Part shown: positions 1-64,000 of the stretch, one piece after another
How the letters are laid out: every line of letters starts with the position of its first letter
Position numbering within the stretch: position 1 is the stretch's first letter
Assembly (NCBI RefSeq): GCF_002162355.1
Contig: NZ_CP021434.1
Coordinates: forward strand, 218,501-282,500
Direction of reading: 5' to 3'
Origin: Tumebacillus avium
GTDB taxonomy: Bacteria > Bacillota > Bacilli > Tumebacillales > Tumebacillaceae
Length of the DNA stretch: 64,000 nt
Notes under the pieces: generated by a model
What the model was told of the DNA's origin: nothing
Seen by the model: only the letters and a program-made list of their open reading frames with translations
The model's database searches: none
Program-made: the position numbers and the translations under genes

Positions 1-195
1 AATGCCGCCGGCCACGCAGAATTCGCTTTCTTCTTCCGACAGCAAAGCGTTTTCTTTCAAAGACGGCAACAAACGCGGATGCAGGCTCTGCATCGCTTTT
101 TTCCACTGTTCGCCTTCTGCCCCGTCGAGAGGCAGATGCTGTGCGCCGAAAGTCAACGGCTCATCATGGATGATCGGGACGACCGTGTAACGCAT
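1..195 (-). CDS. Hypothetical protein, N-terminal fragment (cut by window edge)
   Basis: A reading frame starts at an ATG at 193-195 behind AAAGGAGAGGG and stays open for 65 codons to the window edge. The visible N-terminus begins MRYTVVPIIHDEPLTFG and is soluble and acidic, with no signal peptide or known motif. It sits downstream of yidC on the same strand but beyond that gene's terminator, so it is probably a separate transcript. Family not recognised. Confidence 0.6.
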   Translation of the reverse strand, partial: MRYTVVPIIHDEPLTFGAQHLPLDGAEGEQWKKAMQSLHPRLLPSLKENALLSEEESEFCVAGGI

Positions 196-228
196 CTTAC
201 CCTCTCCTTTTAAATCGCGTATGTAAAA

Positions 229-258
229 AAACGAGCGCAGCCAAAAGGCTACGCTTTT
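229..258 (-). terminator. Rho-independent terminator after yidC
   Basis: On the minus strand the stem GCGTAGCC / GGCTGCGC with a TTTT loop is followed by a T run. The stem overlaps the yidC stop codon at 249-251. Confidence 0.6.
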
Positions 259-986
259 TTTGTTTCGTCTTCCGAGGCTGTGACTCCTCCCTGCACGCCC
301 GAGAAATTGGCATCCGGGTCGAGGCGGAAACGCATCACAGCAAACTTGCTGCGCAAAAACGTGCGTTCGAGCATCCCCCAGACGGCGGTGGTGCTCATGT
401 ACAGCGAGATCGCCACCGGCGCTTTCCAGAGCACAAACAGCATGATCGGGAGCATCATCAGCATCGGGGTCATTTTTTTCATCAGGGCGACCTGCTCGAC
501 CCCTTCCGGCTGAATCAGCGGCACCAGCGCGCCGCCGGCGGTGAAGAGCGCCGCCAGAACCGGCAGAGCGTGTGTTGGGTCACTCACGCCAAGCGCCGCA
601 GCCCACGGCACGAGCACCGAGGTGATGTCGCTGCCGAAATGGTAAAACAAGGCGTAGACAGCCGCAAAGATCGGCATCTGCAAGATCGCCGTGCCGATCG
701 CGCCAAACGGGTTAAACTTGTGCTCCAAGGCGAGCTTTGTCGTCTCTTCACGCAGCTTTTCCGGTTTGTCGCCCAATTTCTTGCGCAACTCCTGCATCGC
801 TCGGGAGAACTTGCGGTTTTTCCAGGCAAAGCGGGCCTGACGGATCGAAAACGGAAATAAGACCAACCGAACCAGCAACGTGAACAAAATGACAGCCAGA
901 CCCCAGTCGTGGACAAAACCTTCAATCGTGTTCAGCACAGGGTGCAGCACCCCGGCCAAAAATTGAATGACTCCCCAGTTGCTCAT
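249..986 (-). CDS. yidC: YidC/Oxa1 family membrane protein insertase
   Basis: This membrane insertase helps fold and integrate proteins into the cytoplasmic membrane. The 245-residue product has the family layout: a first membrane segment in the family hallmark region (GLAVILFTLLVRLVLFPFS, about residues 29-47), a basic cytoplasmic hairpin loop (about 48-85), then the segments FNPFGAIGTAILQMPIFAA and VLWKAPVAISLYM. It lacks the N-terminal lipobox and long leader of SpoIIIJ-type paralogues, so it is either a shortened paralogue or a divergent family member. The ATG at 984-986 follows GGGAGAAGG. Family assignment is strong; its role as main or accessory insertase is open. Confidence 0.88.
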   Translation of the reverse strand: MSNWGVIQFLAGVLHPVLNTIEGFVHDWGLAVILFTLLVRLVLFPFSIRQARFAWKNRKFSRAMQELRKKLGDKPEKLREETTKLALEHKFNPFGAIGTAILQMPIFAAVYALFYHFGSDITSVLVPWAAALGVSDPTHALPVLAALFTAGGALVPLIQPEGVEQVALMKKMTPMLMMLPIMLFVLWKAPVAISLYMSTTAVWGMLERTFLRSKFAVMRFRLDPDANFSGVQGGVTASEDETKKA

Positions 987-1018
987 CCTTCTCCCTCTTC
1001 CCGTTTCTTATTCAAAGT

Positions 1019-1531
1019 TTATGATGCTGCGTAGATGGTGATGTGTTCCGGCTTGACCTGCGTGCCGATGCGGAAGATCGTTTCACCGTTTTGCCATTCG
1101 ATCAGCATCGCCTGTCCGCTGTCGGCCACATGCATCCACCAGTAGACCGGATCGACCGTGTTAAAGGCGCTGGTGCCGACCGTGTTGACGTTCGACTCGC
1201 CGCGCACTTTTTCATAATAAGACACGCCGTCGTAGATCATCTCGTAATTGACCGCGTCCGGGTTCTCCAGACGGGCTTGGATCGTCTCATACAGGTAGGA
1301 ACGGATGATTTCCTGGCTTTCCACCAGCAGGAAGCACTTGCGTCCTGCGTCGTTCAGCAGGTAGCCGATGCGCTGGCGGGGGCCGCCGCGATAGATGGTG
1401 ATGCCTGCGACTTCATAGTCGGTCAGGTCACAGGACACAATATCGCCAACCTTTAGATTTGCCAAGGTGCGTTCTTCCGATTCCTTTTTGTCCGCACCGA
1501 AGATTCCTTTAATCTTATCGAAAAATCCCAT
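1019..1531 (-). CDS. DUF4178 domain protein
   Basis: A 170-residue cytosolic protein that starts MGFFDKIKGIFG. I chose the ATG at 1529-1531 because GGGGAG lies 8 bases upstream; the longer frame to 1606 has no ribosome site. Most of the protein is a beta-rich domain resembling DUF4178 (short strands around LKVGDIVSCDLTDYEVAGI, WWMHVADSGQAML, IEWQNGETIF). Such proteins often sit near PspA-like or membrane-stress genes, but no function is established. It is next to yidC without an obvious shared promoter. Confidence 0.65.
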   Translation of the reverse strand: MGFFDKIKGIFGADKKESEERTLANLKVGDIVSCDLTDYEVAGITIYRGGPRQRIGYLLNDAGRKCFLLVESQEIIRSYLYETIQARLENPDAVNYEMIYDGVSYYEKVRGESNVNTVGTSAFNTVDPVYWWMHVADSGQAMLIEWQNGETIFRIGTQVKPEHITIYAAS

Positions 1532-1651
1532 AGACCGACTCCCCTTGTCACAGCGTTCTGCAAAGACCTGCAGGTAGTATACGGGCGAACCCCGGAAGAG
1601 TTTCACCTTCTATCAGTTTACCCCGTGAATAAAATATGGAAAAGGCGGGGC

Positions 1652-1696
1652 TTGTCCTTTGCGGGGAAATCAGTCAATATAGTACTAGGTACTAAG
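1652..1696 (+). promoter_or_regulatory. fabI promoter with FapR-like operator
   Basis: TTGTCC (1652-1657) and CAATAT (1675-1680) are spaced 17 bases apart. Directly over the start-site region is an inverted repeat, TAGTACTAGGTACTAA (1680-1695), which reads TTAGTACCTAGTACTA on the other strand. This closely matches the FapR operator pattern known from Bacillus fatty-acid genes. The match is read by eye; binding is inferred. Confidence 0.7.
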
Positions 1697-1726
1697 AGTG
1701 CATTCTACTCACAAAGGAGATTGAAT

Positions 1727-2497
1727 ATGAACCAACTGTTAGCCGGTAAGAAGTTCTTGATCATGGGCGTTGCCAATGACCGCTCCATCGCATGGGCGAT
1801 CGCAAAACAGCTGCACGAAGCGGGCGCAACTCTGGCCTTCAGCTACCAAGGGGAGCGTTTGGAGTCCCGTGTGCAGAAGCTTGTGGAATCGACGATGCCG
1901 GGTTCGCCGTTGATTTCGGTCGACGTCACCCGCGACGAAGAGATCACCGCTGCGTTTGGGCAGCTCAAGGAACAATGGGGCACGATGGATGGGGTCGTTC
2001 ACTCCTTGGCATACGCAAAAGCGGAAGACTTGGAAGGCACGTTTGTCGACACGTCCCGCGAAGGTTTCCATCTTGCGCATGACATCTCCGCATATTCGCT
2101 GGTGACCATCGCGCGCCAGGCGAAAGAGATGATGACAGAAGGCGGCTCGATCATCACGATGACCTACATCGGCGGCGAGCGCATCGTCGGCAACTACAAC
2201 GTCATGGGCGTGGCGAAAGCAGCGCTGGAGCACAGCGTGCGCTACCTGGCGAACGACCTCGGTCCGGCAGGCATCCGCGTCAACGCGATCTCGGCAGGCC
2301 CGATCAACACCTTGGCTGCGCGCGGCGTGAAGAATTTCACGTCGATCCTCCCGCAAGTGGCGGAAAAGTCCCCGCTGCGCCGCAACATCACCCAGGAAGA
2401 AGTCGGCAAAACGGCCCTCTTCCTCGCCTCCGATCTGGCCAGCGGCATCACCGGCGAAACGATCCACGTCGACGCCGGCTACCACATCATGGCGTAA
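1727..2497 (+). CDS. fabI: Enoyl-[acyl-carrier-protein] reductase (NADH), FabI type
   Basis: Catalyses the last reduction of fatty-acid elongation, trans-2-enoyl-ACP to acyl-ACP. The 256-residue SDR-fold protein has the FabI-type cofactor motif GVANDRSIAWAIA (about residues 13-25), the conserved SLAYA segment and the catalytic Tyr-x6-Lys in NYNVMGVAKAALE. The ATG at 1727 follows AAAGGAGATTGAAT; a longer frame from 1625 would run through the promoter and operator, so it was rejected. The FapR-like box upstream suggests malonyl-CoA-responsive control. A strong terminator follows, so the gene is monocistronic. Confidence 0.96.
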   Translation: MNQLLAGKKFLIMGVANDRSIAWAIAKQLHEAGATLAFSYQGERLESRVQKLVESTMPGSPLISVDVTRDEEITAAFGQLKEQWGTMDGVVHSLAYAKAEDLEGTFVDTSREGFHLAHDISAYSLVTIARQAKEMMTEGGSIITMTYIGGERIVGNYNVMGVAKAALEHSVRYLANDLGPAGIRVNAISAGPINTLAARGVKNFTSILPQVAEKSPLRRNITQEEVGKTALFLASDLASGITGETIHVDAGYHIMA

Positions 2498-2513
2498 CAT
2501 CACCACCAATAAC

Positions 2514-2550
2514 AAAGCGGCGTGCAGGGTAACCCTGCACGCCGCTTTTT
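2514..2550 (+). terminator. Terminator after fabI
   Basis: A near-perfect inverted repeat AAAGCGGCGTGCAGGGT / ACCCTGCACGCCGCTTT followed by T residues. It may also end transcription of the minus-strand gene at 2617. Confidence 0.85.
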
Positions 2551-2616
2551 CATGACGCAACCAGAAAAAGCCGCTTTCACCTGCAACCTGCAACCACCCG
2601 CGATCACTTGCGCTTT

Positions 2617-2925
2617 TTACAGCCGGATCTTGTCCGGAATCACGAAGCCTGCCGCTCTGATCCGGAACACTTTTTCCTCCGGATCGTAGTCGATCTTCAG
2701 CGGTTCGTCGACGAAGAACCAGGAACTTCTGTCCACGACGACTCGAATCCCGTCGCCGGCGTCGATCACTTCATCGTCTGCTCTTGGCTCATCCAGAGCC
2801 AAATCATAATACGTCGCGGCGCTTCAGCCGCCTTCCGTTTCAATGAAAAAGCGCAAGGTGAGCCAGTCGCCTTCCGTCTTGTATGCGTGCAGCGCCGCTT
2901 TGGCGCGGTCCGTTACGGTGATCAC
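2617..2925 (-). CDS. HesB/IscA-like protein with in-frame TGA (probable selenoprotein)
   Basis: Reading through a single TGA at 2824-2826 gives a 102-residue HesB/IscA-like protein in which TGA replaces the first conserved cysteine: EGG-U-SAATYYDLALDEP, residue 34. The HesB signature LALDEP and the following beta domain (VDRSSWFFVDEPLKIDY) continue in the same frame. The GTG start at 2923-2925 has AAAGGGGG at proper spacing; an ATG at 2946 is an alternative. After the TGA, the RNA can fold TTGGCTC-TGGAT-GAGCCAA, a 7-bp hairpin about 22 bases downstream, as expected for a bacterial SECIS. The C-terminal CxC of IscA is absent. HesB-like selenoproteins are a known family. The alternative is a pseudogene, but two other genes here show the same Cys-to-TGA pattern. 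Confidence 0.75.
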
Positions 2926-2994
2926 AGCCTCTTCCCCCTTTGGCATAGTGTGTCCGCCCACGGCACATCCTAGCTACTGCAGGAGGTGACGCGA

Positions 2995-3219
2995 ATGTAC
3001 GTTGGACGCACACTCAATGAATTGCAAGACGTGCCCTACGAGAAATGGACCATTGAAGAACTTGCTTATCATCAAGATGCGATGAACCAGCTCAAACGCT
3101 GCCTCAATGCAGAAGGCGAGTCCATTCTGCAAAAAGTGCTCACCGAGATCGAGTCCCGCGGCGGGATTCCCGTCTACGGCGGCGACTACGACCATCCGTC
3201 CACCATTCATTACGATTAA
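2995..3219 (+). CDS. Small acidic hypothetical protein
   Basis: A 74-residue protein starting MYVGRTLNELQDV, with a near-ideal AGGAGGTGA ribosome site. It has an amphipathic helical centre and a glycine/aspartate-rich end (GGIPVYGGDYDHPS). No cysteine, signal peptide or membrane segment. It ends in its own terminator, directly upstream of the mini-ORF array; a link to that array is not shown. Family not recognised. Confidence 0.7.
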   Translation: MYVGRTLNELQDVPYEKWTIEELAYHQDAMNQLKRCLNAEGESILQKVLTEIESRGGIPVYGGDYDHPSTIHYD

Positions 3220-3246
3220 AAACACTGCCTGTCCACAGTACCAGAG

Positions 3247-3277
3247 AACTGCCGCTTATGGGAAGCGGCGGTTTTTT
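3247..3277 (+). terminator. Terminator after the small protein at 2995
   Basis: GCCGCTT-atggg-AAGCGGC with flanking AAC/GTT pairs and seven T residues. It separates the upstream gene from the mini-ORF array. Confidence 0.85.
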
Positions 3278-3380
3278 TATTTTAATCTGAATTTACTGAC
3301 AGGAGTTTCGCTCCTATGTGTAGAATTTACTTGTTAGAACCTGATTTATTAATTCACTAACCATCTGGAGGTGACTCGAC

Positions 3381-3428
3381 ATGGAGCGCAACATCACGTT
3401 CGGCGACATCAACATCTGGATCTGCTAG
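3381..3428 (+). CDS. Mini-ORF 1: 15-residue peptide ending Trp-Ile-Cys
   Basis: MERNITFGDINIWIC, then TAG. GGAGGTGAC sits 8 bases before the ATG. This is the longest of six tiny ORFs and ends in aromatic-aliphatic-Cys like all the others. A stem-loop with a T-rich tail follows at 3441, so it is probably transcribed apart from mini-ORFs 2-6. It has no leader, signal peptide or other gene features. Proposed role: substrate of the cysteine decarboxylase at 3982. Confidence 0.75.
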   Translation: MERNITFGDINIWIC

Positions 3429-3440
3429 TCTGCAGGTCAC

Positions 3441-3480
3441 AAAGTCCGGGTTGATTCCCAACTCGGACTTTAATTATTTA
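3441..3480 (+). terminator. Terminator or attenuator after mini-ORF 1
   Basis: AAAGTCCG and CGGACTTT enclose an inner GTTG/CAAC pairing (3441-3471), followed by an A/T-rich tail. It lies between mini-ORF 1 and the promoter of the following five. Confidence 0.7.
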
Positions 3481-3522
3481 TTTTTGCACTTTTTCAAATA
3501 TTTTTCATTCCTCGGTAGGATT

Positions 3523-3550
3523 TTGAGAATTTGCGTGGTATTTATATATA
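3523..3550 (+). promoter_or_regulatory. Promoter for mini-ORFs 2-6
   Basis: TTGAGA (3523-3528) and TATATA (3545-3550) are 16 bases apart, in an AT-rich stretch 35 bases upstream of mini-ORF 2. It is the best sigma-A-like match in the gap. Confidence 0.55.
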
Positions 3551-3584
3551 CAAGAACCTTAAATTAAATAAGGAGGTGACAAAC

Positions 3585-3611
3585 ATGCGTGATCCGGTAT
3601 ACCTCTGCTAG
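3585..3611 (+). CDS. Mini-ORF 2: 8-residue peptide ending Tyr-Leu-Cys
   Basis: MRDPVYLC, then TAG. Preceded by AAGGAGGTGAC, almost fully complementary to the 16S anti-Shine-Dalgarno, 4 bases before the ATG. It shares the Asp-Pro-hydrophobic-aromatic-Leu-Cys pattern with mini-ORFs 4 and 5. Confidence 0.75.
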   Translation: MRDPVYLC

Positions 3612-3650
3612 TCCGACTGCTTTTTACCTACAGGTTGGGAGGTGACAAGC

Positions 3651-3680
3651 ATGAGCTACGAACCGATCTTCCTCTGCTAG
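3651..3680 (+). CDS. Mini-ORF 3: 9-residue peptide ending Phe-Leu-Cys
   Basis: MSYEPIFLC, then TAG, with GGGAGGTGAC 3-4 bases before the ATG. The core EPIFLC is the same as DPIFLC in mini-ORF 4 apart from Glu for Asp. Confidence 0.75.
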   Translation: MSYEPIFLC

Positions 3681-3725
3681 TTTGAGATAAACTGTACGAT
3701 TACTAAGAAGTGGAGGTGACAAACC

Positions 3726-3758
3726 ATGGTAGTATCCGACCCGATCTTCCTCTGCTAG
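3726..3758 (+). CDS. Mini-ORF 4: 10-residue peptide ending Phe-Leu-Cys
   Basis: MVVSDPIFLC, then TAG, with GGAGGTGAC before the ATG. The unit, including the trailing TTTCCGT and CTGTCGAAATACGAA, is nearly repeated in mini-ORF 5, so the two are recent tandem duplicates differing at two residues. Confidence 0.78.
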   Translation: MVVSDPIFLC

Positions 3759-3797
3759 TTTCCGTGCTGTCGAAATACGAAACGGAGGTGACAAACC

Positions 3798-3830
3798 ATG
3801 GTAGTAACCGACCCGATCTTCATCTGCTAG
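3798..3830 (+). CDS. Mini-ORF 5: 10-residue peptide ending Phe-Ile-Cys
   Basis: MVVTDPIFIC, then TAG, with GGAGGTGAC before the ATG. It differs from mini-ORF 4 by Ser-to-Thr and Leu-to-Ile only. These conservative changes, with the frame, start, stop and ribosome site kept, argue that the peptide itself is selected. Confidence 0.78.
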   Translation: MVVTDPIFIC

Positions 3831-3870
3831 TTTCCGTTATCTGTCGAAATACGAAGCGGAGGTGACAAGC

Positions 3871-3897
3871 ATGCAAGATCAAGTATGGGTTTGCTAG
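3871..3897 (+). CDS. Mini-ORF 6: 8-residue peptide ending Trp-Val-Cys
   Basis: MQDQVWVC, then TAG, with GGAGGTGAC before the ATG. The upstream spacer CTGTCGAAATACGAAGCGG matches that of mini-ORF 5, but the peptide has diverged while keeping the aromatic-aliphatic-Cys end. Confidence 0.75.
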   Translation: MQDQVWVC

Positions 3898-3928
3898 TCA
3901 CTGACTAATCACATGCATTTTTCAAATG

Positions 3929-3960
3929 AAAAGCCTGGATGCTGCCATCCGGGCTTTTCT
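3929..3960 (+). terminator. Partial terminator between the peptide array and the decarboxylase gene
   Basis: AAAAGCC-t-GGATG-ctgc-CATCC-g-GGCTTTT, then TCTTCC. It lies just before the ribosome site of the next gene. Leaky termination here would make far more peptide mRNA than enzyme mRNA, as expected for substrate and catalyst. Confidence 0.7.
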
Positions 3961-3981
3961 TCCATACACGGAGGGGATTTT

Positions 3982-4551
3982 ATGGACATCAAAAACGTAC
4001 TCGTCGGCATCTCCGGTTCGATCGGCGCCGTTGAAATTCAAAACTATCTGGCCGCTTTGCGCAGCACCTGGGGCGCCAGCGTCCACGTCATCATGACGGA
4101 AAGCGCCGCTTCGATGCTGCAAAGCAAAACGGTCAACTATTTTATCGATGGAAATGTATTTTTGAAGTCGACCGACTCGACCGATCAATTTAAAATTCCG
4201 CACATTCATCTCACGACGTGGGCCGACCTGATGGTGATCATCCCGGCCAGCGCCAACATCATCGGCAAAGTTGCCAACGGCATTGCCGACGACCTGCTCT
4301 CCACCGCCGCGATGGCTGCGAAATGCCCGGTCGTCTTTTGCCCGAACATGAACGAACACATGCTAAACCGCCCTGCGATGCAGCGCAACATGCACCAGCT
4401 CAAAGAAGACGGTTACCTGATCATCGATCCGGGCGAAGAAGAAGCGATTCAGCTCTCGACCGGCCAGAAAGTGCAAGGCGCGATGCCTGGCTTCTCCCAG
4501 TTCATCCCGCGCCTGGAAGAAACCCTGAGGGGGCAGGGCCTGTATGTCTAA
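3982..4551 (+). CDS. EpiD-like flavoprotein, HFCD family (probable peptidyl-cysteine decarboxylase)
   Basis: HFCD flavoproteins oxidatively decarboxylate a cysteine: free 4'-phosphopantothenoyl-Cys (CoaC) or the C-terminal Cys of a peptide (EpiD, MrsD). This 189-residue protein has the FMN fold start KNVLVGISGSIGAVE, the active-site His in PHIHLTTWAD, the PASANIIGKVANGIADDLL motif and the substrate clamp PNMNEHM. Its length is that of EpiD; there is no CoaB half, so it is not a Dfp-type coenzyme A enzyme. It lies behind six ORFs whose peptides end in the tripeptide type EpiD accepts, so I infer it converts them to C-terminal aminoenethiols. ATG at 3982 follows GGAGGGGATTTT. The MFS gene overlaps its end by 8 bases. 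Confidence 0.9.
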   Translation: MDIKNVLVGISGSIGAVEIQNYLAALRSTWGASVHVIMTESAASMLQSKTVNYFIDGNVFLKSTDSTDQFKIPHIHLTTWADLMVIIPASANIIGKVANGIADDLLSTAAMAAKCPVVFCPNMNEHMLNRPAMQRNMHQLKEDGYLIIDPGEEEAIQLSTGQKVQGAMPGFSQFIPRLEETLRGQGLYV

Positions 4552-5776
4552 CCTGCAGGCACAACCCGCCTCACCTCTTCCCAAGCAGACCACCCGTTTT
4601 TATTATCTGCTGTTTGGCCTCTTTTTTTCACGACTTGGCAACAACATCTATCTGCTCGCTTTGCCTTGGCTGGCCTATGACCTGACCGGGTCTTCGGTGC
4701 AGATGGGGACGGTGTTTGCGTTTGAAACGTTGCCGTTCATCCTCTTGTTGCCGCTTGGCGGTGTGATCATCGACCGTTCTGATCGCCGTAAGATCATGAT
4801 GGTCTGCGATATAGCACGTATGGCATTGATCATTTCTCTTCCCCTGCTCTACTGGGCAGACCTGCTGACGATGGGTTATATCTTCCTGTTGTCGTTTGTG
4901 ATCTCTTCACTTTCCTTCTTTGTCGACATCTCGATGTCGGCGATCGTCCCGAACCTCGTCCACAAGGAGCAGCTGATCAAATCGAACGGCCAGCTCCAGC
5001 TCGTCGACAACTCGATCCGCCTGCTCGGACCGATTCTGGCCGGCGCGATGCTCGCCGCCATCGGCACGCCGTGGTCGATCTTCGTCTGCGCCTTCTCCTA
5101 CCTCGTGATGGCTTTCTGCGTGCTGCTGATCGGCAAGATTCCCCGTCCGGAAGCAAGCGGACAGGCGCCGAAAACGATCTGGCAGGATATGCGCGACGGG
5201 TTCGCGTACGGCTGGAACCGCATCGACCTGCGCGCGATCGGCGCGATCTCGATGCTCGCCAACTTTGGCCTTGGCCTCGTGATGTCGACATTGATCTTCT
5301 ACCTGCGCGACACGCTGGACACCAATGAGTGGCGCGTCGGATTCGTCTTCTCTTCGGTCGGCATCTTCGGCATCATCGGCGCGCTGGTCACGCCGCAGCT
5401 GACCAAGCGCTTCCGGCGCGGCCCGCTGCTCACTTTCATGATGATCTTTGGCGGCGGCATCGGCGGCGGACTGATCGCTTTGGTGCCGAACTGGATCGCG
5501 ACCGGGCTTGGCCTTGGCATTCTGCTTGGCAGCGTCGTGGTGATGAACGTGATTCTGAACGCCTATAAGCAAGGCAACATCGACAACCAGATGTTTGGCC
5601 GCGTCGAAGGGGCGATCACGTCGATCTCCAACTGCTGCATCCCGCTGGCCGGTGTGGTCGGCGGCATAACGATCGGTCTCGCCAGTGGATCGGTGATCAC
5701 CTATCTGCTCGCCACGGCGATGATCGTCGGCGCCGGACTGATTTCTTATTTCACTCCATTACGCAAAATCGCCTAG
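4544..5776 (+). CDS. MFS transporter (candidate peptide exporter)
   Basis: A 410-residue, 12-segment major facilitator transporter resembling the EntS/multidrug group (MFS_3-type): FFSRLGNNIYLLALPWLAYDLTGS in the first segment and the loop motif GGVIIDRSDRRKI between segments 2 and 3. The start codon overlaps the decarboxylase stop, so the genes are translationally coupled. From context it probably exports the modified peptide; substrate specificity cannot be read from sequence. Confidence 0.85.
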   Translation: MSNLQAQPASPLPKQTTRFYYLLFGLFFSRLGNNIYLLALPWLAYDLTGSSVQMGTVFAFETLPFILLLPLGGVIIDRSDRRKIMMVCDIARMALIISLPLLYWADLLTMGYIFLLSFVISSLSFFVDISMSAIVPNLVHKEQLIKSNGQLQLVDNSIRLLGPILAGAMLAAIGTPWSIFVCAFSYLVMAFCVLLIGKIPRPEASGQAPKTIWQDMRDGFAYGWNRIDLRAIGAISMLANFGLGLVMSTLIFYLRDTLDTNEWRVGFVFSSVGIFGIIGALVTPQLTKRFRRGPLLTFMMIFGGGIGGGLIALVPNWIATGLGLGILLGSVVVMNVILNAYKQGNIDNQMFGRVEGAITSISNCCIPLAGVVGGITIGLASGSVITYLLATAMIVGAGLISYFTPLRKIA

Positions 5777-5788
5777 GAGGTTCGCTGC

Positions 5789-7660
5789 ATGAACGTGATG
5801 CTGGATCAAATCATCTCGACCGAAGTTTCCGCTGCCGTCCACGCCCTGTTTGAAGGCAGATCGTCCGGCAAGACCATCTGGATTGAAAACGGACAGCCGT
5901 CCGATCTCGACGCGTCCTTTGCCGCTTTTGCCGGCATGGACGGCGTGTTTTTCCGCACCACCCTGCCGCTGCTTGACCGCAATGTGTTTGGCCCGATCCG
6001 CCAGCTCCTGCAAGAGACGCGGGAGATCTGGTCGCAATGGGCATGGGTCGAACAGGACTATTTCCGCGAAGTGAACGGGCTGTTCCCCGGCACCTACGAA
6101 GGCAAGCAAAGCGTGTTCCACGTCTCCTACTCCTGGTCGGAATTGCGCCTGAACCGCGACATTCAATGGGGCTTCCGACTGATGCATTTCGCCGCGCTCG
6201 TGCTCAAAGAGCTGGCGCAGCACAAGCCGGTGGTCATCGCCATACACGATGTGCAGCATACCGACCGCCTCTCCTTGCAGACCTTGTACCACCTGCTGCA
6301 CAACCTGAAGGCGGAAGGCATCGTGCTGATCCTGCAAAAAGGGCAGTACGACAACGGCGGCCGCCCGGTCACGTCTGACACCGGACAGTCGATCGAAAAA
6401 TTGCTTGGGGTGATCGCCGACGCGCTGAAGCCGTTGCGACTGATCGGTTCCAAAACCGCTCCTGTTGCCGCCGCTCCCCTGCCGCTGGAAGGCGAAGCGC
6501 CGTCCGATCACATCCGCGCGATGGTCGATTCGCTCTTTGCAGGCAACTGGGACGCAGAGCAGATCAAGAAGAAGCTGGACAGCGTGATGATGGTCTACAA
6601 CCTCGACAACACGCTGACCCTGGGCGATGCGGTGCTCGCCTGCATGCCGGAGCTCTCCCCGGAAGACGAGCGTGCGATTCGCTTCCACGTCTGGCGCAAA
6701 AAAGGCGTCGCTCTCGCCTTCATGGAAATGTACCCGGAAGCGATCCACGCTTTCACGCTGATGCACGACTACGCCGGCAACATGGCCGACCGCACGAAAG
6801 CGTATCACCTGCTCGCGCTCTGCTACGGCAAGCGCGTCGGGCGCTGGGACATCGCCAAACAGTTCCTGCACGAAGGCCTGCGCCTGACCGAAGGGCGCAG
6901 CGACTTCGACACGGTGTACGAACGCTGCTGGCTGTACAATTTCCTGGCCTATGTCACCTACCTGCACGACCGGGACATCCCGCTCGCGCTCGACTACGCG
7001 AACTCGGCCTATGAAGGCATCAAGCCGTTCTCGCACATGACCAAAGGCAACGTCATGGAAGAGCTGGAAGACCCGAAACTTCCGCTCCGCCTGTTCTACA
7101 ACCTGTCGATCAACATCTCCTACCTGCATTACTTTGCCAAAGACTACGATGCTGCCAAAGACCTCTGGCAAAACACGGTCGGCGAGTCGGTCAAAGAGAT
7201 TCCGGACATCTACAAAAAAGAGTTCTTCTACTTCGACGGCAACATCTTGAACCGTCGCGGTGAGTACGAAGACGCGCTTGTCGCCTACGAGCGCACGTAT
7301 GACATCTGCATGGCGCATGCCGACTCGTTTAACGCGGAGATCGCGCTTCGCCCGCTGGCGAACACGTATTTCCAGATGGAGCGCTTCGAAGACAGCTTGC
7401 AGTGGTATGAGCGCATCTTAAACCTGAAACGGGAAACGGGCGATCTGCGCCTCACGAAGACCTACCAGTCGATCATCCTCTGCCACCTCAAACTCGGCAA
7501 CATCGAGCAGGCGCAGAGCGTGTTCCAAGAAGCGCAAGAACTGCTCCCGCCGCGTTTCGCCGAGCTGTTCGTCAAAGGCACGCTGGCTGCGCACGCAGCT
7601 GAGTTCCTCGAAAACGGCCCGTACATCATCAACCAGTCGATCACGCAAATGATCATCTAA
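5789..7660 (+). CDS. Degenerate NTPase-like plus TPR-like repeat protein
   Basis: 623 residues, third gene of the decarboxylase operon, 12 bases after the MFS stop with TAGGAGG as ribosome site. Residues 1-230 resemble the NTPase region of MalT/AAA_16-type regulators: a SSGKT remnant near residue 27 without a full Walker A, and a Walker-B-like strand before HDVQHTDRLSLQTLYHLL (about 153-170). Residues 280-600 are helical repeats of TPR type (for example AKQFLHEGLRLTEGRSDFD, ALVAYERTYDICMAHADSFN, LQWYERILNLKRETGD). No HTH is evident. TPR proteins bind short peptides in RRNPP quorum systems, so a role as receptor, chaperone or immunity factor for the mini-peptides is possible but inferred. Confidence 0.7.
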   Translation: MNVMLDQIISTEVSAAVHALFEGRSSGKTIWIENGQPSDLDASFAAFAGMDGVFFRTTLPLLDRNVFGPIRQLLQETREIWSQWAWVEQDYFREVNGLFPGTYEGKQSVFHVSYSWSELRLNRDIQWGFRLMHFAALVLKELAQHKPVVIAIHDVQHTDRLSLQTLYHLLHNLKAEGIVLILQKGQYDNGGRPVTSDTGQSIEKLLGVIADALKPLRLIGSKTAPVAAAPLPLEGEAPSDHIRAMVDSLFAGNWDAEQIKKKLDSVMMVYNLDNTLTLGDAVLACMPELSPEDERAIRFHVWRKKGVALAFMEMYPEAIHAFTLMHDYAGNMADRTKAYHLLALCYGKRVGRWDIAKQFLHEGLRLTEGRSDFDTVYERCWLYNFLAYVTYLHDRDIPLALDYANSAYEGIKPFSHMTKGNVMEELEDPKLPLRLFYNLSINISYLHYFAKDYDAAKDLWQNTVGESVKEIPDIYKKEFFYFDGNILNRRGEYEDALVAYERTYDICMAHADSFNAEIALRPLANTYFQMERFEDSLQWYERILNLKRETGDLRLTKTYQSIILCHLKLGNIEQAQSVFQEAQELLPPRFAELFVKGTLAAHAAEFLENGPYIINQSITQMII

Positions 7661-7661
7661 A

Positions 7662-7704
7662 AAAGCAAAAGCACGCAGCTGGTAACGGCCTGCGTGCTTT
7701 TTGC
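7662..7704. terminator. Bidirectional terminator between the peptide operon and dctA
   Basis: AAGCAAAAGCACGCAG pairs with CTGCGTGCTTTTTGCTT across a short loop. It serves both convergent genes. Confidence 0.85.
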
Positions 7705-8937
7705 TTACACATCTTTGGGTTCAAACTCGCCTTCCGACTTGGCGATGACCACCGTCGCCACCGAGTTGCCGATCAGGTTGGTGATCGCCCGCGCTTCCGA
7801 CATGAAGCGGTCGACGCCAAGCAAGAGCGCCATGCCTTCGACCGGGATCGGCTGGCCCGGCAGCGCAGCCAAAGTCGCCGCCAAGGTGACAAACCCTGAC
7901 CCGGTGATGCCTGCCGCCCCTTTCGAGGTCAACATCAGAATCCCGAGGATCGTGATGATCTGCCAGAGCGACAGATCAACGCCAAACGCCTGCGCGATAA
8001 ACAAGGTCGCCATCGACAAGTAGATCGAGGTGCCGTCCAGGTTAAATGAATACCCGGTCGGTACAACCAGTCCGACGACCGGCTTGGACGCGCCGTATTG
8101 CTCCAGTTTTTTCATCAGGTTCGGCAGGGCCGACTCGGACGAAGAGGTCCCGAGCACCAGCAGAATCTCGTCTTTGATGTATTTCAGGAACGAGAAGATG
8201 TTAAATCCGTACATTTTCGCGATCGTGCCCAGCACGAGGACGACAAACAAGATCATCGTGATGTAGACAGCAGCCATCAGCTGGCCCAGCGACAACAAGG
8301 AGCTCAGTCCAAACTTGCCGATCGTGTACGACATCGCGCCAAAGGCGGCGACCGGCGAGAATTTCATGATCATGTTGACGATGCCGAAGAACACTTCGCT
8401 GATCTTTTCAAACAGCTGCAAGATCGGCTTGCCTTTCTCGCCCAGTCTCGCCAGCGCCAGACCAAACAGCACGGCGATGAACAGCACCGGCAGCATCTCG
8501 CCGTTGACCAGTGCACCGACAAAGCTGTCCGGGATAATATCGATCAGGTAATCGACAAACCCGTGGCTTTCCGTTGCAGCCTCGGTGTATTTGGAGACAT
8601 CCCCTTTGCCCAGCGCCGAGATGTCCAGCCCCGCGCCCGGCTTGATCAGGGACACGACAAGCAGACCGATCGCCAAGGCAAACGTGGTGACGATCTCAAA
8701 ATACAACAACGCTTTGCCGCCGATGCGGCCTATTTTTTTCATATCGCCCATCCCCGCGATGCCAATGACAATCGTAAAGAAGATGATCGGCGCGATCACC
8801 ATTTTGATCATTTTAATAAATGCATCGCCAAGCACTTTCAGCTCCGTGCCAAAAGACGGGAAGAAATGCCCGACGAGGACTCCGATCACAATCGCGGTCA
8901 AAACCTGAACGGTCAGATTCTTGAAGTTGATTTTCAT
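7705..8937 (-). CDS. dctA: C4-dicarboxylate/amino acid:cation symporter (DctA/GltP family)
   Basis: A 410-residue SLC1-type transporter. It starts [19 protein letters not shown], and carries the reentrant-loop signature [17 protein letters not shown], the [16 protein letters not shown] motif and the [13 protein letters not shown] loop, all characteristic of the family. It imports dicarboxylates (succinate, fumarate, malate) or glutamate/aspartate with cations. The start at 8935-8937 is the usual family start; the open frame to 9009 adds residues not seen in the family. Confidence 0.92.
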
Positions 8938-9037
8938 AACAGCCGCCCACTTTCTACATGTATAGATCATCAGTATCTTTCCTAAATAATCGTACTCCTT
9001 TTGACACAAAATGTCCTTAGTATCTTTTTGGTTGCAT

Positions 9038-9067
9038 AAAAAAAGCCGCTTTCCTAAGGAAAGCGGC
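9038..9067 (-). terminator. Terminator of the 9084 gene
   Basis: A perfect palindrome GCCGCTTTCCTAAGGAAAGCGGC with seven A residues on its left, giving a T run for minus-strand transcription. Confidence 0.88.
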
Positions 9068-9083
9068 GATGGTGATACTACGC

Positions 9084-9311
9084 TTATTCTGCCTGATCAA
9101 ACGCGCCCATGCTGCGCAGCACGCGCTTGCGAATCATGAAACCGATGCCGGTCATCAGCACGGCCGCCAGCAGCAAGATGCCTGCGAGCGCGTAATGGAA
9201 CATCGAGAACGTGATCCCGACCAGAGCGAACGTCGTCATGATCAGCAGCACGTAAATGAAAAAGAACACCTGAGCCTTCTTCGGCATCGGTGATTGGAAC
9301 CACAGTGACAT
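9084..9311 (-). CDS. Small two-helix membrane protein
   Basis: 75 residues beginning [15 protein letters not shown], with two membrane segments ([19 protein letters not shown] and [19 protein letters not shown]) joined by a short loop and a basic tail RKRVLRSMG. The ATG at 9309-9311 has GAGGTGAG upstream; the frame from 9329 lacks a site. Family and function not recognised. Confidence 0.7.
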
Positions 9312-9478
9312 GTTTCTCACCTCGTTCATTTAAAAAGAGTTCTTGATTTCATCATTTTCATCATATCACAAGTTGGCCCGAAATCGCGGCAAAACGCAAA
9401 AAATGTAGTTCAGGTGACAGTAGTGAATCGAAAGTCAGGGTAAAGTAGTACCATTAGCGTACGAAAGGAACGATCCTC

Positions 9479-10495
9479 ATGAACATCCTGATTGTTCTTC
9501 CGCCGAACCAGCCTTCTGGCGGTAACTGGACTTATTCCGGGCGGTTGCAGCGCAACTTGCGCCCATTCGGTATCAACATCACGATCAAGCCGCTCGACCA
9601 AGTGTCCGAGCCGGATTTTGCAGCGGCAGATATCATACACTCCTACAATGCGTACGTCACGGGACGCCACATCGTCCAACACGCCAAGCGCCACGCCAAG
9701 CCGTTTGTGCTGACGATGACCGGCACCGATGTCAACGAGCATCTCGGCCATCCCGATACGACCGAAACGATGACCGAAGCGGTCGATTACGCGTCCGGGA
9801 TCGTCTTTTTGACAGCAGACGCCAAAGAGCGCCTCGCGACGCTGCGACCGTCGGCAGCAGACAAGTCGCATGTGATCAACCTCGGGATCGACCTGCCCGA
9901 GGGGGCGGGCAAGAAACGGGCCGATTTTGGCCTTGGGGACAATGAGTTTTTGTTCCTGCTCGTCGCCGGCCTGCGCCCGGTGAAACGTCCGCTCGACGCG
10001 TTTGAGCCGCTGAAACAGGCACATGCCAAGCTGCCGCAGGTGCGCTTTGTGCTGGTCGGGCCGGTGCTGGATGAAAACGTGCAGGCCGAGGTCGAAGCTG
10101 CTTTTGCAGACAGCCCGTTTGCCCGCTACCTCGGCGCGGTGCCTTATGAGGAGATCGCCGACCTGTACCGGGCGTCCGATGTGGTGATGAACACCTCTTC
10201 CTCCGAAGGCCTCTCCCACGCCCTGCTCGAAGCGATGTCGATCGGCAAGCCGGTGCTGGCTTCCGATGTGCCGGGCAACCGCGACCTGATCCAGGACGGC
10301 GAGAACGGCTTCCTCTACGACAGCGGTGCAGAATTGACCGAGAAGGCAATCCAGCTCGTCACCGATGCGGATGTTCGCGAGAAGCTGAGCCAAGGGTCGC
10401 TGCGCACCATCGCTGAACACTATTCGCTGGAGCGCGAGCGCGACACGTTCCTCGAGATGTACCGTTCGATCTGCAAGGCGGCGCCTTGCGTATAA
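9479..10495 (+). CDS. Glycosyltransferase family 4
   Basis: A 338-residue GT-B enzyme. The N-domain starts MNILIVLPPNQPSGGNWTYS with the glycine-rich acceptor loop; the C-domain has LLVAGLRPVKRPLDAFE and the donor-binding segment NTSSSEGLSHALLEAMSIGKPV, where EGLSHALLEA is the EX7E motif. It transfers an activated sugar, probably to a surface glycan or small molecule. The ATG follows GAAAGGAACG. The neighbouring convergent genes encode a polysaccharide chain-length/kinase protein, so extracellular polysaccharide is a plausible setting. Confidence 0.85.
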   Translation: MNILIVLPPNQPSGGNWTYSGRLQRNLRPFGINITIKPLDQVSEPDFAAADIIHSYNAYVTGRHIVQHAKRHAKPFVLTMTGTDVNEHLGHPDTTETMTEAVDYASGIVFLTADAKERLATLRPSAADKSHVINLGIDLPEGAGKKRADFGLGDNEFLFLLVAGLRPVKRPLDAFEPLKQAHAKLPQVRFVLVGPVLDENVQAEVEAAFADSPFARYLGAVPYEEIADLYRASDVVMNTSSSEGLSHALLEAMSIGKPVLASDVPGNRDLIQDGENGFLYDSGAELTEKAIQLVTDADVREKLSQGSLRTIAEHYSLERERDTFLEMYRSICKAAPCV

Positions 10496-10511
10496 TAAGC
10501 TCATAGACGCC

Positions 10512-10543
10512 AAAAGGGACTCGATACGCATCGAGTCCCTTTT
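10512..10543. terminator. Bidirectional terminator
   Basis: AAAAGGGACTCGAT / ATCGAGTCCCTTTT around a short loop, between two convergent genes. Confidence 0.88.
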
Positions 10544-10545
10544 AG

Positions 10546-11955
10546 TTATTGGTTGATCTCAATATCTTTTTGCAGCACGCGCTCCAAAAGGAACGGAGGG
10601 CGGCTGGAGTGGCCTTCGTTTTTGTTCAGCACGGCGCCAACGATCTTGGCGTTCGCCTGGCGCAGACCCGCGACGGCGACCGCACCTGCTTCGCGGGCGA
10701 CTTTGCCGCTTTTGATGACGAGCAGCACACCGTCAGCATGCTTGGCCAGCGCATTTGGCAGCAGCGAGGAGTTCATCGCGCCGCTGTCGATCAGGACGAT
10801 GTCATAGCGGTCGCGCAGTTCCGGCATCAGGTCCTCCAAACGACCTTCCGCCATCGAGCGCAGCGCCGGAAGCGAAGCCCGGCCCAGCGGCAGGACATCC
10901 AGTCCGGCGATCACCGACGGGCGAATCGCATCATCCAGTTCCGCTTCCCCAAGCAGCAATTCACACAGCCCCGCCTCCGCCCCGCCCGGCGCGAGACCGT
11001 GCAGGACAGGCTGCTCGGCATTGGCGTCGAGCAGCAGCACCCCATGGCCGTTTTGCGCCATCAGGATGCCGAGGTGGGTCAGGATCGTCGTTTTGCCTTC
11101 CCCATCTAGCGTCGACGTGACGACGATCGTGCGCACATCTTCCATCGTCAGCACGGGGAGCAGGTTGCGGTACAGATGCTGGTACCCTTCCAGCACGCGG
11201 CGGTTGCGCTTGGTCGGGTTCAGCTTCAGCTGCGGCAGTTCGCTCGCCGCCGCCACTTCGCTTTTCAGACCCAGCCAGCGGCGTCGCGGCGACCAGGTGC
11301 CAATCTCGCCAATCGTCGCCAAGCCCGTTTCGAACTTGATCTCTTCCCGGCTCTTTATCGTCGGGTCGAGATACTCCCGCACGCCAAACGCCCCGACTGC
11401 CGCCATCGTGGACAAAATCAGCGCAATCGCGATGTTCATCGTCACGTTTGGCGATGTTTTGGACGAAGTGTCCATCGTCGCCCGGTCGACGACGACCACA
11501 TTGTCGACCTGCATCAACTGCCCGATCTTCAGCGTAAACACGCGGGCCAGCTCATTGGTGATCACGATCGCCGCTTCCTGATCGGAATAGGTGACGGTGA
11601 TCGTAAAGATCGATGAGTCGGTGTTGTTGACGATCTTGATCTTCGTGCCCAGCTCATCGGGCTTCATCTGCAGATGCAGCTTGTCGATCACCTCTTGCAG
11701 CACGAGGTGGCTTTTGATGATCTCGTTGTAGGTCTTGATCACCTTTTGGTTGGTCATCACTTCATTGAGCAGGTACTCGGCCGAAATCGTCGGGTCGGTG
11801 TTGACCAGCAGCGCTGCTGTCGCCTTGTAGGTCGGCGTCACCACAAACATGCTCAAATAGGTGGAGGTGCCGACCGCAAATCCGACGATCAAAATCAACA
11901 GGCCAAGGCGTTTCTTGACCGCGTTGAGATACTTTTTCCACAGATAGCCTAACAT
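10546..11955 (-). CDS. Wzz-type chain-length determinant fused to BY-kinase-like domain
   Basis: 469 residues. The N-part (about 1-190) has the Wzz fold: first membrane segment LGLLILIVGFAVGTSTYLSMF, a periplasmic-type domain, and a second segment NIAIALILSTMAAVGAFGV. The C-part (about 250-450) is a CpsD/CapB-like ATPase with Walker A STLDGEGKTT, Walker A' VLLLDANAEQP and Walker B YDIVLIDSG. In Firmicutes these are usually two proteins; here they are one, as in proteobacterial Wzc. No tyrosine cluster is visible at the C-terminus (EINQ end), so classic autophosphorylation may be missing. Confidence 0.85.
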   Translation of the reverse strand: MLGYLWKKYLNAVKKRLGLLILIVGFAVGTSTYLSMFVVTPTYKATAALLVNTDPTISAEYLLNEVMTNQKVIKTYNEIIKSHLVLQEVIDKLHLQMKPDELGTKIKIVNNTDSSIFTITVTYSDQEAAIVITNELARVFTLKIGQLMQVDNVVVVDRATMDTSSKTSPNVTMNIAIALILSTMAAVGAFGVREYLDPTIKSREEIKFETGLATIGEIGTWSPRRRWLGLKSEVAAASELPQLKLNPTKRNRRVLEGYQHLYRNLLPVLTMEDVRTIVVTSTLDGEGKTTILTHLGILMAQNGHGVLLLDANAEQPVLHGLAPGGAEAGLCELLLGEAELDDAIRPSVIAGLDVLPLGRASLPALRSMAEGRLEDLMPELRDRYDIVLIDSGAMNSSLLPNALAKHADGVLLVIKSGKVAREAGAVAVAGLRQANAKIVGAVLNKNEGHSSRPPFLLERVLQKDIEINQ

Positions 11956-11971
11956 GCCGGTTCCACCTCCC

Positions 11972-12850
11972 TTATTTGCCTGCTCCGGTCATAGCCGTAT
12001 GCGTGTTGAAGAACATCCAGACCGGCTCGGTGACGAGCGGGTTCATCACGTTTGGTTCATCGACGGCAAACCGCGCCTGAATCGACAGCCTGTCCTGCTC
12101 CGCCTTGTATTCGATCAGATTCTTGACCATCTTGGGATCTTTGACCTCATCGGGTGAAAACGTCATCTCCAGCATCCGCACTTCGCCCGGCAGCCACTCA
12201 TCGAGCGGCCCTTCGACGGTGCCGTTGAAAATCACGCCTTCATAATAGTACGCGCTGACCGCAATCCGCTTTGGCGTGAAATTGCGCAGAAAGCCGTTGT
12301 GCAAAAACATTTGCACTTTCACCGCGCCCTCTTCATCCATCTCCAGCTTGCTGACGCCGGGGATAAACACCAGATTGAAAAAGCCGGAAATAAAATACCG
12401 CCCCGTCGGCATCGCCGCCAGCTGGCTTTCCACTTCCCGGCGTTCCGCCTCGGTCAGCTCCTTAAGCTGCTGTTTGTTCCAGACCACCGTCTTTGGCAAA
12501 AAGGTGGTCACCGCCTCTGCCTTCTTCGGCGGCTCCTCTGCCTCTTCTTGCACTGCAGGGTCGGCGACCTTGGCCGGCGCAGCGTCCTGTTTGAGGACAT
12601 ACAACGCCCCAAGGCCGATGTTGCCGAGCAGTGAAGCGCCGATCAGCGCCAAGACCCATTTCGGCAATTTCCATGCGCCTGCCGCTTGCTTTTTCAACGC
12701 CTGCGTCCTGACGCTGCGTGGCGTCAACCGCTCTCCGTCCACAGGCAGGCTCAGCCCCCCTGCCTGTTCCTCGACGGCCTGGAGCGCTTCGAAAAAACCT
12801 GCCTCTTTCGACTCGGAGCGGAGCTTGTCCTTTCGCTCTTCAGTTCCCAT
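11972..12850 (-). CDS. Membrane-anchored protein with SLAP-like extracellular domain
   Basis: 292 residues with a cytoplasmic basic N-part (about 1-60), one membrane segment (PKWVLALIGASLLGNIGLGALYVL, about 65-85), a proline/glutamate linker and a beta-rich outer domain. The outer domain contains RRVVxSQLA-like and GVSKLEMDEEGAVKVQMFLHN stretches, which recall SLAP domains of spore-forming Firmicutes; this is a tentative reading. It is 16 bases upstream of the Wzz/BY-kinase gene on the same strand, so the two likely form an operon for an envelope polymer. Confidence 0.65.
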   Translation of the reverse strand: MGTEERKDKLRSESKEAGFFEALQAVEEQAGGLSLPVDGERLTPRSVRTQALKKQAAGAWKLPKWVLALIGASLLGNIGLGALYVLKQDAAPAKVADPAVQEEAEEPPKKAEAVTTFLPKTVVWNKQQLKELTEAERREVESQLAAMPTGRYFISGFFNLVFIPGVSKLEMDEEGAVKVQMFLHNGFLRNFTPKRIAVSAYYYEGVIFNGTVEGPLDEWLPGEVRMLEMTFSPDEVKDPKMVKNLIEYKAEQDRLSIQARFAVDEPNVMNPLVTEPVWMFFNTHTAMTGAGK

Positions 12851-13096
12851 CTTGCAGCATGCCCCTTTTCCTGCTATAAATCAGAGTCATCTCTGTGGTT
12901 TAATAATTTAAGTCAAATTTGGTACTCCAGAACTATTGAATCGAATCCCGAAGTAATAAAATCTTCTAAATACTAGGCTATAAGTCCTGCTGATGTCTTG
13001 ACTTTGGTTTAATTATATCCTAATATGGAACTATCGTCATAGTCTTAGTATAAGGAATCATCTGCCAAATGTCGAATTTTGTAAAATCCACACGAA

Positions 13097-13180
13097 ACGG
13101 CAAACCGTTCGAAAGGACGGGACGCAAAGCTACGGGCCTACAGCGAGAACGATCAACACGCCATGGCAGCCGGGTTGCCG
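13097..13180 (+). ncRNA. Cyclic di-GMP-I (GEMM) riboswitch
   Basis: The region contains the GEMM-I conserved blocks in order: GGCAAACC near the 5' end, CGAAAGG tetraloop-type region, GGGACGCAAAGC, the CGGGCCTA turn, a variable arm, and GGCAGCCGGGTTGCC closing the second helix. It directly precedes the ribosome site of the gene at 13196. No terminator hairpin separates them, so control may be on translation. The CCGGGTTGCCG 3' end lies only a few bases from the AAAGGGGAGAG ribosome site. Confidence 0.92.
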
Positions 13181-13195
13181 AAAGGGGAGAGAGAA

Positions 13196-13507
13196 GTGCG
13201 TTTCCGTTTACCTGTTGCTTTGGTCCTGGGAGTACTCGCCGGTTCGATGTCTGTCATGCTCAACGTGCCTGATATGATGTCAAACGCAGAAGGCATTGGA
13301 TTCACACAATCTGCTGCCCTGGAGCCAGAACAATTGCAATCCTTTATCCAGCGGGATCACAACTTAGTCCTTGAACAGAACGGTTTCTACCAAGAGAACC
13401 GCGAATTGTTCGATAACTGGGAAATGTTGCAACAACATTCGGAATTATTGTATCTTTATCAAGACAAGATTAATCAATTATTCGAAGAAAACATGCAACT
13501 GTTCTAA
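13196..13507 (+). CDS. Small exported protein under c-di-GMP riboswitch control
   Basis: A 103-residue protein with GTG start behind AAAGGGGAGAG. An ATG at 13163 in frame lies inside the riboswitch and is rejected. Residues 1-27 are a signal peptide or membrane anchor (FRLPVALVLGVLAGSMSVML). The mature part is acidic, glutamine-rich and helical (EPEQLQSFIQRDHNLVLEQ, DNWEMLQQHSELLYLYQDK), likely coiled coil. Family not recognised. c-di-GMP control suggests a role at the sessile/motile switch or in the surface. Confidence 0.75.
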   Translation: MRFRLPVALVLGVLAGSMSVMLNVPDMMSNAEGIGFTQSAALEPEQLQSFIQRDHNLVLEQNGFYQENRELFDNWEMLQQHSELLYLYQDKINQLFEENMQLF

Positions 13508-13527
13508 CATCTTGATCCGACATCCGC

Positions 13528-13558
13528 ACCTGTTGCCGTAACGGCAGCAGGTTTTCTT
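13528..13558 (+). terminator. Terminator after the c-di-GMP-controlled gene
   Basis: CCTGTTGCCG-taa-CGGCAGCAGG followed by TTTTCTTTTT. Confidence 0.85.
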
Positions 13559-13568
13559 TTTGATTATA

Positions 13569-13612
13569 CAAAAACAACAGCCCCTGTGCCATCACGGCAG
13601 CAGGAGCATTTT
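13569..13612 (-). terminator. Terminator after the yitT-like gene
   Basis: GCTCCTGCTGCCGTG / CACAGGGGC imperfect stem on the minus strand followed by a T-rich run. Confidence 0.6.
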
Positions 13613-14496
13613 TAGTGAATCGCTTTTTTCTTAAAACGTCCGCCCATCACATCGGCCACATTTTCAACGGCGATAAACGCAGCGGGATCATATTCGAGGA
13701 CGATGTCTTTGAGCTTGGCCAGTTCGAGCCGGGTGACAATCACGTAGAGCAGTTCTTTCGGCTCGCCGGTGTAGCCGCCTTTGCCGTAGATATGCGTCAC
13801 GCCGCGCCCGAGCCGGTTCAGGATCGCATCGGATATGTCGTCCGGCGTTTCTGAGATGATCGTGACCGACTTCGATTCATCCAGTCCGGCGATCGTGATG
13901 TCGATCATTTTAAAAGCGATGTAATAGGCGATCAGCGAATACATCGCATGATCCCAGCCAAAGACAAACCCGGCGCTGCCGAGGATGAAGATGTTGAAAA
14001 ACATCACCACTTCCCCGACCGAAAAGCCCGTTTTGCGCGAGACGAGGATGGCGACGATCTCCGTGCCGTCGAGCGACCCGCCATAGCGGATGATCGTGCC
14101 GACGCCGATGCCGATCACCACGCCGCCGAAAACGGTCGCCAACAGCAAGTCGTCGGTGAACGGGCGCACGTTGTGCAGCATCGTGACGAAGCCGGACATC
14201 AGGAGCACGGCGATCAGCGTGGTAAAAGCAAACGTGCGGCCGATCTGCTTGTAGCCGACGATCAGGAACGGAAGGTTGAGCAGGATCATATAGAGTCCGA
14301 ACGGCTTGTGCGTCAAAAAGGCGAGCAGGATAGAAACGCCGATGATGCCGCCGTCGATCACCGAGTTGGGAACGAGGAAGATCTCCAGCGCGACCGCCAC
14401 CAGCAAAGCGCCAAGCGTGATGAAAAACAGGCGCTTCAGCTTGGCGGCGAGGCTCTTTTTCCGATGAACGCGCGGAGTTTTGGGCTGTGCTTCCAT
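13612..14496 (-). CDS. YitT family membrane protein (DUF161 + DUF2179)
   Basis: 294 residues: a basic N-tail, five or so membrane segments (FITLGALLVAVALEIFLVP, GGIIGVSILLAFL, GLYMILLNLPFLIVGY and others) and a C-terminal DUF2179 domain of about 80 residues beginning SKSVTIISETPDDISDAI, with the GxGxT-like loop RGVTHIYGKGGYTGEPK. YitT proteins are widespread in Bacillales; function is not established. ATG after AAGGAGGCTCCT. Confidence 0.9.
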   Translation of the reverse strand: MEAQPKTPRVHRKKSLAAKLKRLFFITLGALLVAVALEIFLVPNSVIDGGIIGVSILLAFLTHKPFGLYMILLNLPFLIVGYKQIGRTFAFTTLIAVLLMSGFVTMLHNVRPFTDDLLLATVFGGVVIGIGVGTIIRYGGSLDGTEIVAILVSRKTGFSVGEVVMFFNIFILGSAGFVFGWDHAMYSLIAYYIAFKMIDITIAGLDESKSVTIISETPDDISDAILNRLGRGVTHIYGKGGYTGEPKELLYVIVTRLELAKLKDIVLEYDPAAFIAVENVADVMGGRFKKKAIH

Positions 14497-14606
14497 AGGA
14501 GCCTCCTTCAGATTGGTGCTGCAGAATGGATCTTCCTAATCGTTTCCTACTCTGCCCGATTTATACACAAAAAAGCACCCGGTCTCCTCGATGGCGACGG
14601 GTGCTC

Positions 14607-15347
14607 TTATGTTTTTCGGGTCAAGACGTGGCGTTCGGAATGTTCGAGATGGTCAGCGATCAGCCTCGCTGCCATTTCGGCATCGCGGTTCTGGATTGCT
14701 TCGAACAGCAAGCGGTGTTCGCGGATCGACGCTTGGGGATCGGCGGCCGCTTCATGCGTGGTGCGTAAAGTGCTGCGCAGCGCTTCGGACAGCGTGTGCA
14801 TCAGGTTGAGCAGCACGTTGTTGCCGGACGCTTCGGCGATCGCGATGTGAAACTGCAGGTCGCAGGAGACCTGCTCCTCCAGCGTGTGGCGGGCCGTCTC
14901 CTGCTGCTCCAGCGCCTGTTTCATCCGCACGAGCCCTTCTTCCGTCCGACGCTCACAGGCGGCCTGCACCGCGCCTGTCTCCAGCAGGCGGCGCATCTCC
15001 AGCAGGTCGCGGAGGTTGCTGCGGCCAAGCAGAAGCGCGGCGTTCATCGGCTCGATGATCATCGTCTGCACGTCGATCTGCTGGACGAACGTGCCTTCGC
15101 CGTGGCGCAGGTCGATCAGCCCCATGCCGACCAGCGAGGAAAAAGCTTCGCGGACGGCCGCGCGCGACACGCCAAACTGTTTGGCCAGTTCGGTCATCGG
15201 CGGCAGTTTGTCACCGGGAGCGAGCACGCCGTCCTCGATCATCTGCTTGATGTGGCGGGCGACTTGCTCATAGATCTTCGTCGGTTTGCTTTTCGATTTG
15301 GCTTTTGGTTTGACTGCTTTGGCCGGTTTGGCCGGTTTGGTATCCAC
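14607..15347 (-). CDS. GntR/FadR-family transcriptional regulator
   Basis: 246 residues, GTG start behind GAGGGACG. After a lysine/alanine-rich tail (about 1-22) comes a winged helix with the GntR signature LAPGDKLPPMTELAKQFGVS and RAAVREAFSSLVGMGLIDL, then an all-helical FCD domain (about 105-240) with the ligand/metal residues in DLQFHIAIAEASGN and EHRLLFEAI. FCD regulators usually sense organic acids such as lactate or glycolate. No divergent target gene is next to it, so its regulon is unknown. Confidence 0.88.
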   Translation of the reverse strand: MDTKPAKPAKAVKPKAKSKSKPTKIYEQVARHIKQMIEDGVLAPGDKLPPMTELAKQFGVSRAAVREAFSSLVGMGLIDLRHGEGTFVQQIDVQTMIIEPMNAALLLGRSNLRDLLEMRRLLETGAVQAACERRTEEGLVRMKQALEQQETARHTLEEQVSCDLQFHIAIAEASGNNVLLNLMHTLSEALRSTLRTTHEAAADPQASIREHRLLFEAIQNRDAEMAARLIADHLEHSERHVLTRKT

Positions 15348-15401
15348 AGGCGTCCCTCGACTCAGATGAAGTTTGATTTATTATATTATAACACGATGAA
15401 A

Positions 15402-16046
15402 CTACCGAATGTAAGAAGCGAGGTTGCGGGCGATCAGCGCGTGTCCGGCGTTGTTCGGGTGGATCGGGCGGCGGAACGGGCGCAAGGCGTCTTCGATCCG
15501 CCCGGTGCCGTAGCCGTCGACCAGCGCCGGCTGGCTGCCTTCAAACCAGTTGTGCAGAGGAGCGAGACCGGTGCCGAGGCGTTTGGCTGTCTGTGCCGTG
15601 ACGCGGTTGAGGGCGGCGATGCCTTCGACCGCGACGGGAGAATTGGGGAACGGGTTGAACTGGGTGCAGAGGATGATGCGGGCCTTGCTGTTTTGGCGGA
15701 CGGTGGTGACGATGCGCTCCAGGTTGCTGTTGTAGGTGGCGAGCAGACCTCCGATCGCCGTTTGCACCGGCTGGCCGCTCGTGACGATTCCGGCTGCGGC
15801 CTGCAGCAGATCGTTGCCGCCGATCCAGATCGTGACGGTGGTCGAGCTGCGCAGCACGCCCTGCGCCTGCGGTGTGACGGCAGCAAGCGCGCTGCTCGTC
15901 CAGCCGTTTTGAGCGATCACGCGAAGCTCTGCCGCTCTCCCCCGCTCTTTCAAGCCTTGCACGATGCGCGACGGGTACGCCAACATAGGCGTTGTGGCGC
16001 TCATTCCGGCCGTCGTCGAATCGCCCATGGCGGTATACAGGATCAT
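15402..16046 (-). CDS. SGNH/GDSL hydrolase
   Basis: 214 residues with block I MGDSTTAGMSATTP (catalytic Ser in GDST), block III TIWIGGNDLLQAA (Asn of GxND) and block V HPNNAGHALIA (Asp replaced by a HPN context, catalytic His present). Cytosolic, no signal peptide. It probably hydrolyses an ester; substrate unknown. ATG after GGAGGTGAAACT. Confidence 0.86.
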   Translation of the reverse strand: MILYTAMGDSTTAGMSATTPMLAYPSRIVQGLKERGRAAELRVIAQNGWTSSALAAVTPQAQGVLRSSTTVTIWIGGNDLLQAAAGIVTSGQPVQTAIGGLLATYNSNLERIVTTVRQNSKARIILCTQFNPFPNSPVAVEGIAALNRVTAQTAKRLGTGLAPLHNWFEGSQPALVDGYGTGRIEDALRPFRRPIHPNNAGHALIARNLASYIR

Positions 16047-16138
16047 AGTTTCACCTCCCCGCAGTTTTCCCGGATACTAAAGCATATGACTCAGCAGTCC
16101 AATCGGCGTGGACAGGAGCCTGCGCCGAGAAAAAAGCG

Positions 16139-16176
16139 AAGAGACTCAGTCCCTAGGGACTGAGTCTCTTTTTTCA
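16139..16176. terminator. Strong bidirectional terminator after kamA/ablA
   Basis: AAGAGACTCAGTCCC / GGGACTGAGTCTCTT, a perfect palindrome with T runs on both sides. Confidence 0.9.
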
Positions 16177-16184
16177 GGCGAAAG

Positions 16185-17501
16185 TTATGGCAGGATCGGA
16201 AGTTCGCTTTGCTCTTTCGGACGTCGGCGAATCATCGTTTTGGGTTCCAAAGAGAGCTGTTTGTCGCTGAGCAGGCGGGCAACTCCGATCTCGTTGTCGG
16301 TGCTGTGGTCGTGCGTGCAGGTCGGAGGGCAGCCCTGATCTTCATAGGTCGGTTCATGATAGGTCGAGATGATCCCTTCGAAGTTGCGCAGGATGACTTT
16401 GCCGTGACCTTGAGAGATCAGATATTGCGGCATGACCGGGATCTTGCCTCCTCCGCCCGGCGCGTCGACGACGAAGGTCGGCACCGCATAGCCGGACGTG
16501 TGGCCGCGCAGTCCTTCCATGATCTCGATGCCTTTGGCGACGGTGGTGCGGAAATGCTGAATGCCTTCCGACAGATCGCACTGGTAGATGTAGTACGGGC
16601 GCACCCGGTTGTATACCAGCTGGTGCAGCAGATCTTTCATGATGTGCACGCAATCGTTCACCCCGCGCATCAGCACCGACTGGTTGCCCAGCGGGATGCC
16701 CGCATCGGCGATCTTGTGGCAGGCGGCGATCGCTTCCGGCGTCAGTTCATCCGGATGGTTAAAATGCGTGTTGATCCACACCGGATGGTATTTTTTCAGC
16801 ATGTTCACCAGATTGTCGGTGATGCGCTGCGGGAAGACGACCGGCGCGCGAGTGCCGATGCGGATGATCTCGACATGCGGGATCGCGCGCAGGCTGGAGA
16901 TGATGTACTCGAGGATCTTGTCGTTGACCAGCAGTCCGTCCCCGCCCGACAGCAGGACATCGCGCACCTGCGGCGAGCGGCGGATATAGTCGATCGCCGC
17001 ATCGAGCTGCTGCTTGGGCACCGACTGCCCGACCTGTCCCGAGAAGCGGCGGCGCGTGCAATGACGGCAATACATCGAACACTGATTGGTGATCAAAAAC
17101 AGCACCCGGTCCGGATAGCGATGCGTCAGCCCCGGCGCGGGGGCATCTTCATCTTCATGCAGCGGGTCTTCCATGTCCCACGGCGAACGCATCAGTTCGT
17201 CCGACATCGGCACCGCCTGCAGGCGCACCGGACAGGCCGGATCATCCGGGTCCATCATCATCGCGTAATAAGGCGTGATGCGCAGCGGGATCGACTGCTT
17301 CACATTCTCGATCCCGACCCGCTCCGCATCGGTCAGGTTGATCACCTGCTCCAGCGTCTCCAGATCGTTGATCGTGTGCGTCAACTGCCACATCCAGTCG
17401 TTCCACTGCTCATCGGTCACATCTTTCCAGATCTCCACATCGCGAAAATGCCGTTGCTGTTTCCCATACACATGTTGCCGATTGTCTGTCCTCGTATCCA
17501 A
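16185..17501 (-). CDS. ablA: Lysine 2,3-aminomutase
   Basis: A radical-SAM, PLP-dependent enzyme converting L-lysine to L-beta-lysine. 438 residues with the [4Fe-4S] motif CSMYCRHCTRR, the SAM-domain stretch VLLSGGDGLLVND, RIGTRAPVVFPQRIT and a C-terminal PLP-binding lysine segment (PVMPQYLISQ). The start is TTG behind AAAGGGG. It is the last gene of an operon that begins with ablB, so its product feeds acetylation to N-epsilon-acetyl-beta-lysine, an osmolyte, rather than only lysine catabolism. Confidence 0.93.
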   Translation of the reverse strand: MDTRTDNRQHVYGKQQRHFRDVEIWKDVTDEQWNDWMWQLTHTINDLETLEQVINLTDAERVGIENVKQSIPLRITPYYAMMMDPDDPACPVRLQAVPMSDELMRSPWDMEDPLHEDEDAPAPGLTHRYPDRVLFLITNQCSMYCRHCTRRRFSGQVGQSVPKQQLDAAIDYIRRSPQVRDVLLSGGDGLLVNDKILEYIISSLRAIPHVEIIRIGTRAPVVFPQRITDNLVNMLKKYHPVWINTHFNHPDELTPEAIAACHKIADAGIPLGNQSVLMRGVNDCVHIMKDLLHQLVYNRVRPYYIYQCDLSEGIQHFRTTVAKGIEIMEGLRGHTSGYAVPTFVVDAPGGGGKIPVMPQYLISQGHGKVILRNFEGIISTYHEPTYEDQGCPPTCTHDHSTDNEIGVARLLSDKQLSLEPKTMIRRRPKEQSELPILP

Positions 17502-17517
17502 AAATCAGTTCCCCTTT

Positions 17518-18030
17518 CTATTTCACCAGCGAAGCCCAGAATCCACCGCGAAAGTGCGTTGGCTCATAGGAGATGACAAACGCCTTCGTATCGTTTTGCT
17601 CCAAATAAGCAAGCAGTTTGCGGTGGTTCCTTCGCTTCGTCAACACATTCATCATCAAACGGTGTCCGTCCCGTCCCTCCGCATGCCACGACGTCACACC
17701 ATAGCCCTGTTCGCGCAGGCGCTGCGGCAGCGTGTCATGCAAGGAATCGATCACGATCTGCACCGTCAAATACCCGAGCGCCAGGCGCTCTTCGATCTTG
17801 GAGCCCACGATCACCCCGCAGCCGTAGCCCAGGCAGTAGCAGAGCAGGTTGAGCGGGTCGTCGAGACGGTCGAGCACAAGCGACAGGCCGGAGACATAGA
17901 CGAACACTTCGCCCATCGCCAGAATGGAAGCTGCTGTGCGCATTCCTTTTAAGAGCAGAATCATGCGGATCGTAAAGAAGGAGACGTAGAGGATCTGAAT
18001 GCCGAAAATCAGCAGCAGCCCCATGATCAT
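17518..18030 (-). CDS. UPF0316 (DUF5698/DUF2179) membrane protein
   Basis: 170 residues with three membrane segments ([25 protein letters not shown] and following) and a C-terminal DUF2179 domain. Its start overlaps the stop of the ABC ATPase gene (ATGA), so it is co-translated within the osmolyte operon. Function of the family is unknown; presence here suggests a link to osmoadaptation or lysine transport. Confidence 0.82.
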
Positions 18031-18755
18031 ATCTGCCGCACCGCCCGCAGGAAATCTTGTGTCTTCTGCTCTTGCGGCGCTTCAAAAATCTGCTCGGGCG
18101 TCCCCTCTTCGGCGATCACGCCGTCCGCCATAAAAATCACCCGGTCGGCCACTTCGCGGGCAAATCCCATCTCATGCGTGACGACGACCATCGTCATGCC
18201 CAGCCGGGCCAGCTCTTTCATCACCGCGAGCACCTCGCCGACCAGCTCCGGGTCGAGCGCCGAGGTTGGCTCGTCGAACAGCATCGCCTGCGGCTGCATC
18301 GCCAAGGCCCTCGCGATCGCCACCCGCTGCTGCTGTCCGCCGGAGAGCTGGCTCGGATAGCTCGCTTCCTTGTCGGCCAGCCCGACTTGTGACAAGATCA
18401 TCCGCGCAGTTTGAATCGCAGCGTCCCGTTTCTCTTTTTTCACATGCACCGGCGCTTCGATGATGTTCTCCAACACCGTCCGGTGCGGGAACAGGTTGAA
18501 CTGCTGGAACACCATCCCGACTTTCTGCCGGGCGCGGTTGAGGTCTGATCGCTGAACGTCGATCGCTTCTCCGTCCAAGGTGATCGTGCCGCGATTCGGG
18601 ATCTCCAGGCAATTTAAACAGCGCAGGAGCGTGCTTTTGCCGGAGCCGGAAGCGCCGATCAACACCACCACTTCTCCCGGCTCGACATGAAAATCAATTC
18701 CGCGCAATACGTGCAGCTCGCCAAACGATTTGTGCAGCCCTTGCACGTCAATCAT
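18027..18755 (-). CDS. Amino acid ABC transporter ATP-binding protein (GlnQ-like)
   Basis: 242 residues with Walker [11 protein letters not shown]-loop FQQFNLFPH, signature [15 protein letters not shown] and Walker [15 protein letters not shown], then the switch His in VVTHEMGFA. It belongs to the polar amino acid uptake family. Start overlaps the end of the permease gene by 8 bases. Probably imports lysine for the ablA/ablB pathway. Confidence 0.93.
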
Positions 18756-19401
18756 AGCGTTTCGCCCTCCTTTCGATCCGATGGACGAGGAAGGTGAAAA
18801 TCATCACCAGCACGAGGTAATACAGCCCGGCGATCGTGTAAAATTTCATCTCTTCCAGCGTGGTCGCCGCATAGCGCATCGCCCACATAAAGAGCTCTTC
18901 CATCGTGATAAAAGCGGCGAGCGACGAGTCTTTCAACCCGATGATAAACTGGTTGCCAAGCGCCGGTATGATCCGCTGAAACGCTTGCGGCAAGATGATC
19001 CGCCGCATCGCCAAGCCTTTGGACATGCCAAGCGATCTCGCCGCTTCCATCTGCCCTTTGTCGATCGACTGGATGCCGCCGCGAAAGATCTCCGCGATAT
19101 AGGCGCCGCTGTGTACCGCCAAAGCGATCACCGCCGACCAGAACTGGCCGAAGTCGACGATCGAGACCAGCCCGTAGTAGATCGCAAACAACTGCACGAT
19201 CAAAGGGGTACCGCGAATCACCGTGATGTAGAGATTGGTGATCCCGCGCAACACCGGGTTGCCCGACAGTTTGAGCAGGCAGAAGATCAAGCCGATGATC
19301 GTGCCGAGCGCAAGCGATGCCAGTGTGAGCTCCAGCGTGACCAGAGCGGCTTTGGCGAAGATCGGAAACGTCTCGACCAAGGTTTGCAGAAAATCGATCA
19401 T
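18748..19401 (-). CDS. Amino acid ABC transporter permease
   Basis: 217 residues, five membrane segments, with the EAA loop [20 protein letters not shown] (HisM/GlnP type). Start ATG after AGGGGCGG. Twelve bases separate it from the binding-protein gene; order is binding protein, permease, ATPase. Confidence 0.92.
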
Positions 19402-19412
19402 CTGCGCCGCCC

Positions 19413-20189
19413 CTATTTGGAAATGTCGCGGTCAAAATATTTTTGTGAAATCTTGAGGTACGTGCCGTCCGCCTGGATCTTTTTCAGCGCCTGATTCACT
19501 TTTTCACGAGTGGCATCATCATCGGAGCGGAAGGCGATGCCCATTTTTTCCGCGTAGAGCAGTTCGCCGGCCGCTTCGACGTCGATTTTCATCTGCTGCG
19601 AGGAGAGGATGCCGACCAGCCGATCGGTGATCACCGCATCGACACGCCCATCGGCCAGTTCGCGCAGAGCTTTGTTGTCCGAGTCGTAGGAAGCGATGCT
19701 GTTCGTATATTTGCGCGCTTCCTGTTCATAGGTGGTCGAGATGGTGACGCCGATTTTCGTTTGCTTGGTCACGTCGTCGATCGACTTGATGTCCGAGCCC
19801 GGCAGCACGAACAGCTGCGCGCCGGAAAGATAATACGGGTCGGAGAAATCGACCTCTTTTTCCCGCTCTTCGGTGATGCCCATCGAGCCGAGAATGGCAT
19901 CGTACTTCTTCGCGTTCAGCCCGGAGATGATCCCGTTCCACGGCGTGGCGACGGGCTTGGGTTCAACGCCCATCTCTTTGGCCAGCGCCTGGCCGATCTC
20001 CACGTCGAAGCCGGTCAGCTCGGTCGTTTTTTCGTCGTAGTAGTTAAAAGGCTTATATTGGCCTGACATCGCAAACGACCACTCCGGCTGGCCGCTCTTG
20101 CTGCCCGTCTCTTCGCTGCAGCCGGTCAGCACCAGCCCTCCTGCCATCATCACGCTGAGCATCAACGGCCAGCTTCTTCTCAAGAACAT
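19413..20189 (-). CDS. Amino acid ABC transporter substrate-binding lipoprotein
   Basis: 258 residues with a lipoprotein signal (MFLRRSWPLMLSVMMAGGLVLTGC; lipobox LTGC) and a family 3 solute-binding fold: SGQYKPFNYYDEKTTELTGFDVEI, AILGSMGITEEREKEVDFSDPYY, ITDRLVG. I chose the ATG at 20187-20189, since AAAGGGGGCG precedes it; the frame extends to 20213 and overlaps the ablB end. The ligand is a polar amino acid, plausibly lysine from context. Confidence 0.9.
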   Translation of the reverse strand: MFLRRSWPLMLSVMMAGGLVLTGCSEETGSKSGQPEWSFAMSGQYKPFNYYDEKTTELTGFDVEIGQALAKEMGVEPKPVATPWNGIISGLNAKKYDAILGSMGITEEREKEVDFSDPYYLSGAQLFVLPGSDIKSIDDVTKQTKIGVTISTTYEQEARKYTNSIASYDSDNKALRELADGRVDAVITDRLVGILSSQQMKIDVEAAGELLYAEKMGIAFRSDDDATREKVNQALKKIQADGTYLKISQKYFDRDISK

Positions 20190-21070
20190 GATGCCGCGCC
20201 CCCTTTCGCCCACAAGTTCATGTCTTCCAAACCGCCGCAGATGTCGCAGTTGTTGATCAAGCGGCCGCGGTAGGTGTAGCCCATCTCATGCAGCACCCGG
20301 TTCATGCCAAACGACTTGGCGCGGGCGATGGAAAATAAGCTCCTGATCTGCTGGCTTGCCAGTTCCTCTTCCAGCTTCACAAACAGGTGGCTCATCAGCC
20401 CGTACCCGCGATACTCGGGCAACGTGGCGCAGTTGGTCATCTCCGCGTTGCCGGCCATGCGGTCAATCTCCGCGCCGGCTGCGCTGACGATGCGCTTTTT
20501 CCCGTCGCGGATCAGCACAAAGATGTCGTTTTGCATCGACTTCGCCAGATACTCCGGGTCGGTCAGCGGGCTTGGATAGGTGTCAAAAACACGCGCAAAC
20601 AATCTCACCAGCTCAGGAACATGTTTTTCGGTGCCAACTTCAAGGGTCAGATCGGGTGGCAATTCACGCCGCTTCGCCGGCTGTTTGTGCAGGATCACTT
20701 TTTCGAGGATCTCCTCTTCTTCCTGCCAGTGGCGGCTCAGCTGCCGTTTGGCATCGAAAAACTTGCTCATGTAATACACCGGTTCGCCTTGAAAAAAGGA
20801 CGGGATCGTGCCTTCCATCACAAAGCCCAGTTTCAAAAAACTTTGCCAGTCCTGCTCGCGGGCCTGCACGATCAGTTTGCCGAACTCGTGGTTGCGGCAC
20901 AGATCGAACAGCTCTGCCACAAACGGCGCCACATCCTTCCACCAGTAGCGGTGAATGATCAGCCTGCGGTTGATCGTGTCGATGGAGCAAGTGTAGGAAT
21001 GATTTTTCGTTTGCTTGCTCCCTTTGATAATAGTCGGGCGTTCCATGAGTTTCTGAAAAGCAAGTGCCAT
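20180..21070 (-). CDS. ablB: Beta-lysine N6-acetyltransferase
   Basis: 296 residues. The N-half is the AblB-specific domain (SYTCSIDTINRRLIIHRYWWKD, VQAREQDWQSFLKLGFVMEG). The C-half is a GNAT domain with the acetyl-CoA loop TLPEYRGYGLMSHLF. The end shows INNCDICGGLEDMNLW, typical of AblB. It acetylates beta-lysine to N-epsilon-acetyl-beta-lysine. It is the first gene of the operon, with GGAGG before the start, behind a c-di-AMP riboswitch. The second ATG (21068-21070) is better spaced than the first. Confidence 0.9.
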   Translation of the reverse strand: MALAFQKLMERPTIIKGSKQTKNHSYTCSIDTINRRLIIHRYWWKDVAPFVAELFDLCRNHEFGKLIVQAREQDWQSFLKLGFVMEGTIPSFFQGEPVYYMSKFFDAKRQLSRHWQEEEEILEKVILHKQPAKRRELPPDLTLEVGTEKHVPELVRLFARVFDTYPSPLTDPEYLAKSMQNDIFVLIRDGKKRIVSAAGAEIDRMAGNAEMTNCATLPEYRGYGLMSHLFVKLEEELASQQIRSLFSIARAKSFGMNRVLHEMGYTYRGRLINNCDICGGLEDMNLWAKGGAASCS

Positions 21071-21149
21071 CATCTACCTCCAATATTCTGTTTTTTGTCA
21101 CCGGTCATAGTACATCCATTTATAGTACACAGTTATAGTATGAGGACAG

Positions 21150-21213
21150 AAAAAGACCGATGTACACCTCTCCTTTTGAACCGAAGGCTCCAAAGGAAAA
21201 GTCTGCATCGGTC
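21150..21213 (-). terminator. Riboswitch-linked terminator upstream of ablB
   Basis: On the minus strand, GACCGATG (21206-21213) pairs with CATCGGTC (21155-21162), enclosing an inner TTTTCCTTT/AAAAGGAG pairing, then a run of T. Placed between the riboswitch and ablB, it fits ligand-dependent transcription termination. Confidence 0.85.
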
Positions 21214-21242
21214 AGCGCATGCAAAGACCATTCGATTGAACC

Positions 21243-21378
21243 TTCCCTGCTTTAGCCGGCGAAGTTAGCTGACGGGTAGGATGGCAGAGAAGCTATCTCA
21301 TCCCTCTTGGCATGCCAAGATTAACCCCAAGTAACGTGGTTCCTCCGCTTCTGATTGCTCAGAATTAGGCCGTTGTTT
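21243..21378 (-). ncRNA. Cyclic di-AMP (ydaO/yuaA-type) riboswitch
   Basis: The minus-strand sequence contains the conserved ydaO blocks in order: GCGGAGGAACCA, GGGGTTAATCTT, a variable hairpin with AGAGGGATGAGATAG, and CCCGTCAGCTAACTTCGCCGGC. These match the class in order and spacing. A terminator follows at 21150-21213, before ablB. c-di-AMP riboswitches commonly switch off potassium and osmolyte uptake genes at low osmolarity, consistent with this operon. Confidence 0.88.
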
Positions 21379-21550
21379 TGCTTACAGTATTATGTTACCG
21401 CGCTTTCATCCTATGGGTCAAACGCGTCAAATGTGCCTCTCCCATGGCTAACTAGGCTGACCAAGGCTCCCTCCCCCTGACCCTTGGGATCTGGCAAAAT
21501 CCTCCTTGATCCTCTCAGATGCGACCGAAGTCCCATGATTCGACATATTT

Positions 21551-21592
21551 TGAAAAAAGGACTGCTGCAAGGTGCCGCAGTCCTGATTTTTG
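21551..21592 (-). terminator. Terminator after the serine hydrolase gene
   Basis: AGGACTGC / GCAGTCCT stem with A run to the left, giving a T tail on the minus strand. Confidence 0.75.
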
Positions 21593-21597
21593 TCCGT

Positions 21598-22695
21598 TTA
21601 GTCGTTAAACACTTTTTTGTGAAACGCCCGCGTCCAGTCGGACAAGCCGTCGCTTTGGCTGCCTTGCGGGGCGTTGGTCAAGGTGACAGAGGTGAGTTTG
21701 CGCACCGGATCACACCAGAGGGAACAGCCGCTCGCAGAGAGCTGGCCGTAGGACAGCATCGGTGCGCGCTCCCCTGCCGGACACTGCGCGGTCGCCGTCT
21801 CCCAGCCGAGGCCAAAGCTCTGCCCCTGCCAGACGGCATGCGAGTTGACGGCGAGCGAGACGAGGGTGGTGTCCAGATAGCGCTGGCGCTGGTGGATGCC
21901 TTTGCGCACCCACATCTCCGCATAGCGGGTCAGGTCGAGCGCGGTGGAAAACAGCCCGGCATGCCCGGCGACCCCGTCCAGCCCGTAAAAAGCGTTTCCG
22001 TCCTGCGCTTCCCCGCACAGCGTGTGGTCACGCCACGGAAACGATGCGTGCCGCCCGGTCGCCGCCACGCGGCGCTGCTCCTGCTCATTGCCCGTCTCCG
22101 TCACGGCGCAGAGCTCCGGCGGCAGGCCGTCTCCTTCGGCAAACGACGTCTGGTACAGCTCCAGCGGACCAAAGACGAGCCGCTCGCAGACTTCGGCAAA
22201 CGGACGGTCCCAGATGCGCTCGAGCGCAAAAGCGAGCAGCATGTAGCCGAGATCGCTGTTGATCAGCCGCTCGCCCGGCGTCGATTCCAGCGGCGTGTCG
22301 GCCATGGCGCGCAGAAACGCTTTGACGCCTCGCGCTTCCAGGAACAGAGGTTTCCACGCCGGCAGCCCCGAAGCGTGCGACAACAGGTGGAAAAAGGTGA
22401 TCTGGCCTTTGGCATGACGGTCGACGCCGGTGGCCAGCTCCGGCAGGAAGCGGGCGACCGGGTCGACGAGCGTCAGTTTGCCGAGCTGCACGGTGCGCAG
22501 CACGGCGGGGAGCGTCGCGACCACTTTGGTCAAGGTGGAGATGTCAAAGCGGGTTTCGATCGACATTGCGCGCTCCTGCGCAGGGTCGGCAGATCCGTGC
22601 GCTTCGTAAAACAGCGGGTCGCCGTTGCGCGCCACACAGACGACAGCGCCGGGGAAAATGCCCTTGGCCACACCTTGCATGATCGTATCTCGCAT
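21598..22695 (-). CDS. Beta-lactamase-fold serine hydrolase (class C/esterase-like)
   Basis: 365 residues without a signal peptide. Catalytic SxxK is STLTK (about residues 53-57, in RFDISTLTKVVATLPA). The family Tyr motif appears as SDLGYM, and GHAGLFSTALDLTRYAEM is a typical family stretch. The KTG-like triad is replaced by LTNAP near the C-terminus. Members include esterases, D-amino peptidases and stand-alone penicillin-binding homologues; being cytosolic it is not a resistance enzyme. It lies directly downstream of the NRPS gene but the two are separated by a terminator. Confidence 0.85.
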   Translation of the reverse strand: MRDTIMQGVAKGIFPGAVVCVARNGDPLFYEAHGSADPAQERAMSIETRFDISTLTKVVATLPAVLRTVQLGKLTLVDPVARFLPELATGVDRHAKGQITFFHLLSHASGLPAWKPLFLEARGVKAFLRAMADTPLESTPGERLINSDLGYMLLAFALERIWDRPFAEVCERLVFGPLELYQTSFAEGDGLPPELCAVTETGNEQEQRRVAATGRHASFPWRDHTLCGEAQDGNAFYGLDGVAGHAGLFSTALDLTRYAEMWVRKGIHQRQRYLDTTLVSLAVNSHAVWQGQSFGLGWETATAQCPAGERAPMLSYGQLSASGCSLWCDPVRKLTSVTLTNAPQGSQSDGLSDWTRAFHKKVFND

Positions 22696-22755
22696 TCTAT
22701 GTTCCCTCCCTGGTTTATTACTAAGATCCTATGCGGGAGGGAGGCCTGATAAGAC

Positions 22756-22788
22756 AAAAACCTCGTCCCCACAATTGCGGGGACGAGG
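22756..22788 (-). terminator. Terminator after the NRPS gene
   Basis: CCTCGTCCCC-acaattgc-GGGGACGAGG with A run on the left, so T tail on the minus strand. Confidence 0.88.
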
Positions 22789-22799
22789 TCGTGCAGAAC

Positions 22800-25700
22800 T
22801 TAGAACAGGTCGTCGAGCGTATCTTCGAGACGCTCCAGCTCAAACTGCTCCAGACGTTGATCCGGTTCGGAGACAAACTGTTCGAGCACATAGTGGAACT
22901 GGCCCAGCATGCGGTCGATCGTCTCGGTTGTGAACTTGACGTTGTCGTAGTTGGTGCGAATCCAGAGATGGTCGCCTTTTTCAAACACTTCGATGTGCAG
23001 ATCAAACGGGTAGCGCTCTTCTTCCAGGCTCATCTGGTCGCGGATCAGCTCTTCGTAAGCGAACTGCTCAGCAGTCAGATCATGGATCTGGAAGCCGCCC
23101 GTGTGGACGTTTTGCCCGACAAGGATGATCGAGTAAAGCGGATCGGTGGTCGGACGGTGGGCGCGCAGGTCTTGGACGAGCAGATCGTACGGATAGTCCT
23201 GATTCGCGTACGCTTCCAGCGCGACCCCCTTGGTGCGCTCCATCACCTGTGCGGCGCTCGGGTTGCCCGACAGGTCGGTGCGCAGCGCCGCCGGATTGAC
23301 GAGAACGCCGATCACCGGCTCCAGCTCCGGATTGGTGCGGCCGGTCAGCGGTGAGCCGACGACCACATCGGTCGTGCCCGAGACGCGGGACAGCCAGATG
23401 TTAAACGCGGCGACCACGGCGAGGAACGTGGTGGTGCCTTGCTGCTGGGCCAACTTGCGAACGCCGGCGGTCAGCTCCGGCTCAATCGTCGTGTGACGCG
23501 TCACCATCGGCTCTGGGCGCTCCACTTCGTCCGTGGTAACGTCATACGGCAACTGCGGCGGCGAACCGGCCCCGGCCAGTCGCTTCAGCCAGTACGCCTT
23601 TTGCTCCTCCATGTCACCGTCCTGCAGCGACAAGGTCTGCCACTCGGCATAGTCCACATACTGCAGCGCAGCCGGCAAGCCCGGCTCACTGCCTTCCACC
23701 GCCGCTCTGTACAGCGCGGCAAAGTCGTTCATGTAGACGTTCGAAGACCAGCCGTCATAGACGATCGCATGCGTCGAGCGCACCCAGAGCGATTGGGTCT
23801 CAGTGAGTTTGAGCAGCGCCGAGTAGAACAGCGGGCCGTTGATCAGGTCGAACGGCGTGCGGTAGACGCGTGCCAGATGCTCCGCCAGCTTTTCCTGCTG
23901 CTCTGCTGCGGAGAGCATCGAGAGGTCTTCATAGCTGCACGGCACGTCGAGATCGTCGCGCACCACTTGGTACGGCACGCCGTCCGCTTCAAGGAAGGTC
24001 GTGCGCATGATCGTGTGGCGCTCAACCAGTTGCGCGTACGCCTGCTGGAACGCTGCGACGTTGACGCTGCCTTTCAGCTCGCTTACCATCAGCGGGCCAT
24101 ATGCCGACTCTGGAGCCATCACGTAGTCGAACCAGAAGCGTTTCTGCGCGTTGGACAGCTCGTAGCGGTCGCGCTGCTGCGCTTTTTGCACCGGCTTGAG
24201 CTGACCCTTCGCACCGCTGCGGCGCACGTCTTCCACACGCTCAGCAAGGCCTGCTACCGTCAGCGTCTCAAACAGGACGCGAAGCGGCAGCGCGGTGCTA
24301 AGCTCCCGGTTGACACGGGACATGATGCGGGTCGCGTCAAGCGAGTGTCCGCCGAGGTCAAAGAACTTGTCATAGACGCCAACTTCTTTCAGGCGCAGGA
24401 TCTCCTGCCAGATGCCTGCGATGATCTGCTCCGTCTCATTGCGCGGCAGGATCAGCGCCCCTTCGAGGTCGGGACGCTCTTCGCCCGGATCGGGCAGCAG
24501 CTTGCGGTCGAGCTTGCCGCTGACTGTGGTCGGCAGCGCGTCCATCGCCACGAAGCGCGCCGGCACCATGTACTCCGGCAACAGAGCCAGCATGTGTTCG
24601 CGCAGTCCTTCGGTCGAAGCGGTCATGCCTGCTTCCAGCTCATAGTAGCCGACGATGTAATAGCCGTTCGGTCGCTTGTGGGCGACGACAGCGCACTCTT
24701 TGACTCCCGGATGGGTGACCATCACCGCTTCGATCTCGGCGAGTTCGACGCGTTGCCCGCGCACCTTGACCTGATCGTCGCGGCGGCCAAGGAACATGAT
24801 CGAGCCGTCGGCGCGGTAGTAGCCGCGGTCGCCCGTCTTGTACATCACTTCGCCCGGCGCAAACGGGTGCGGGATAAACGCTTCCGCCGTGCGCTCCGGA
24901 TTGTTCAGATAGCCGCGGGCGAGGCCGATCCCGGCGAGGTACAGGTCGCCCGGCACACCGACCGGCACCGGCTTCAACTGCCCGTCGAGGATGTAGACCT
25001 GATTGTTGTCGATCGGACGTCCGACCGAAACGATGCCTTCTTCGTGCGCATCCGCCTCCGTCACTTCATGGCACGTCGAGTCGATCGACACTTCGGTTGC
25101 GCCCCACTGGTTAAACAGCCCGGCCTGGGGCAGCTGGTGCAGGAACGAGCGCACGAGATCGGCGCGCAGCGCTTCCCCGGACGAGATGACGACGCGCAGC
25201 GCATTCAGCTGTTCGCGCTTCTCTTCGCTCACAGCGTCGAGGAACAAGGACAGCATCGACGGCACAAATTGCAGCACGGCCGTCTCATAGCGGATCGCCG
25301 CGTCCATGATCGCCAGCGGGTCTTTGTGCAGCTCCGGCTCCAGCATCGCGATGCGGGCGCCGACCATCAGCGGCCAGAAGAACTCCACCGCCGCATCGTC
25401 GAAGGTCAACGTCGTTTTTTGCAAAACAGTTTCGGTCGCCTGCAGGTTGTAGCGGCGCTGCATCCAGTTCATGCGGTTCACCCAGCCGAAGTGTGTGGAG
25501 CAGACCCCTTTCGGCTTCCCGGTGGAACCGGAGGTGTAGTAGATCGACACGAGATGTTCCGGCAGCACGTCCACGTCCGGCTTGGTCACCGGATGCTTGG
25601 CGATCTCCGCCGCATCCCCGTCGACAAAAACATAACGGGCAGCACCCGGCGGCAGTTTGTCGTTCAGATGGGACTGCGAGATGCAGACCGGCGCTTTTGC

Positions 25701-28700
25701 ATCTTCCAGCACTTGCGCTTTGCGTGCCTGTGGTGCATCGGTGTCGAGCGGCAGGTACGCGCCGCCCGCTTTCAGCACGGCGAGCAAGGCGGTGACCATC
25801 TCGACGGAACGCTCCACCGACACGCCGACCGGCACGTCCGGGCCGACGCCAAGCGTGCGCAGGTGATGCGCTAGTTGGTTGGCTTCGGCGTCCAGCTCCG
25901 CATAGGTCAGCGTCCGCTCGCCGAAGATGACGGCGATGTTGTCAGGCGTTTTTTGCACCTGCTCTTCAAACAGCTGGTGCAGACAAAGGTCGGCCGGATA
26001 GTCGGCTGCCGTATCGTTCCACGCGATGAGCAGTTTGCGCTCCTCTTCCTGCGCCAACAAAGGCAGCTCGCCGATGCGCGCTTCCGGGTCGGCGATGACG
26101 CCTGCGAGCAGGTTGATCCAGTTTTGGATCATATGGTCGATCGTGTCCGCTTCCCACAGGTCGGAGTTGTACTCCCAGTTTACGGTGATGCCTTCGTCCT
26201 TCAGGTCGCCTTTGCCGCGTACGCCAAGGCGTTTGGAATGGCGCGGGATGACCATGATGTTCATGTCAAATTTCGCCGAGCCGTTGTTGAGGCCTTCGTG
26301 GATAAACATCTCCACGCCGGGGATCTCCAGCTCCGGCATCGGAGTGTCGTGCATCGAGAACATCACTTGCATCAGCGGGTTGCGGTTCAAGTCGCGTTCG
26401 ATGCTAAGCGCGCCGATGACTTTGTCAAACGGCACGTCCTGGTGGTCGTACGATTCCATCGAGGCTAGACGCACTTGCTCGACGATCTCTTTAAACGTCG
26501 GGTTGCCGCCGAGCTTCGTGCGCAGCAGCACGTTGTTGACGATCATCCCGATCAGGCGCTCCGTCTCTTTCAGACGGCGGTTGGCGATGCCGGTGCCGAC
26601 GAGGATGTCCTCCTGGCCCGAATAGCGGTACAACAGCACGTTGTACGCCGCCATCAAGGTCATAAACAGCGACACGCCGTTCTTGCGCGAGAACTCGCGG
26701 ATGCCTTGGCAGACTTCATACGGAATCTGGAAGCGGAACGCGGCGCCTTGGAAACGCTGCACCGACGGGCGCGGATGATCGAGCGGCAGTTCGAGGATCT
26801 CCGGCGCCCCGGCCAGTTTTTCCTTCCAATAGGCCAACTGGCGGTCGCCGTCCGGGCCTTCCATCCGCTCGCGCTGCCAGTCGGCAAAGTCGACAAACTG
26901 AATCTCCGGCTCCGGCAATGGCGATGCTTCGTTCGCTTTGTAAGCGTTGTAAATGTGCACAAAGTCGTAGAGGAAGACGGAGAACGAGAAGCCGTCATGA
27001 ACGAGATGGTCTTCCACATGGAGCAGCGTGTGCACATCTTTTTCCAGCTTAAAGAGCGTCCAGCGCACCATCGGCAACTCGTTGAGCTTAAACATCTTTT
27101 TGATCTCCACGTCGACGACCGCATCCATCTGCGCTTTCTTCTCCTCTTCCCGCAGTTCGTGCAGGTCGAGGACACGCAGCTTGACCGGTTCGTACGGCAT
27201 GACCACTTGGGCCGGTTCGCCGTCAAACGCTTGGAACGTCGTGCGGAAGATCTCATGACGGCGCAAAATCTCGTTAAGCGTGCGCTCCAATACGGACACG
27301 TCAAATTCGCCTTTGAACGTCAGCAGGCAAGATGCGCTGTAAGACAGGTTGTCCGGGAACAGTTCGCGCAGGAACCAGATGCGCTCCTGGGCGTACGACA
27401 GCGGCATGCGTTCACGGCGCGGACGCTTGGTCAGCGGCGTGAGCGTTTCGGTCGGCGCGCTTTGCAGCACGGCGAGCTCTTCGACCAACTCGGCGACGGT
27501 CGGTTTCGCAAACAAAGTGTTCAGCGGCATTTCCACGCCAAACAGTTCGCGCACCCGCGCCACCACTTTGGTCGCCAAAAGCGATTCGCCGCCCAGTTCA
27601 AAGAAGTGGTCCTTCACGCCGACTTGCTCCACGCCCAGCACGTCGCTGAAAATCTGCGCGAGCGTCTCCTCTTCCTGAGTGCCAGGCGCGACATACGCTG
27701 CATCATGCAACGCGCGGTCGGCCGCATCAGGCACCGGCAGCGCCCGGCGGTCGATCTTGCCGTTTGGCGTCAAAGGCAGTTCTCCGAGCAGCGCAAACGC
27801 GGTCGGCACCATGTAGTCGGGCAGGCGTGCGGCGAGGTAGCTGCGCAAGTCGCGCACGGAAATCTCCGCGCCTTCCTTCGGCACAACATATCCGGCGAGG
27901 CGCTTCACGCCCGGGATGTCTTCGCGGTCGATCACCGTCGCCGCCAGCACGTCGGGATGGGCAAGCAGCGCCGATTCGACTTCACCCAGCTCGATGCGGA
28001 ACCCGCGAATCTTCACCTGATGGTCGATCCGCGAAATGTATTTCACGCGTCCGTCCGGCAGGTAGCTGCCCAAGTCGCCCGTCTTGTACAGGCGCGGCGC
28101 TGTGCCGTCGGCAAACGGATTGTCTACAAATTTCTCACGGGTCAGCTCTTCGCGGCCCAGATAGCCGCGCGCAAGCCCTGCCCCGCCGATGCAGATCTCG
28201 CCCGGCACACCGACCGGAACGGGCTGCAGGTTTTGGTCGAGCAGATAGACGAACGTATTGATCAGCGGGCGGCCGATCGTCACCGCTTCTTCCGGCAGGC
28301 AGACGCCAACCAAAGCGCCGACCGTGCCTTCCGTCGGGCCGTAGCCATTGACGAAGCGGCGGGTGGAAGACGTCCACTTGCGCACCAGTTCTGCGGTGCA
28401 CGCTTCGCCTGCCGACACGACCACTTGCAGGTGCGGCAACTGGTCTTCCGGCAAGAGAGTCAGCACAGACGGAGGCAAGGCGACATGGGTCACTTTTTCG
28501 CGGTTCAGAAGCTCCACGAGGCCGGGGCCAGGCATAACCTTGTCTTTTGGAGCCAACAGCACCGTGCCGCCATTCATCAGCGCCGGAATGATCTCCGCCA
28601 CCGACGCATCGAACGAAAACGCGGCGAACTGGAGCATAACCGTCTTTTCGTCGATGAAAAAGCGCTCAGTCAGCGCAGCCGACATGTTGCAGATGCTGCT

Positions 28701-29885
28701 GTTTTCGATCATGACGCCCTTCGGCTTGCCGGTCGAACCGGACGTGTAGATCACGTAGGCCAGATTGTCCGGCTCCACCGCAAAGTCCGGGTTGTCCGCA
28801 GATTCCTTGGCGATTTCCGGCCAGTCGCGGTCGAGGCAGATCTTTTGCGCCACCGACACGGTGACGGTCGATTGCAGGTGCTCTTTGGTCAGCAAGAGCT
28901 CTACCCCCGCATCTTCCACCATATAGGCGAGACGCTCTGCCGGATATGCCGGGTCGAGCGGCAGGTAGGCAGCTCCGGCCTTCAGGATGCCGAGGATGCC
29001 GACGACCAGCTCCACCGCGCGGTCGACACACAGTCCGATCAATTGCTCCGGCTGCACACCCTGTCTGCGCAAGGCACGGGCCAGTTGGTTGGCGCGGGCA
29101 TTCAGTTCCGCATAGGTCACGCTCTCGCCTTCAAAGCGCAGCGCGGTGCGCGAAGGTGTGCGGGCAACTTGTGCCTCAAACAATTTATGAACCACATCAT
29201 GAGCGAGAGGCACGGCCGGACCGGCAGTCCACGTCTTCAGCAACTGCTCGCGTTCCGCTTCGGTGATCAGGGGCAGTACGCCGATCGGCTGTTGGCTGTC
29301 GGTCAAGGCTGCTTGCAGCAGCACTTGGAAATGGCCGCCCATGCGTTCGATCGTCGCCAGGTCAAACAGCTTGGCGTTATACGACAGGATCAGGACAAGC
29401 CCGGCAGATTCCTGGCGGGAGACCAGCGCCAGGTCGTAGCCTTTTGCGTTTGGCAAACCGCCATCCAAGACCGCCAGCACCTGCAGGTCGGCAACATCCG
29501 CCACAACGTCTGCAGTCTGCGCCCGGAGCAGGTCTTGCTCCACCGAATTGACCAGTTCGGCAAACGATTGCTCCGAGCTCAGCTCGCCAAACAGCAAGCG
29601 GGCCTGTTCATCAGCATCGACCAGACCGATCGGCAGTTCATCCTGACCCGAATAGCGGGCCAACAGCGTTTGAAAAGCCGCCAAAAGCAGAGCGGACACA
29701 GTAACCCCGGCACGTGCAGACGCTTCAGACAACATCTGCGAAAACCGTTTGGGCAGTTCAAACCGCACTTCCGCTTCCTGAAAAACAGCGGTTGCAGGAC
29801 GCGGGCGATCCACAGGCAATGTCAACAGAGGAATCTGTGAAACTCGTTTGTTCGTGGCATTTTGGACCAGCACGTGTTCTCTCAA
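22800..29885 (-). CDS. Nonribosomal peptide synthetase: half C-A-PCP-C-A-PCP-C
   Basis: 2361 residues. Domains in order: C-terminal lobe of a condensation domain (about 1-205, no HHxxxDG); A1 (P-loop TSGSTGKPKG about 375); PCP1 (LGGESLL, about 765); C2 with DHLVHDG (about 960); A2 (TSGSTGKPKG about 1450); PCP2 (LGGHSLDAT, about 1845); a final C with HAIVYDG (about 2040), where Ala replaces the second, catalytic His. No thioesterase, reductase or methyltransferase is present. A1 core motif A4 reads FDASVAE and A2 reads FDDAAVE; I cannot assign amino acids. The start is unclear: the first codon is TTG right after AAGGAG, and a GTG four codons on is possible. It is alone, with no export or PPTase gene next to it. 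Confidence 0.93.
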   Translation of the reverse strand: MREHVLVQNATNKRVSQIPLLTLPVDRPRPATAVFQEAEVRFELPKRFSQMLSEASARAGVTVSALLLAAFQTLLARYSGQDELPIGLVDADEQARLLFGELSSEQSFAELVNSVEQDLLRAQTADVVADVADLQVLAVLDGGLPNAKGYDLALVSRQESAGLVLILSYNAKLFDLATIERMGGHFQVLLQAALTDSQQPIGVLPLITEAEREQLLKTWTAGPAVPLAHDVVHKLFEAQVARTPSRTALRFEGESVTYAELNARANQLARALRRQGVQPEQLIGLCVDRAVELVVGILGILKAGAAYLPLDPAYPAERLAYMVEDAGVELLLTKEHLQSTVTVSVAQKICLDRDWPEIAKESADNPDFAVEPDNLAYVIYTSGSTGKPKGVMIENSSICNMSAALTERFFIDEKTVMLQFAAFSFDASVAEIIPALMNGGTVLLAPKDKVMPGPGLVELLNREKVTHVALPPSVLTLLPEDQLPHLQVVVSAGEACTAELVRKWTSSTRRFVNGYGPTEGTVGALVGVCLPEEAVTIGRPLINTFVYLLDQNLQPVPVGVPGEICIGGAGLARGYLGREELTREKFVDNPFADGTAPRLYKTGDLGSYLPDGRVKYISRIDHQVKIRGFRIELGEVESALLAHPDVLAATVIDREDIPGVKRLAGYVVPKEGAEISVRDLRSYLAARLPDYMVPTAFALLGELPLTPNGKIDRRALPVPDAADRALHDAAYVAPGTQEEETLAQIFSDVLGVEQVGVKDHFFELGGESLLATKVVARVRELFGVEMPLNTLFAKPTVAELVEELAVLQSAPTETLTPLTKRPRRERMPLSYAQERIWFLRELFPDNLSYSASCLLTFKGEFDVSVLERTLNEILRRHEIFRTTFQAFDGEPAQVVMPYEPVKLRVLDLHELREEEKKAQMDAVVDVEIKKMFKLNELPMVRWTLFKLEKDVHTLLHVEDHLVHDGFSFSVFLYDFVHIYNAYKANEASPLPEPEIQFVDFADWQRERMEGPDGDRQLAYWKEKLAGAPEILELPLDHPRPSVQRFQGAAFRFQIPYEVCQGIREFSRKNGVSLFMTLMAAYNVLLYRYSGQEDILVGTGIANRRLKETERLIGMIVNNVLLRTKLGGNPTFKEIVEQVRLASMESYDHQDVPFDKVIGALSIERDLNRNPLMQVMFSMHDTPMPELEIPGVEMFIHEGLNNGSAKFDMNIMVIPRHSKRLGVRGKGDLKDEGITVNWEYNSDLWEADTIDHMIQNWINLLAGVIADPEARIGELPLLAQEEERKLLIAWNDTAADYPADLCLHQLFEEQVQKTPDNIAVIFGERTLTYAELDAEANQLAHHLRTLGVGPDVPVGVSVERSVEMVTALLAVLKAGGAYLPLDTDAPQARKAQVLEDAKAPVCISQSHLNDKLPPGAARYVFVDGDAAEIAKHPVTKPDVDVLPEHLVSIYYTSGSTGKPKGVCSTHFGWVNRMNWMQRRYNLQATETVLQKTTLTFDDAAVEFFWPLMVGARIAMLEPELHKDPLAIMDAAIRYETAVLQFVPSMLSLFLDAVSEEKREQLNALRVVISSGEALRADLVRSFLHQLPQAGLFNQWGATEVSIDSTCHEVTEADAHEEGIVSVGRPIDNNQVYILDGQLKPVPVGVPGDLYLAGIGLARGYLNNPERTAEAFIPHPFAPGEVMYKTGDRGYYRADGSIMFLGRRDDQVKVRGQRVELAEIEAVMVTHPGVKECAVVAHKRPNGYYIVGYYELEAGMTASTEGLREHMLALLPEYMVPARFVAMDALPTTVSGKLDRKLLPDPGEERPDLEGALILPRNETEQIIAGIWQEILRLKEVGVYDKFFDLGGHSLDATRIMSRVNRELSTALPLRVLFETLTVAGLAERVEDVRRSGAKGQLKPVQKAQQRDRYELSNAQKRFWFDYVMAPESAYGPLMVSELKGSVNVAAFQQAYAQLVERHTIMRTTFLEADGVPYQVVRDDLDVPCSYEDLSMLSAAEQQEKLAEHLARVYRTPFDLINGPLFYSALLKLTETQSLWVRSTHAIVYDGWSSNVYMNDFAALYRAAVEGSEPGLPAALQYVDYAEWQTLSLQDGDMEEQKAYWLKRLAGAGSPPQLPYDVTTDEVERPEPMVTRHTTIEPELTAGVRKLAQQQGTTTFLAVVAAFNIWLSRVSGTTDVVVGSPLTGRTNPELEPVIGVLVNPAALRTDLSGNPSAAQVMERTKGVALEAYANQDYPYDLLVQDLRAHRPTTDPLYSIILVGQNVHTGGFQIHDLTAEQFAYEELIRDQMSLEEERYPFDLHIEVFEKGDHLWIRTNYDNVKFTTETIDRMLGQFHYVLEQFVSEPDQRLEQFELERLEDTLDDLF

Positions 29886-29956
29886 CTCCTTAAGATCTAT
29901 GACTTTCTTACTATTCTCACTATAAATCGTATCAGCTGTCCCAGATAAGAGTCAAT

Positions 29957-29992
29957 AAAAAAAAGCCCCGTTCGTTTGAACAAGGCTTTTAA
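29957..29992 (-). terminator. Terminator after the Bax inhibitor-1 homologue
   Basis: AAAGCC...TTCGTTTGAACAAGGCTTTT with A-rich left flank. Confidence 0.7.
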
Positions 29993-30007
29993 TCTTGAGA
30001 TTTTAAC

Positions 30008-30652
30008 TTAGTCATCCGAACCCAAGTTGATGCCGAACAGACGCAGCACAAACAGGAACAGGTTGATGAAGTTGAGGTACAGGTTCAGCACCGCCATCGG
30101 CACCATTTCCTCCGGCACGCCGTGGCGCGCGATGTTGGAAATGTCGTACAGAGTGAAGCCGATGAAAATGAAGATGCCAAGCAAGGTAAAGCCGAGGTAC
30201 ATCGTGCCGCCCAGCGGCATGAACATGTTCCACAGGGACAGGCCGACCAGAGCGATCAGGCCAACCATCAGGAAGCCGCCAAGGAACGAGAAGTCAGCTT
30301 TCGATTTCCAAGCGTACAGTGCAGTTGCGCCGTATGCGAGGGTAGATACGCCAAACGCGGCCATCACCATGTTGCCGCCGATACCGGCGGTGTAGTGAGC
30401 GAGCACCGGGTAGAACGTGATCCCGCTGATAAAGGTGAACAGATAGAGGAATGTGTAGCCGACGCGGCGCTTGCGCATAAACATCGCTGCAAGCAGCATC
30501 CCAACTTCGATAACCATCAGCGGCAGGAAGAACTGCGGCGGCACTTGTGTGCCTACAATTGTGCCAATCAATGCGAACAGAAGGCTCAGGAAGAACATCG
30601 GCAGCACGCGATTGATGCCGACCATACGACTCCCGGAATAAGACGGATTCAT
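30008..30652 (-). CDS. Bax inhibitor-1/YccA family membrane protein
   Basis: 214 residues with seven hydrophobic segments and the family end FTLYDISNIARHG with the conserved Asp/Asn-rich stretch, then LNLYLNFINLFLFVLRLFG. Members form pH-sensitive calcium leak channels or interact with FtsH in other bacteria. ATG follows AAAGGAG. Monocistronic. Confidence 0.92.
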   Translation of the reverse strand: MNPSYSGSRMVGINRVLPMFFLSLLFALIGTIVGTQVPPQFFLPLMVIEVGMLLAAMFMRKRRVGYTFLYLFTFISGITFYPVLAHYTAGIGGNMVMAAFGVSTLAYGATALYAWKSKADFSFLGGFLMVGLIALVGLSLWNMFMPLGGTMYLGFTLLGIFIFIGFTLYDISNIARHGVPEEMVPMAVLNLYLNFINLFLFVLRLFGINLGSDD

Positions 30653-30800
30653 ACTGTGACACTCCTTTCAAATCTCTCTACATCATTATACAACCTTATA
30701 CGTAGAAAAAGAAATTAAGTTTCAGACAACTGATTGGAAAAGAAAAAGACCTCCAGACGTAAGGAGATCTTTCTTTCTGCAGGTGCTGTTACGGTCCGAA

Positions 30801-31205
30801 TTACTGAGCAACGCCCGGGTTGCCTTCGTACTTGGACGCGATCTTGGTCATCAGCTTGCCGATGTCCGAGTCGTTCAGCGGACGGCCGTCGCGCTGGAGC
30901 TTTTCACCGATGCGCTGCAGCTCATCGTGGATGTAGCGCAGCACTTCATATTTGTTGGTGCCTTGCTTCAGGTTGATCGAGTTGGTCTTCAACTGGTCAA
31001 CGAACGGCACCTCGTTGTTTGCGTCAGCTTCTGCGCCCTGTACCGGCATGGACTTGTCGTACACAGCGATGATCCCTGCGTTGTTGACAACGAAGTAGAT
31101 CGAGAAGTACGGGTTGTTCATCGAAGTCTGGCCGAATGCGAACGTTGCCGAGATGCAGCGTTCCATCGATTTGATATCATAATTGACTTGTACCGGAGTT
31201 TCCAT
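30801..31205 (-). CDS. Hypothetical cytosolic protein
   Basis: 134 residues, METPVQVNYDIKSMERCIS start, ATG behind AAAGGGGACAACGCCGC. It has a beta-rich first half (YFSIYFVVNNAGIIAVYDK) and a helical C-half (YEVLRYIHDELQRIGEKLQ). No known domain recognised. It lies 26 bases from the end of the HesB-like gene on the same strand, so may be co-transcribed. Confidence 0.7.
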   Translation of the reverse strand: METPVQVNYDIKSMERCISATFAFGQTSMNNPYFSIYFVVNNAGIIAVYDKSMPVQGAEADANNEVPFVDQLKTNSINLKQGTNKYEVLRYIHDELQRIGEKLQRDGRPLNDSDIGKLMTKIASKYEGNPGVAQ

Positions 31206-31231
31206 GCGGCGTTGTCCCCTTTATGCAAAAG

Positions 31232-31522
31232 TTAGCAAGACGAATTTGGACCTGCTGTATTCGTAATGATGAAATCATCTTCGACGATATCATCATAGTC
31301 GATTTGAATGCCTTCAATCAGCGCGACAGCAAACGGGTCCATCACAAACGTGACGCCGTCTGCCTCTACTGACTTGTCATAGTCTTTTGACTCATCCAGA
31401 GCCAAGCGAAAGCGCATGCCGCCTCAACCAGGCGATACACTGACGCGAATGACAGTGCCTTCCGGTTCTTGCGCCAGGATCTCCTGAATCTTCTCTTTGG
31501 CGATCTGTGTAATAGAGATCAT
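31232..31522 (-). CDS. HesB-like selenoprotein (in-frame TGA at residue 33)
   Basis: Reading through a TGA at 31424-31426 gives a 96-residue HesB/IscA protein: ISITQIAKEKIQEILAQ, then VIRVSVSPG-U-GGMRFRLALDESKDYD, ending NTAGPNSSC. The TGA sits exactly at the first conserved cysteine of the family (PGCGG in Cys homologues). Downstream RNA can fold TTGGCTC-TGGAT-GAGTCAA, about 18 bases after the TGA, like the hairpin of the gene at 2617. The ATG at 31520-31522 follows GAGGGGTGAGC. HesB-like selenoproteins are a known family; alternative is a nonsense mutation. Predicted to act in Fe-S or redox metabolism. Confidence 0.8.
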
Positions 31523-31574
31523 GATGCTCACCCCTCTCTTTTATCCTACAGTGTTCCCATGCTGTGCGAAAAAT

Positions 31575-31877
31575 TCAGTTCGGTAAAAAACCAGACCTTT
31601 TTCGCGCCAGCCCCCCGACGATGTATGTATCGAGCGTTTGCAGCAATTCGACCGTTTCCGGGTCTTTCAATAGTTTCGCTTCCACGTCGCGATACTCCTC
31701 CATCGAAGGAGCCAAAAAAGTCTCGACCACAAGATTTTTTTGGTCGATGCTCTCACTTACACTATAGTTTTCCAGCCCGGCCTGTGTGCGCTTGGCCCGC
31801 AGTTTGGCGATCAGTTGGATATAGTCTTCCCGTTTTCCATCTTCGATCCGATATTCAAAAAACCCGCGCACTGCCAT
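31575..31877 (-). CDS. Dimeric alpha/beta-barrel protein (ABM-like)
   Basis: 100 residues beginning MAVRGFFEYRIEDGKREDYIQL. It has the pattern of a ferredoxin-like dimeric barrel: strand, helix (YIQLIAKLRAKRTQAG), strand ENYSVSESIDQKNLVVETFLAPS, helix. Start at 31875-31877 has GGGGTGG upstream; the longer frame to 32006 is unsupported. Family level call only. Confidence 0.6.
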   Translation of the reverse strand: MAVRGFFEYRIEDGKREDYIQLIAKLRAKRTQAGLENYSVSESIDQKNLVVETFLAPSMEEYRDVEAKLLKDPETVELLQTLDTYIVGGLARKRSGFLPN

Positions 31878-31983
31878 TTCGATCCACCCCGCTGTTTTAC
31901 AAAGGATTAAGACGCTCTTCAAACTAGCTCGATCAACACCCTGTATGATGAAGATAATACCATACATGCGAGGAGTCTCAGCC

Positions 31984-32343
31984 ATGGAAGCCGGAACCCT
32001 GATCATCGAGCGGGCGCGTGTGCCTTATCTGGTAGGTTGTGTTTTGCCAAGTGATGTCATTCGTCACAAACAGGTGAAATCACAGCTGCACCTGCTGCCA
32101 GGACGAGATGCGTTGGAACTGCAACTCCAGATTGATGCGAACGGACAGCAGCATCATCTGCAATTCCAACTCCCTTACGCAAAACACCGCGACTTTCTGC
32201 ATAGCCTAAGCGATGCGTCCACGCTGTACTTCCTCAACGGTTCCGACCACCCGACCTCCCGCACAATGTGCAATCGGATCTACCAAAGCGGATTTGCCAT
32301 CGAATTGACCGATCACCACAAAAAAACCTCTCTTCCTAATTAA
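31984..32343 (+). CDS. Hypothetical protein
   Basis: 119 residues, ATG after CGAGGAG. Beta-rich N-part with LHLLPGRDALELQLQIDANGQQHHLQFQ, then a short C-part with GFAIELTDHHKKTSLPN. The stop codon TAA lies in the loop of a terminator hairpin, so the last codons also form the 5' stem. No family recognised. Confidence 0.65.
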   Translation: MEAGTLIIERARVPYLVGCVLPSDVIRHKQVKSQLHLLPGRDALELQLQIDANGQQHHLQFQLPYAKHRDFLHSLSDASTLYFLNGSDHPTSRTMCNRIYQSGFAIELTDHHKKTSLPN

Positions 32344-32356
32344 GGAAGGGAGGTTT
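32320..32356 (+). terminator. Terminator overlapping the 3' end of the preceding gene
   Basis: AAAACCTC-t-CTTCCT-aatt-AAGGAAG-g-GAGGTTTT; the stop codon is in the loop. Confidence 0.8.
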
Positions 32357-32414
32357 TCAACTGTTCGCTGCAGAATTTTTGAGTACGCAAAACTTCAAGG
32401 AGCGAACTGAAATC

Positions 32415-32738
32415 ATGAGAGACTTTAATAACGTTTGGGAAGAGATTCTACGTCACAACAAAAAGACAATCAAGACACTGACTCGGAAAAAGCCGAATCA
32501 AATCATCGACATCACGCCCGACGGCGATATCATCGTCACGACAGAAGACGGAACGGACACCGTCAAAAAAGCGTGGGTCGAGCAAGCCTGGAACACCTTG
32601 GTGGAAAACACAATTATCGTAGACGATGACCTGCCTGCACCGGCACGGCATCGCTCTTCGTTTATCATGGCTCTGCTCTCCAAACTCGACGGAGTACAGG
32701 CCAAGCAGGCAATACGTTTAAAGAAAGACAAACGCTAA
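32415..32738 (+). CDS. Hypothetical protein, basic C-terminus
   Basis: 107 residues with ATG at 32415 and AAGGAG 12 bases upstream. A TTG at 32379 has no ribosome site and was rejected. N-half MRDFNNVWEEILRHNKKTIKTL, a beta segment QIIDITPDGDIIVTTEDGT, and a lysine-rich tail. No known domain recognised. It converges on mutY. Confidence 0.6.
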   Translation: MRDFNNVWEEILRHNKKTIKTLTRKKPNQIIDITPDGDIIVTTEDGTDTVKKAWVEQAWNTLVENTIIVDDDLPAPARHRSSFIMALLSKLDGVQAKQAIRLKKDKR

Positions 32739-32754
32739 GCTTTTCCAAGCGGGA

Positions 32755-33837
32755 TTAGACCAACCCGCCCAACTCCTTCACAACTTTCCCATGTGCCACC
32801 GGGAACGCATACTTCTCCAGTTCCCCGACCGGCACCCATTTCACATCATCACTCTCGCGCACCTGCCCTTGGGCGATCGCGCATTCAAAAACGCGCATAT
32901 CCCATTGCAGGTGGCTAAACGTATGTTGGACTTGCGCAAACAGCCGCTGCGGCGTTACGGTCACGCCAAACGCCTCTGTGAGGTGCGTGATGAGGCTGTC
33001 CTCCAGGGACATCCCTTCGACCCGCTCGCCGCCTGGGAACTCCCACATGCCCGCGAGGAGGCCTTTATCGGGGCGTCTGCGGATCAGCACGCGGTCGCCG
33101 TCGCGCAGCAAGGCGGCCGTCATGTCGACCGGACGGGGCGGCTTTTTCTTTTCCTTCACCGGCAGCTCTTCCTGAACGCCCTCTTCCAGCGCCCGGCAGT
33201 GCTCTTTGACCGGACAGGAGTGGCAGCGCGGGTTCTTCGGGATGCACACCGTCGCCCCCAGCTCCATCAGGCCTTGATTAAACGAAGCAGCCCGACCCGG
33301 CGGAATCAGGAACTCTGCCAGCCCTTCGAACGTCCGCCGCGTTTTCGGCTTCATGATATCTTCTTCGATCAAAAAGATCCTCGACAGCACCCGAAACACA
33401 TTGCCGTCCACCGCAGGAACGTCCACATCATAGGCAATCGACAAAATCGCGCCTGCCGTGTACGGCCCGACCCCGGGCAGGGTGGAAATCTCATCGGGCG
33501 TATCCGGCACGCGCCCGCCAAATTTATCGCGCACCACCTGGGCGCCTTTTTGCAAATTCCGCACGCGGGAGTAGTATCCGAGTCCCTCCCACGCCTTCAG
33601 CACGTCCGGCTCAGGCGCTTCTGCAAGCGCCTCAATCGTCGGAAACAGCTCGACAAAGCGGTTCCAATACGGAATCACCGTCTCGACCCGCGTTTGCTGC
33701 AGCATCACTTCCGACACCCAGATCTGATACGGATCACGCGTCCGCCGCCACGGCAGGTCGCGCTTGATCTCTTCGTACCAATCAAGCAAATTATCACCTA
33801 CAGCCTGCGCTGTTTTGCGATTCACATCAACCTTCAT
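32755..33837 (-). CDS. mutY: A/G-specific adenine DNA glycosylase MutY
   Basis: Removes adenine opposite 8-oxoguanine. 360 residues with the HhH-glycosylase core: catalytic Glu in SEVMLQQTRVETV, helix-hairpin-helix region LPGVGPYTAGAI, catalytic Asp in PAVDGNVFRVLSR, and the [4Fe-4S] cluster C-x6-C-x2-C-x5-C in CIPKNPRCHSCPVKEHC. The C-terminal Nudix-like domain (about 240-355) has GMWEFPGGERVEG. Confidence 0.96.
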   Translation of the reverse strand: MKVDVNRKTAQAVGDNLLDWYEEIKRDLPWRRTRDPYQIWVSEVMLQQTRVETVIPYWNRFVELFPTIEALAEAPEPDVLKAWEGLGYYSRVRNLQKGAQVVRDKFGGRVPDTPDEISTLPGVGPYTAGAILSIAYDVDVPAVDGNVFRVLSRIFLIEEDIMKPKTRRTFEGLAEFLIPPGRAASFNQGLMELGATVCIPKNPRCHSCPVKEHCRALEEGVQEELPVKEKKKPPRPVDMTAALLRDGDRVLIRRRPDKGLLAGMWEFPGGERVEGMSLEDSLITHLTEAFGVTVTPQRLFAQVQHTFSHLQWDMRVFECAIAQGQVRESDDVKWVPVGELEKYAFPVAHGKVVKELGGLV

Positions 33838-33913
33838 TTTTAGTCTCTGGCCCCTTCCTTCTTCTCCATTATAATTTTTTATGACACAACTGAAAACTGT
33901 TAGAAGTAGCCAT

Positions 33914-33945
33914 CAAAAAAAGAGTGACTGCGTAAGTCACTCTCT
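33914..33945 (-). terminator. Terminator of the ATPase/TOPRIM operon
   Basis: GAGTGACT-tacgc-AGTCACTC overlaps the stop codon of the gene at 33937 and is followed by a T run on the minus strand. Confidence 0.85.
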
Positions 33946-34728
33946 GGTGAGAAGGGTATGAAAGAAGCTATTTAGTTCTTTGACGCCTGCTGTCTCAAGC
34001 GTATCTGTACATAACCAGTCGCCCTTCATCAGCGATACGTTGTTCGATGTACCGGGAAATAGCACGTTTGATATACATCCGACAATCGCTTTTGACTCGC
34101 CGTCACTTTTCCAGTCGGCTCCATAACTCTCCCGAAACGATCCAACATAGGCTCCGGCTTCGTGAAGAAGGTCTCCATAGGATGTCTCGGCACAAGCAAG
34201 CAAAACAGTTTCCAGCGTCCCTTGATTCTGATTATCGGGAAAGACGTAGATGCCGACTCTTGGTTCGGTGAGAACAATTTCGCCAGCAGAACGGATATGC
34301 AAGAAACTGTTTATTACCTCAGGACGATCTTCCTGTTCAGCAATGAGTTGTTGATACGCTTTGATCTTCTCAATCGGTTCCTTCAAGTCTGCATCACAGA
34401 CGATCGCAATCGCCTTCATTCTGGCACCGCTGTCATCTAGATTTGCAATGGAAAGCGTGAGCGTTGGAATCAACTGCGACTCGCCGCCTGCATAATGAAC
34501 AGCGATCAGAGTCTCATCGAGAAGGAAAAACGCAGGAACAGGCATCCGCTCTGTAAAATCACCGTTGTACGGGAACTTTTGATTGGTCAGATTCCCCCAG
34601 TAATTGTCTTCGTCGATCTTCTGCAACTGTTTTAGTTTCTTTATCTGTTTTGCTCCCTGCAAGATAAACAGCTTGGTCAAGGCAGCAACGTCATTCGGCC
34701 CTTCAACCACAACATATACATAGTCCAC
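33937..34728 (-). CDS. TOPRIM-like protein (DUF3226-like), partner of the upstream ATPase
   Basis: 263 residues with GTG start immediately after the stop of the ATPase gene. It begins YVYVVVEGPNDVAALTKLF, a glutamate-containing first strand of a TOPRIM fold, and has KAIAIVCDADLKEP (the acidic DxD-like motif) around residue 110. The rest resembles DUF3226. OLD-type nucleases and the anti-phage systems Gabija and PARIS combine an ABC-type ATPase with a TOPRIM protein; this two-gene arrangement most resembles such pairs. It is a plausible phage-defence or DNA-repair effector, not yet assigned. Confidence 0.72.
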   Translation of the reverse strand: MDYVYVVVEGPNDVAALTKLFILQGAKQIKKLKQLQKIDEDNYWGNLTNQKFPYNGDFTERMPVPAFFLLDETLIAVHYAGGESQLIPTLTLSIANLDDSGARMKAIAIVCDADLKEPIEKIKAYQQLIAEQEDRPEVINSFLHIRSAGEIVLTEPRVGIYVFPDNQNQGTLETVLLACAETSYGDLLHEAGAYVGSFRESYGADWKSDGESKAIVGCISNVLFPGTSNNVSLMKGDWLCTDTLETAGVKELNSFFHTLLTRE

Positions 34729-34729
34729 T

Positions 34730-35833
34730 CTATCTCACATCCTGCCCGTATTCATATCGGAGGGAGTACAACGCATCACCGGAGAATCGTTTCGCAGTTG
34801 TTTGACCGTCTCGATTGACCAACCGAAAGGCTACCAGATCTTTCAGGCTCTCCCGGTTTACCTCATCTGCGTCATCCTCTTCCGCCAACGGTGCTATCAA
34901 AGCGTCAACCGCTTCCAAGCTATGTGTTGTTGCTATGAGTTGGACGTTGAACTCCTTACATGCATCCATCAGCCAAGCGAACGTTTTTACCAACACTTTT
35001 GAATGTAAGGCAGTCTCGATTTCATCAATCATCAAAATACCGTCTTTTGCACGCAGAACAGCAGACGCTAAAACGATTAATCTTCGAATACCATCACCAT
35101 AAAGCGCAAGCGGCACGTACGACTTCACCTTATGTCGGATATACGGAACCGCAGACCGTCCATCCGGGGACAACAATTCGAGACCTTCGATATTCTCATC
35201 AAAGGACTGGAGCAAACGAATGATATTCGAACGGTCATCTCGTTTGATCGTTTCCGTCAGCGATTTCAATGCCACGGGCAAAAATCGATGGTCAACTGGT
35301 GTGACCATTTCAGTCTCTAGGATCCTCTTTTCTTTACGAGTCTCAATATGGTGAAACGGTTCAGCTATGAGAAATTCCTGTTGCTCAGCCTCTTCATTTT
35401 CATGTTGGTCTCTTGTCGTATGTTCCATAACCATTTGAAACGCTTTTTCAGCATCAGAATGAGAATCCTCTCTGACTTCGATTACATAGACTTCCTCTAT
35501 CGCAAGTTGATACTTTGTCTGTTTATGTTGAAGTTCTCCTTGGATTACCGTTTGAAAGCCTCCAACTTGATCATGAAAGAACAGCCATTCAATTGATTCT
35601 AACAGTTGCATGCGATAATCAGGAATTGCACGGTCTCGCCCTCGCGCTGTACTTAACACTTGCCCAATATCCAGCGGATTGCACAGCAACTCCACCGCTT
35701 CCAAAACTGACGTCTTCCCTGTATTGTTCTCACCAACCAGAATGGTGACAGCTCCTAAATCCTTTAATTCCAGTTCCTTAAAACCCCGAAAATTCTGCAT
35801 TGTGATCCTCTCAAGATGTTTCAAACGGATCAT
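34730..35833 (-). CDS. AAA ATPase (AAA_15/AAA_21, OLD/RecF-like)
   Basis: About 367 residues with Walker A VGENNTGKTS near residue 35, ABC-type Walker B GILMIDEIETALHS, and the switch His in LIATTHSLEA. The domain begins MQNFRGFKELELKDLG, typical of the family. An acidic, hydrophilic insertion (DQHENEEAEQQEF) fills the middle. Start: I chose the ATG at 35831-35833 (MIRLKHLERIT); MQNFRGF with GAGAGG upstream is a good alternative. Paired with the TOPRIM gene, 1 base away. Confidence 0.78.
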   Translation of the reverse strand: MIRLKHLERITMQNFRGFKELELKDLGAVTILVGENNTGKTSVLEAVELLCNPLDIGQVLSTARGRDRAIPDYRMQLLESIEWLFFHDQVGGFQTVIQGELQHKQTKYQLAIEEVYVIEVREDSHSDAEKAFQMVMEHTTRDQHENEEAEQQEFLIAEPFHHIETRKEKRILETEMVTPVDHRFLPVALKSLTETIKRDDRSNIIRLLQSFDENIEGLELLSPDGRSAVPYIRHKVKSYVPLALYGDGIRRLIVLASAVLRAKDGILMIDEIETALHSKVLVKTFAWLMDACKEFNVQLIATTHSLEAVDALIAPLAEEDDADEVNRESLKDLVAFRLVNRDGQTTAKRFSGDALYSLRYEYGQDVR

Positions 35834-35896
35834 CCTTTCGTTTATGCCCAAATCTACCAATTATCATCATTATACACCTAAAAACGAGATAATAAA

Positions 35897-35930
35897 AAAT
35901 GCAGCCGCAAGGACTGCATTTTCGCAAGCG
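35897..35930 (-). terminator. Terminator after the aminopeptidase gene
   Basis: AAAATGCAG / CTGCATTTT with A run to the left; T tail on the minus strand. Confidence 0.75.
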
Positions 35931-35942
35931 TACATTTCTATA

Positions 35943-37058
35943 TTATTTCAAGTTCTCCGGGTTCAACCCCTGCAGTTCCGGAATCACGAACAGGCCGTCT
36001 TTGCGGATCAGCACGTCGTCAAACCAGATCTCGCCGCCGCCGTATTCCGGACGCTGGATGCAGACGAGGTCCCAGTGGATGTTGGAACGGTTGCCGTTGT
36101 ACGCATCGTCGTAGCAGTTGCCCGGCGTGAAGTGGAAAGAACCGGCGATCTTCTCGTCAAACAGGATGTCTTTCATCGGGTTCACGATAAACGGGTTGAA
36201 GCCGATCGAGAACTCGCCGATGTAGCGCGCGCCTTCATCGGTGTCAAAAATGTGGTTGATCGCTTCGGTGTCATTCGCAGTCGCTTCGACGATCTTGCCG
36301 TCTTTGAAGGTCAGGCGGATGTTGTCAAACGTCTGCCCGTTGTACAGGGTCGGCGCGTTGAACTGCACCGTGCCGTTTACCGAATCGCGAACCGGAGCCG
36401 TGTACACTTCGCCGTCCGGAATGTTCAGTTTGCCGTCGCACTTGACGACGCCGATGTCTTTGATCGAGAAGGACAGGTCGGTGCCCGGTCCTTTGATCTG
36501 CACGCGGTCGGTGCGCTCCATCAGCTCTTTGAGCGGGTTCATCGCTTCCGACATCTTGGCATAGTCGAGCGTGCAGACATCAAAGTAGAAGTCTTCAAAG
36601 TCCTCGGTCGCCATGTTCGCCGACTGCGCCATCGACTCATTCGGGTAGCGCAGGATGCACCATTTCGTCTTCGGCACGCGGGTTTCAAAATGCACCGGCT
36701 TGCCGTAGTTTTCCGCATACACCTTCATCTGTTCGGACGGCAGGCCTGCCAGTTCGTTGACGTTGCGGGAAGCGCGCAAAGAGATATACGCGTCCATCTG
36801 CTCCATGAAAGCGCGATCATGGTCGCCCCAGAACTTGATCTGCTCAGAGCTTGCGCCGCGGATCAGTTCACGCTGAATCTGCGATTCTTTGTTCCAGACA
36901 AACGGCATGCCGCCGACAGCGTACGCTGCTTTGACCATTTCTTTGGCCAGCGGAATCTCGCCGTCGGTGATGTCGATCAGCACTTTTTCACCCGGCTGCA
37001 GGGATACGGAATACTCCATCAGGTTTTTGGCCAGCAATTCGTAACGAGCGTCTCTCAT
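35943..37058 (-). CDS. Aminopeptidase, M29 family
   Basis: 371-residue thermophilic-aminopeptidase type metalloenzyme. Metal and catalytic residues lie in NDTEAINHIFDTDEGARYIGEFSIG (Glu pair), IHWDLVCI and GGEIWFDDVLI (Asp near the end). It removes N-terminal residues from peptides. Monocistronic. ATG after GAGGGGGC. Confidence 0.93.
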   Translation of the reverse strand: MRDARYELLAKNLMEYSVSLQPGEKVLIDITDGEIPLAKEMVKAAYAVGGMPFVWNKESQIQRELIRGASSEQIKFWGDHDRAFMEQMDAYISLRASRNVNELAGLPSEQMKVYAENYGKPVHFETRVPKTKWCILRYPNESMAQSANMATEDFEDFYFDVCTLDYAKMSEAMNPLKELMERTDRVQIKGPGTDLSFSIKDIGVVKCDGKLNIPDGEVYTAPVRDSVNGTVQFNAPTLYNGQTFDNIRLTFKDGKIVEATANDTEAINHIFDTDEGARYIGEFSIGFNPFIVNPMKDILFDEKIAGSFHFTPGNCYDDAYNGNRSNIHWDLVCIQRPEYGGGEIWFDDVLIRKDGLFVIPELQGLNPENLK

Positions 37059-37092
37059 TGGGTTAGCCCCCTCAATATGTAGTGGTCCTCAC

Positions 37093-37121
37093 TTGACTCG
37101 TCCTTTACAGATTGAGACAAT
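37093..37121 (+). promoter_or_regulatory. Promoter of the peroxiredoxin gene
   Basis: TTGACT (37093-37098) and GACAAT (37116-37121) with a 17-base spacer, about 30 bases before the start codon. Confidence 0.5.
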
Positions 37122-37151
37122 AAAAGAAATGAGCGGCAAGGAGGAACTGTG

Positions 37152-37607
37152 ATGCTAGAGATTGGCGCGACCGCTCCCGACTTTCACGCCGAAAGTACGG
37201 AAGGCCCTGTCCACCTGTATGATGACTACAAAGGTAAGAAGAATGTCATCTTGATTTTCTACCCGATCAACAACACGCCTGGCTGACGCAAGCAATTAGG
37301 CGAAGCGCGTGACGCTTCTCAGGAATATGACCGCCTCGACACAGTTGTGTTGGGCGTGAACCCCGGCAAAATGGCCGGTCATCAGAAGTTCGCGGAGAAA
37401 AACAACTTCGGCTTCCCGCTGGTCTATGACGACCGCTGGCAGATCATCTCCGAGTACGGCGTTCCGACGTTCTCCGGCCTGATGGTCAGCCGCTGTGTGC
37501 TGATCCTCGACAAAGACATGCAACTGCGCTATTTCAACAAAGGCATGCCAAGCACAAGCGAATTGATCGCCGAGCTTGAGAAAATCAATGCTTCCACTCC
37601 ATTGTAG
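37152..37607 (+). CDS. Bcp/AhpC-type peroxiredoxin with in-frame TGA (selenoprotein)
   Basis: Reduces hydroperoxides. Reading through TGA at 37284-37286 gives 151 residues: APDFHAESTEG, then FYPINNTPG-U-RKQLGEARD, then GVPTFSGLMVSRCVLILDK. The TGA is residue 45, the peroxidatic cysteine position of Bcp proteins (NTPGC motif). No cysteine follows at +5, so it is 1-Cys-type. After the TGA, GAAGCG-CGTGA-CGCTTC forms a 6-bp hairpin whose loop begins 21 bases downstream and contains GU, as in bacterial SECIS elements. ATG follows AAGGAGG. Bcp/AhpC-like selenoproteins are known. Alternative: sequencing error or pseudogene. Confidence 0.82.
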
Positions 37608-37611
37608 CACG

Positions 37612-37642
37612 AAAGCGGTGTCCCTCAGGGCACCGCTTTTTT
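37612..37642 (+). terminator. Terminator after the peroxiredoxin gene
   Basis: AAAGCGGTG-t-CCCTCAGGG-c-ACCGCTTTTTT. Confidence 0.85.
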
Positions 37643-37651
37643 ATCTAGATG

Positions 37652-38104
37652 TCAGCTGTCCAGTTTTTTGAAAAAGCGTTCCAGGTAGCTGTAAAACTGC
37701 TGGGTCTCTTCCGATGTAAAATCTGCAAACATCTCCGCAGAAAACAGGTCGCGGGGTCCTTCGATCTCACGCATGAAATGCGTGCCTTTTTCGGTCAGCA
37801 TGACCTTGGTGACGCGACGGTCAAACTGATCCGGATGACGGCTGACAAATCCATCCCGCTCCAAGCGGTCGATCATGCCGGTCATGTTTGCTTTGGTAAC
37901 CAACAGATTTTTCCCCAACTCTGTCATGGTCATCCCCTGACCATTTCGGTCCAGAACGCCGAGCAGCGTCCATTGTTGCTGCGAAAGCCCGTAAGCCCCC
38001 GCCAACTTGTCACTGTTGCCGTGCTTGATCAACAGGTTGTTGATCCGGATCACCGCGTGGATGATCGCAGCGCGCAACTCCGTGTCATTATTCAGATTAT
38101 TCAT
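37652..38104 (-). CDS. MarR-family transcriptional regulator
   Basis: 150 residues with the winged-helix core: MTMTELGKNLLVTKANMTGMIDRLERDGFV, wing RHPDQFDRRVTKVMLTEKG. ATG after AGGGGAT. MarR regulators respond to phenolics or redox; it lies tail to tail with the peroxiredoxin gene, so a link is only suggestive. Confidence 0.9.
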   Translation of the reverse strand: MNNLNNDTELRAAIIHAVIRINNLLIKHGNSDKLAGAYGLSQQQWTLLGVLDRNGQGMTMTELGKNLLVTKANMTGMIDRLERDGFVSRHPDQFDRRVTKVMLTEKGTHFMREIEGPRDLFSAEMFADFTSEETQQFYSYLERFFKKLDS

Positions 38105-38223
38105 ATCCCCTCAACCCTTTTGTCATCAGATTTTAATATATGAGTTTATAATACTACGCCTCTCCAACTATTCCTTCGTATGAGATCGAAAAAAACGCAA
38201 AAAATACTGGTACGGGAGGTGGT

Positions 38224-38418
38224 ATGAGCATGTGGGATATGATCACAGACATGATGCCGGGCCGCAAACGCGGTCTGAACACCGTCACGGCAATGGTGCT
38301 GGGTGCCGGGATCGGGATCGCTGCTTGGGAAATGATGCGCCGCAACAACGTTGCAGGCAACAGCACAGATGAGATGGCGCAAATTGCCGATTCCATGATG
38401 GACGCAATCACCGAGTAG
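38224..38418 (+). CDS. Small protein with a hydrophobic central segment
   Basis: 64 residues, strong GGGAGGTGGT ribosome site. It starts MSMWDMITDMMPGRKRG, then a small hydrophobic segment TVTAMVLGAGIGIAAWEMMRR, then an acidic tail. Possibly a short membrane-associated protein. Family not recognised. Confidence 0.65.
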   Translation: MSMWDMITDMMPGRKRGLNTVTAMVLGAGIGIAAWEMMRRNNVAGNSTDEMAQIADSMMDAITE

Positions 38419-38431
38419 TCCGCCTCTCAAC

Positions 38432-38466
38432 AAAAAGGGTCCCTGCCACGTTGCGGGGACCCTTTC
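38432..38466. terminator. Bidirectional terminator
   Basis: AAAGGGTCCC-tgccacgttgc-GGGGACCCTTT between convergent genes. Confidence 0.85.
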
Positions 38467-39749
38467 TAATACAAATCAACAAAAATGCTGCCATGGTACG
38501 AGCGCACAGTGACCGGCCAAATGCCTTTGCCCAGCTGGTCGGTGAGCAGCGTGCCTTGTTTGGTGCCGGCGTTTTTGCTTGATTTGGTCGGCCCTTTGAT
38601 CACGCCTTTGTTCGTCTCGCCCAAGAATTTGATCGAAGACGTCTCCGGCATCTCCAGCGTCGTCTTGCCGTTGTTGGCGCCGATCGTCCACGGAGCCAGC
38701 ACATCGCCATGCACCGTCACGTCGCCGATGCCTGTGATCGTCGCTTCCAGCGGTCCCAGCGGATTTTGAATGTGGAACACCGCCGACTCGCCGATCGCGT
38801 TAATCGCGTCGCCGATCGTGTTGATCTGAACTTTGCCCAGCTTGACATACAGGTCGAGCTTGCCGGCTACTTGTCCGATCTTGGCATCGCCAGCATCGGA
38901 GCGCAGGCGCAAGTCGTTGCCGATCTTGTCCACCGTGACGCTGCCTTGTCCGGAATGCAGGTCTGCCTTCCCGTAGATCTCGCGGATGTTCAGCGTGCCT
39001 TTGTCCACCTTGGCCAGCAGGCTGCCGTTTAGCGTATCGACCTTCACCGCGCCAATCTTGCTGTACAGGTCGGCATTGCCTTTGTAATCGCTGACCAGCA
39101 CGTCTCCCGCGTCGGTGCGCACGCGCAGCACGACGCCTTCCGGGACTTGCACCTTCAGGTCGATCGTGCCGCTCTCGTCGTCGGCCAGCGGTTTTCTGAC
39201 CTCGACCGAAGTCACCCCATCGACCGTCGTGTACGGCATCAGGCCAACCGCTGACACGACCGGTGCGTTGTCATCGATGATCGAGACGTGCGCGACGGCG
39301 TCGATCTCCATCTGGCGCGAGGCGCTGCCGGTCACTTCGACCGCGCCAAGCGGATTGTAGATCACAACTTCCTGCACCGTCTCCGGCAAGGCCACCACTT
39401 GTGTCGGCAGGGCGAGGTCGCGGTTTGTCACCGTTAGCAACGGCTTCTGCGGGGCCGGTTCCTCTCCTTGCGCCGTGCGGGTCGTGGAGAGGTAAAAGTT
39501 GATCGAGAAAACGCCGACTAAAAACAGCAGCGCCAAAGACCGCCCGTCGAGGCGGATGCGCTCCTGCATCTGTTTGCGGCGGATCGATAGCCAATTCCAG
39601 AGCAGTTCCAGCCCGAGACCGATGATGATCAGCGGCCAAAAATTCAGTCCGGATGCAAACCAATCTCGCTGGAAGAGGATATCGGTTAAAAGAAGAAGAC
39701 CCAGTGCGAGCATTGTGCACGCACTGGTCAAGGTTCCAACTCTACGCAT
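38466..39749 (-). CDS. Membrane protein with LiaF/DUF4097-like beta-helix domain
   Basis: About 427 residues: four short membrane segments at the N-end (GTLTSACTMLALGLLLLTDIL, FWPLIIIGLGLELLWNWL, LALLFLVGVFSINFYLST) then a long beta-repeat domain with GDVxVxDYKGNADLYSKIGAVKVDTLNG-type turns, characteristic of DUF4097/LiaF. The C-end lies outside the membrane if topology is as expected. It may act as a sensor or damper of envelope stress. Its ATG overlaps the stop of the previous gene. Fourth part of the sigma-factor operon. Confidence 0.75.
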   Translation of the reverse strand: MRRVGTLTSACTMLALGLLLLTDILFQRDWFASGLNFWPLIIIGLGLELLWNWLSIRRKQMQERIRLDGRSLALLFLVGVFSINFYLSTTRTAQGEEPAPQKPLLTVTNRDLALPTQVVALPETVQEVVIYNPLGAVEVTGSASRQMEIDAVAHVSIIDDNAPVVSAVGLMPYTTVDGVTSVEVRKPLADDESGTIDLKVQVPEGVVLRVRTDAGDVLVSDYKGNADLYSKIGAVKVDTLNGSLLAKVDKGTLNIREIYGKADLHSGQGSVTVDKIGNDLRLRSDAGDAKIGQVAGKLDLYVKLGKVQINTIGDAINAIGESAVFHIQNPLGPLEATITGIGDVTVHGDVLAPWTIGANNGKTTLEMPETSSIKFLGETNKGVIKGPTKSSKNAGTKQGTLLTDQLGKGIWPVTVRSYHGSIFVDLY

Positions 39750-40506
39750 GTTCACCGTTGTTGTCACTCTCTTCTACGCGGGTTTGCGGCGCCGGGAACG
39801 GAAGCGGTTTGCCTTTGACGATCCAGAAGCCGGCCCCGAGGAACAGCGCAGCCGAGACCAGTTCCTTCAGCGCTTCACGCAGTTGCCAGTTGCCCACCCC
39901 GGCCAAGTCGATCACGCCGTATGCCAGCGCGATGACGCCAAGGACTGCGAAGACCCAGCCAAGCATCGCGATGCTGAGCAGTTCCCGCCAGCGCGGGTAG
40001 ACCGGGCGGTCTTCCACCGATTCGCCGCGGTTGATCTGATCGCGGAACTTATGAGCGTCCATTTGGACATAAAACCACATGATCGGCAAGGAAATGCCGG
40101 TGATAAACTGGAGCGAATTGCTCGGCACGATCGAATTCAGAATGATCAGGGCAAAGAAAATGATCATCAGCTGCACACCGCGCACCTGCAGGCCCAGGTA
40201 ATAATGGCCGAGGCCCGGCAGGCAGGAGAACAGCGTGGTGAACCAAAAGCTCTTGTGCCCGGATGCCAACGCTTCCTGCTTGCGTTTCACGGCGCGAACG
40301 GCGCGCTGTTTTTTCTTCTCCGCTTTGGTCAGCGGTTTGCCGGTGTCCGCCAAAAGTCCGGTATCGTCAAGCGTCACCGTTTGCGAAATGCACGTTTTGC
40401 AGACCGCATGGTCGCCGACGGGGACCACGCATTCGGAACAGACCAGTTCGTGGCAGACGCGGCATTCGCGCTCCACGTCACGGTCAGAATGATAATAGCA
40501 GTTCAT
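39742..40506 (-). CDS. B-box zinc finger plus membrane protein
   Basis: 254 residues. N-terminal B-box-type zinc finger: CYYHSDRDVERECRVCHELVCSEC then CKTC (C/H pairs, about residues 3-40). A lysine-rich linker, then several membrane segments (FSCLPGLGHYYLG, LMIIFFALIILNSIVPS, LLSIAMLGWVFAVLGVIALAYG). Small B-box membrane proteins often sit beside sigma factor genes. Function unknown. Overlaps the next gene by 8 bases. Confidence 0.75.
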   Translation of the reverse strand: MNCYYHSDRDVERECRVCHELVCSECVVPVGDHAVCKTCISQTVTLDDTGLLADTGKPLTKAEKKKQRAVRAVKRKQEALASGHKSFWFTTLFSCLPGLGHYYLGLQVRGVQLMIIFFALIILNSIVPSNSLQFITGISLPIMWFYVQMDAHKFRDQINRGESVEDRPVYPRWRELLSIAMLGWVFAVLGVIALAYGVIDLAGVGNWQLREALKELVSAALFLGAGFWIVKGKPLPFPAPQTRVEESDNNGEHA

Positions 40507-40521
40507 GTGATGGGTCCCTCC

Positions 40522-41589
40522 CTATTTCCATAGATCAAAGCTTGCCACGCTGAACAGGTAATGGAGTTCAGAATAGACGCGGGTTGTGCCGTCCGCGAAC
40601 CAGGTTCCCGTATTGGAAACGGCCGCGATCGTCTTGCCGACCACCGGGACTTGCTCTGCATAGGACTGCCCGGCCGTGCCGAGCACCATAAAGCCGGTGA
40701 CGACAGCTGCCGTAGCAACGCGGGTAAACAGTTCGAGACGCTTGGTCCAGACTTTGGGCTTCCTAAACGGCACGACGCTGCCCGTTTCGGCGGTCGCAGC
40801 TTTCTCCCGCTCATACTGCTCAACCTCCAGCATGATGCGGTCAACCAGTCCAACGCCTGGCATCTCCACCTGCAGCATCTCCGGCACAAACTCGCCGAGC
40901 TCCGTCATGTTGGCGAGACGCTCCGCACACAGGTCGCATTCGGCCGTGTGCAAGGCGACGAAGTCCAACTGCTCGTCGGGCATCTCTTCACCGTTTAGAA
41001 ACTTCCAAATCAAATCTCCTGATACGTGCTCCATCTGTTTCCCCCCTTTCAACCGTTCGCGCAGCATGTTTTTCGCCCGGTACAGCCGGGTCTCGACTGT
41101 CCGCGGCGAAATCTCCTGCACCTCGGCGATATCCTTGTAGCTCATCCCTTGAAAATGGTACATCAGCAAGATCGAGCGGTATTTTTCCGGCATCTCGTCG
41201 AGCAGTCCGCGCACCTCGTTTTGCTGCTCCTGTCGCAGCAAAACGCGCTCCGGGGATGCTTCGAGATCAGCCGGGATCCGCTCAGCCTCTTCCACCTTTG
41301 CAGTCTGCTCCTGACGCGGCACATGTTTGCGCCGCCAGTCGATACAGCGGTTGGTGGCAATCTTGCAAATCCACGTCTTAAAACTCGCCTCTTCACGGAA
41401 GCTGTCTAACGTGCGGTACGCCTTCAGGAAGATCTCCTGGGTGAGGTCTTCAGCCTCTGTCCGGTCGCGTACCATGCGGAGGGCAATCGTGTAGACAAGA
41501 GTCTGGTACCGCTCCACGAGCAGTCGGTAACTGTTGCTGTCACCCGCTGTGACGCGCTGTATCAATTCTTGATCGCTTACCCCCTGCAT
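40522..41589 (-). CDS. ECF sigma factor fused in frame to zinc-binding anti-sigma factor
   Basis: 355 residues. Residues 1-183 are a complete ECF sigma factor: region 2 with LTQEIFLKAYRTLDSF and region 4 with GMSYKDIAEVQEISPRTVETRLYRAKNML. Residues about 186-355 are an anti-sigma protein: the zinc-binding HTAECDLC (HxxxCxxC-like), a linker and one membrane segment AAVVTGFMVLGTAGQ. The two are usually separate genes. Here, AAAGGGGGGAAACAG-ATG at the junction (ATG at 41032-41034) is a proper ribosome site inside the frame, so a free anti-sigma protein could also be made. A run of six G at the joint (41041-41046) could cause frameshifts. Probably regulates envelope genes downstream. Confidence 0.85.
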   Translation of the reverse strand: MQGVSDQELIQRVTAGDSNSYRLLVERYQTLVYTIALRMVRDRTEAEDLTQEIFLKAYRTLDSFREEASFKTWICKIATNRCIDWRRKHVPRQEQTAKVEEAERIPADLEASPERVLLRQEQQNEVRGLLDEMPEKYRSILLMYHFQGMSYKDIAEVQEISPRTVETRLYRAKNMLRERLKGGKQMEHVSGDLIWKFLNGEEMPDEQLDFVALHTAECDLCAERLANMTELGEFVPEMLQVEMPGVGLVDRIMLEVEQYEREKAATAETGSVVPFRKPKVWTKRLELFTRVATAAVVTGFMVLGTAGQSYAEQVPVVGKTIAAVSNTGTWFADGTTRVYSELHYLFSVASFDLWK

Positions 41590-41706
41590 CGCGTTCCGGT
41601 CCCCCCTCTCCCTCGTTGCACCACCGTCGAATTCGTCTTGTCACACCTATTGACGAACCCATGCGGGAGAAACCCTTCACGATTTTGCAAAAAAAGTTTT
41701 GGCCCT

Positions 41707-41988
41707 TTAGATCATCAGGAGCACAAATCCGTACATCGCGACAACTAGCAGCACGGAGATCAGGTTCAGCAAAATCCCGGTCAGCGCCTGCCAGCCGCCT
41801 TTCATCGTCTCCGGATTGCGCTTGATCTGGCGAATCGCCACGAACCCAAGCACCATGCCAAGCGGCCCCATCAGCAAAATGAAAAAGTTCAAAAACGGGA
41901 TGATCACCGTCACCAGCGAACAAGCGCCAAGCACAAGCGAAGCCACCGACATGCGGTTGGTCTGGATAAAAGGCCTCGGTTCACTCAT
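41707..41988 (-). CDS. DUF4190 membrane protein
   Basis: 93 residues with two membrane segments, MSVASLVLGACSLVTVIIP and the FILLMGPLGMVLGFVAI / LISVLLVVAMYGFVLL pair, typical of DUF4190. Function unknown. It precedes the sigma-factor operon on the same strand. Confidence 0.75.
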   Translation of the reverse strand: MSEPRPFIQTNRMSVASLVLGACSLVTVIIPFLNFFILLMGPLGMVLGFVAIRQIKRNPETMKGGWQALTGILLNLISVLLVVAMYGFVLLMI

Positions 41989-42046
41989 CTATCAAACACT
42001 CCCTGTTTACAGTCATAGAATGAATCTCGTCTATTATACCTTAGAA

Positions 42047-42078
42047 ACGAAAAAAACGCCCCCGGTGGGGGCGTTTTC
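42047..42078 (-). terminator. Terminator after rpsD
   Basis: ACGCCCCC-ggt-GGGGGCGT with A run on the left; T tail on the minus strand. Confidence 0.85.
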
Positions 42079-42090
42079 CAGATCCCGCGA

Positions 42091-42696
42091 TTAACGGGAG
42101 TAGAATTCGACGATCATCGATTCTTGAACTTGCTGCGGCATTTCGTCGCGGGTCGGGTAGCGCACATAGGTCGCTTCCAGCGCGTTTTCGTTCCAGTCCA
42201 TGTAAGCCGGACGGGAAGAAACGCCAGCCAGCGCGTCTTTTACAGCGGTCAGGTCGCGGGACTTCTCGCGCAGGCCGATTACGTTGCCCGGGCGAACTGC
42301 GAAGGACGCGATGTCGACTTTGTTGCCGTTGACGGTCACGTGGCCATGGTTGACCAGCTGACGAGCGCCGTCGAGGGTGCGGGCAAAGCCTGCTTGGTAT
42401 ACGAGGTAGTCAAGACGCGAGTTGAGCTGACGCAGCAAGTTTTCGCCGGTGATGCCCTTCTGACGTGCAGCTTCTTCGTAGTACGCGCGGAATTGCTTCT
42501 CGAGTACGCCGAAGATGTAACGCAGCTTTTGCTTCTCTTGGAGCTGCAAGCCGTATTCGCTCATCTTCTTGCGCTTGGTCGGGCCGTGTTGACCCGGCGG
42601 GTACGGGCGCTTGTGCACCGGGCATTTTGCGGAGCCGCAAAGAGCTTGGCCAACTTGGCGGCAGAGTTTGTGTTTCGATCCAGTATTGCGTGCCAT
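42091..42696 (-). CDS. rpsD: 30S ribosomal protein S4
   Basis: 201 residues with the S4 fold: RNTGSKHKLCRQVGQALC start with the zinc-binding cysteines of the C+ form (C12 region, C20, C25-CPVH), GITGENLLRQLNSRLDYLVYQAGF and the RNA-binding TLDGARQLVNHGHVTVNG. A single rpsD with its own terminator, away from a ribosomal operon, as in many Firmicutes, where S4 often autoregulates from its leader. Confidence 0.97.
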   Translation of the reverse strand: MARNTGSKHKLCRQVGQALCGSAKCPVHKRPYPPGQHGPTKRKKMSEYGLQLQEKQKLRYIFGVLEKQFRAYYEEAARQKGITGENLLRQLNSRLDYLVYQAGFARTLDGARQLVNHGHVTVNGNKVDIASFAVRPGNVIGLREKSRDLTAVKDALAGVSSRPAYMDWNENALEATYVRYPTRDEMPQQVQESMIVEFYSR

Positions 42697-42704
42697 GTAA
42701 GTAT

Positions 42705-43127
42705 CTACTCCCTTATCTGTTCTTGATCTTGTGCTGCTTGAAACTGCTCCATTTCCTGAAGCATGTGCGAAAGCGGATCGATCACTTCAACGCCCTCGGA
42801 ACGAAGTCTAGCCAACTCCTCTTCGGTCTCTTCGATGACCGATGCAAGGAGATAAGTGATGTCATTTTGCTTGTAAATAAGCACATCGGGTTCGCATGTC
42901 TCCGACAAAATTAAAGAATACACGCCGGAACCGATTTTGACAAGTGCCTTAGTGTGCAAATGAACGCCAGTTTCCTCCCATTTTGAGACGAAAACGTCCA
43001 CATCCGCACTGTAGGGCCAATTTGTCAAAATGTGTTCCATGCAGTCGAGAATTGGCTGCGGTTCGCGGTAATGACCAACGCCCCAGCACATCTGCACGAC
43101 TTCCTTGCGTATTTTTTGAGCGAGCAT
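42705..43127 (-). CDS. Hypothetical protein downstream of a Fur-box
   Basis: 140 residues, ATG at 43125-43127 after AAAGGTGATGTGTT. Starts MLAQKIRKEVVQMCWGVGHY, with a beta-rich centre (VDVFVSKWEETGVHLHTKALVKIG) and a glutamate-rich helical C-end. Scattered cysteines, no clear motif. A Fur-like operator lies 17 bases upstream of the ATG, so expression probably rises in low iron. Family not recognised. Confidence 0.65.
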   Translation of the reverse strand: MLAQKIRKEVVQMCWGVGHYREPQPILDCMEHILTNWPYSADVDVFVSKWEETGVHLHTKALVKIGSGVYSLILSETCEPDVLIYKQNDITYLLASVIEETEEELARLRSEGVEVIDPLSHMLQEMEQFQAAQDQEQIRE

Positions 43128-43144
43128 AACACATCACCTTTAAT

Positions 43145-43159
43145 TGAAAATGATTCTCA
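43145..43159 (-). promoter_or_regulatory. Fur-box-like operator
   Basis: The minus strand reads TGAGAATCATTTTCA, a 7-1-7 match to TGATAATNATTATCA with two mismatches. It lies just before the gene ending at 42705, in the promoter region. Confidence 0.65.
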
Positions 43160-43270
43160 TTCGCTACTGCCTACTATAGCGGAATCGAGAGAGCTTGTAA
43201 ACACCAACACTCAAACACTCCCTTGTAGCGTAACCAATTGAGACATTTTCCAAACGGTGCAAAGGCGATT

Positions 43271-43852
43271 TTATTGTGCAGCCGCTTCGTAGCCGTTGGT
43301 GATCAGATCGAGCTTGCCGTTTTCCGGGTCGAAGATCAGGCCGTGCACCGGCACGTCTTTCGGGATCAGCGGGTTCTCGCGGATCGACTTGACGACTTCG
43401 GCGACGTTCTCAATCGGATGATGGAACGTGTCCACCCATTGCGACATCGCGCCTTCGACGAGTTTGATCGCATCGGGCGAAATGCCGCGTGCGAGCATCT
43501 TTGCCTTGATGTCGTCTGCGGTCGCGGACGCCATGCCGCAGTCGAGGTGGCCGATGACGATGATTTCTTTGACGCCAAGCGCGTAGATCGCCATCACCAG
43601 CGAACGGATGACGACGCCAAACGGTGACGCGAGTGTATTGCCGGCGTTTTTAAGCACTTTCGCTTCGCCGCGCTGGATGCCCATCGCGCCTTCCAAAAAG
43701 TCGACCAGCCGGGTATCCATGCAGGTGAAGATCGCCAGTTCCTTGCTCGGAATCTTCGAAACGGGCTTGCGGCCCTGCTCCTGCAGTTTCTGCCATTCGC
43801 TGACGAATCCCTCGTTGGCTTCTAAAACTTGCGCCAGGATGGGTTTGCTCAT
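43271..43852 (-). CDS. Beta-class carbonic anhydrase
   Basis: 193 residues hydrating CO2. Zinc ligands: Cys and Asp in TCMDTRLVD, His and Cys in IGHLDCGMAS. Start at 43850-43852 follows GGGGGTG; the frame to 43963 is not supported. Ends NGYEAAAQ. It lies 16 bases downstream of the dUTPase gene, on the same strand. Confidence 0.92.
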   Translation of the reverse strand: MSKPILAQVLEANEGFVSEWQKLQEQGRKPVSKIPSKELAIFTCMDTRLVDFLEGAMGIQRGEAKVLKNAGNTLASPFGVVIRSLVMAIYALGVKEIIVIGHLDCGMASATADDIKAKMLARGISPDAIKLVEGAMSQWVDTFHHPIENVAEVVKSIRENPLIPKDVPVHGLIFDPENGKLDLITNGYEAAAQ

Positions 43853-43868
43853 CTTTTCTACACCCCCG

Positions 43869-44354
43869 TTAGTATCCCTCTGCCTGACGCTGATGATTGA
43901 CTTCGTTTTTGGCAAAGTAAGCAGCTTCAATCTCGCTCTCCTGCAGGCCAAGCTGGTGCCCAAGCCCCAGCAGCCCGTTCAGCAGCGCTTCAAAATCGGC
44001 CTGTGAGCGCGTGACAGCCAGTTGGCTTGTCCGATGCATCAAATCGAGGAAAGATGCCGTCACGTCGCTTCCGGGAGCCTGTGCGGCCGTCTGCAGCTCG
44101 GTATAGCCCAGCTCAATGGCCAGGCTGAGCGCAAAGTGCATCACATCAACATACTCTTCGAGAATGACGTTGATGCCGGAAGCCGGCTTTTTGCTCCAAA
44201 ATTTAAAACATCTCGTCTCGTTGGCGAGCTCGGCGAGTTCGACTTGGAGCGCGAGCAGTTTTTTTGGCACAAGATCCTGCCCGTGCAGACCGTGCTCCGC
44301 TTTGATGCGGGCATCGAGTTCGCCTTGCAGGGTCAGCAGTTTATGTAGGTTCAT
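43869..44354 (-). CDS. dUTP diphosphatase (MazG-type, dUTPase_2)
   Basis: 161 residues. All-alpha NTP pyrophosphohydrolase with the metal-binding helices EVELAELANETRCFKFWSKK-like (ELAELANETRCFKFW) and LEEYVDVMHFALSLAIELGY, the EExx12-28ExxD pattern of the family. Hydrolyses dUTP to dUMP. Start MNLHKLL at 44352-44354 has GGAGGGG upstream; the frame upstream to 44549 is spurious. Confidence 0.9.
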   Translation of the reverse strand: MNLHKLLTLQGELDARIKAEHGLHGQDLVPKKLLALQVELAELANETRCFKFWSKKPASGINVILEEYVDVMHFALSLAIELGYTELQTAAQAPGSDVTASFLDLMHRTSQLAVTRSQADFEALLNGLLGLGHQLGLQESEIEAAYFAKNEVNHQRQAEGY

Positions 44355-44437
44355 CAAACGGCGATCCCCTCCGCTTTTCATATTATCATAAAAAACAGGA
44401 AGGCAAGAAAAAAGGAAGGGGTCTCCCTTCCAGAGGA

Positions 44438-44542
44438 TCAGTCTTTTGATTTGGTCTGAGTAAACCGCGCGCTCCAGGCAAAGAGCAGGAACATCAGGCC
44501 AACGAACACGAATACGCCAACGGCAAACAGCAACGGCCACAT
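44438..44542 (-). CDS. 34-residue single-helix membrane protein
   Basis: MWPLLFAVGVFVFVGLMFLLF, then AWSARFTQTKSKD. One membrane segment and a basic tail; GGAGGG before the ATG at 44540-44542. Too short for automated calling, but ribosome site, codon usage and the following tail support it. Pairs with the 48-residue membrane protein at 44599. Possible small accessory subunit of a transporter; none is adjacent. Confidence 0.55.
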   Translation of the reverse strand: MWPLLFAVGVFVFVGLMFLLFAWSARFTQTKSKD

Positions 44543-44598
44543 CGGGCATTCCCTCCGTATCGACGGGACGGCCGGCTGAAGTTGCGGGGCAGCGTCGT

Positions 44599-44745
44599 CT
44601 AGGCGGCGATGTCGTGGAGCGAGTCTGGTGTGTTGTGGATGTGAACCGGAGGATTCTTCTTCTCCGTCCAGTTGATCATATAGACGCAAATCCCGCAGGA
44701 GATCAAAAACAACAGCGCAGCAACAGTTCCCAGTCCGAATGTCAT
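44599..44745 (-). CDS. 48-residue small membrane protein
   Basis: MTFGLGTVAALLFLISCGIC as membrane segment, then VYMINWTEKKNPPVHIHNTP. GGAGGTA sits before the ATG at 44743-44745. The layout (one helix, NW-type motif, hydrophilic tail) recalls the small accessory subunits of sodium:solute symporters, but no symporter is in this window. Role unknown. Confidence 0.55.
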   Translation of the reverse strand: MTFGLGTVAALLFLISCGICVYMINWTEKKNPPVHIHNTPDSLHDIAA

Positions 44746-44915
44746 GGTAAGTACCTCCGTAATTGTGACAAGTTTGTGACCTCACTGTAACAAAAAGTTC
44801 AAAAATGCGCAACTATAGTTGTACAGTGAATCTTGTCGAATTTACGCAGGTTCATCCTTACTATACGTGGGACAAAACCAGAGTAGACGCGGATTTAATC
44901 ATTTTTCTGAAATTT

Positions 44916-45395
44916 CTATGAGTTCGGGATTTTGAAGAAAGTACCAGTGGCCGAACCGATGATATGGCCTCCTTCGTCATAAACGTGAGATTCCAGCACG
45001 GAGATGGTGCGTCCGTTTTTTTGAAATTTGGTCTTGCAGGTCAGCGTGCCGTGTTTGGCTTCTTTTAAGAATTTCACCTGCAAGTCGAGGGTGACCGTCT
45101 TGTGTGTCGTGCCGTTGACGACAAAGCAAGTCGCGCCCATCGCCGTGTCGATAAACGTGGACAAAATGCCCCCGTGCAGCATCCCGTAGCGGTTGCTGAT
45201 CTCCGGGCGCACCTCCATTTTGTGAATGTACAGATCCCCGTCCTGACCGGCGTACTGGTAGGACATCATCTCTTCGATGTAAGCGAGCGGGCTTTGGTTG
45301 GAGCGGATCTTCGCTTCCAGCAGACGCACCATAAAGGCCTGGTCATCGGCGGAAAGCGAGTCGAGCAGTGACAAGATGTGTTCGCGTTGTTGCAT
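44916..45395 (-). CDS. PaaI-family thioesterase (hotdog fold)
   Basis: 159 residues, start MQQREHILSLLDSL with AAAGGAG before the ATG. Hotdog signature GMLHGGILSTFIDTAMGATCF with the family HGG. Hydrolyses acyl-CoA thioesters; substrate unknown. Longer frame to 45497 not supported. Confidence 0.85.
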   Translation of the reverse strand: MQQREHILSLLDSLSADDQAFMVRLLEAKIRSNQSPLAYIEEMMSYQYAGQDGDLYIHKMEVRPEISNRYGMLHGGILSTFIDTAMGATCFVVNGTTHKTVTLDLQVKFLKEAKHGTLTCKTKFQKNGRTISVLESHVYDEGGHIIGSATGTFFKIPNS

Positions 45396-45430
45396 GGGTG
45401 TTGCTCCTTTCTCGGGTGTCTGGCCGGCTG

Positions 45431-46192
45431 TCAGGATTTGTGGCAGCAGATGATGAACGTCGATGGAACGATGTTGGCTCGTGCTGCGGAGTACCATTGT
45501 TCAGGCTGGCTGATGTCGTGATCGCCAACGCGTGTTTCTTCGATGATTTGGTCGAGGACAAAACCTGCGCGGATCAGTTCGTTAACAAACGTGCTCAGCT
45601 TGCGGCGATGCATCACGATCGGCACCCCGCGCCAGGAGTCCTGCAAAGACGGGCCTTCTTGCGTGTACCGGCGGTTCATGACGAACTTTTGTTCAGAGCA
45701 GTCGAGTGTAGTATGTACGGGATGCTCCCAGCTAAAGACAAACTGCCCGCCCTTTTTCAGACTGCGGCAAATGCCCTGCACCGTCTTCTGCAGGTCCACC
45801 GTCCAGCCCAGCGCGTACAGCGAGACCACCTTGTCAAAATACGCCTCGGGCAGCCCCGGAATGTCTTCCATCGGCGCTTCGAGCAGCGTGACGGGCACTG
45901 TGAGGTCCTTGAGCACTTCCCTTGCCGACTCAATCTGCGCCCCCGACAAATCCACGCCCCACAGCTCTTCTGCCCCGTGCCGCGCCAAATACTCCAGCGT
46001 GTGTCCGCTCCCGCAGCCGATCTCAAGGATGCGAGCACCTTGCAGGTCGCCCAGCAGGTTCAACTCCTCTTCTGTGGGCGCGTACGGGCCATAGGAGAGC
46101 GTCTCTTTGCGGCCTTCGAAGAATTGACTGGCGACGGTGTTCCAGCCAGTTTTGTTGATGGTGAGCATTTCGGTTTTGGTGGTGGCGGTCAT
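45431..46192 (-). CDS. SAM-dependent methyltransferase (class I)
   Basis: 253 residues with motif I LEIGCGSGHTLEYLARHG, the acidic motif LWGVDLSGAQIE and motif IV VVSLYALGW. Cytosolic; substrate unknown. Its ATG (46190-46192) overlaps the TGA of the Nudix gene, so the genes are coupled. AAAGCAGGGGT upstream. Confidence 0.85.
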   Translation of the reverse strand: MTATTKTEMLTINKTGWNTVASQFFEGRKETLSYGPYAPTEEELNLLGDLQGARILEIGCGSGHTLEYLARHGAEELWGVDLSGAQIESAREVLKDLTVPVTLLEAPMEDIPGLPEAYFDKVVSLYALGWTVDLQKTVQGICRSLKKGGQFVFSWEHPVHTTLDCSEQKFVMNRRYTQEGPSLQDSWRGVPIVMHRRKLSTFVNELIRAGFVLDQIIEETRVGDHDISQPEQWYSAARANIVPSTFIICCHKS

Positions 46193-46737
46193 CTTGCGAC
46201 CCCTGCTTTCCTGTTGCGGCTCATTCCCCAGACGTGAGCCTCCAAGATGGACAAGTCCCGGCTGCGAATGAATTTTCCGGCGTAGATGGCGGGCTGGTCC
46301 GATTTTAGCAGATGCAGCGCTTCGCTTGGCGTCACCCATTTTAACGTGAATCCGCTCTCGATCTCCTCGTCCGTATAGTCAGGGAGACGCAGTGCCCCGT
46401 CGACTTTGGCTGTGAAGCTGTAGGAGATTTGCAGCATGTTCTGTTGGTCGCGGTACTCGATGGTCAGGCCAAGCTCTTCGATCCCGATGATGGTGGCGCC
46501 GACCTCTTCCAGCACTTCGCGTCGAAGCGCTTGTGTGGCATCCTCATTGCCTTCGATGCCGCCGCCGGGGAGCTTGTGGTAGTGGTCCTTGGAGACGAAA
46601 AGCAGGGCGATTTGGCCTTGGTCATTATAGAGGATCGCTCGGGATGCTTTGCGCACGAAGCAGCGGAGGGGCTCTTGCGTTTGCTCCGCTGGCGTTTCGA
46701 GAATCTCAGTTTCATAGAGTTCTTTGATCAGCTTCAT
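46189..46737 (-). CDS. Nudix hydrolase
   Basis: 182 residues with the Nudix box GGGIEGNEDATQALRREVLEEVGA (about residues 57-80; Gx5Ex7REUxEExGU). N-part begins MKLIKELYETEILET. Hydrolyses a nucleoside diphosphate derivative; substrate unknown. It precedes the methyltransferase with a 4-base overlap. Confidence 0.88.
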   Translation of the reverse strand: MKLIKELYETEILETPAEQTQEPLRCFVRKASRAILYNDQGQIALLFVSKDHYHKLPGGGIEGNEDATQALRREVLEEVGATIIGIEELGLTIEYRDQQNMLQISYSFTAKVDGALRLPDYTDEEIESGFTLKWVTPSEALHLLKSDQPAIYAGKFIRSRDLSILEAHVWGMSRNRKAGVAR

Positions 46738-46744
46738 CGGGCGG

Positions 46745-46951
46745 TTATTCCTTCCCTTCCCGCTTGCGGAATTCGTCGGTCAGCTTTCCGGCGAACCCCC
46801 AGTTTTCGTCTTCGATCTCCTGAATGACGATATGCGTGTGCTCCGGCTTTTTGCCCAGAACGCGCACCAGCGTGTCGGTAAATTCGGTTACGATCTGTTC
46901 CTTCTGTTCGCGCGTGGCGCCTTTGGTGATCTGCAAGTTGATGTACGGCAT
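46745..46951 (-). CDS. 4-oxalocrotonate tautomerase family protein
   Basis: 68 residues starting MPYINLQITKGATREQKEQ. The catalytic N-terminal Pro follows Met, so I chose the ATG at 46949-46951 over the GTG three codons upstream. The family-typical HIVIQEIEDENWG stretch is present. Substrate unknown. Confidence 0.85.
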   Translation of the reverse strand: MPYINLQITKGATREQKEQIVTEFTDTLVRVLGKKPEHTHIVIQEIEDENWGFAGKLTDEFRKREGKE

Positions 46952-46956
46952 TTTGG

Positions 46957-47682
46957 TCACTCTCCTTCGTCTCTTTTTACGACTGGAATGTAGATATCAA
47001 ACGAGTTGTCCGGCACGGTCGGGTTGAATCGTTCATCAAACAGCTCGATCCACGGAATGGACGTCGCCCGCCGATACCTGTGTTGCTTGAGCCACTCGAA
47101 GATCCTCTGAAACGTTTCATCGACCGACACCCGTTCCACCGAACCGACGTGGGTGAAACACACATACTGATGCTCTGGCACCTCAACGCGGATCATTCCC
47201 TCCGGCACCTCAGCAGCCTGCTCCACACCAACGGTAACGTAGTACGTGAACTCGCTCTCCCGATGCAGCGCCAGTCCCCGCTTGATGACCGGGGTGATGA
47301 CATGTTCCATCCCTTCGATGTTGGTCAGCAATTGAAACCACAAGCGTGGCACCAGCACTTCCGCTTCCCCGCGCGCGGTGTACGGGGCGGTAAATTCATA
47401 CCCAACCGCCTGATAGGCTGGCAAGGTAAGCAGTTGCCCCTCGACTTGAGGTGCGGCATTCACCCGTAAAGCAGCGGGCAGTTCCACTTCGTTTAAGATC
47501 TGATAGCCACCTTGTGCTCCCGGTTCCGAGTAGAGCGGGACGCCAAGTTCTCCGAGTTCCTGCAAATAGCGCCACATCGTGCGATACGAAACGCCCGTTT
47601 CCTCGGCCAACTCACGGACGGTAAATTTCTTTTTTCGATTGACCAGCAGGATCAGCTCGATCAACCGTTTGGATTTCGACAA
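46957..47682 (-). CDS. Regulator: HTH (DeoR/WYL-like) plus GyrI-like effector domain
   Basis: 241 residues. N-terminal winged helix (TVRELAEETGVSYRTMWRYLQELGELGVPLY) then a GyrI-like ligand-binding domain (about 85-240; EGMIRVEVPEHQYVCFTHVG, FDIYIPVVK). It lies divergent to a stand-alone GyrI-like protein at 47788, with about 105 bases between, so it may regulate that gene and itself. Start AUG at 47680-47682. Confidence 0.85.
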   Translation of the reverse strand: MSKSKRLIELILLVNRKKKFTVRELAEETGVSYRTMWRYLQELGELGVPLYSEPGAQGGYQILNEVELPAALRVNAAPQVEGQLLTLPAYQAVGYEFTAPYTARGEAEVLVPRLWFQLLTNIEGMEHVITPVIKRGLALHRESEFTYYVTVGVEQAAEVPEGMIRVEVPEHQYVCFTHVGSVERVSVDETFQRIFEWLKQHRYRRATSIPWIELFDERFNPTVPDNSFDIYIPVVKRDEGE

Positions 47683-47787
47683 AACAATCCCACCCTATTT
47701 TTGTGGAAATATGACAAAGGCTGACCAGTTTCAATGTTATGATAATTGCAGAAGAGAGAAAATTTGTAAAGAACAGAGGTGCTTGTC

Positions 47788-48261
47788 ATGAACTACACAT
47801 TCATCGAACAACAGGAAAAGATGTTTATCGGGATGAAATTCGCCGGTCCCTTTCACGTGCTGCCTGTAGAAATGCCGAAGCTGTGGAAAGAGTTTTTGTC
47901 TCGCGTTGCCGAGATTCCTCACGCCATTGAAGGTGTCTATTATGATATCAGCGACGAGGATTTCACTCACCACATCCACACCGAATACATCGCCGTCGAA
48001 GTCGAGCGCTTTGAGACGATCCCCTACGGCATGCTCGCCTTCACCATCCCTGCCCGCCGCTTCCTCACCGTCACACATCAGGGTCCGATGAGCAAGGTGC
48101 CGGATACGTATACCCAACTATTCGGCTGGATGAAGGAAAACGGTTACGAGCTGGACCTCTCCACCTTCCGCATCGAGCGTTACGACCACCGTTTCCTTTC
48201 CAGCGTCGATGACCCGGCGCGGGAAGAAAACGCGTATGAGATTATGATTCCGATTAAATAG
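47788..48261 (+). CDS. GyrI-like small-molecule-binding protein
   Basis: 157 residues: MNYTFIEQQEKMFIGMKFAGP, HIHTEYIAVEVERFETIPYGMLAF, FRIERYDHRF. A stand-alone GyrI-like domain with the effector-binding strand pattern. Such proteins act as hydrolases or drug-binding traps. The AGAGGTG ribosome site precedes the ATG at 47788. A terminator follows at 48271. Confidence 0.82.
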   Translation: MNYTFIEQQEKMFIGMKFAGPFHVLPVEMPKLWKEFLSRVAEIPHAIEGVYYDISDEDFTHHIHTEYIAVEVERFETIPYGMLAFTIPARRFLTVTHQGPMSKVPDTYTQLFGWMKENGYELDLSTFRIERYDHRFLSSVDDPAREENAYEIMIPIK

Positions 48262-48270
48262 AAATGGATG

Positions 48271-48303
48271 AAAGGCCAAGCAGATAAACCAGCTTGGCCT
48301 TTC
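48271..48303 (+). terminator. Terminator after the GyrI-like gene
   Basis: AAAGGCCAAGC-agataaacca-GCTTGGCCTTT, then TTT. Confidence 0.85.
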
Positions 48304-48368
48304 TTTGATGTTTCGCCAACTCAGACTGTTTCCAAAAAGCTAGGTCCGGTGCTGGTGACTAATTTACA

Positions 48369-48788
48369 TCACTCATTCACCAGAACAGGTATTTTCACAA
48401 GCACATACTTTCGTGTCCACATCTCGGTGGTCACAATCAGCTTCTTCCCATCTTTTTCAAAGAAGTAGCCGGCACCTTCCTGCTCAACAAAAGTCCAGCC
48501 TTTGCCGCTAATCAACTTTTTAAGATGTTCATATCCTTGTCCCTGTTCCATTCTGGTGAGATACCATTCGTACTCAGCAGACTGATCGATCTTTACAATT
48601 GGTTCATCAGCAGTCGCTAATCGTTCTACTCCTGTCTCGATCTTCTCTTCCACCGGAATCATCCGATTTGTATCTTCTCCATTATTGGTTACCCCATAAA
48701 ACATCGCTCCACCAAGCCCTAAGAGAAGTATGAAACCAATACAGAGAAGTATCTGTTTTCGTTTGGTTAATTTATTAATTTCATCCAT
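48369..48788 (-). CDS. Single-pass membrane protein, unknown
   Basis: 139 residues. Basic N-tail (MDEINKLTKRKQ), membrane helix ILLCIGFILLLGLGGAMFYGV (about 13-33), then a hydrophilic outer domain with GWTFVEQEGAGYFFEKDGKKL. No family recognised. AT-richer than its neighbours. Confidence 0.65.
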   Translation of the reverse strand: MDEINKLTKRKQILLCIGFILLLGLGGAMFYGVTNNGEDTNRMIPVEEKIETGVERLATADEPIVKIDQSAEYEWYLTRMEQGQGYEHLKKLISGKGWTFVEQEGAGYFFEKDGKKLIVTTEMWTRKYVLVKIPVLVNE

Positions 48789-48803
48789 CCCCTTTATCTA
48801 GAT

Positions 48804-48843
48804 CAAAAACACCTTCTCTTTCTAAAAGAAACCGAAGGTGTTC
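48804..48843 (-). terminator. Terminator after the amidase gene
   Basis: AACACCTTC / GAAGGTGTT around a short loop, with T run on the minus strand. Confidence 0.75.
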
Positions 48844-48861
48844 TGTCTTTATTACATGCTC

Positions 48862-49920
48862 TTAGTTACTTGCTTTGTCCATTTCATAACCGTAGACACT
48901 ATAACCCGAACTGTACCAATGGCCTACATTTGTCACTTCTTTCTTATCATCCGTATGTTGGGTTAGCCATAAATTTGTGTCCTGATAAGTAATAATCGCA
49001 GTGTGGTCGATTGCACCATCCCCCGCAAAATCAGCATTCACAACGTCCCCTGTTTGCAAATCACTTGTGTACGCTGCTACACCTGCACGACCTTTCCAAT
49101 GCAGGTAAAAGTTATGTGCTCCACCCCAAGTATAACTCGGGACAATGTCAGAATACGACCATGAGGAGGCCGACTGATAATTGGAGCCATAATAAAACTT
49201 CATCCCGCCGTTATAAAGAGCCTGAGATACGAAATTTGTGCAATCATTCCAGCATGCGAAACAGTTGTTTTTTGTACTGTAATACCCAAATACAGCGTTA
49301 TTTCTTAAGATCACACTGTTACTCGCCCATTGCCGAGCATAGTCACGAGCAGCAAATCTGTCATATCCATTGGTTGCAAGCGGACTTACTTCAAAAGCAT
49401 TCGGATTTGTCCCGTTTACCGTTGAAGGTACGTCTTTCGCAATCGGCATTAGCCCCCTGAGGGTCTCTTTCTCCTCGTTCGACAGTTTCCCTTCTTTTAC
49501 TAATTTATTTTTATACTTCAGGATGACATCGTTTTGCGCATAGTTTTCATAAAGATCCATGAAACTGACAAAGTTTACGACTTCTTTCATATCTTCGGCT
49601 GAGAAATAATCAAAGGCTGTTCCTGCGCTTTTCAGAAGTTGCTGAAACTCTGGATCATCGATTTCCATTTGAACGGAAACGTTCTGATCTTCAAAATACT
49701 GCTTCACCAGACCAATTGCTTTTTCATACTTCCGTAAAGCATTGACCTTTACGGTTTTCATATCTCCTTCGGGAACTGGCAAGAACACAATGCTTTCCGT
49801 TCTGATCTCTGAAGTTAAGACTTTCCCGGCATTCGGATTTGCCGCTTGAACCCCTCCTGTTAAAAGACCAAAAGCAACCGTAGTTTGAAATACAACAGCA
49901 GAAATCTTCTTTATCGTCAC
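48862..49920 (-). CDS. Secreted amidase-domain protein (Amidase_6, cysteine hydrolase-like)
   Basis: 352 residues. I chose the GTG at 49918-49920 because GGAGG lies 8 bases upstream; the mature signal peptide follows (KKISAVVFQTTVAFGLLTGGVQAANP). The C-half (about 185-350) is a putative amidase domain with YDRFAARDYARQWASN, the catalytic Cys in CWNDCTNFVSQALYNGG, DHTAIITY (His) and N-terminal Asn-type residue. The N-half is helical. Secreted cell-wall or protein-modifying hydrolase; upstream AT-rich region carries the promoter. Confidence 0.82.
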   Translation of the reverse strand: MTIKKISAVVFQTTVAFGLLTGGVQAANPNAGKVLTSEIRTESIVFLPVPEGDMKTVKVNALRKYEKAIGLVKQYFEDQNVSVQMEIDDPEFQQLLKSAGTAFDYFSAEDMKEVVNFVSFMDLYENYAQNDVILKYKNKLVKEGKLSNEEKETLRGLMPIAKDVPSTVNGTNPNAFEVSPLATNGYDRFAARDYARQWASNSVILRNNAVFGYYSTKNNCFACWNDCTNFVSQALYNGGMKFYYGSNYQSASSWSYSDIVPSYTWGGAHNFYLHWKGRAGVAAYTSDLQTGDVVNADFAGDGAIDHTAIITYQDTNLWLTQHTDDKKEVTNVGHWYSSGYSVYGYEMDKASN

Positions 49921-50173
49921 CTCAACAACCTCCATAAATATGTTATTTTTTATTAAAAATATTATAACATCAGGATGTTTGTATGTCCATGGATTTATTG
50001 GAATTTTATACCTCACAGGATGACAAGATACTTAACATGCCACCCGTTCCAGCCTCGTTAATCTCAAGGTCCTTTTTGTGGCGTACAAGGATTGATTTTA
50101 CTTAAAAAGTTTTCCGGTGATATACTAGGAAGCAATTATAGCGGAAACTCATGCGACAGGGAGCTGAAACGCC

Positions 50174-50569
50174 ATGCAAATCACAACGTTCCTCATGTTT
50201 GAAGGCCAGGCAGAAGAAGCAATGAAATTTTACATGTCGATCTTTGATAACTCGGAAATCGTAAACATCTCTCGCTATGGAGCCGAGGGACCGGGTCCAG
50301 TAGGTACGGTGCAACACGCGGCCTTCACGTTAAACGGTCAGGAATTTATGTGCATTGACAGCTTCGTAAATCACGAATTCACATTTACCCCGTCAATCTC
50401 CCTGTATGTTACTTGTGACACAGAAGAACAGATCGATCTGGTCTTCGGGAAATTGGCTGAGAACGGGAACGTACTGATGCCGTTAGGAGCATACCCGTTT
50501 AGTGAAAAGTTTGGTTGGGTAGCTGACAGATTCGGAGTTACTTGGCAACTCACCCTTGCACACAAATAA
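50174..50569 (+). CDS. VOC-superfamily protein (PhnB-like)
   Basis: 131 residues with MFEGQAEEAMKFYMSIF, FTLNGQEFMCIDS and KFGWVADRFGVTWQL, typical of the 3-demethylubiquinone-methyltransferase-like VOC family. Function unknown; fold is metal-binding or dimeric. Good RBS-like stretch GGGAGCTGAAACGCC precedes the ATG. Confidence 0.87.
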   Translation: MQITTFLMFEGQAEEAMKFYMSIFDNSEIVNISRYGAEGPGPVGTVQHAAFTLNGQEFMCIDSFVNHEFTFTPSISLYVTCDTEEQIDLVFGKLAENGNVLMPLGAYPFSEKFGWVADRFGVTWQLTLAHK

Positions 50570-50576
50570 ACATGAA

Positions 50577-50618
50577 AAAGGCAAGCAGATCAGGGTCTCT
50601 GGTTGCTTGCCTTTCTTT
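50577..50618 (+). terminator. Terminator after the VOC gene
   Basis: AAAAGGCAAGCA / TGCTTGCCTTT with T-rich tail. Confidence 0.8.
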
Positions 50619-50722
50619 ATCTCTTCAGCTCCGGGACAATTTTCGTCTGTCCAACGCGAGCGGTGTCGATCAGGCTGCAGATCAGTCGGTAAGAAAATAT
50701 GATTATGAATCAAGTAACGTAA

Positions 50723-50770
50723 AAAAAGACTCAAGTCACAATGCTTCGATCCTGGCATTGGCTTGAGTCA
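50723..50770 (-). terminator. Terminator of the repeat protein gene
   Basis: GACTCAAG / CTTGAGTC with inner ATGC/GCAT pairing and A run to the left. Confidence 0.75.
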
Positions 50771-50781
50771 ATTTTGCTGTT

Positions 50782-51438
50782 TTATCCCCGATATACGATC
50801 CATACGGAATCCGTGGTCACGAGCGTAACTTCCCAACCGGCAGGGATGGGAGACAGTTTTGCGATTCGAACACTTTCTCCAACAGGCGCTCCACCTACAT
50901 ACTTGATCCAGAGGTTATCCGTTGTGACTGTAGTCACCACATAGTTTTCCGGGATCGGGGTTGTTCTTGTCGTCAGCAACATCTGCCCATATTGTGCTCC
51001 ACCTGCGTAGGTGAGGGTAAAATAGTCGGTTGTCGCTTGGGTGATGACCCAGTTTGGCGGGATGGGAGTTGTTTTGATGGTCTGGATTCTGTTCCCAAAT
51101 TCTGCCCCGCCCACATAGGTGATGTAAAAGTAGTCAAACGAAGCAGACGTAACGACCCAGTTGAGCGGAATCAAGTTGTTTTTTACAATCTGCAATCTGG
51201 CTCCGTACGTTGCACCGCCTGTATACTTGATCGTTTTGGTGTCCACCGATACTTGTGTCACCACCCAGTTTTCCGGGACGACATCCCAGATCGCGATCTG
51301 TTTCGTTGCTCCGTAAGAAGGCTCTAAGAGTGTCGTAACTTGTCCGACCGGTTTTACTGCCGCTTGGACAGGCAGCGTAACAAACATCGTAGCTGCAACA
51401 ACTCCTAAAGTAGCAATCATCCCTTTTTTAAACATCAT
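50782..51438 (-). CDS. Secreted protein of about five 34-residue repeats
   Basis: 218 residues. Signal peptide MMFKKGMIATLGVVAATMFVTLPVQA, then five copies of a unit of the type IPxNWVVTxATTDYFTITYVGGAxYG (WVVTQVSVDTKTIKYTGGATYG; WVVTSASFDYFYITYVGGAEFG; WVITQATTDYFTLTYAGGAQYG; YVVTTVTTDNLWIKYVGGAPVG; last WEVTLVTTDSVWIVYRG). Extracellular, likely adhesive or surface-binding. Start at 51436-51438 has AAAGGTG upstream. Confidence 0.8.
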   Translation of the reverse strand: MMFKKGMIATLGVVAATMFVTLPVQAAVKPVGQVTTLLEPSYGATKQIAIWDVVPENWVVTQVSVDTKTIKYTGGATYGARLQIVKNNLIPLNWVVTSASFDYFYITYVGGAEFGNRIQTIKTTPIPPNWVITQATTDYFTLTYAGGAQYGQMLLTTRTTPIPENYVVTTVTTDNLWIKYVGGAPVGESVRIAKLSPIPAGWEVTLVTTDSVWIVYRG

Positions 51439-51593
51439 CAGCACACCTTTCATGAATATGTATTTTACTGAATTACAAAATAGGTATTGATGAGTAGTAT
51501 AAGATACAAAAAATAATAAGTCAATTATATATTTCAGGATATGTAAAAAGTTAAAATATAGACTGCATGCATCTGCAGGTCTGCGAAAACGAA

Positions 51594-51622
51594 AAAAAGC
51601 AGGCATCTGCTGCCTGCTTTTC
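51594..51622 (-). terminator. Terminator of the AraC-family gene
   Basis: AAAAGCAGGCA / TGCCTGCTTTT with T tail on the minus strand, overlapping the stop side of the gene at 51625. Confidence 0.8.
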
Positions 51623-51624
51623 TC

Positions 51625-52506
51625 TTACTCCTTCACAATCGCGATGTAGATCTCTACCTGCTTGTCGGTGTCAGACTCGGCACGCTCATCGTAACACTCA
51701 AATTCGGGCGAACAAGCTTGATAGCCAGAGGTCGGAAACCACTCTTGGTAGGCTTGATTCCACGTTTCTTGGATGCTCGACACGAAGTCCGCACTTGACG
51801 CTTTCGGGGATGTGAAGACTGCATAGGTGGCTTCTGGTACGGTGAGACACATCAGCCCCTCCGGCACGTTGTCAAACGACTCCGCCTCATATCCGATCAC
51901 ATACGTAAATCGGCCCGTTTCCGGCTCGAAGTTGGTGCACATCCCGATCTCCACATTCGGGCGGAGTTTGTTGGGGATGTTGACACGCAGGTTCTCTTGG
52001 AGATAGCGCTGCCAAAACGCCGGGATGTCCTCGTGGTTTTTCCCTTCATTCGTTTCCGTTTCAAATCCGTAGCCAATCAGTTTGAATGCAGACTTTGTCA
52101 CAATCGTTGGTGTCATCGTGATTCCTCCTTCACTTAGACGAGGAGCGTGCATCAGAGTCACATAAGGTTGCAGCCCCAGCGACACCCCGCTTTTGCGATA
52201 CTCAAGCGGTGTCAGTTGAAACTGCCGCTTAAACGCACGGGCAAATGTTTCGTGCGACTGAAACCCGGACGTAAGCGCGATGTCCAGCACCCGCTGGTCG
52301 GTCGTGCGCAAAAGTTCCGCCGCTTTGGCAAGTCTGCGCTTGCGCAGATAATCGGCTGCTGTGTCTCCCAGCGTCAAAACAAACACGCGATGGAAATGAA
52401 ACACGGAAAAACACGCAACCTTCGCCAACTCCTCCATCGTGACCGGCCGATCCAAGTGGCGTTCCATATAGTCCAAGGTGGCTTGGATGCGCTCGATGTA
52501 CTCCAT
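51625..52506 (-). CDS. AraC-family regulator with GyrI-like effector domain
   Basis: 293 residues. N-terminal AraC HTH pair: MEELAKVACFSVFHFHRVF (first HTH) and VLDIALTSGFQSHETFARAFKRQFQLTPLEYRKS (second HTH). The C-half is a GyrI-like (Rob-type) domain with FTYVIGYEAESFDNVPEGLMCLTVPEATYAVF. Responds to a small molecule. Upstream region with its first 330 bases is nearly repeated at 55765-56224. Confidence 0.88.
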   Translation of the reverse strand: MEYIERIQATLDYMERHLDRPVTMEELAKVACFSVFHFHRVFVLTLGDTAADYLRKRRLAKAAELLRTTDQRVLDIALTSGFQSHETFARAFKRQFQLTPLEYRKSGVSLGLQPYVTLMHAPRLSEGGITMTPTIVTKSAFKLIGYGFETETNEGKNHEDIPAFWQRYLQENLRVNIPNKLRPNVEIGMCTNFEPETGRFTYVIGYEAESFDNVPEGLMCLTVPEATYAVFTSPKASSADFVSSIQETWNQAYQEWFPTSGYQACSPEFECYDERAESDTDKQVEIYIAIVKE

Positions 52507-52622
52507 ATGCGGCTCCCCGTCCTCTCTTTCTCTAGGGTATCAGAATTGTGAAGAGGCTCCTTGACAATTTCTGCTGGATTTAGTCTTCCTAGAGGAAAAT
52601 TCCCGTTAGACGGCAGGAATTC
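52150..52622. repeat. Duplicated araC 5'-half/upstream block, copy 1 (copy 2 at 55765-56224)
   Basis: The first 330 bases of the AraC gene plus about 115 bases upstream match the block at 55765-56224 almost base for base by eye, including the distinctive TTTCTCTAGGGTATCAGAATTG stretch. Confidence 0.88.
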
Positions 52623-52685
52623 CTTTATGGTGATACCACGCAAGACAAAAGGACAAGCCATTTTGTGCGCTTGTCCTTCTGATCA

Positions 52686-53271
52686 CTTTCGTTCTGCTCG
52701 TTGAATATCTTCGGCTGTTTTGAAATGCAGTTTCGAGACCTCACGCAGTGCACATGTGCCATTCGTTTGGATAAACGCTCGACCCGCCTTGGCCTCTTTA
52801 TGCCAGCGAAGGAAGGCATCACGCGCTAGAATGGAGGCTGTCGCGACGACTGGGAGGTTTTGTCCCGCTTGGGACGAGGACGAGCTTGATCTCTGCATCC
52901 AGCTTCTTAGGGCGGTTCTCGATCCAGGGCCTCATTGGCGAATTTGTCCACGACAACGAGTTTGACCGGTTGGATTTCGACCAGCTTTTCAATCACCGAA
53001 CTGTGCGCCCAGGACAAGTGGGAGTTGAGGTTCTTGCCTTGGGATTGGAACTTTTCGTAGAGTTCGTTGAATTTGGCGGGCTTGAGGTGGAGGACTTTGT
53101 ATTTGCCGTAGCAGATTTTCTTGATCTCGGCTGCAAGACAGGGGATTTTCGCATCGGTGATATTTTGCTGTCATCCACTCCAAGTGACTGCAGGAGCGGA
53201 ACAGCTTCGGGCTCGACGATGACTCCGGCTGTAACGAGACCACCAAAAAAGTCCACCCTTAGCGGATTCAT
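52686..53271 (-). pseudogene. rnhC 3'-end copy A, frameshifted
   Basis: Minus-strand remnant of the C-terminal half of rnhC. Intact stretches such as FFGGLVTAGVIV and ASILARDAFLRWHKEAKAG, with SKLHFKTAEDIQRAER at the end, are spread over different frames. It starts at the catalytic motif region with TTTGTATGAATCCGC, shared with copy B. The most degraded of the three partial copies. No product expected. Confidence 0.85.
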
Positions 53272-53309
53272 ACAAAGGGTTCCTGATATAAAAAACTTAA
53301 TGAAAATGT

Positions 53310-54836
53310 CTAGCCCCTTCTGTTTTTCCGTTTACTGCTCTTATTTGATTTTACCTGTTTTGCGAAATAGTCCTTCTTTTGTTCTTCTATTAGATAAGAC
53401 CGATAACAGGGATGTACCTCCCAAGTATACTTTTGCATATCATTCCATCGAGAAATACTCACTAGATAAGGGTCATCCTTTGGTCTAAAATGCTTGTAAT
53501 TATCTTCATCTCCTAGTTTAGGTGTGAAAAATTCAATATCGTACAATAACTTCCATATCACAAATACCCCCTCTGAATCACCATCCCTGATTAGTTTACC
53601 ATTTATAGTTATTCTTCCTGCTCCCGGAATGCGACTGATGAATTCTCTTATATCTTCCGCATTGGATTCAAATGGTAATTTCCGGAACTCGCGAATTATT
53701 ATATCTAGCTCAGCACACACCTTCATGTTTTCATTAATAATATCTTTGAATCTTTCAGTGGAATAAATCAACGAAGTTGCATCAACATCAAAATCATCTA
53801 TATGTGTTTTCGAATGACGAATAGCTTCTGTGGCTAGATGATAGACAAGTTGAACTGTGTCTCGTGGTCTAAATCGACTTGAAATAACCAAGTAGTCTTC
53901 CCAACGTCTTCGTTCACCAGAAGTGGGTAATTTGCAACCATCACCCTCAAAAAAGTTACGATACGGGTATTGGAGATCCCCATTCAATTCTTCTACACAA
54001 TACACAATTCTTCTTTTTAAGATATCTTTCAAATCCTTTACAGTCGGAGAAAGTTCATAAGTCATTTGACGGAAATGATCAACTTGGTCTCTTGCCCCAC
54101 TTTCATCTTTTTCTAAGCTTCTCCACACTTCCGAACGGAAAGTTACTATGGGTTTTATATTCGGACAATCTTCAGCAAGATTCTGTATTGCAAGTACAAA
54201 TCCCCAAAGAATATCAAGATAGTTTGATTGAGCAGGGTTTCCAATTTGATCAGTATCGTCAATTAATACGTAAAAAGTCTTATCTTGCCTTTCAAGATAA
54301 CTATTCACAAGTCGGACATACTCCTCTGATTTTTTTGAGTAGGTAGGTAGCATCTTTTCAAAATCAATGCGAGTAATACCTTTACCAATAGGAGCGAGAA
54401 AATTCAGCAGTTTCCTCATTGTTCCTAAGGGCACCTTTCCTGCTTCGTATGCAACCTCTAACAGAGCTGCCTCATTCTGAGATACATATCCAGAAAGTTC
54501 TTCTCCGACAGTCGCTGCTATTTGCAATACTAGCGATTGATATAGTCTTTGTTTAATAATGGCGATAGGGTCATTCGGACTAAACGATGACTCCAAAATT
54601 TGACTAGGCTTCAATTTTACTGCCGGTATTCCGTTTTCACGAGAAACCTGAAGAAGATACTCTAAGATTGTACTTTTCCCCGTCCCTTTGTTACCTACTA
54701 AAATTCGAATCGTGCCTTCGTTCGGTGAAATTATACTTTTAAAGTCACTAGGAATAACAAAAACATCCCTAATTATTCTTTTCTCGCTTTCTACTCTAGC
54801 TGGAAAGTGTTTCTGTAAAACCTGTAAGCTGCGCAT
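53310..54836 (-). CDS. P-loop ATPase, Sll1717-like
   Basis: 508 residues, AT-rich. Walker A GNKGTGKSTIL (about 48-58), Walker B FYVLIDDTDQ (about 190) and a long helical C-terminus rich in lysine. It resembles the Sll1717 group of stand-alone NTPases, some of which sit in defence islands. No partner effector is obvious here. ATG at 54834-54836. Its base composition differs from core genes, which suggests transfer. Confidence 0.72.
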   Translation of the reverse strand: MRSLQVLQKHFPARVESEKRIIRDVFVIPSDFKSIISPNEGTIRILVGNKGTGKSTILEYLLQVSRENGIPAVKLKPSQILESSFSPNDPIAIIKQRLYQSLVLQIAATVGEELSGYVSQNEAALLEVAYEAGKVPLGTMRKLLNFLAPIGKGITRIDFEKMLPTYSKKSEEYVRLVNSYLERQDKTFYVLIDDTDQIGNPAQSNYLDILWGFVLAIQNLAEDCPNIKPIVTFRSEVWRSLEKDESGARDQVDHFRQMTYELSPTVKDLKDILKRRIVYCVEELNGDLQYPYRNFFEGDGCKLPTSGERRRWEDYLVISSRFRPRDTVQLVYHLATEAIRHSKTHIDDFDVDATSLIYSTERFKDIINENMKVCAELDIIIREFRKLPFESNAEDIREFISRIPGAGRITINGKLIRDGDSEGVFVIWKLLYDIEFFTPKLGDEDNYKHFRPKDDPYLVSISRWNDMQKYTWEVHPCYRSYLIEEQKKDYFAKQVKSNKSSKRKNRRG

Positions 54837-55459
54837 ATTGCTATGACGCTCCCTTCTATTTTGTGGAAGAAAACAAAATGTACCTTAGACTCTAAGGTAT
54901 AATAGTTTCTACTTTAGACACAACCCCCCTCTATAATTTAATATATAGTTTTGCAATATGATGAACCGCCTATTCCGTTGGCTTGTCATCATTTTGCATT
55001 AGCTCCGTTTGGAAAAGTAATGTCTCGGTAACGAAGCTTCAAAATATCAATTATTCGCCTAATTATATGGTAATGCTATAGAATCAAGGCTGGAAAACGT
55101 CGAACGGACATAACATGGATATCGACGATCCCAAGGATTTACATGATGCGATTCACTCACTGAAGCATCGGCTTTTATGAAATGAATCGCGTTATCAATA
55201 CTGCAATCATTACTAATAAAAGGAGAGATTGCATTAAATAACTATGCGTAAACTGCGATAAAACTGTCAGAAACGGAAGCAGCTTTTGTTCTGCCAATGT
55301 GCGTTCGAATATAATCCGAATGATTATCCGAACGGAAAAGACGATGACGAATAGATACAAGATGAGGAGACGCGAGCTATCACACGCGAGTCTGTAAAAT
55401 ATTTTGTATAACTCCGAAACCTTCAAGAATCAAATCAGACAAGTGAACGGAGAACGCAC
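54837..55459. other. AT-rich region without a convincing gene, with coding remnants
   Basis: No good ORF with a ribosome site. One 30-residue stretch reads as an end of a former gene (plus strand, 55081-55180, ending DLHDAIHSLKHRLL then TGA). Read as decayed insertion debris. Confidence 0.5.
55175..55426 (-). CDS. Doubtful two-helix ORF
   Basis: 83 codons from a TTG, two hydrophobic stretches (LLILYLFVIVFSVRIIIRIIF, SLLLLVMIAVLI). No ribosome site and AT-rich context. Listed because it is an open membrane-protein-like frame in an otherwise empty stretch; may not be expressed. Confidence 0.25.
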   Translation of the reverse strand: MKVSELYKIFYRLACDSSRLLILYLFVIVFSVRIIIRIIFERTLAEQKLLPFLTVLSQFTHSYLMQSLLLLVMIAVLITRFIS

Positions 55460-55773
55460 ATGGATAAAAAACTGGTTACCAAACAACACCCGAGACAATT
55501 CATTAATGAAAACAACATGTCGTCCGTTCAAGACGTGCAGGACATGTTGAAAGACCTGTTTGCTGAAACGTTGCAGGAAAAGTTAGAGGCTGAGCTAGAC
55601 GACAGCCTGGGCAATGCCAAGCACGATGTTCAAAACAAGCGCACTACCAACAGCCGCAACGGCAAGACTCGAAAGCGGGTCACCAGCGAGTTCGGAGAGA
55701 TGGAGATTACCGTTCCCCGTGAACGTGAGGGGGAATTCGAGCCCCAAGTGGTGAAGAAGCATCAATCCAAGAC
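55460..55773 (+). pseudogene. IS256-family transposase, N-terminal fragment
   Basis: Plus-strand frame starting MDKKLVTKQHPRQFIN, with QDMLKDLFAETLQEKLEAELDD and TNSRNGKTRKRVTSEFGEMEI, typical N-terminal IS256 Mutator-type features. It is cut at about 55773, where it runs into the araC duplicate (TSDTPLL). About 105 of the usual ~400 residues remain. Confidence 0.82.
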
Positions 55774-56103
55774 CAGCGACACCCCGCTTTTGCGGTACTT
55801 AAGTGGTGTCAGTTGAAACTGCCTCTTAAACGCGCGGGCAAATGTTTCATGCGACTGAAACCCGGACGCAAGCGCGATGTCGAGCACCCGCTGGTCTGTC
55901 GTGCGCAACAGTTCCGCCGCTTTGGCGAGCCTGCGCTTGCGCAGATAATCGGCTGCTGTGTCTCCCAGCGTCAAAACAAACACGCGATGGAAATGAAACA
56001 CAGAAAAACACGCAACCTTCGCCAACTCCTCCATCGTGACCGGCCGATCCAAGTGGCGTTCCATATAGTCCAAAGTGGCTTGGATGCGCTCGATGTACTC
56101 CAT
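55762..56103 (-). pseudogene. araC gene, 5' fragment (copy 2)
   Basis: 113 codons, nearly the same as the first 113 of the AraC gene at 51625 (differences such as ASGF for TSGF), ending where the sequence joins the IS256 fragment. The effector domain is missing, so it is a fragment or at most a stand-alone DNA-binding domain. Confidence 0.82.
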
Positions 56104-56224
56104 ATGCGGCTCCCCGTCCTCTCTTTCTCTAGGGTATCAGAATTGTGAAGAGGCTCCTTGACAATTTCTGCTGGATTTAGATCTTCCTAGAGGAAAATTC
56201 CCGTAGGACGGCAGGAATTCCTTT
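55765..56224. repeat. Duplicated araC 5'-half/upstream block, copy 2
   Basis: Second copy of the block at 52150-52622, joined to IS256 sequence on the left and a GNAT gene on the right. Confidence 0.88.
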
Positions 56225-56226
56225 GC

Positions 56227-56715
56227 TTATCCTAGTTTCAGTATATATTCTTCAACCTCATGATTGCGTGAATTGGAAAACCCCTTGTCCTCGCCGCATA
56301 TTTGGAACCCACATTTTTCTAAGACCCGAATCGAAGCGATGTTGTCCTTTGCCGCACGGGCACAAAGGGGTCGTGCTTTTACATGATCCAAGAACTCGGA
56401 TAACGCCTTTGTGGCGATACCTTTGCCCCAGTATTCTTTTCCCAACCAGTAGGTGACTTCCAGTTGACCGAATTGTTCAAAACATGAGACACTGCCTGCC
56501 ACATGACCGGCGTAGACGATGGTTTTGATCGTGATTGTCTCGTCGCCCAATATCTTGCTCCAATGAGCGTCGAATGCCTTCCGATCCGATGGGTCCTTGG
56601 CTGTGAAGACTGCCATATAATTGGCAATCGGATCCTGTTGATTCTCGTAAAATAGGGGCAGATCCGTTTCGATCACATCCCGCAGTCGGACGTTGTGTGC
56701 TGAATTATTGTTCAT
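56227..56715 (-). CDS. GNAT family N-acetyltransferase (RimJ/RimL-like)
   Basis: 162 residues with VRLRDVIETDLPLFYENQQDP and the acetyl-CoA loop WLGKEYWGKGIATKAL, ending NHEVEEYILKLG. Substrate unknown. Lies between the duplicated araC 5' block and rnhC copy B. Confidence 0.86.
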   Translation of the reverse strand: MNNNSAHNVRLRDVIETDLPLFYENQQDPIANYMAVFTAKDPSDRKAFDAHWSKILGDETITIKTIVYAGHVAGSVSCFEQFGQLEVTYWLGKEYWGKGIATKALSEFLDHVKARPLCARAAKDNIASIRVLEKCGFQICGEDKGFSNSRNHEVEEYILKLG

Positions 56716-56753
56716 TTAAGTCATGTACTCCTTAACAGATGATATTCACTTAC

Positions 56754-57395
56754 TTACTTCCGATTTGCTTGCTGAATATCTTCGGCTGTCTTGAAATGGA
56801 GTTTCGATACCTCACGAAGTGCTTCCGTCCCATTTGCTTGAACAAACGATCGACCCGCCTTGATGACGAGTGAGGACGCACCTTTCGGGAACTCGATGCC
56901 ATGCTCCACCTTCGCTTTTTTGTGCCAGCGCAAAAACGCATCACGCGCCAAAATAGAAGCGGCTGCAACAGCGAGGTTTTGCTCCGCTTTCGGCACGAGG
57001 ACGAGTCGTATCTCGGGGTCGATTTTCTTCAGTCGGTTCTCAATCAGGGTCTCGTTCGCAAATTTATCCACGACGACGAGTTTGACCGGCTGGATTTCGA
57101 CCAGCTTTTCGATGACCGAACTGTGCGCCCCGGACAAGAGGGAGTTGAGGTTCTTGCCTTGGGATTGGAACTTTTCGTAGAGCTCGTTGTATTTGTTGGG
57201 CTTGAGGTGGAGCACTTTGTATTTTCCGTAGCAGATCTTCTTGATCTCCGTCGCAAGCCCCGGTATCTTCGCATCGGTGATCTTTTTGCTGTCATCCACT
57301 CCGAGCGATTGCAGGAGCGGGACTGCTTCCGGGTCGACGATAACTCCGGCGGTCACTAAGCCTCCGAAAAAGTCGCCTTTGGCGGATTCATACAA
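56754..57395 (-). pseudogene. rnhC 3'-end copy B, open frame but catalytically incomplete
   Basis: 213 codons matching rnhC residues from the DESGKGDFF region to the end (for example PEAVPLLQSLGVDDSKK, LAVAAASILARDAFLRWHKK). The start reads MYESAKGDFF: Tyr replaces the first catalytic Asp, and the TBP-like N-domain is missing. No ribosome site before it. Displaced gene remnant. Confidence 0.85.
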
Positions 57396-57425
57396 ACAGT
57401 TCCTTAGTGATTTCCATATCTAAGT

Positions 57426-57452
57426 AAAAAAACCAGATTTCCATCTGGTTTG
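57426..57452 (-). terminator. Terminator after the 57459 gene
   Basis: AAACCAGAT / ATCTGGTTT with A run to the left; T tail on the minus strand. Confidence 0.7.
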
Positions 57453-57458
57453 CAGTAG

Positions 57459-57722
57459 CTACCTTGATTTTTGGGATCTTAATTCATTCCATTTTATTTT
57501 GATTGCACTAAAGACTGAACCTTTTTTGCAGCTCATACAACTGAGACTCAAACTTGCAACAAGCTGCATTGACTCAAAGTCAACAATGACTTCTGAACCG
57601 AAAAAACCATCTGAAACTATTTCTAACGAATTAATTAGTTTTTGAAATCCATCAGCCTCAATATTATCGGTTTTGCATATTGTCGAATTACATTCATTGC
57701 AAACCACATTAAATCCAACCAT
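57459..57722 (-). CDS. Small protein with Cys pairs
   Basis: 87 residues starting MVGFNVVCNECNSTICKTD, with a second Cys pair SLSCMSCKKG: two CxxC-type pairs, likely a zinc ribbon. ATG at 57720-57722 with GAGGGTGAT upstream. AT-rich. In the same island segment as the DUF4145 gene, which also has Cys pairs. Confidence 0.6.
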   Translation of the reverse strand: MVGFNVVCNECNSTICKTDNIEADGFQKLINSLEIVSDGFFGSEVIVDFESMQLVASLSLSCMSCKKGSVFSAIKIKWNELRSQKSR

Positions 57723-57884
57723 AACAATCACCCTCACGTTATTTATAGAAGCACAATTGATATTATATAAGATTTATGGTGTTATTTCAATAGCACCGTT
57801 TTTCAATTCTATTCTTGCACTGACATGATGCGCACCTCCCTATCATCCATCCTTCAGGACTACAATTACTCCCTTCCAAAATGT

Positions 57885-58604
57885 TCAATCCACACTCTTA
57901 GGTGAAATCTCGTAATTCCCTAACTCGTATATTGTATGAAAAACGTGCTCAATAATCTCTATAGCTTCTAGCAAGACTCGAATTTTTGGTACTTGGATTT
58001 CATGAACAGCTTTATTCCCCATATTTCTAATATCGTGGAGGATAATTGCCTGGCGTTTAGTGATTAACTCCCTTTCAATCAATCCATTTATCTTACCTTT
58101 TAAGTTCTTTGTTCTAATGATTTTCCCATCGTTATCAACAACGACATTTCCGTTTTCATCAAATATGTAACCGTCTGTAATTTCCGTGTTTACACATAAA
58201 GCCTCTACAACTGACCTTAATCCGATTGCGCATAAGAAGTGGAACTGTGAATTGAAGGCACCTAACACTTGTTGATACACTTCCAATAATGGCTTTGGAA
58301 CAGAGGTAAAGTCTCTTGGAATTCTAATGCCGTAATATTTCTTCCCGTCTTGTGGTGGCTCTGGATATACTGCATAGTTTTCAATTAAATAGATTTCTCC
58401 GTCATCATCAAAATCCCAAGTTTCGCTATCACCAGTAATTCTTAAAAATGCGAATGTCTTGCATCCAAGACAACGTATTATCCCATAAGTTGACCAGTAA
58501 TTTACGCTATCTTCAGACTCTGAAACATCGTATCTCTCAATATATCGGTGATACCTTTCTCCTTTACAATAACTGCAATAAACTTTACGTTTTACTTCTT
58601 CCAC
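57885..58604 (-). CDS. DUF4145 domain protein with zinc ribbon
   Basis: 239 residues. N-terminal Cys pairs KVYCSYCKGE and GIIRCLGCKTF, then the DUF4145 domain (about 90-235) with LCAIGLRSVVEALC, LKGKINGLIERELITKRQA and LHDIRNMGNKAVHE, which is the hallmark RNxxxH-like core. DUF4145 is common in restriction and defence loci. AT-rich, standing between rnhC copies C and B. A defence function is plausible but not shown. Confidence 0.78.
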   Translation of the reverse strand: MEEVKRKVYCSYCKGERYHRYIERYDVSESEDSVNYWSTYGIIRCLGCKTFAFLRITGDSETWDFDDDGEIYLIENYAVYPEPPQDGKKYYGIRIPRDFTSVPKPLLEVYQQVLGAFNSQFHFLCAIGLRSVVEALCVNTEITDGYIFDENGNVVVDNDGKIIRTKNLKGKINGLIERELITKRQAIILHDIRNMGNKAVHEIQVPKIRVLLEAIEIIEHVFHTIYELGNYEISPKSVD

Positions 58605-58677
58605 TACACTTCCCCATTTCTCGTTATTAGCGAATTATAGAATTATTTCTTGTCCATTATTACCTATGTCTTTTGAT

Positions 58678-59061
58678 TCACTTCTGATATTGATGAATAT
58701 CTTCGGCTGTTTTGAAATGTAGTTTCGATACTTCACGAAGCGCGATTTTGACCGGCTGGATTTCGACTAGTTTTTCGATCACGGAACTGTGTGCCCAGGA
58801 CAAGAGGGAGTTGAGGTTCTTGCCTTGGGATTGGAACTTTTCGTAGAGTTCGTTGTATTTGGCGGGCTTGAGGTGGAGGACTTTGTACTTGCCGTAGCAG
58901 ATTTTTTTGATCTCCGTCGCAAGGCCCGGAATTTTCGCATCGGTGATTTTTTTGCTGTCATCGACGCCGAGCGATTGGAGAAGCGGAACGGCTTCCGGGT
59001 CGACGATCACGCCAGCCGTAACAAGACCACCAAAGAAATCGCCTTTGCCCGAATCACACAA
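58678..59061 (-). pseudogene. rnhC 3'-end copy C, with internal deletion
   Basis: 127 codons. Matches rnhC from DSGKGDFFGG to QPVK, then jumps to ALREVSKLHFKTAEDI, so about 85 residues including the second half of the catalytic core are missing. The start reads MCDSGKGDFF, again without the first catalytic Asp-Glu pair. Displaced remnant. Confidence 0.85.
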
Positions 59062-59082
59062 AAAGTACCTTTTTCGGTAAAA

Positions 59083-59105
59083 AGAAAAGGCAGTCCTAGA
59101 CTGCC
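59083..59105 (-). terminator. Terminator of the darTG operon
   Basis: GGCAGTC-cta-GACTGCC with A-rich left flank; T tail on the minus strand. Confidence 0.75.
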
Positions 59106-59125
59106 TGCACGTATATCTAATTTGT

Positions 59126-60121
59126 TTAAAACGGAAGTGAGTTATCCTTGTGAAACGTTCCGGAATAGGCCAATTGATTATCCAAATAAAGTTTACAAGA
59201 GTAACTTTCTGCCTTTTTGAAAGAAACTAAATTAATCCTCTGTGTATCAGTTGGTCGAAAATTGGGATCTTTCCAATGATGTCCATCCCCAGATTCTAAT
59301 CCTTTTATAGATAAGTGGACTTGAAATGTCCCCTTCACTTTTTCACCTTTATTAAATTGGAAGGTGATTGAATTCTCTTCCAAATTTACTTTCTCGACAT
59401 ACGTCCAGTAGGAATGAAAAAACTCCGACTTTCCATCTATTCGTATGATATTTTTATATTTTTCGTGTACATCATTTGGAAGTAGTTGAATCAAAGTTTC
59501 TTTTTCAGCCACACTCCTACATACAATAAATTTTAAATGGTCCAGATCACACCGCTGAGGTACTATAACCTCAGCGTGTCGATGAAATTTTATATCATAA
59601 TCGATTGTGGGATCGTACCATGTGTTATGATATATCTTTTGAAACGGGAGGTTAATAAAGTCACTTGCATTACAAAATACGTATGGGTTTTGCACAGCCA
59701 AACTTCCGGCTGAAAACAAAGATTTTTCCATTGTAAGAATCCTGGAAGAATCAAACAAAAAGAAGATCGGAACTGGACAGTGTGCCCCACCAATTCTTCT
59801 TTCTGCTACAGGACGAAATCCTTCGTTATTGTACTGAGTAGGGGTTTTAGGTCTAAAATAAAATCGTACAAAATCTTTCCATTTCCCATCAGTTTGTCCG
59901 ATTACATCTGGGCTAGCGTTATCCGTCATCATCCCTCCGTTGGTTTCTAATTGACGTCTTGAAAGCAAAACGCCATTACGAAGAACTTCAACAGCATTGT
60001 TCACATCAGTATAATGAAAAAGATATTTCGGCCACCATTTGCGTGATTGGCCTAACCATTGTTGCGTTTTTAGATTATCCAGATAATCAACAAACTGTTG
60101 CGCGTCACTCTTCAATTTCAC
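59126..60121 (-). CDS. darT: DarT ssDNA thymidine ADP-ribosyltransferase toxin
   Basis: 331 residues. DarT core: LFHYTDVNNAVEVLRNGVLLSR (NAD-binding loop), VRFYFRPKTPTQYN, and the catalytic Glu in KFHRHAEVIVPQ. The family core is about 200 residues; a C-terminal extension of about 100 residues follows (FHSYWTYVEKVNLEENSI, DTQRINLVSFKKAESY). ADP-ribosylates thymidines on ssDNA, blocking replication. It overlaps the end of darG by 17 bases. Abortive phage defence is the likely role. Confidence 0.88.
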   Translation of the reverse strand: MKLKSDAQQFVDYLDNLKTQQWLGQSRKWWPKYLFHYTDVNNAVEVLRNGVLLSRRQLETNGGMMTDNASPDVIGQTDGKWKDFVRFYFRPKTPTQYNNEGFRPVAERRIGGAHCPVPIFFLFDSSRILTMEKSLFSAGSLAVQNPYVFCNASDFINLPFQKIYHNTWYDPTIDYDIKFHRHAEVIVPQRCDLDHLKFIVCRSVAEKETLIQLLPNDVHEKYKNIIRIDGKSEFFHSYWTYVEKVNLEENSITFQFNKGEKVKGTFQVHLSIKGLESGDGHHWKDPNFRPTDTQRINLVSFKKAESYSCKLYLDNQLAYSGTFHKDNSLPF

Positions 60122-61037
60122 TTACTCCAACCTCCCCGTTATCTGAATCATTCTTTATTAGTTGAGGAATAATTCTAATGCCCAAATGTAAGTCATCCTC
60201 CGATTCATACCTAAACCCCATGCTCACAGGCTCTAAGTAAGGAAGGTTGCTGAGAAGACTCAATAATGGAGAACCTATAACCTCAAGACCATTAGGAAGT
60301 GTTTGTTTTAACGCAAAACCAACGCGCCTAAGATATTTCCATAAGTCCATCAACTGTTCCTCTGTTACAAATACCTCTGTATGTTCACTTGTAAACAATA
60401 TCCCAACTTCATTGTTATGAGAATAGATTCTCACATTATATTTTTCTCCCGCTGAAACAAATGCTATATCTCGTTTAGTTGAAATCACTTCAGTCAGGTC
60501 ATCCCATAATTCGGTAAAACTAAGTTCTTGAGGGTTGGCTCTTAACCAAGCCTTTGTATCCATCACATCATTATGTTCTTTCTTTTTGTGTTCCCTCGTT
60601 GGATTTAGATGAATATATACATCAATTGGTAGAGGTCTCAGATACTTTTCCATTAAAGGTTGCACTTCCAGCTCCCAATTTAAGCCACCATTTCCACAAC
60701 CTAATAGCGGGAATGAAATCGAGACAATCCCTTTTTCTTCATAGGTTTCAACAAACTTTTTAAGTCCTTGCTCTATATATTCCAATTTAGAAGGACTTCT
60801 CCAGTGCTTTTTAGTCGGGAAATTTAAAATCCATTTATGCGAGGTTTTGAAGATCCATAACATACCAATGTCAAGTGTTTTTTCTTCACATAATAGCTGA
60901 TATTCTTTAAACATGTCTGGATATATCGTTTTAAACTCCTTCGCAATCCCCTTACCCATTACACCAACAGTATTGATCGTATTAACCAATACTTGTGCAG
61001 GACTTTCCAATAGATTAGTTTTTACGTAAGTTATCAA
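60105..61037 (-). CDS. darG: DarG-type antitoxin (macrodomain)
   Basis: 310 residues. Macrodomain core: ALVNTINTVGVMGKGIAKEFK-like (QVLVNTINTVGVMGKGIAKEFK), SFPLLGCGNGGLNWE. Removes ADP-ribose from DNA and binds DarT. C-half is divergent. First gene of the operon, darT follows. AT-rich, like the rest of the island. Confidence 0.9.
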   Translation of the reverse strand: MITYVKTNLLESPAQVLVNTINTVGVMGKGIAKEFKTIYPDMFKEYQLLCEEKTLDIGMLWIFKTSHKWILNFPTKKHWRSPSKLEYIEQGLKKFVETYEEKGIVSISFPLLGCGNGGLNWELEVQPLMEKYLRPLPIDVYIHLNPTREHKKKEHNDVMDTKAWLRANPQELSFTELWDDLTEVISTKRDIAFVSAGEKYNVRIYSHNNEVGILFTSEHTEVFVTEEQLMDLWKYLRRVGFALKQTLPNGLEVIGSPLLSLLSNLPYLEPVSMGFRYESEDDLHLGIRIIPQLIKNDSDNGEVGVSEIEE

Positions 61038-61217
61038 GATTATCTCCTCCTGACTCTGTCAGTTTGTCCATTACTATATAATGACATGATATTTGTTCCA
61101 AATCAAGAAAACCCAAATCAATGCCTTGCCACTTGTATGTAAACCTTTATAGTCTAAAACTGTTGGGGGAGTGTATATTGCTACCATAAGTAAAGGCATT
61201 TTAAACGCTTGTTCCTT

Positions 61218-62183
61218 CTATATCTGTTCTGCTTTTTGAATGTCTTCGGCTGTCTTGAAATGAAGTTTCGATACCTCACGAAGTGCTTCCGTCCCATTTG
61301 CTTGAACATACGCCCGACCCGCCTTGATGACCAGTGAGGATGCACCTTTCGGGAATACGATGCCGTGCTCCGACTTGGCCTCTTTATGCCAGCGCAGAAA
61401 GGAGTCACGCGCCAAAATCGAAGCTGCTGCGACGGCGAGGTTTTGTTCGGCTTTCGGGACGAGGACGAGTTGGATCGTGGGGTCGAGCTTCTTCAGGCGG
61501 TTCTCGATCAGGGTCTCGTTGGCGAACTTATCCACGACCACGAGTTTGACCGGTTGGATTTCGACCAGCTTTTCGATGACCGAACTGTGCGCCCAGGATA
61601 GGAGCGAGTTGAGGTTCTTGCCTTGGGATTGGAACTTTTCGTAGAGTTCGTTGTATTTGGCCGGCTTGAGGTGCAGGACTTTGTATTTGCCGTAGCAGAT
61701 TTTTTTGATCTCCGTCGCAAGCCCCGGAATCTTCGCGTCGGTGATCTTTTTGCTGTCATCCACGCCGAGCGATTGCAGGAGCGGCACCGCTTCCGGGTCG
61801 ACGATGACTCCGGCGGTGACTAAGCCGCCGAAGAAGTCGCCTTTGCCACTCTCATCCGTTCCGATCCATGGCTCGTCATAAGCAACAACAACTTCGGGGT
61901 GGTTTTTCGTCGGTTTCGCGGTTTTCGGCTCGGACGGCACTCCGCCTTGCATTTCGGACATCAGGTCTTCCAGAGCAGCCTTTGCCGCGTTATCCCCGCC
62001 CTGCGAGACGAGCTTCAGTCCCTTCTTCCCAAAATACACGTTGAGCTGTGCCGTCGCACTTCCCGCACGCACCCTAAACTGGCGGCCGTAGGGGATCTCT
62101 TTTTGTTCGAGGATTTCCAAGCCATTTGTTTTACACAGTTCCTCAACACGGTTGGACGCGCTCGTCAGGTCGGTGATCTTCAC
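61218..62183 (-). CDS. rnhC: Ribonuclease HIII
   Basis: 321 residues, GTG start behind AAGGAGGACGACCT. N-terminal TBP-like domain (about 1-80, RQFRVRAGSATAQLNVYFGKKGLKL) and RNase H fold beginning TDESGKGDFFGGLVTAG with the catalytic Asp-Glu; other acidic residues are in GVDDSKKI, VVVDKFAN and ASILARDSF. Removes RNA from RNA/DNA hybrids. The only full copy; its 3' part beyond DESGKGDFF recurs three times downstream, marking an integration or duplication hotspot. Confidence 0.96.
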   Translation of the reverse strand: MKITDLTSASNRVEELCKTNGLEILEQKEIPYGRQFRVRAGSATAQLNVYFGKKGLKLVSQGGDNAAKAALEDLMSEMQGGVPSEPKTAKPTKNHPEVVVAYDEPWIGTDESGKGDFFGGLVTAGVIVDPEAVPLLQSLGVDDSKKITDAKIPGLATEIKKICYGKYKVLHLKPAKYNELYEKFQSQGKNLNSLLSWAHSSVIEKLVEIQPVKLVVVDKFANETLIENRLKKLDPTIQLVLVPKAEQNLAVAAASILARDSFLRWHKEAKSEHGIVFPKGASSLVIKAGRAYVQANGTEALREVSKLHFKTAEDIQKAEQI

Positions 62184-62207
62184 AGGTCGTCCTCCTTCTT
62201 TTGTTGG

Positions 62208-62900
62208 TCAGGCGTTTTGAAGCAGGGCTAATTCCGACTCCAGAACGCGAAGTACAGCAAAACAGTATGGCTTGAGACGCCCTTGGTCATCTGGGCGCTG
62301 ATACTCATGGTGTAAAAGTTCAAGCTCTTCTATCGTCAGCGGAGTTTCAAGATCATCTCCCAGTGCCACTGAGATCATTTCCTTGCGAGCGGTGTTTAAC
62401 GCGTAGGTATCCAAGTGCAGCTTTTCAAGGGTAGTTGCCGCCTTACGGTATTCTGGTGAAAAAGTATCACTTGACGCGGGGATCATTTCCCCGGCATGCG
62501 TATATGCGAAGTATGTCTCACAATCGGTCGCATGCGGAACTACGAACAAGTTAGGATCGTACCAGTTGCCCTTGGCGTGTCCGCAGGTGTCATCGCCTTC
62601 AGGATGGCGTCTAGCTTGGCAGGAGACGAGCAGGTTGGGGTAACTGAGCGGGGTTATGTTTTGGAAATTCCGGCTTGCTAGTAAGGACCTTGGGATCACG
62701 TGCTCGATGTGGCTGTTGCGCATGCTTACTTCTGCCCCGCAGTAGCCGCAGAGATAGTGTTGCTCTTCCAGCAATTCCTGTTTCAATCGATCTTTTTCTG
62801 CTTGATGACTTCTCGTGAATGAGTCCCAGTTTAAATTCGTTTTTCCACGTCGAAAATCTCTGTACCACTCGGGTTGTGGACGTTTCGTGATATATCTCAT
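62208..62900 (-). CDS. HNH endonuclease, PtuB/retron-effector-like
   Basis: 230 residues. HNH core: LCGYCGAEVSMRNSHIEHVIPRSLLAS, with a Cys pair, then LLVSCQARRHPEGDDTCGH supplying more metal ligands. It matches the TIGR02646-type HNH of Septu and Ec78-type retron effectors. Start overlaps the ATPase stop (ATGA). With its ATPase it forms a likely anti-phage nuclease. Confidence 0.82.
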   Translation of the reverse strand: MRYITKRPQPEWYRDFRRGKTNLNWDSFTRSHQAEKDRLKQELLEEQHYLCGYCGAEVSMRNSHIEHVIPRSLLASRNFQNITPLSYPNLLVSCQARRHPEGDDTCGHAKGNWYDPNLFVVPHATDCETYFAYTHAGEMIPASSDTFSPEYRKAATTLEKLHLDTYALNTARKEMISVALGDDLETPLTIEELELLHHEYQRPDDQGRLKPYCFAVLRVLESELALLQNA

Positions 62901-64000
62901 CGGCCGATCGTTCGCTTTCTGCGCAGTAATGCCTCCGCTCTTATCATGTCGGCAGGTTTCTCGGAACCGAGTATCTCTCCCAAGTCACGAAGCCCTGTCT
63001 CCGCCTCAGTTAATTGGTTTTGCTCAATCTGGCGGAAAATCTGTAACAAACGGTTCTTTATCTCTTCGTTTCGCGAGTCGGACTCCATTACGTCTTCGAG
63101 TACGTAATTCACATCTTGGCCGAAAACAGAGTCTCGCACTTCGATGACATTGCCCGATGTATCATTTGATAAAACGTACAGCTTCATATTCCGCACTTCG
63201 CTGATTACCTGGGGAGAATGGGTGGTAAAGATGAATTGAAGATGAGGGAATGTCTGTTGGAAGCAGGTGATGACTTTACGCTGCCATCCGGGATGCAAAT
63301 GCAATTCAACCTCGTCGATCAGGATGATTCCTTCTCCATGCAAGGGATTGACTAACCCCGGATTAGCCAAAGCAAGCCTGCGGGCGAGATCACCGACCAT
63401 TGCAAGCAGAATTTTTTCTCCGTTCGATAACTGATTAACCGTCAAAGTTACTCCGTCTTTGTCGATCAACATTCTTTCAGTAGGCACACGACTAATGCGC
63501 AAATTGCGGAAACCCGGCAGGAACGTCTCAATCGCTTCTCGAACCGCTTGCAGCTGCGGGTCTACGAAGTCCCGGTCTTTGTGAATCTTCGTTTCATTCT
63601 CGATATCTTCTTGATAGCGAAACCAACCGAAGAACGCACGGAAATTGACACCAACAGACAATGCGTCTTCCAGAGCGGTGTGTTGTGCCAAATTGGAGAA
63701 TTTCTCATCCATCCGCAAGGGGATGTCCAAAACCGCTCGGTGAACTGGATAATAGATGACAACCGGGATGGAGCGATTCTCTTTCATCTGTCGGTCATAA
63801 TACTCATCTTCAAGATTTTGATGTACTCTATTGGCTATTTGAAGCCCCAAAGCCTTCAGATTCTGCTCATGAATCATACTTATCTGGGCTCTTAGCTCTC
63901 GGGTAATCCCCCATGTATAGCTCCCATTCTGATAGCACGCTTCAACATCAATCTGTGCCAAAAGTTGATGCTGTCGAATATCGATCTCATCAAGCGGTCG
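62897..64000 (-). CDS. AAA ATPase, PtuA/Septu-like (5' end outside window)
   Basis: The visible C-terminal ~367 residues have the ABC-type signature region LSNGEKILLAMVGDLARRL, Walker B GIILIDEVELHLHPGWQ and switch His in FIFTTHSPQVI. The Walker A end is beyond the window edge. The frame is open to 64000. It is paired with the HNH nuclease (4-base overlap), as in Septu and retron Ec78 effector pairs. No reverse transcriptase is visible. Confidence 0.82.
   Translation of the reverse strand, partial: RPLDEIDIRQHQLLAQIDVEACYQNGSYTWGITRELRAQISMIHEQNLKALGLQIANRVHQNLEDEYYDRQMKENRSIPVVIYYPVHRAVLDIPLRMDEKFSNLAQHTALEDALSVGVNFRAFFGWFRYQEDIENETKIHKDRDFVDPQLQAVREAIETFLPGFRNLRISRVPTERMLIDKDGVTLTVNQLSNGEKILLAMVGDLARRLALANPGLVNPLHGEGIILIDEVELHLHPGWQRKVITCFQQTFPHLQFIFTTHSPQVISEVRNMKLYVLSNDTSGNVIEVRDSVFGQDVNYVLEDVMESDSRNEEIKNRLLQIFRQIEQNQLTEAETGLRDLGEILGSEKPADMIRAEALLRRKRTIGR

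Follow-up and report, generated by a model that had tools for sequence, protein, structure and literature searches.

A conserved array of short cysteine-ended open reading frames beside a predicted peptidyl-cysteine decarboxylase gene in Tumebacillus avium: a candidate leaderless RiPP locus

The enzymes of the EpiD/MrsD (LanD) type belong to lanthipeptide clusters and act on peptides that end in cysteine. EpiD is said to obey a tripeptide rule, given by Kupke in 1995, of the form (V/I/L/M/F/Y/W)-(A/S/V/T/C/I/L)-C. The solved EpiD complex contains, according to the title of the entry, the leader-free peptide DSYTC, with an aromatic residue two positions before the cysteine, and the LanD enzymes of class I lanthipeptides are described in a published account (PMC12328550) as independent of the leader. 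Two further systems have a precursor gene of only a few codons and an enzyme that acts on the resulting tiny peptide. The microcin C precursor, MccA, has 7 residues and is modified by adenylyltransferase chemistry. In the biarylitides, which are products of P450 chemistry, the precursor BytA consists of five residues, the first two of which are called a leader in PMC12951456.

We have studied a locus of Tumebacillus avium contained in the window, by which we mean the whole 64-kb stretch of DNA that was analysed; the source genome (G000) is a single contig of 5.25 Mb. Six mini-ORFs of 8-15 residues, all ending Cys-TAG, span positions 3381-3897 and are followed by the genes of an HFCD flavoprotein, an MFS protein and a TPR protein, in this order, and then by a dicarboxylate symporter gene (Table 1). 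The flavoprotein shares with EpiD and MrsD the fold, the PASAN and PN(M)N motifs, the position of the active-site histidine and, as predicted, a substrate that ends in cysteine; unlike in their clusters, no LanB, LanC, LanM or LanKC type gene was recognized in the operon (Pfam and NCBIfam, with the upstream genes inspected by eye), and the predicted substrates are leaderless, only 8-15 residues long and arrayed. We consider it probable that the mini-ORFs encode leaderless precursors, that their C-terminal cysteine is oxidatively decarboxylated by the neighbouring HFCD protein, and that the product is exported by the MFS protein. The preliminary description of this DNA knew of no described RiPP precursors of core size; the five-residue precursors of the biarylitides speak against their being undescribed, as does microcin C, and because both precede the present case the shortness of the precursors is not new as such. 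What differs from these two systems is that up to six tiny ORFs lie together and are paired with a flavin-dependent cysteine decarboxylase. No comparable system is described in the titles and abstract openings listed by searches of about 5.4 million open papers, a set without most subscription papers.

Table 1. Features of the locus, in positions of the window.
Feature	Position	Strand	Remark
Putative promoter element AGGAGTTT-N-GTAGAAT, ahead of mini-ORF1	3301..3326	+	one per unit, 3/3 genomes
Shine-Dalgarno GGAGGTGA of mini-ORF1	3367..3374	+	
Mini-ORF1, MERNITFGDINIWIC	3381..3428	+	kept in relatives as MERNIAVGDINIWIC and MERNVKVGDINIYLC
Terminator-like hairpin 3' of mini-ORF1	3441..3471	+	terminator scan
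Second putative promoter element, ahead of mini-ORF2-6	3517..3541	+	
Shine-Dalgarno of mini-ORF2	3572..3579	+	
Mini-ORF2, MRDPVYLC	3585..3611	+	
Shine-Dalgarno of mini-ORF3	3638..3645	+	
Mini-ORF3, MSYEPIFLC	3651..3680	+	
Shine-Dalgarno of mini-ORF4	3712..3719	+	
Mini-ORF4, MVVSDPIFLC	3726..3758	+	
Shine-Dalgarno of mini-ORF5	3784..3791	+	
Mini-ORF5, MVVTDPIFIC	3798..3830	+	
Shine-Dalgarno of mini-ORF6	3858..3865	+	
Mini-ORF6, MQDQVWVC	3871..3897	+	
Hairpin between mini-ORF6 and HFCD gene, conserved, weak U run	3929..3958	+	absent from terminator-scan list
HFCD flavoprotein, predicted peptidyl-cysteine decarboxylase (PF02441)	3982..4551	+	189 aa
MFS protein, predicted exporter (PF07690; TIGR00900 subfamily under cut-off)	4544..5776	+	
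TPR superhelix protein, N-terminal domain of uncertain type	5789..7660	+	

The array is real and lies far above chance. All six peptides read exactly as the preliminary description had given them, and each mini-ORF has the upstream GGAGGTGA and the TGC-TAG end that had been attributed to it (6/6). The sequence GGAGGTGA occurs eight times in the window, six of them within the array (shuffle mean 1.56, largest 5), and the two strands of the window together have nine ORFs 5-20 codons long that follow a strong Shine-Dalgarno (SD; GGAGGT or AGGAGG); the six of these that end in cysteine are exactly those of the array. The pattern SD-ATG-(12..42 nt)-TGCTAR is matched six times in the whole 5.25-Mb genome, always in the array, and never in the reversed control; in 13 other genomes of the order it is matched 12 times, with seven matches in the two homologous arrays and five elsewhere. 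With an observed count of 6, dinucleotide shuffles of positions 3230-3981 (n = 2000) yielded no match in 1997 cases, one match in two and two matches in one. Cysteine endings are uncommon: the window has 427 ORFs of 6-90 codons that follow an SD, and only 15 end in this way, the six mini-ORFs counted in. A scan of viral contigs with the pattern gave, among the 80 listed of 101 stretches, a single match each and no array. Mini-ORF2-6 have no N-terminal stretch in common, and 8-15 codons are too short for a usual leader; the first residues of the peptides could still serve as one, by analogy with the biarylitides.

A search of 14 genomes of the order, that of the window included, recovered the array in both other Tumebacillus genomes, G013 (five ORFs) and G012 (four), so that the array and an adjoining HFCD gene are present in 3/3 genomes of the genus; this conservation beside HFCD genes in relatives had been proposed earlier as a check. 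All 15 peptides (14 distinct) of the three genomes end in [VI]-[FYW]-[VIL]-C, against a background for [FYW][VIL] of 2.4% of the 1474 dipeptides in four neighbouring proteins; their stop codons are TAG in 12 cases and TAA in three. In the three-genome alignment the ORFs are kept, and the spacers have diverged with many gaps. Between the window and G013, codon changes in the five ORF pairs are 8 synonymous and 6 non-synonymous; between the window and G012 the respective numbers are 1:8 for ORF1, 1:6 for ORF2 and 2:2 for ORF6. Because non-synonymous changes are frequent and yet the ending is constant, it is the end motif that is held, and not each residue. Mini-ORF2 of G013 has a weaker SD, and one mini-ORF of G012 begins with GTG. 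The upstream fabI gene is common to all three genomes, and a 74-residue ORF near the array recurs in one relative; no counterpart of the symporter gene that lies downstream in the window was found in the 13-kb stretches from G012 and G013.

Homologues of the HFCD protein are also present in Tumebacillus lipolyticus, Cytobacillus NCCP-133 and further sources, with some homologues at 62-80%. A scan of genome contigs with the single sequence gave no HFCD relative, whereas an alignment-based scan gave at least 80 HFCD loci, mostly CoaBC, with loci of Bacillus badius (58%) and Fictibacillus phosphorivorans (56%) among them. A third locus of this kind, G465, came from a search with the TPR protein, which matched 3/397 genomes of their order, B. 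badius and Fictibacillus included; the search repeated from G465 returned the same 3/397. The three Bacillaceae-type loci consist of HFCD, MFS and TPR genes and a gene for a spermidine-synthase-like methyltransferase, and adjoin transposase and resolvase genes (named by eye in G465). Upstream of each operon is one short ORF with GGAGGTGA, namely MRFEERNVYVCAPGTKRK in B. badius and G465 and MRFEERNVYVCAPGTKRNVYVCAPGTKRK in Fictibacillus; its core is NVYVC-APGTKR, in which the cysteine is internal rather than C-terminal, and the core is duplicated in tandem in Fictibacillus. The two Fictibacillus copies have five base differences, 5/5 synonymous (chance approximately 0.0015), and the short ORFs of B. 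badius and G465 have four, 4/4 synonymous (chance approximately 0.0034), these chances assuming independent changes. Since the differences are all synonymous, it is the peptide, APGTKR tail included, on which selection acts there. Overall, a short ORF containing [VI][FYW][VIL]C is found upstream in 6/6 HFCD-MFS-TPR operons whose DNA was examined. The internal cysteine, together with the fact that no protease gene was seen at the transposon-borne loci, counts against a leaderless RiPP pathway with C-terminal enethiol products: for such a product the tail must be removed beforehand by a cut after the cysteine, and the methyltransferase, whose PADLOC match is mad2 (4.1e-14), may then cap the product. 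At these loci the SD of the short ORF is able to fold into a hairpin. When the 80 listed loci of the alignment-based scan were searched over the upstream 1500 bases for ATG ORFs of 5-35 codons that follow an SD, the short ORFs of the two Bacillaceae loci were recovered; cysteine-ended ones occur at L046 and L068, one each, and the upstream ORFs of L069 and L084 have a cysteine within the last three residues.

In the sister genus there are five stand-alone HFCD loci, in genomes G008 and G009, and the other two genomes have only CoaBC-sized HFCD matches. All five have a cysteine-ended ORF beside the HFCD gene or at the head of the operon: MNKNLEQEILELEETLADEVFGEQKTNNNVIC at L134, MEKMIDLAPTLDVLDGNLDDLLSLSDVDNENGNCHIC at L133, and MKKSLKKPQAVVVANVQAYDNENCNNCWC and a near copy at L132 and L237; the ORF of L131 has a leader-like start similar to that of L134, followed by six tandem TVPTQNTNNNVC units. 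The HFCD proteins are 41-45% identical to that of the window at four of the five loci (30% at the fifth), and an MFS gene is present at three. The gene orders are MFS-TldD-TldE-HFCD-radical SAM and MFS-HFCD-radical SAM in operons of one type, with MFS, TldD/TldE-type and radical SAM proteins (TldE at L134 being assigned by gene order only), and subtilase/DUF1611-HFCD-ABC in the other, which combines a subtilase/DUF1611 protein with ABC transporters. The radical SAM enzymes are near RiPP maturase models, below the cut-off, and at L134 and L133 the MFS protein has only 22-26% identity to that of the window, over partial length. The window operon differs from these clusters in that it is devoid of proteases, radical SAM enzymes and the longer leader-like precursors (at least 29 residues). 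The related loci suggest that precursors with a leader and tandem cores and mini-genes with a single core are alternative feeds for one kind of enzyme; the window, transposon and sister-genus forms would make up a natural series between the two.

The main rival explanation takes the mini-ORFs for leader peptides of ribosome arrest or attenuation, through which a ribosome stalled by a drug or by amino-acid shortage would turn on the MFS operon downstream. ErmCL has the arrest motif IFVI, which the IFLC and IFIC endings recall, and as in leaders of the ErmCL type, strong-SD short ORFs with an I-F-x-x ending, here accompanied by hairpins, precede an HFCD-MFS gene pair; the window MFS protein also matches the Mef macrolide exporters weakly, far under the cut-off. 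Against this, there are six ORFs in tandem, and between mini-ORF1 and mini-ORF2 lie a terminator-like hairpin and, after it, a second putative promoter; the array is probably more than one simple unit. At the site of that hairpin both relatives have an inverted repeat made of different bases (alignment, by eye), and elements of the type AGGA..-N-GTAGTAT precede both units in 3/3 Tumebacillus genomes; the promoter expression is matched eight times in 64 kb on both strands, the two of the array among them. Pairing of the upstream RNA with the 5' arm of the hairpin, the form of transcriptional antiterminator pairing covered by our test, was no better than in 200 shuffles at 6/6 loci (fraction as good, 0.17-0.96). 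Finally, a stalling leader accounts poorly for the in-frame duplication of the core in Fictibacillus, with its synonymous-only changes, and for the longer cysteine-ended ORFs at related HFCD loci. On balance we regard an arrest function as quite improbable. Rfam gave two matches, both far under the gathering score. TAG readthrough, cysteine attenuation and a T-box were also considered, with no supporting sign for any of them.

A second alternative, to which we also assign a low probability, is that the peptides are exported pheromones, with the TPR protein as their receptor and the HFCD protein capping their end. The TPR superhelix resembles peptide-binding ones, a Rap-type phosphatase and NprR are matched weakly by its sequence (E 0.005-0.008), and the elements before both units in 3/3 genomes are putatively sigma-H-like by consensus. 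On the other side, generic TPR proteins outrank these matches (LGN, kinesin light chain and designed TPRs; the first two are the top similarities of the model, with mean pLDDT 77.7), and neither a DNA-binding domain nor an importer was recognized in the operon. PADLOC returned a generic TPR match. Full-length relatives of the TPR protein were met solely in HFCD-MFS-TPR operons; of 398 genomes drawn from the class, four had a match at 1e-20, three of them in Tumebacillus and one partial, to the repeat part. A pheromone role is compatible with, rather than opposed to, the production of leaderless modified peptides.

The identity of the enzyme bears on the chemistry. The Pfam match to PF02441 is at 109.5 bits against a gathering score of 22.7, and the motifs PASAN (residues 88-92) and PNMNEHM (121-127), on which the earlier assignment as EpiD-like was based, are in place. 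Residues H74, P88, A89, A91, N92, P121, N122 and N124 are invariant in 11/11 aligned rows, M123 is replaced by Thr in 3/11 (P0008-P0010), and H74 aligns to the position of His67 in EpiD (alignment and title of 1g5q). Sequence profiles rank MrsD first (5.3e-40), with MrsD, SpaF, TvaF and EpiD all ahead of CoaBC (5.9e-23), and Foldseek also places MrsD at rank 1, which upholds that assignment. The EpiD tripeptide rule is obeyed by 15/15 mini-ORF peptides, versus 18% of the dipeptides of neighbouring proteins. CoaC and CoaBC belong to the same protein family and fold; the window protein differs from them in not being fused to CoaB and in lacking the active-site cysteine of CoaC (LSTG versus LACG in the CoaBC of the same genome), a position at which 0/11 rows have a cysteine. 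In CoaC this residue reduces the enethiol. The title of 1mvn names a C175S mutant with aminoethenethiol. The protein is predicted to be a peptidyl-cysteine decarboxylase of the MrsD/EpiD type rather than a CoaC. That it is a spare CoaC-like decarboxylase unrelated to the ORF array, as its best NCBIfam matches (CoaBC, TIGR00521, 149.7 of 219.7 bits, and CoaC, TIGR02113, 107.6 of 261.4, both under cut-off), its 28% identity to CoaBC and the tie of MrsD and CoaBC in a second structure aligner might suggest, is very improbable indeed in view of the missing cysteine, the separate CoaBC gene elsewhere in the genome, the splitting off of CoaBC in the tree (12/12 rows, 100/99; built without G008_MFS_rSAM and two CoaC-like rows) and the motif-bearing short ORF that accompanies the HFCD gene in all six HFCD-MFS-TPR operons examined. 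The same tree does not settle where the mini-ORF group branches with respect to the RiPP-like rows (79/58), and long branches meet in it.

Starting from what is observed, namely the ORFs and their conservation, the constant ending, the order of the genes and the family of the enzyme, we would infer the following pathway. The mini-ORFs would be translated as leaderless precursor peptides; the HFCD protein would recognize the short motif at their C-terminus instead of a leader, the peptide being perhaps held for it by the TPR superhelix, and would remove H2 and CO2 (-46 Da) from the terminal cysteine to give a C-terminal enethiol; and the MFS protein would export the modified peptide. Peptides oxidised by MicD reportedly close, as thioaldehydes, on their free N-terminus. 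As the window operon contains neither a dehydratase nor a cyclase gene, we consider that the enethiol may close on the N-terminus in the same form, or that the product stays linear. C-terminal enethiol or thioaldehyde peptides with no lanthionine partner would be unusual, reactive products. A conserved candidate precursor ORF beside the gene of a peptide-modifying enzyme, the arrangement expected of a RiPP locus, is what is found here. Of the leaderless RiPP proposal put forward in the preliminary description, the central part is strengthened by the conserved array, the MrsD/EpiD-type enzyme and the cysteine-ended ORFs at 5/5 sister-genus loci, and the claim of an undescribed precursor size has to be given up. 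More doubtful is a wider generalization, a dissolved-precursor RiPP class of leaderless single-core genes, each with its own ribosome-binding site, in which the stop after the cysteine would do the work of the protease and the TPR superhelix that of the leader. The enethiol would then join to the N-terminus, and a small family of head-to-tail cyclic peptides would be made side by side. Peptides of 8-15 codons are under the usual size of gene finders, and such pathways would therefore be missed in annotated genomes; if the proposal is true, an HFCD gene, an MFS gene and SD-preceded short cysteine-ended ORFs would together form a rule for mining leaderless RiPPs.

Beyond these groups, HFCD matches at 1e-38, mostly CoaBC, were present in 315 of the 398 genomes searched in the class. 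Eight HFCD loci outside the family had only chance-looking ORFs in the short flanks that were scanned. L271 has one doubtful short ORF; L268-L270 resemble LanB-LanT-LanC-LanD by size and order, with no cysteine-ended short ORF between the genes, in a stretch that starts just before the first large ORF, such that an upstream precursor would fall outside it. Among plasmids, the Cytobacillus HFCD protein had no match, and the B. cereus homologue matched 19 records, comprising 12 of a Priestia flavoprotein, 4 of coaBC and 3 with no named feature; one HFCD relative on a Priestia plasmid lies inside a cluster that is annotated as of the gallidermin/nisin type and includes LanB and LanC.

At L131, a stand-alone HFCD locus of the sister genus, the operon encoding MFS, TldD, TldE, HFCD and radical SAM proteins is headed by a precursor-like ORF with tandem cores, and together they look like a multi-core RiPP cluster, for which no named RiPP cluster could be matched. 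ORFs ending in Cys occur at other stand-alone HFCD loci of this genus, among them L132, L237 and L133; those of L132 and L237 are near-identical, and at L132 the ORF is followed by subtilase/DUF1611 protein, HFCD and ABC transporter genes.

Features at the HFCD loci and in the window
Locus	Position	Strand	Feature
Window	3316-3360		14-codon ORF MCRIYLLEPDLLIH, with AGGAG, upstream of ORF1
L131	11371-11721	minus	precursor-like ORF, six tandem TVPTQNTNNNVC cores
L040	2688-5524		HFCD-MFS-TPR-methyltransferase cassette
L041	1987-5495		HFCD-MFS-TPR-methyltransferase cassette
L128	396-3935		HFCD-MFS-TPR-methyltransferase cassette
L132	4862		29-residue ORF ending CNNCWC
L237	5011		29-residue ORF ending CNNCWC
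L133	7501		37-residue ORF ending GNCHIC, flanked by HFCD and radical SAM genes

In the Bacillaceae-type loci (L040, L041, L128) the cassette seems to travel as a passenger, because the transposon genes adjoining it differ: a Mu-type transposase with an AAA protein and a resolvase, or a Tn3-type transposase. The Shine-Dalgarno sequence of the short ORF in these loci is able to pair in a hairpin, GTATTTCC..GGGAGGTGAATAC (about 5846-5875 in L040), which is present in all three and is a possible translational switch.

In the window, the ORF MCRIYLLEPDLLIH overlaps the putative promoter, and the same form is not retained in the relatives. For the HFCD homologue P0010, the predicted protein is extended at its N-terminus, continuing the reading frame across the sequence that precedes the usual start; this is probably a mis-called start, and the extension is a hint that a further variant of the precursor lies upstream. 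A stand-alone HFCD was also seen in Ktedonobacteraceae (L046, open frame of 235 aa). Upstream of it, 239 bases before position 6001, is an ORF of 28 residues, the last six of which are NFATGC.
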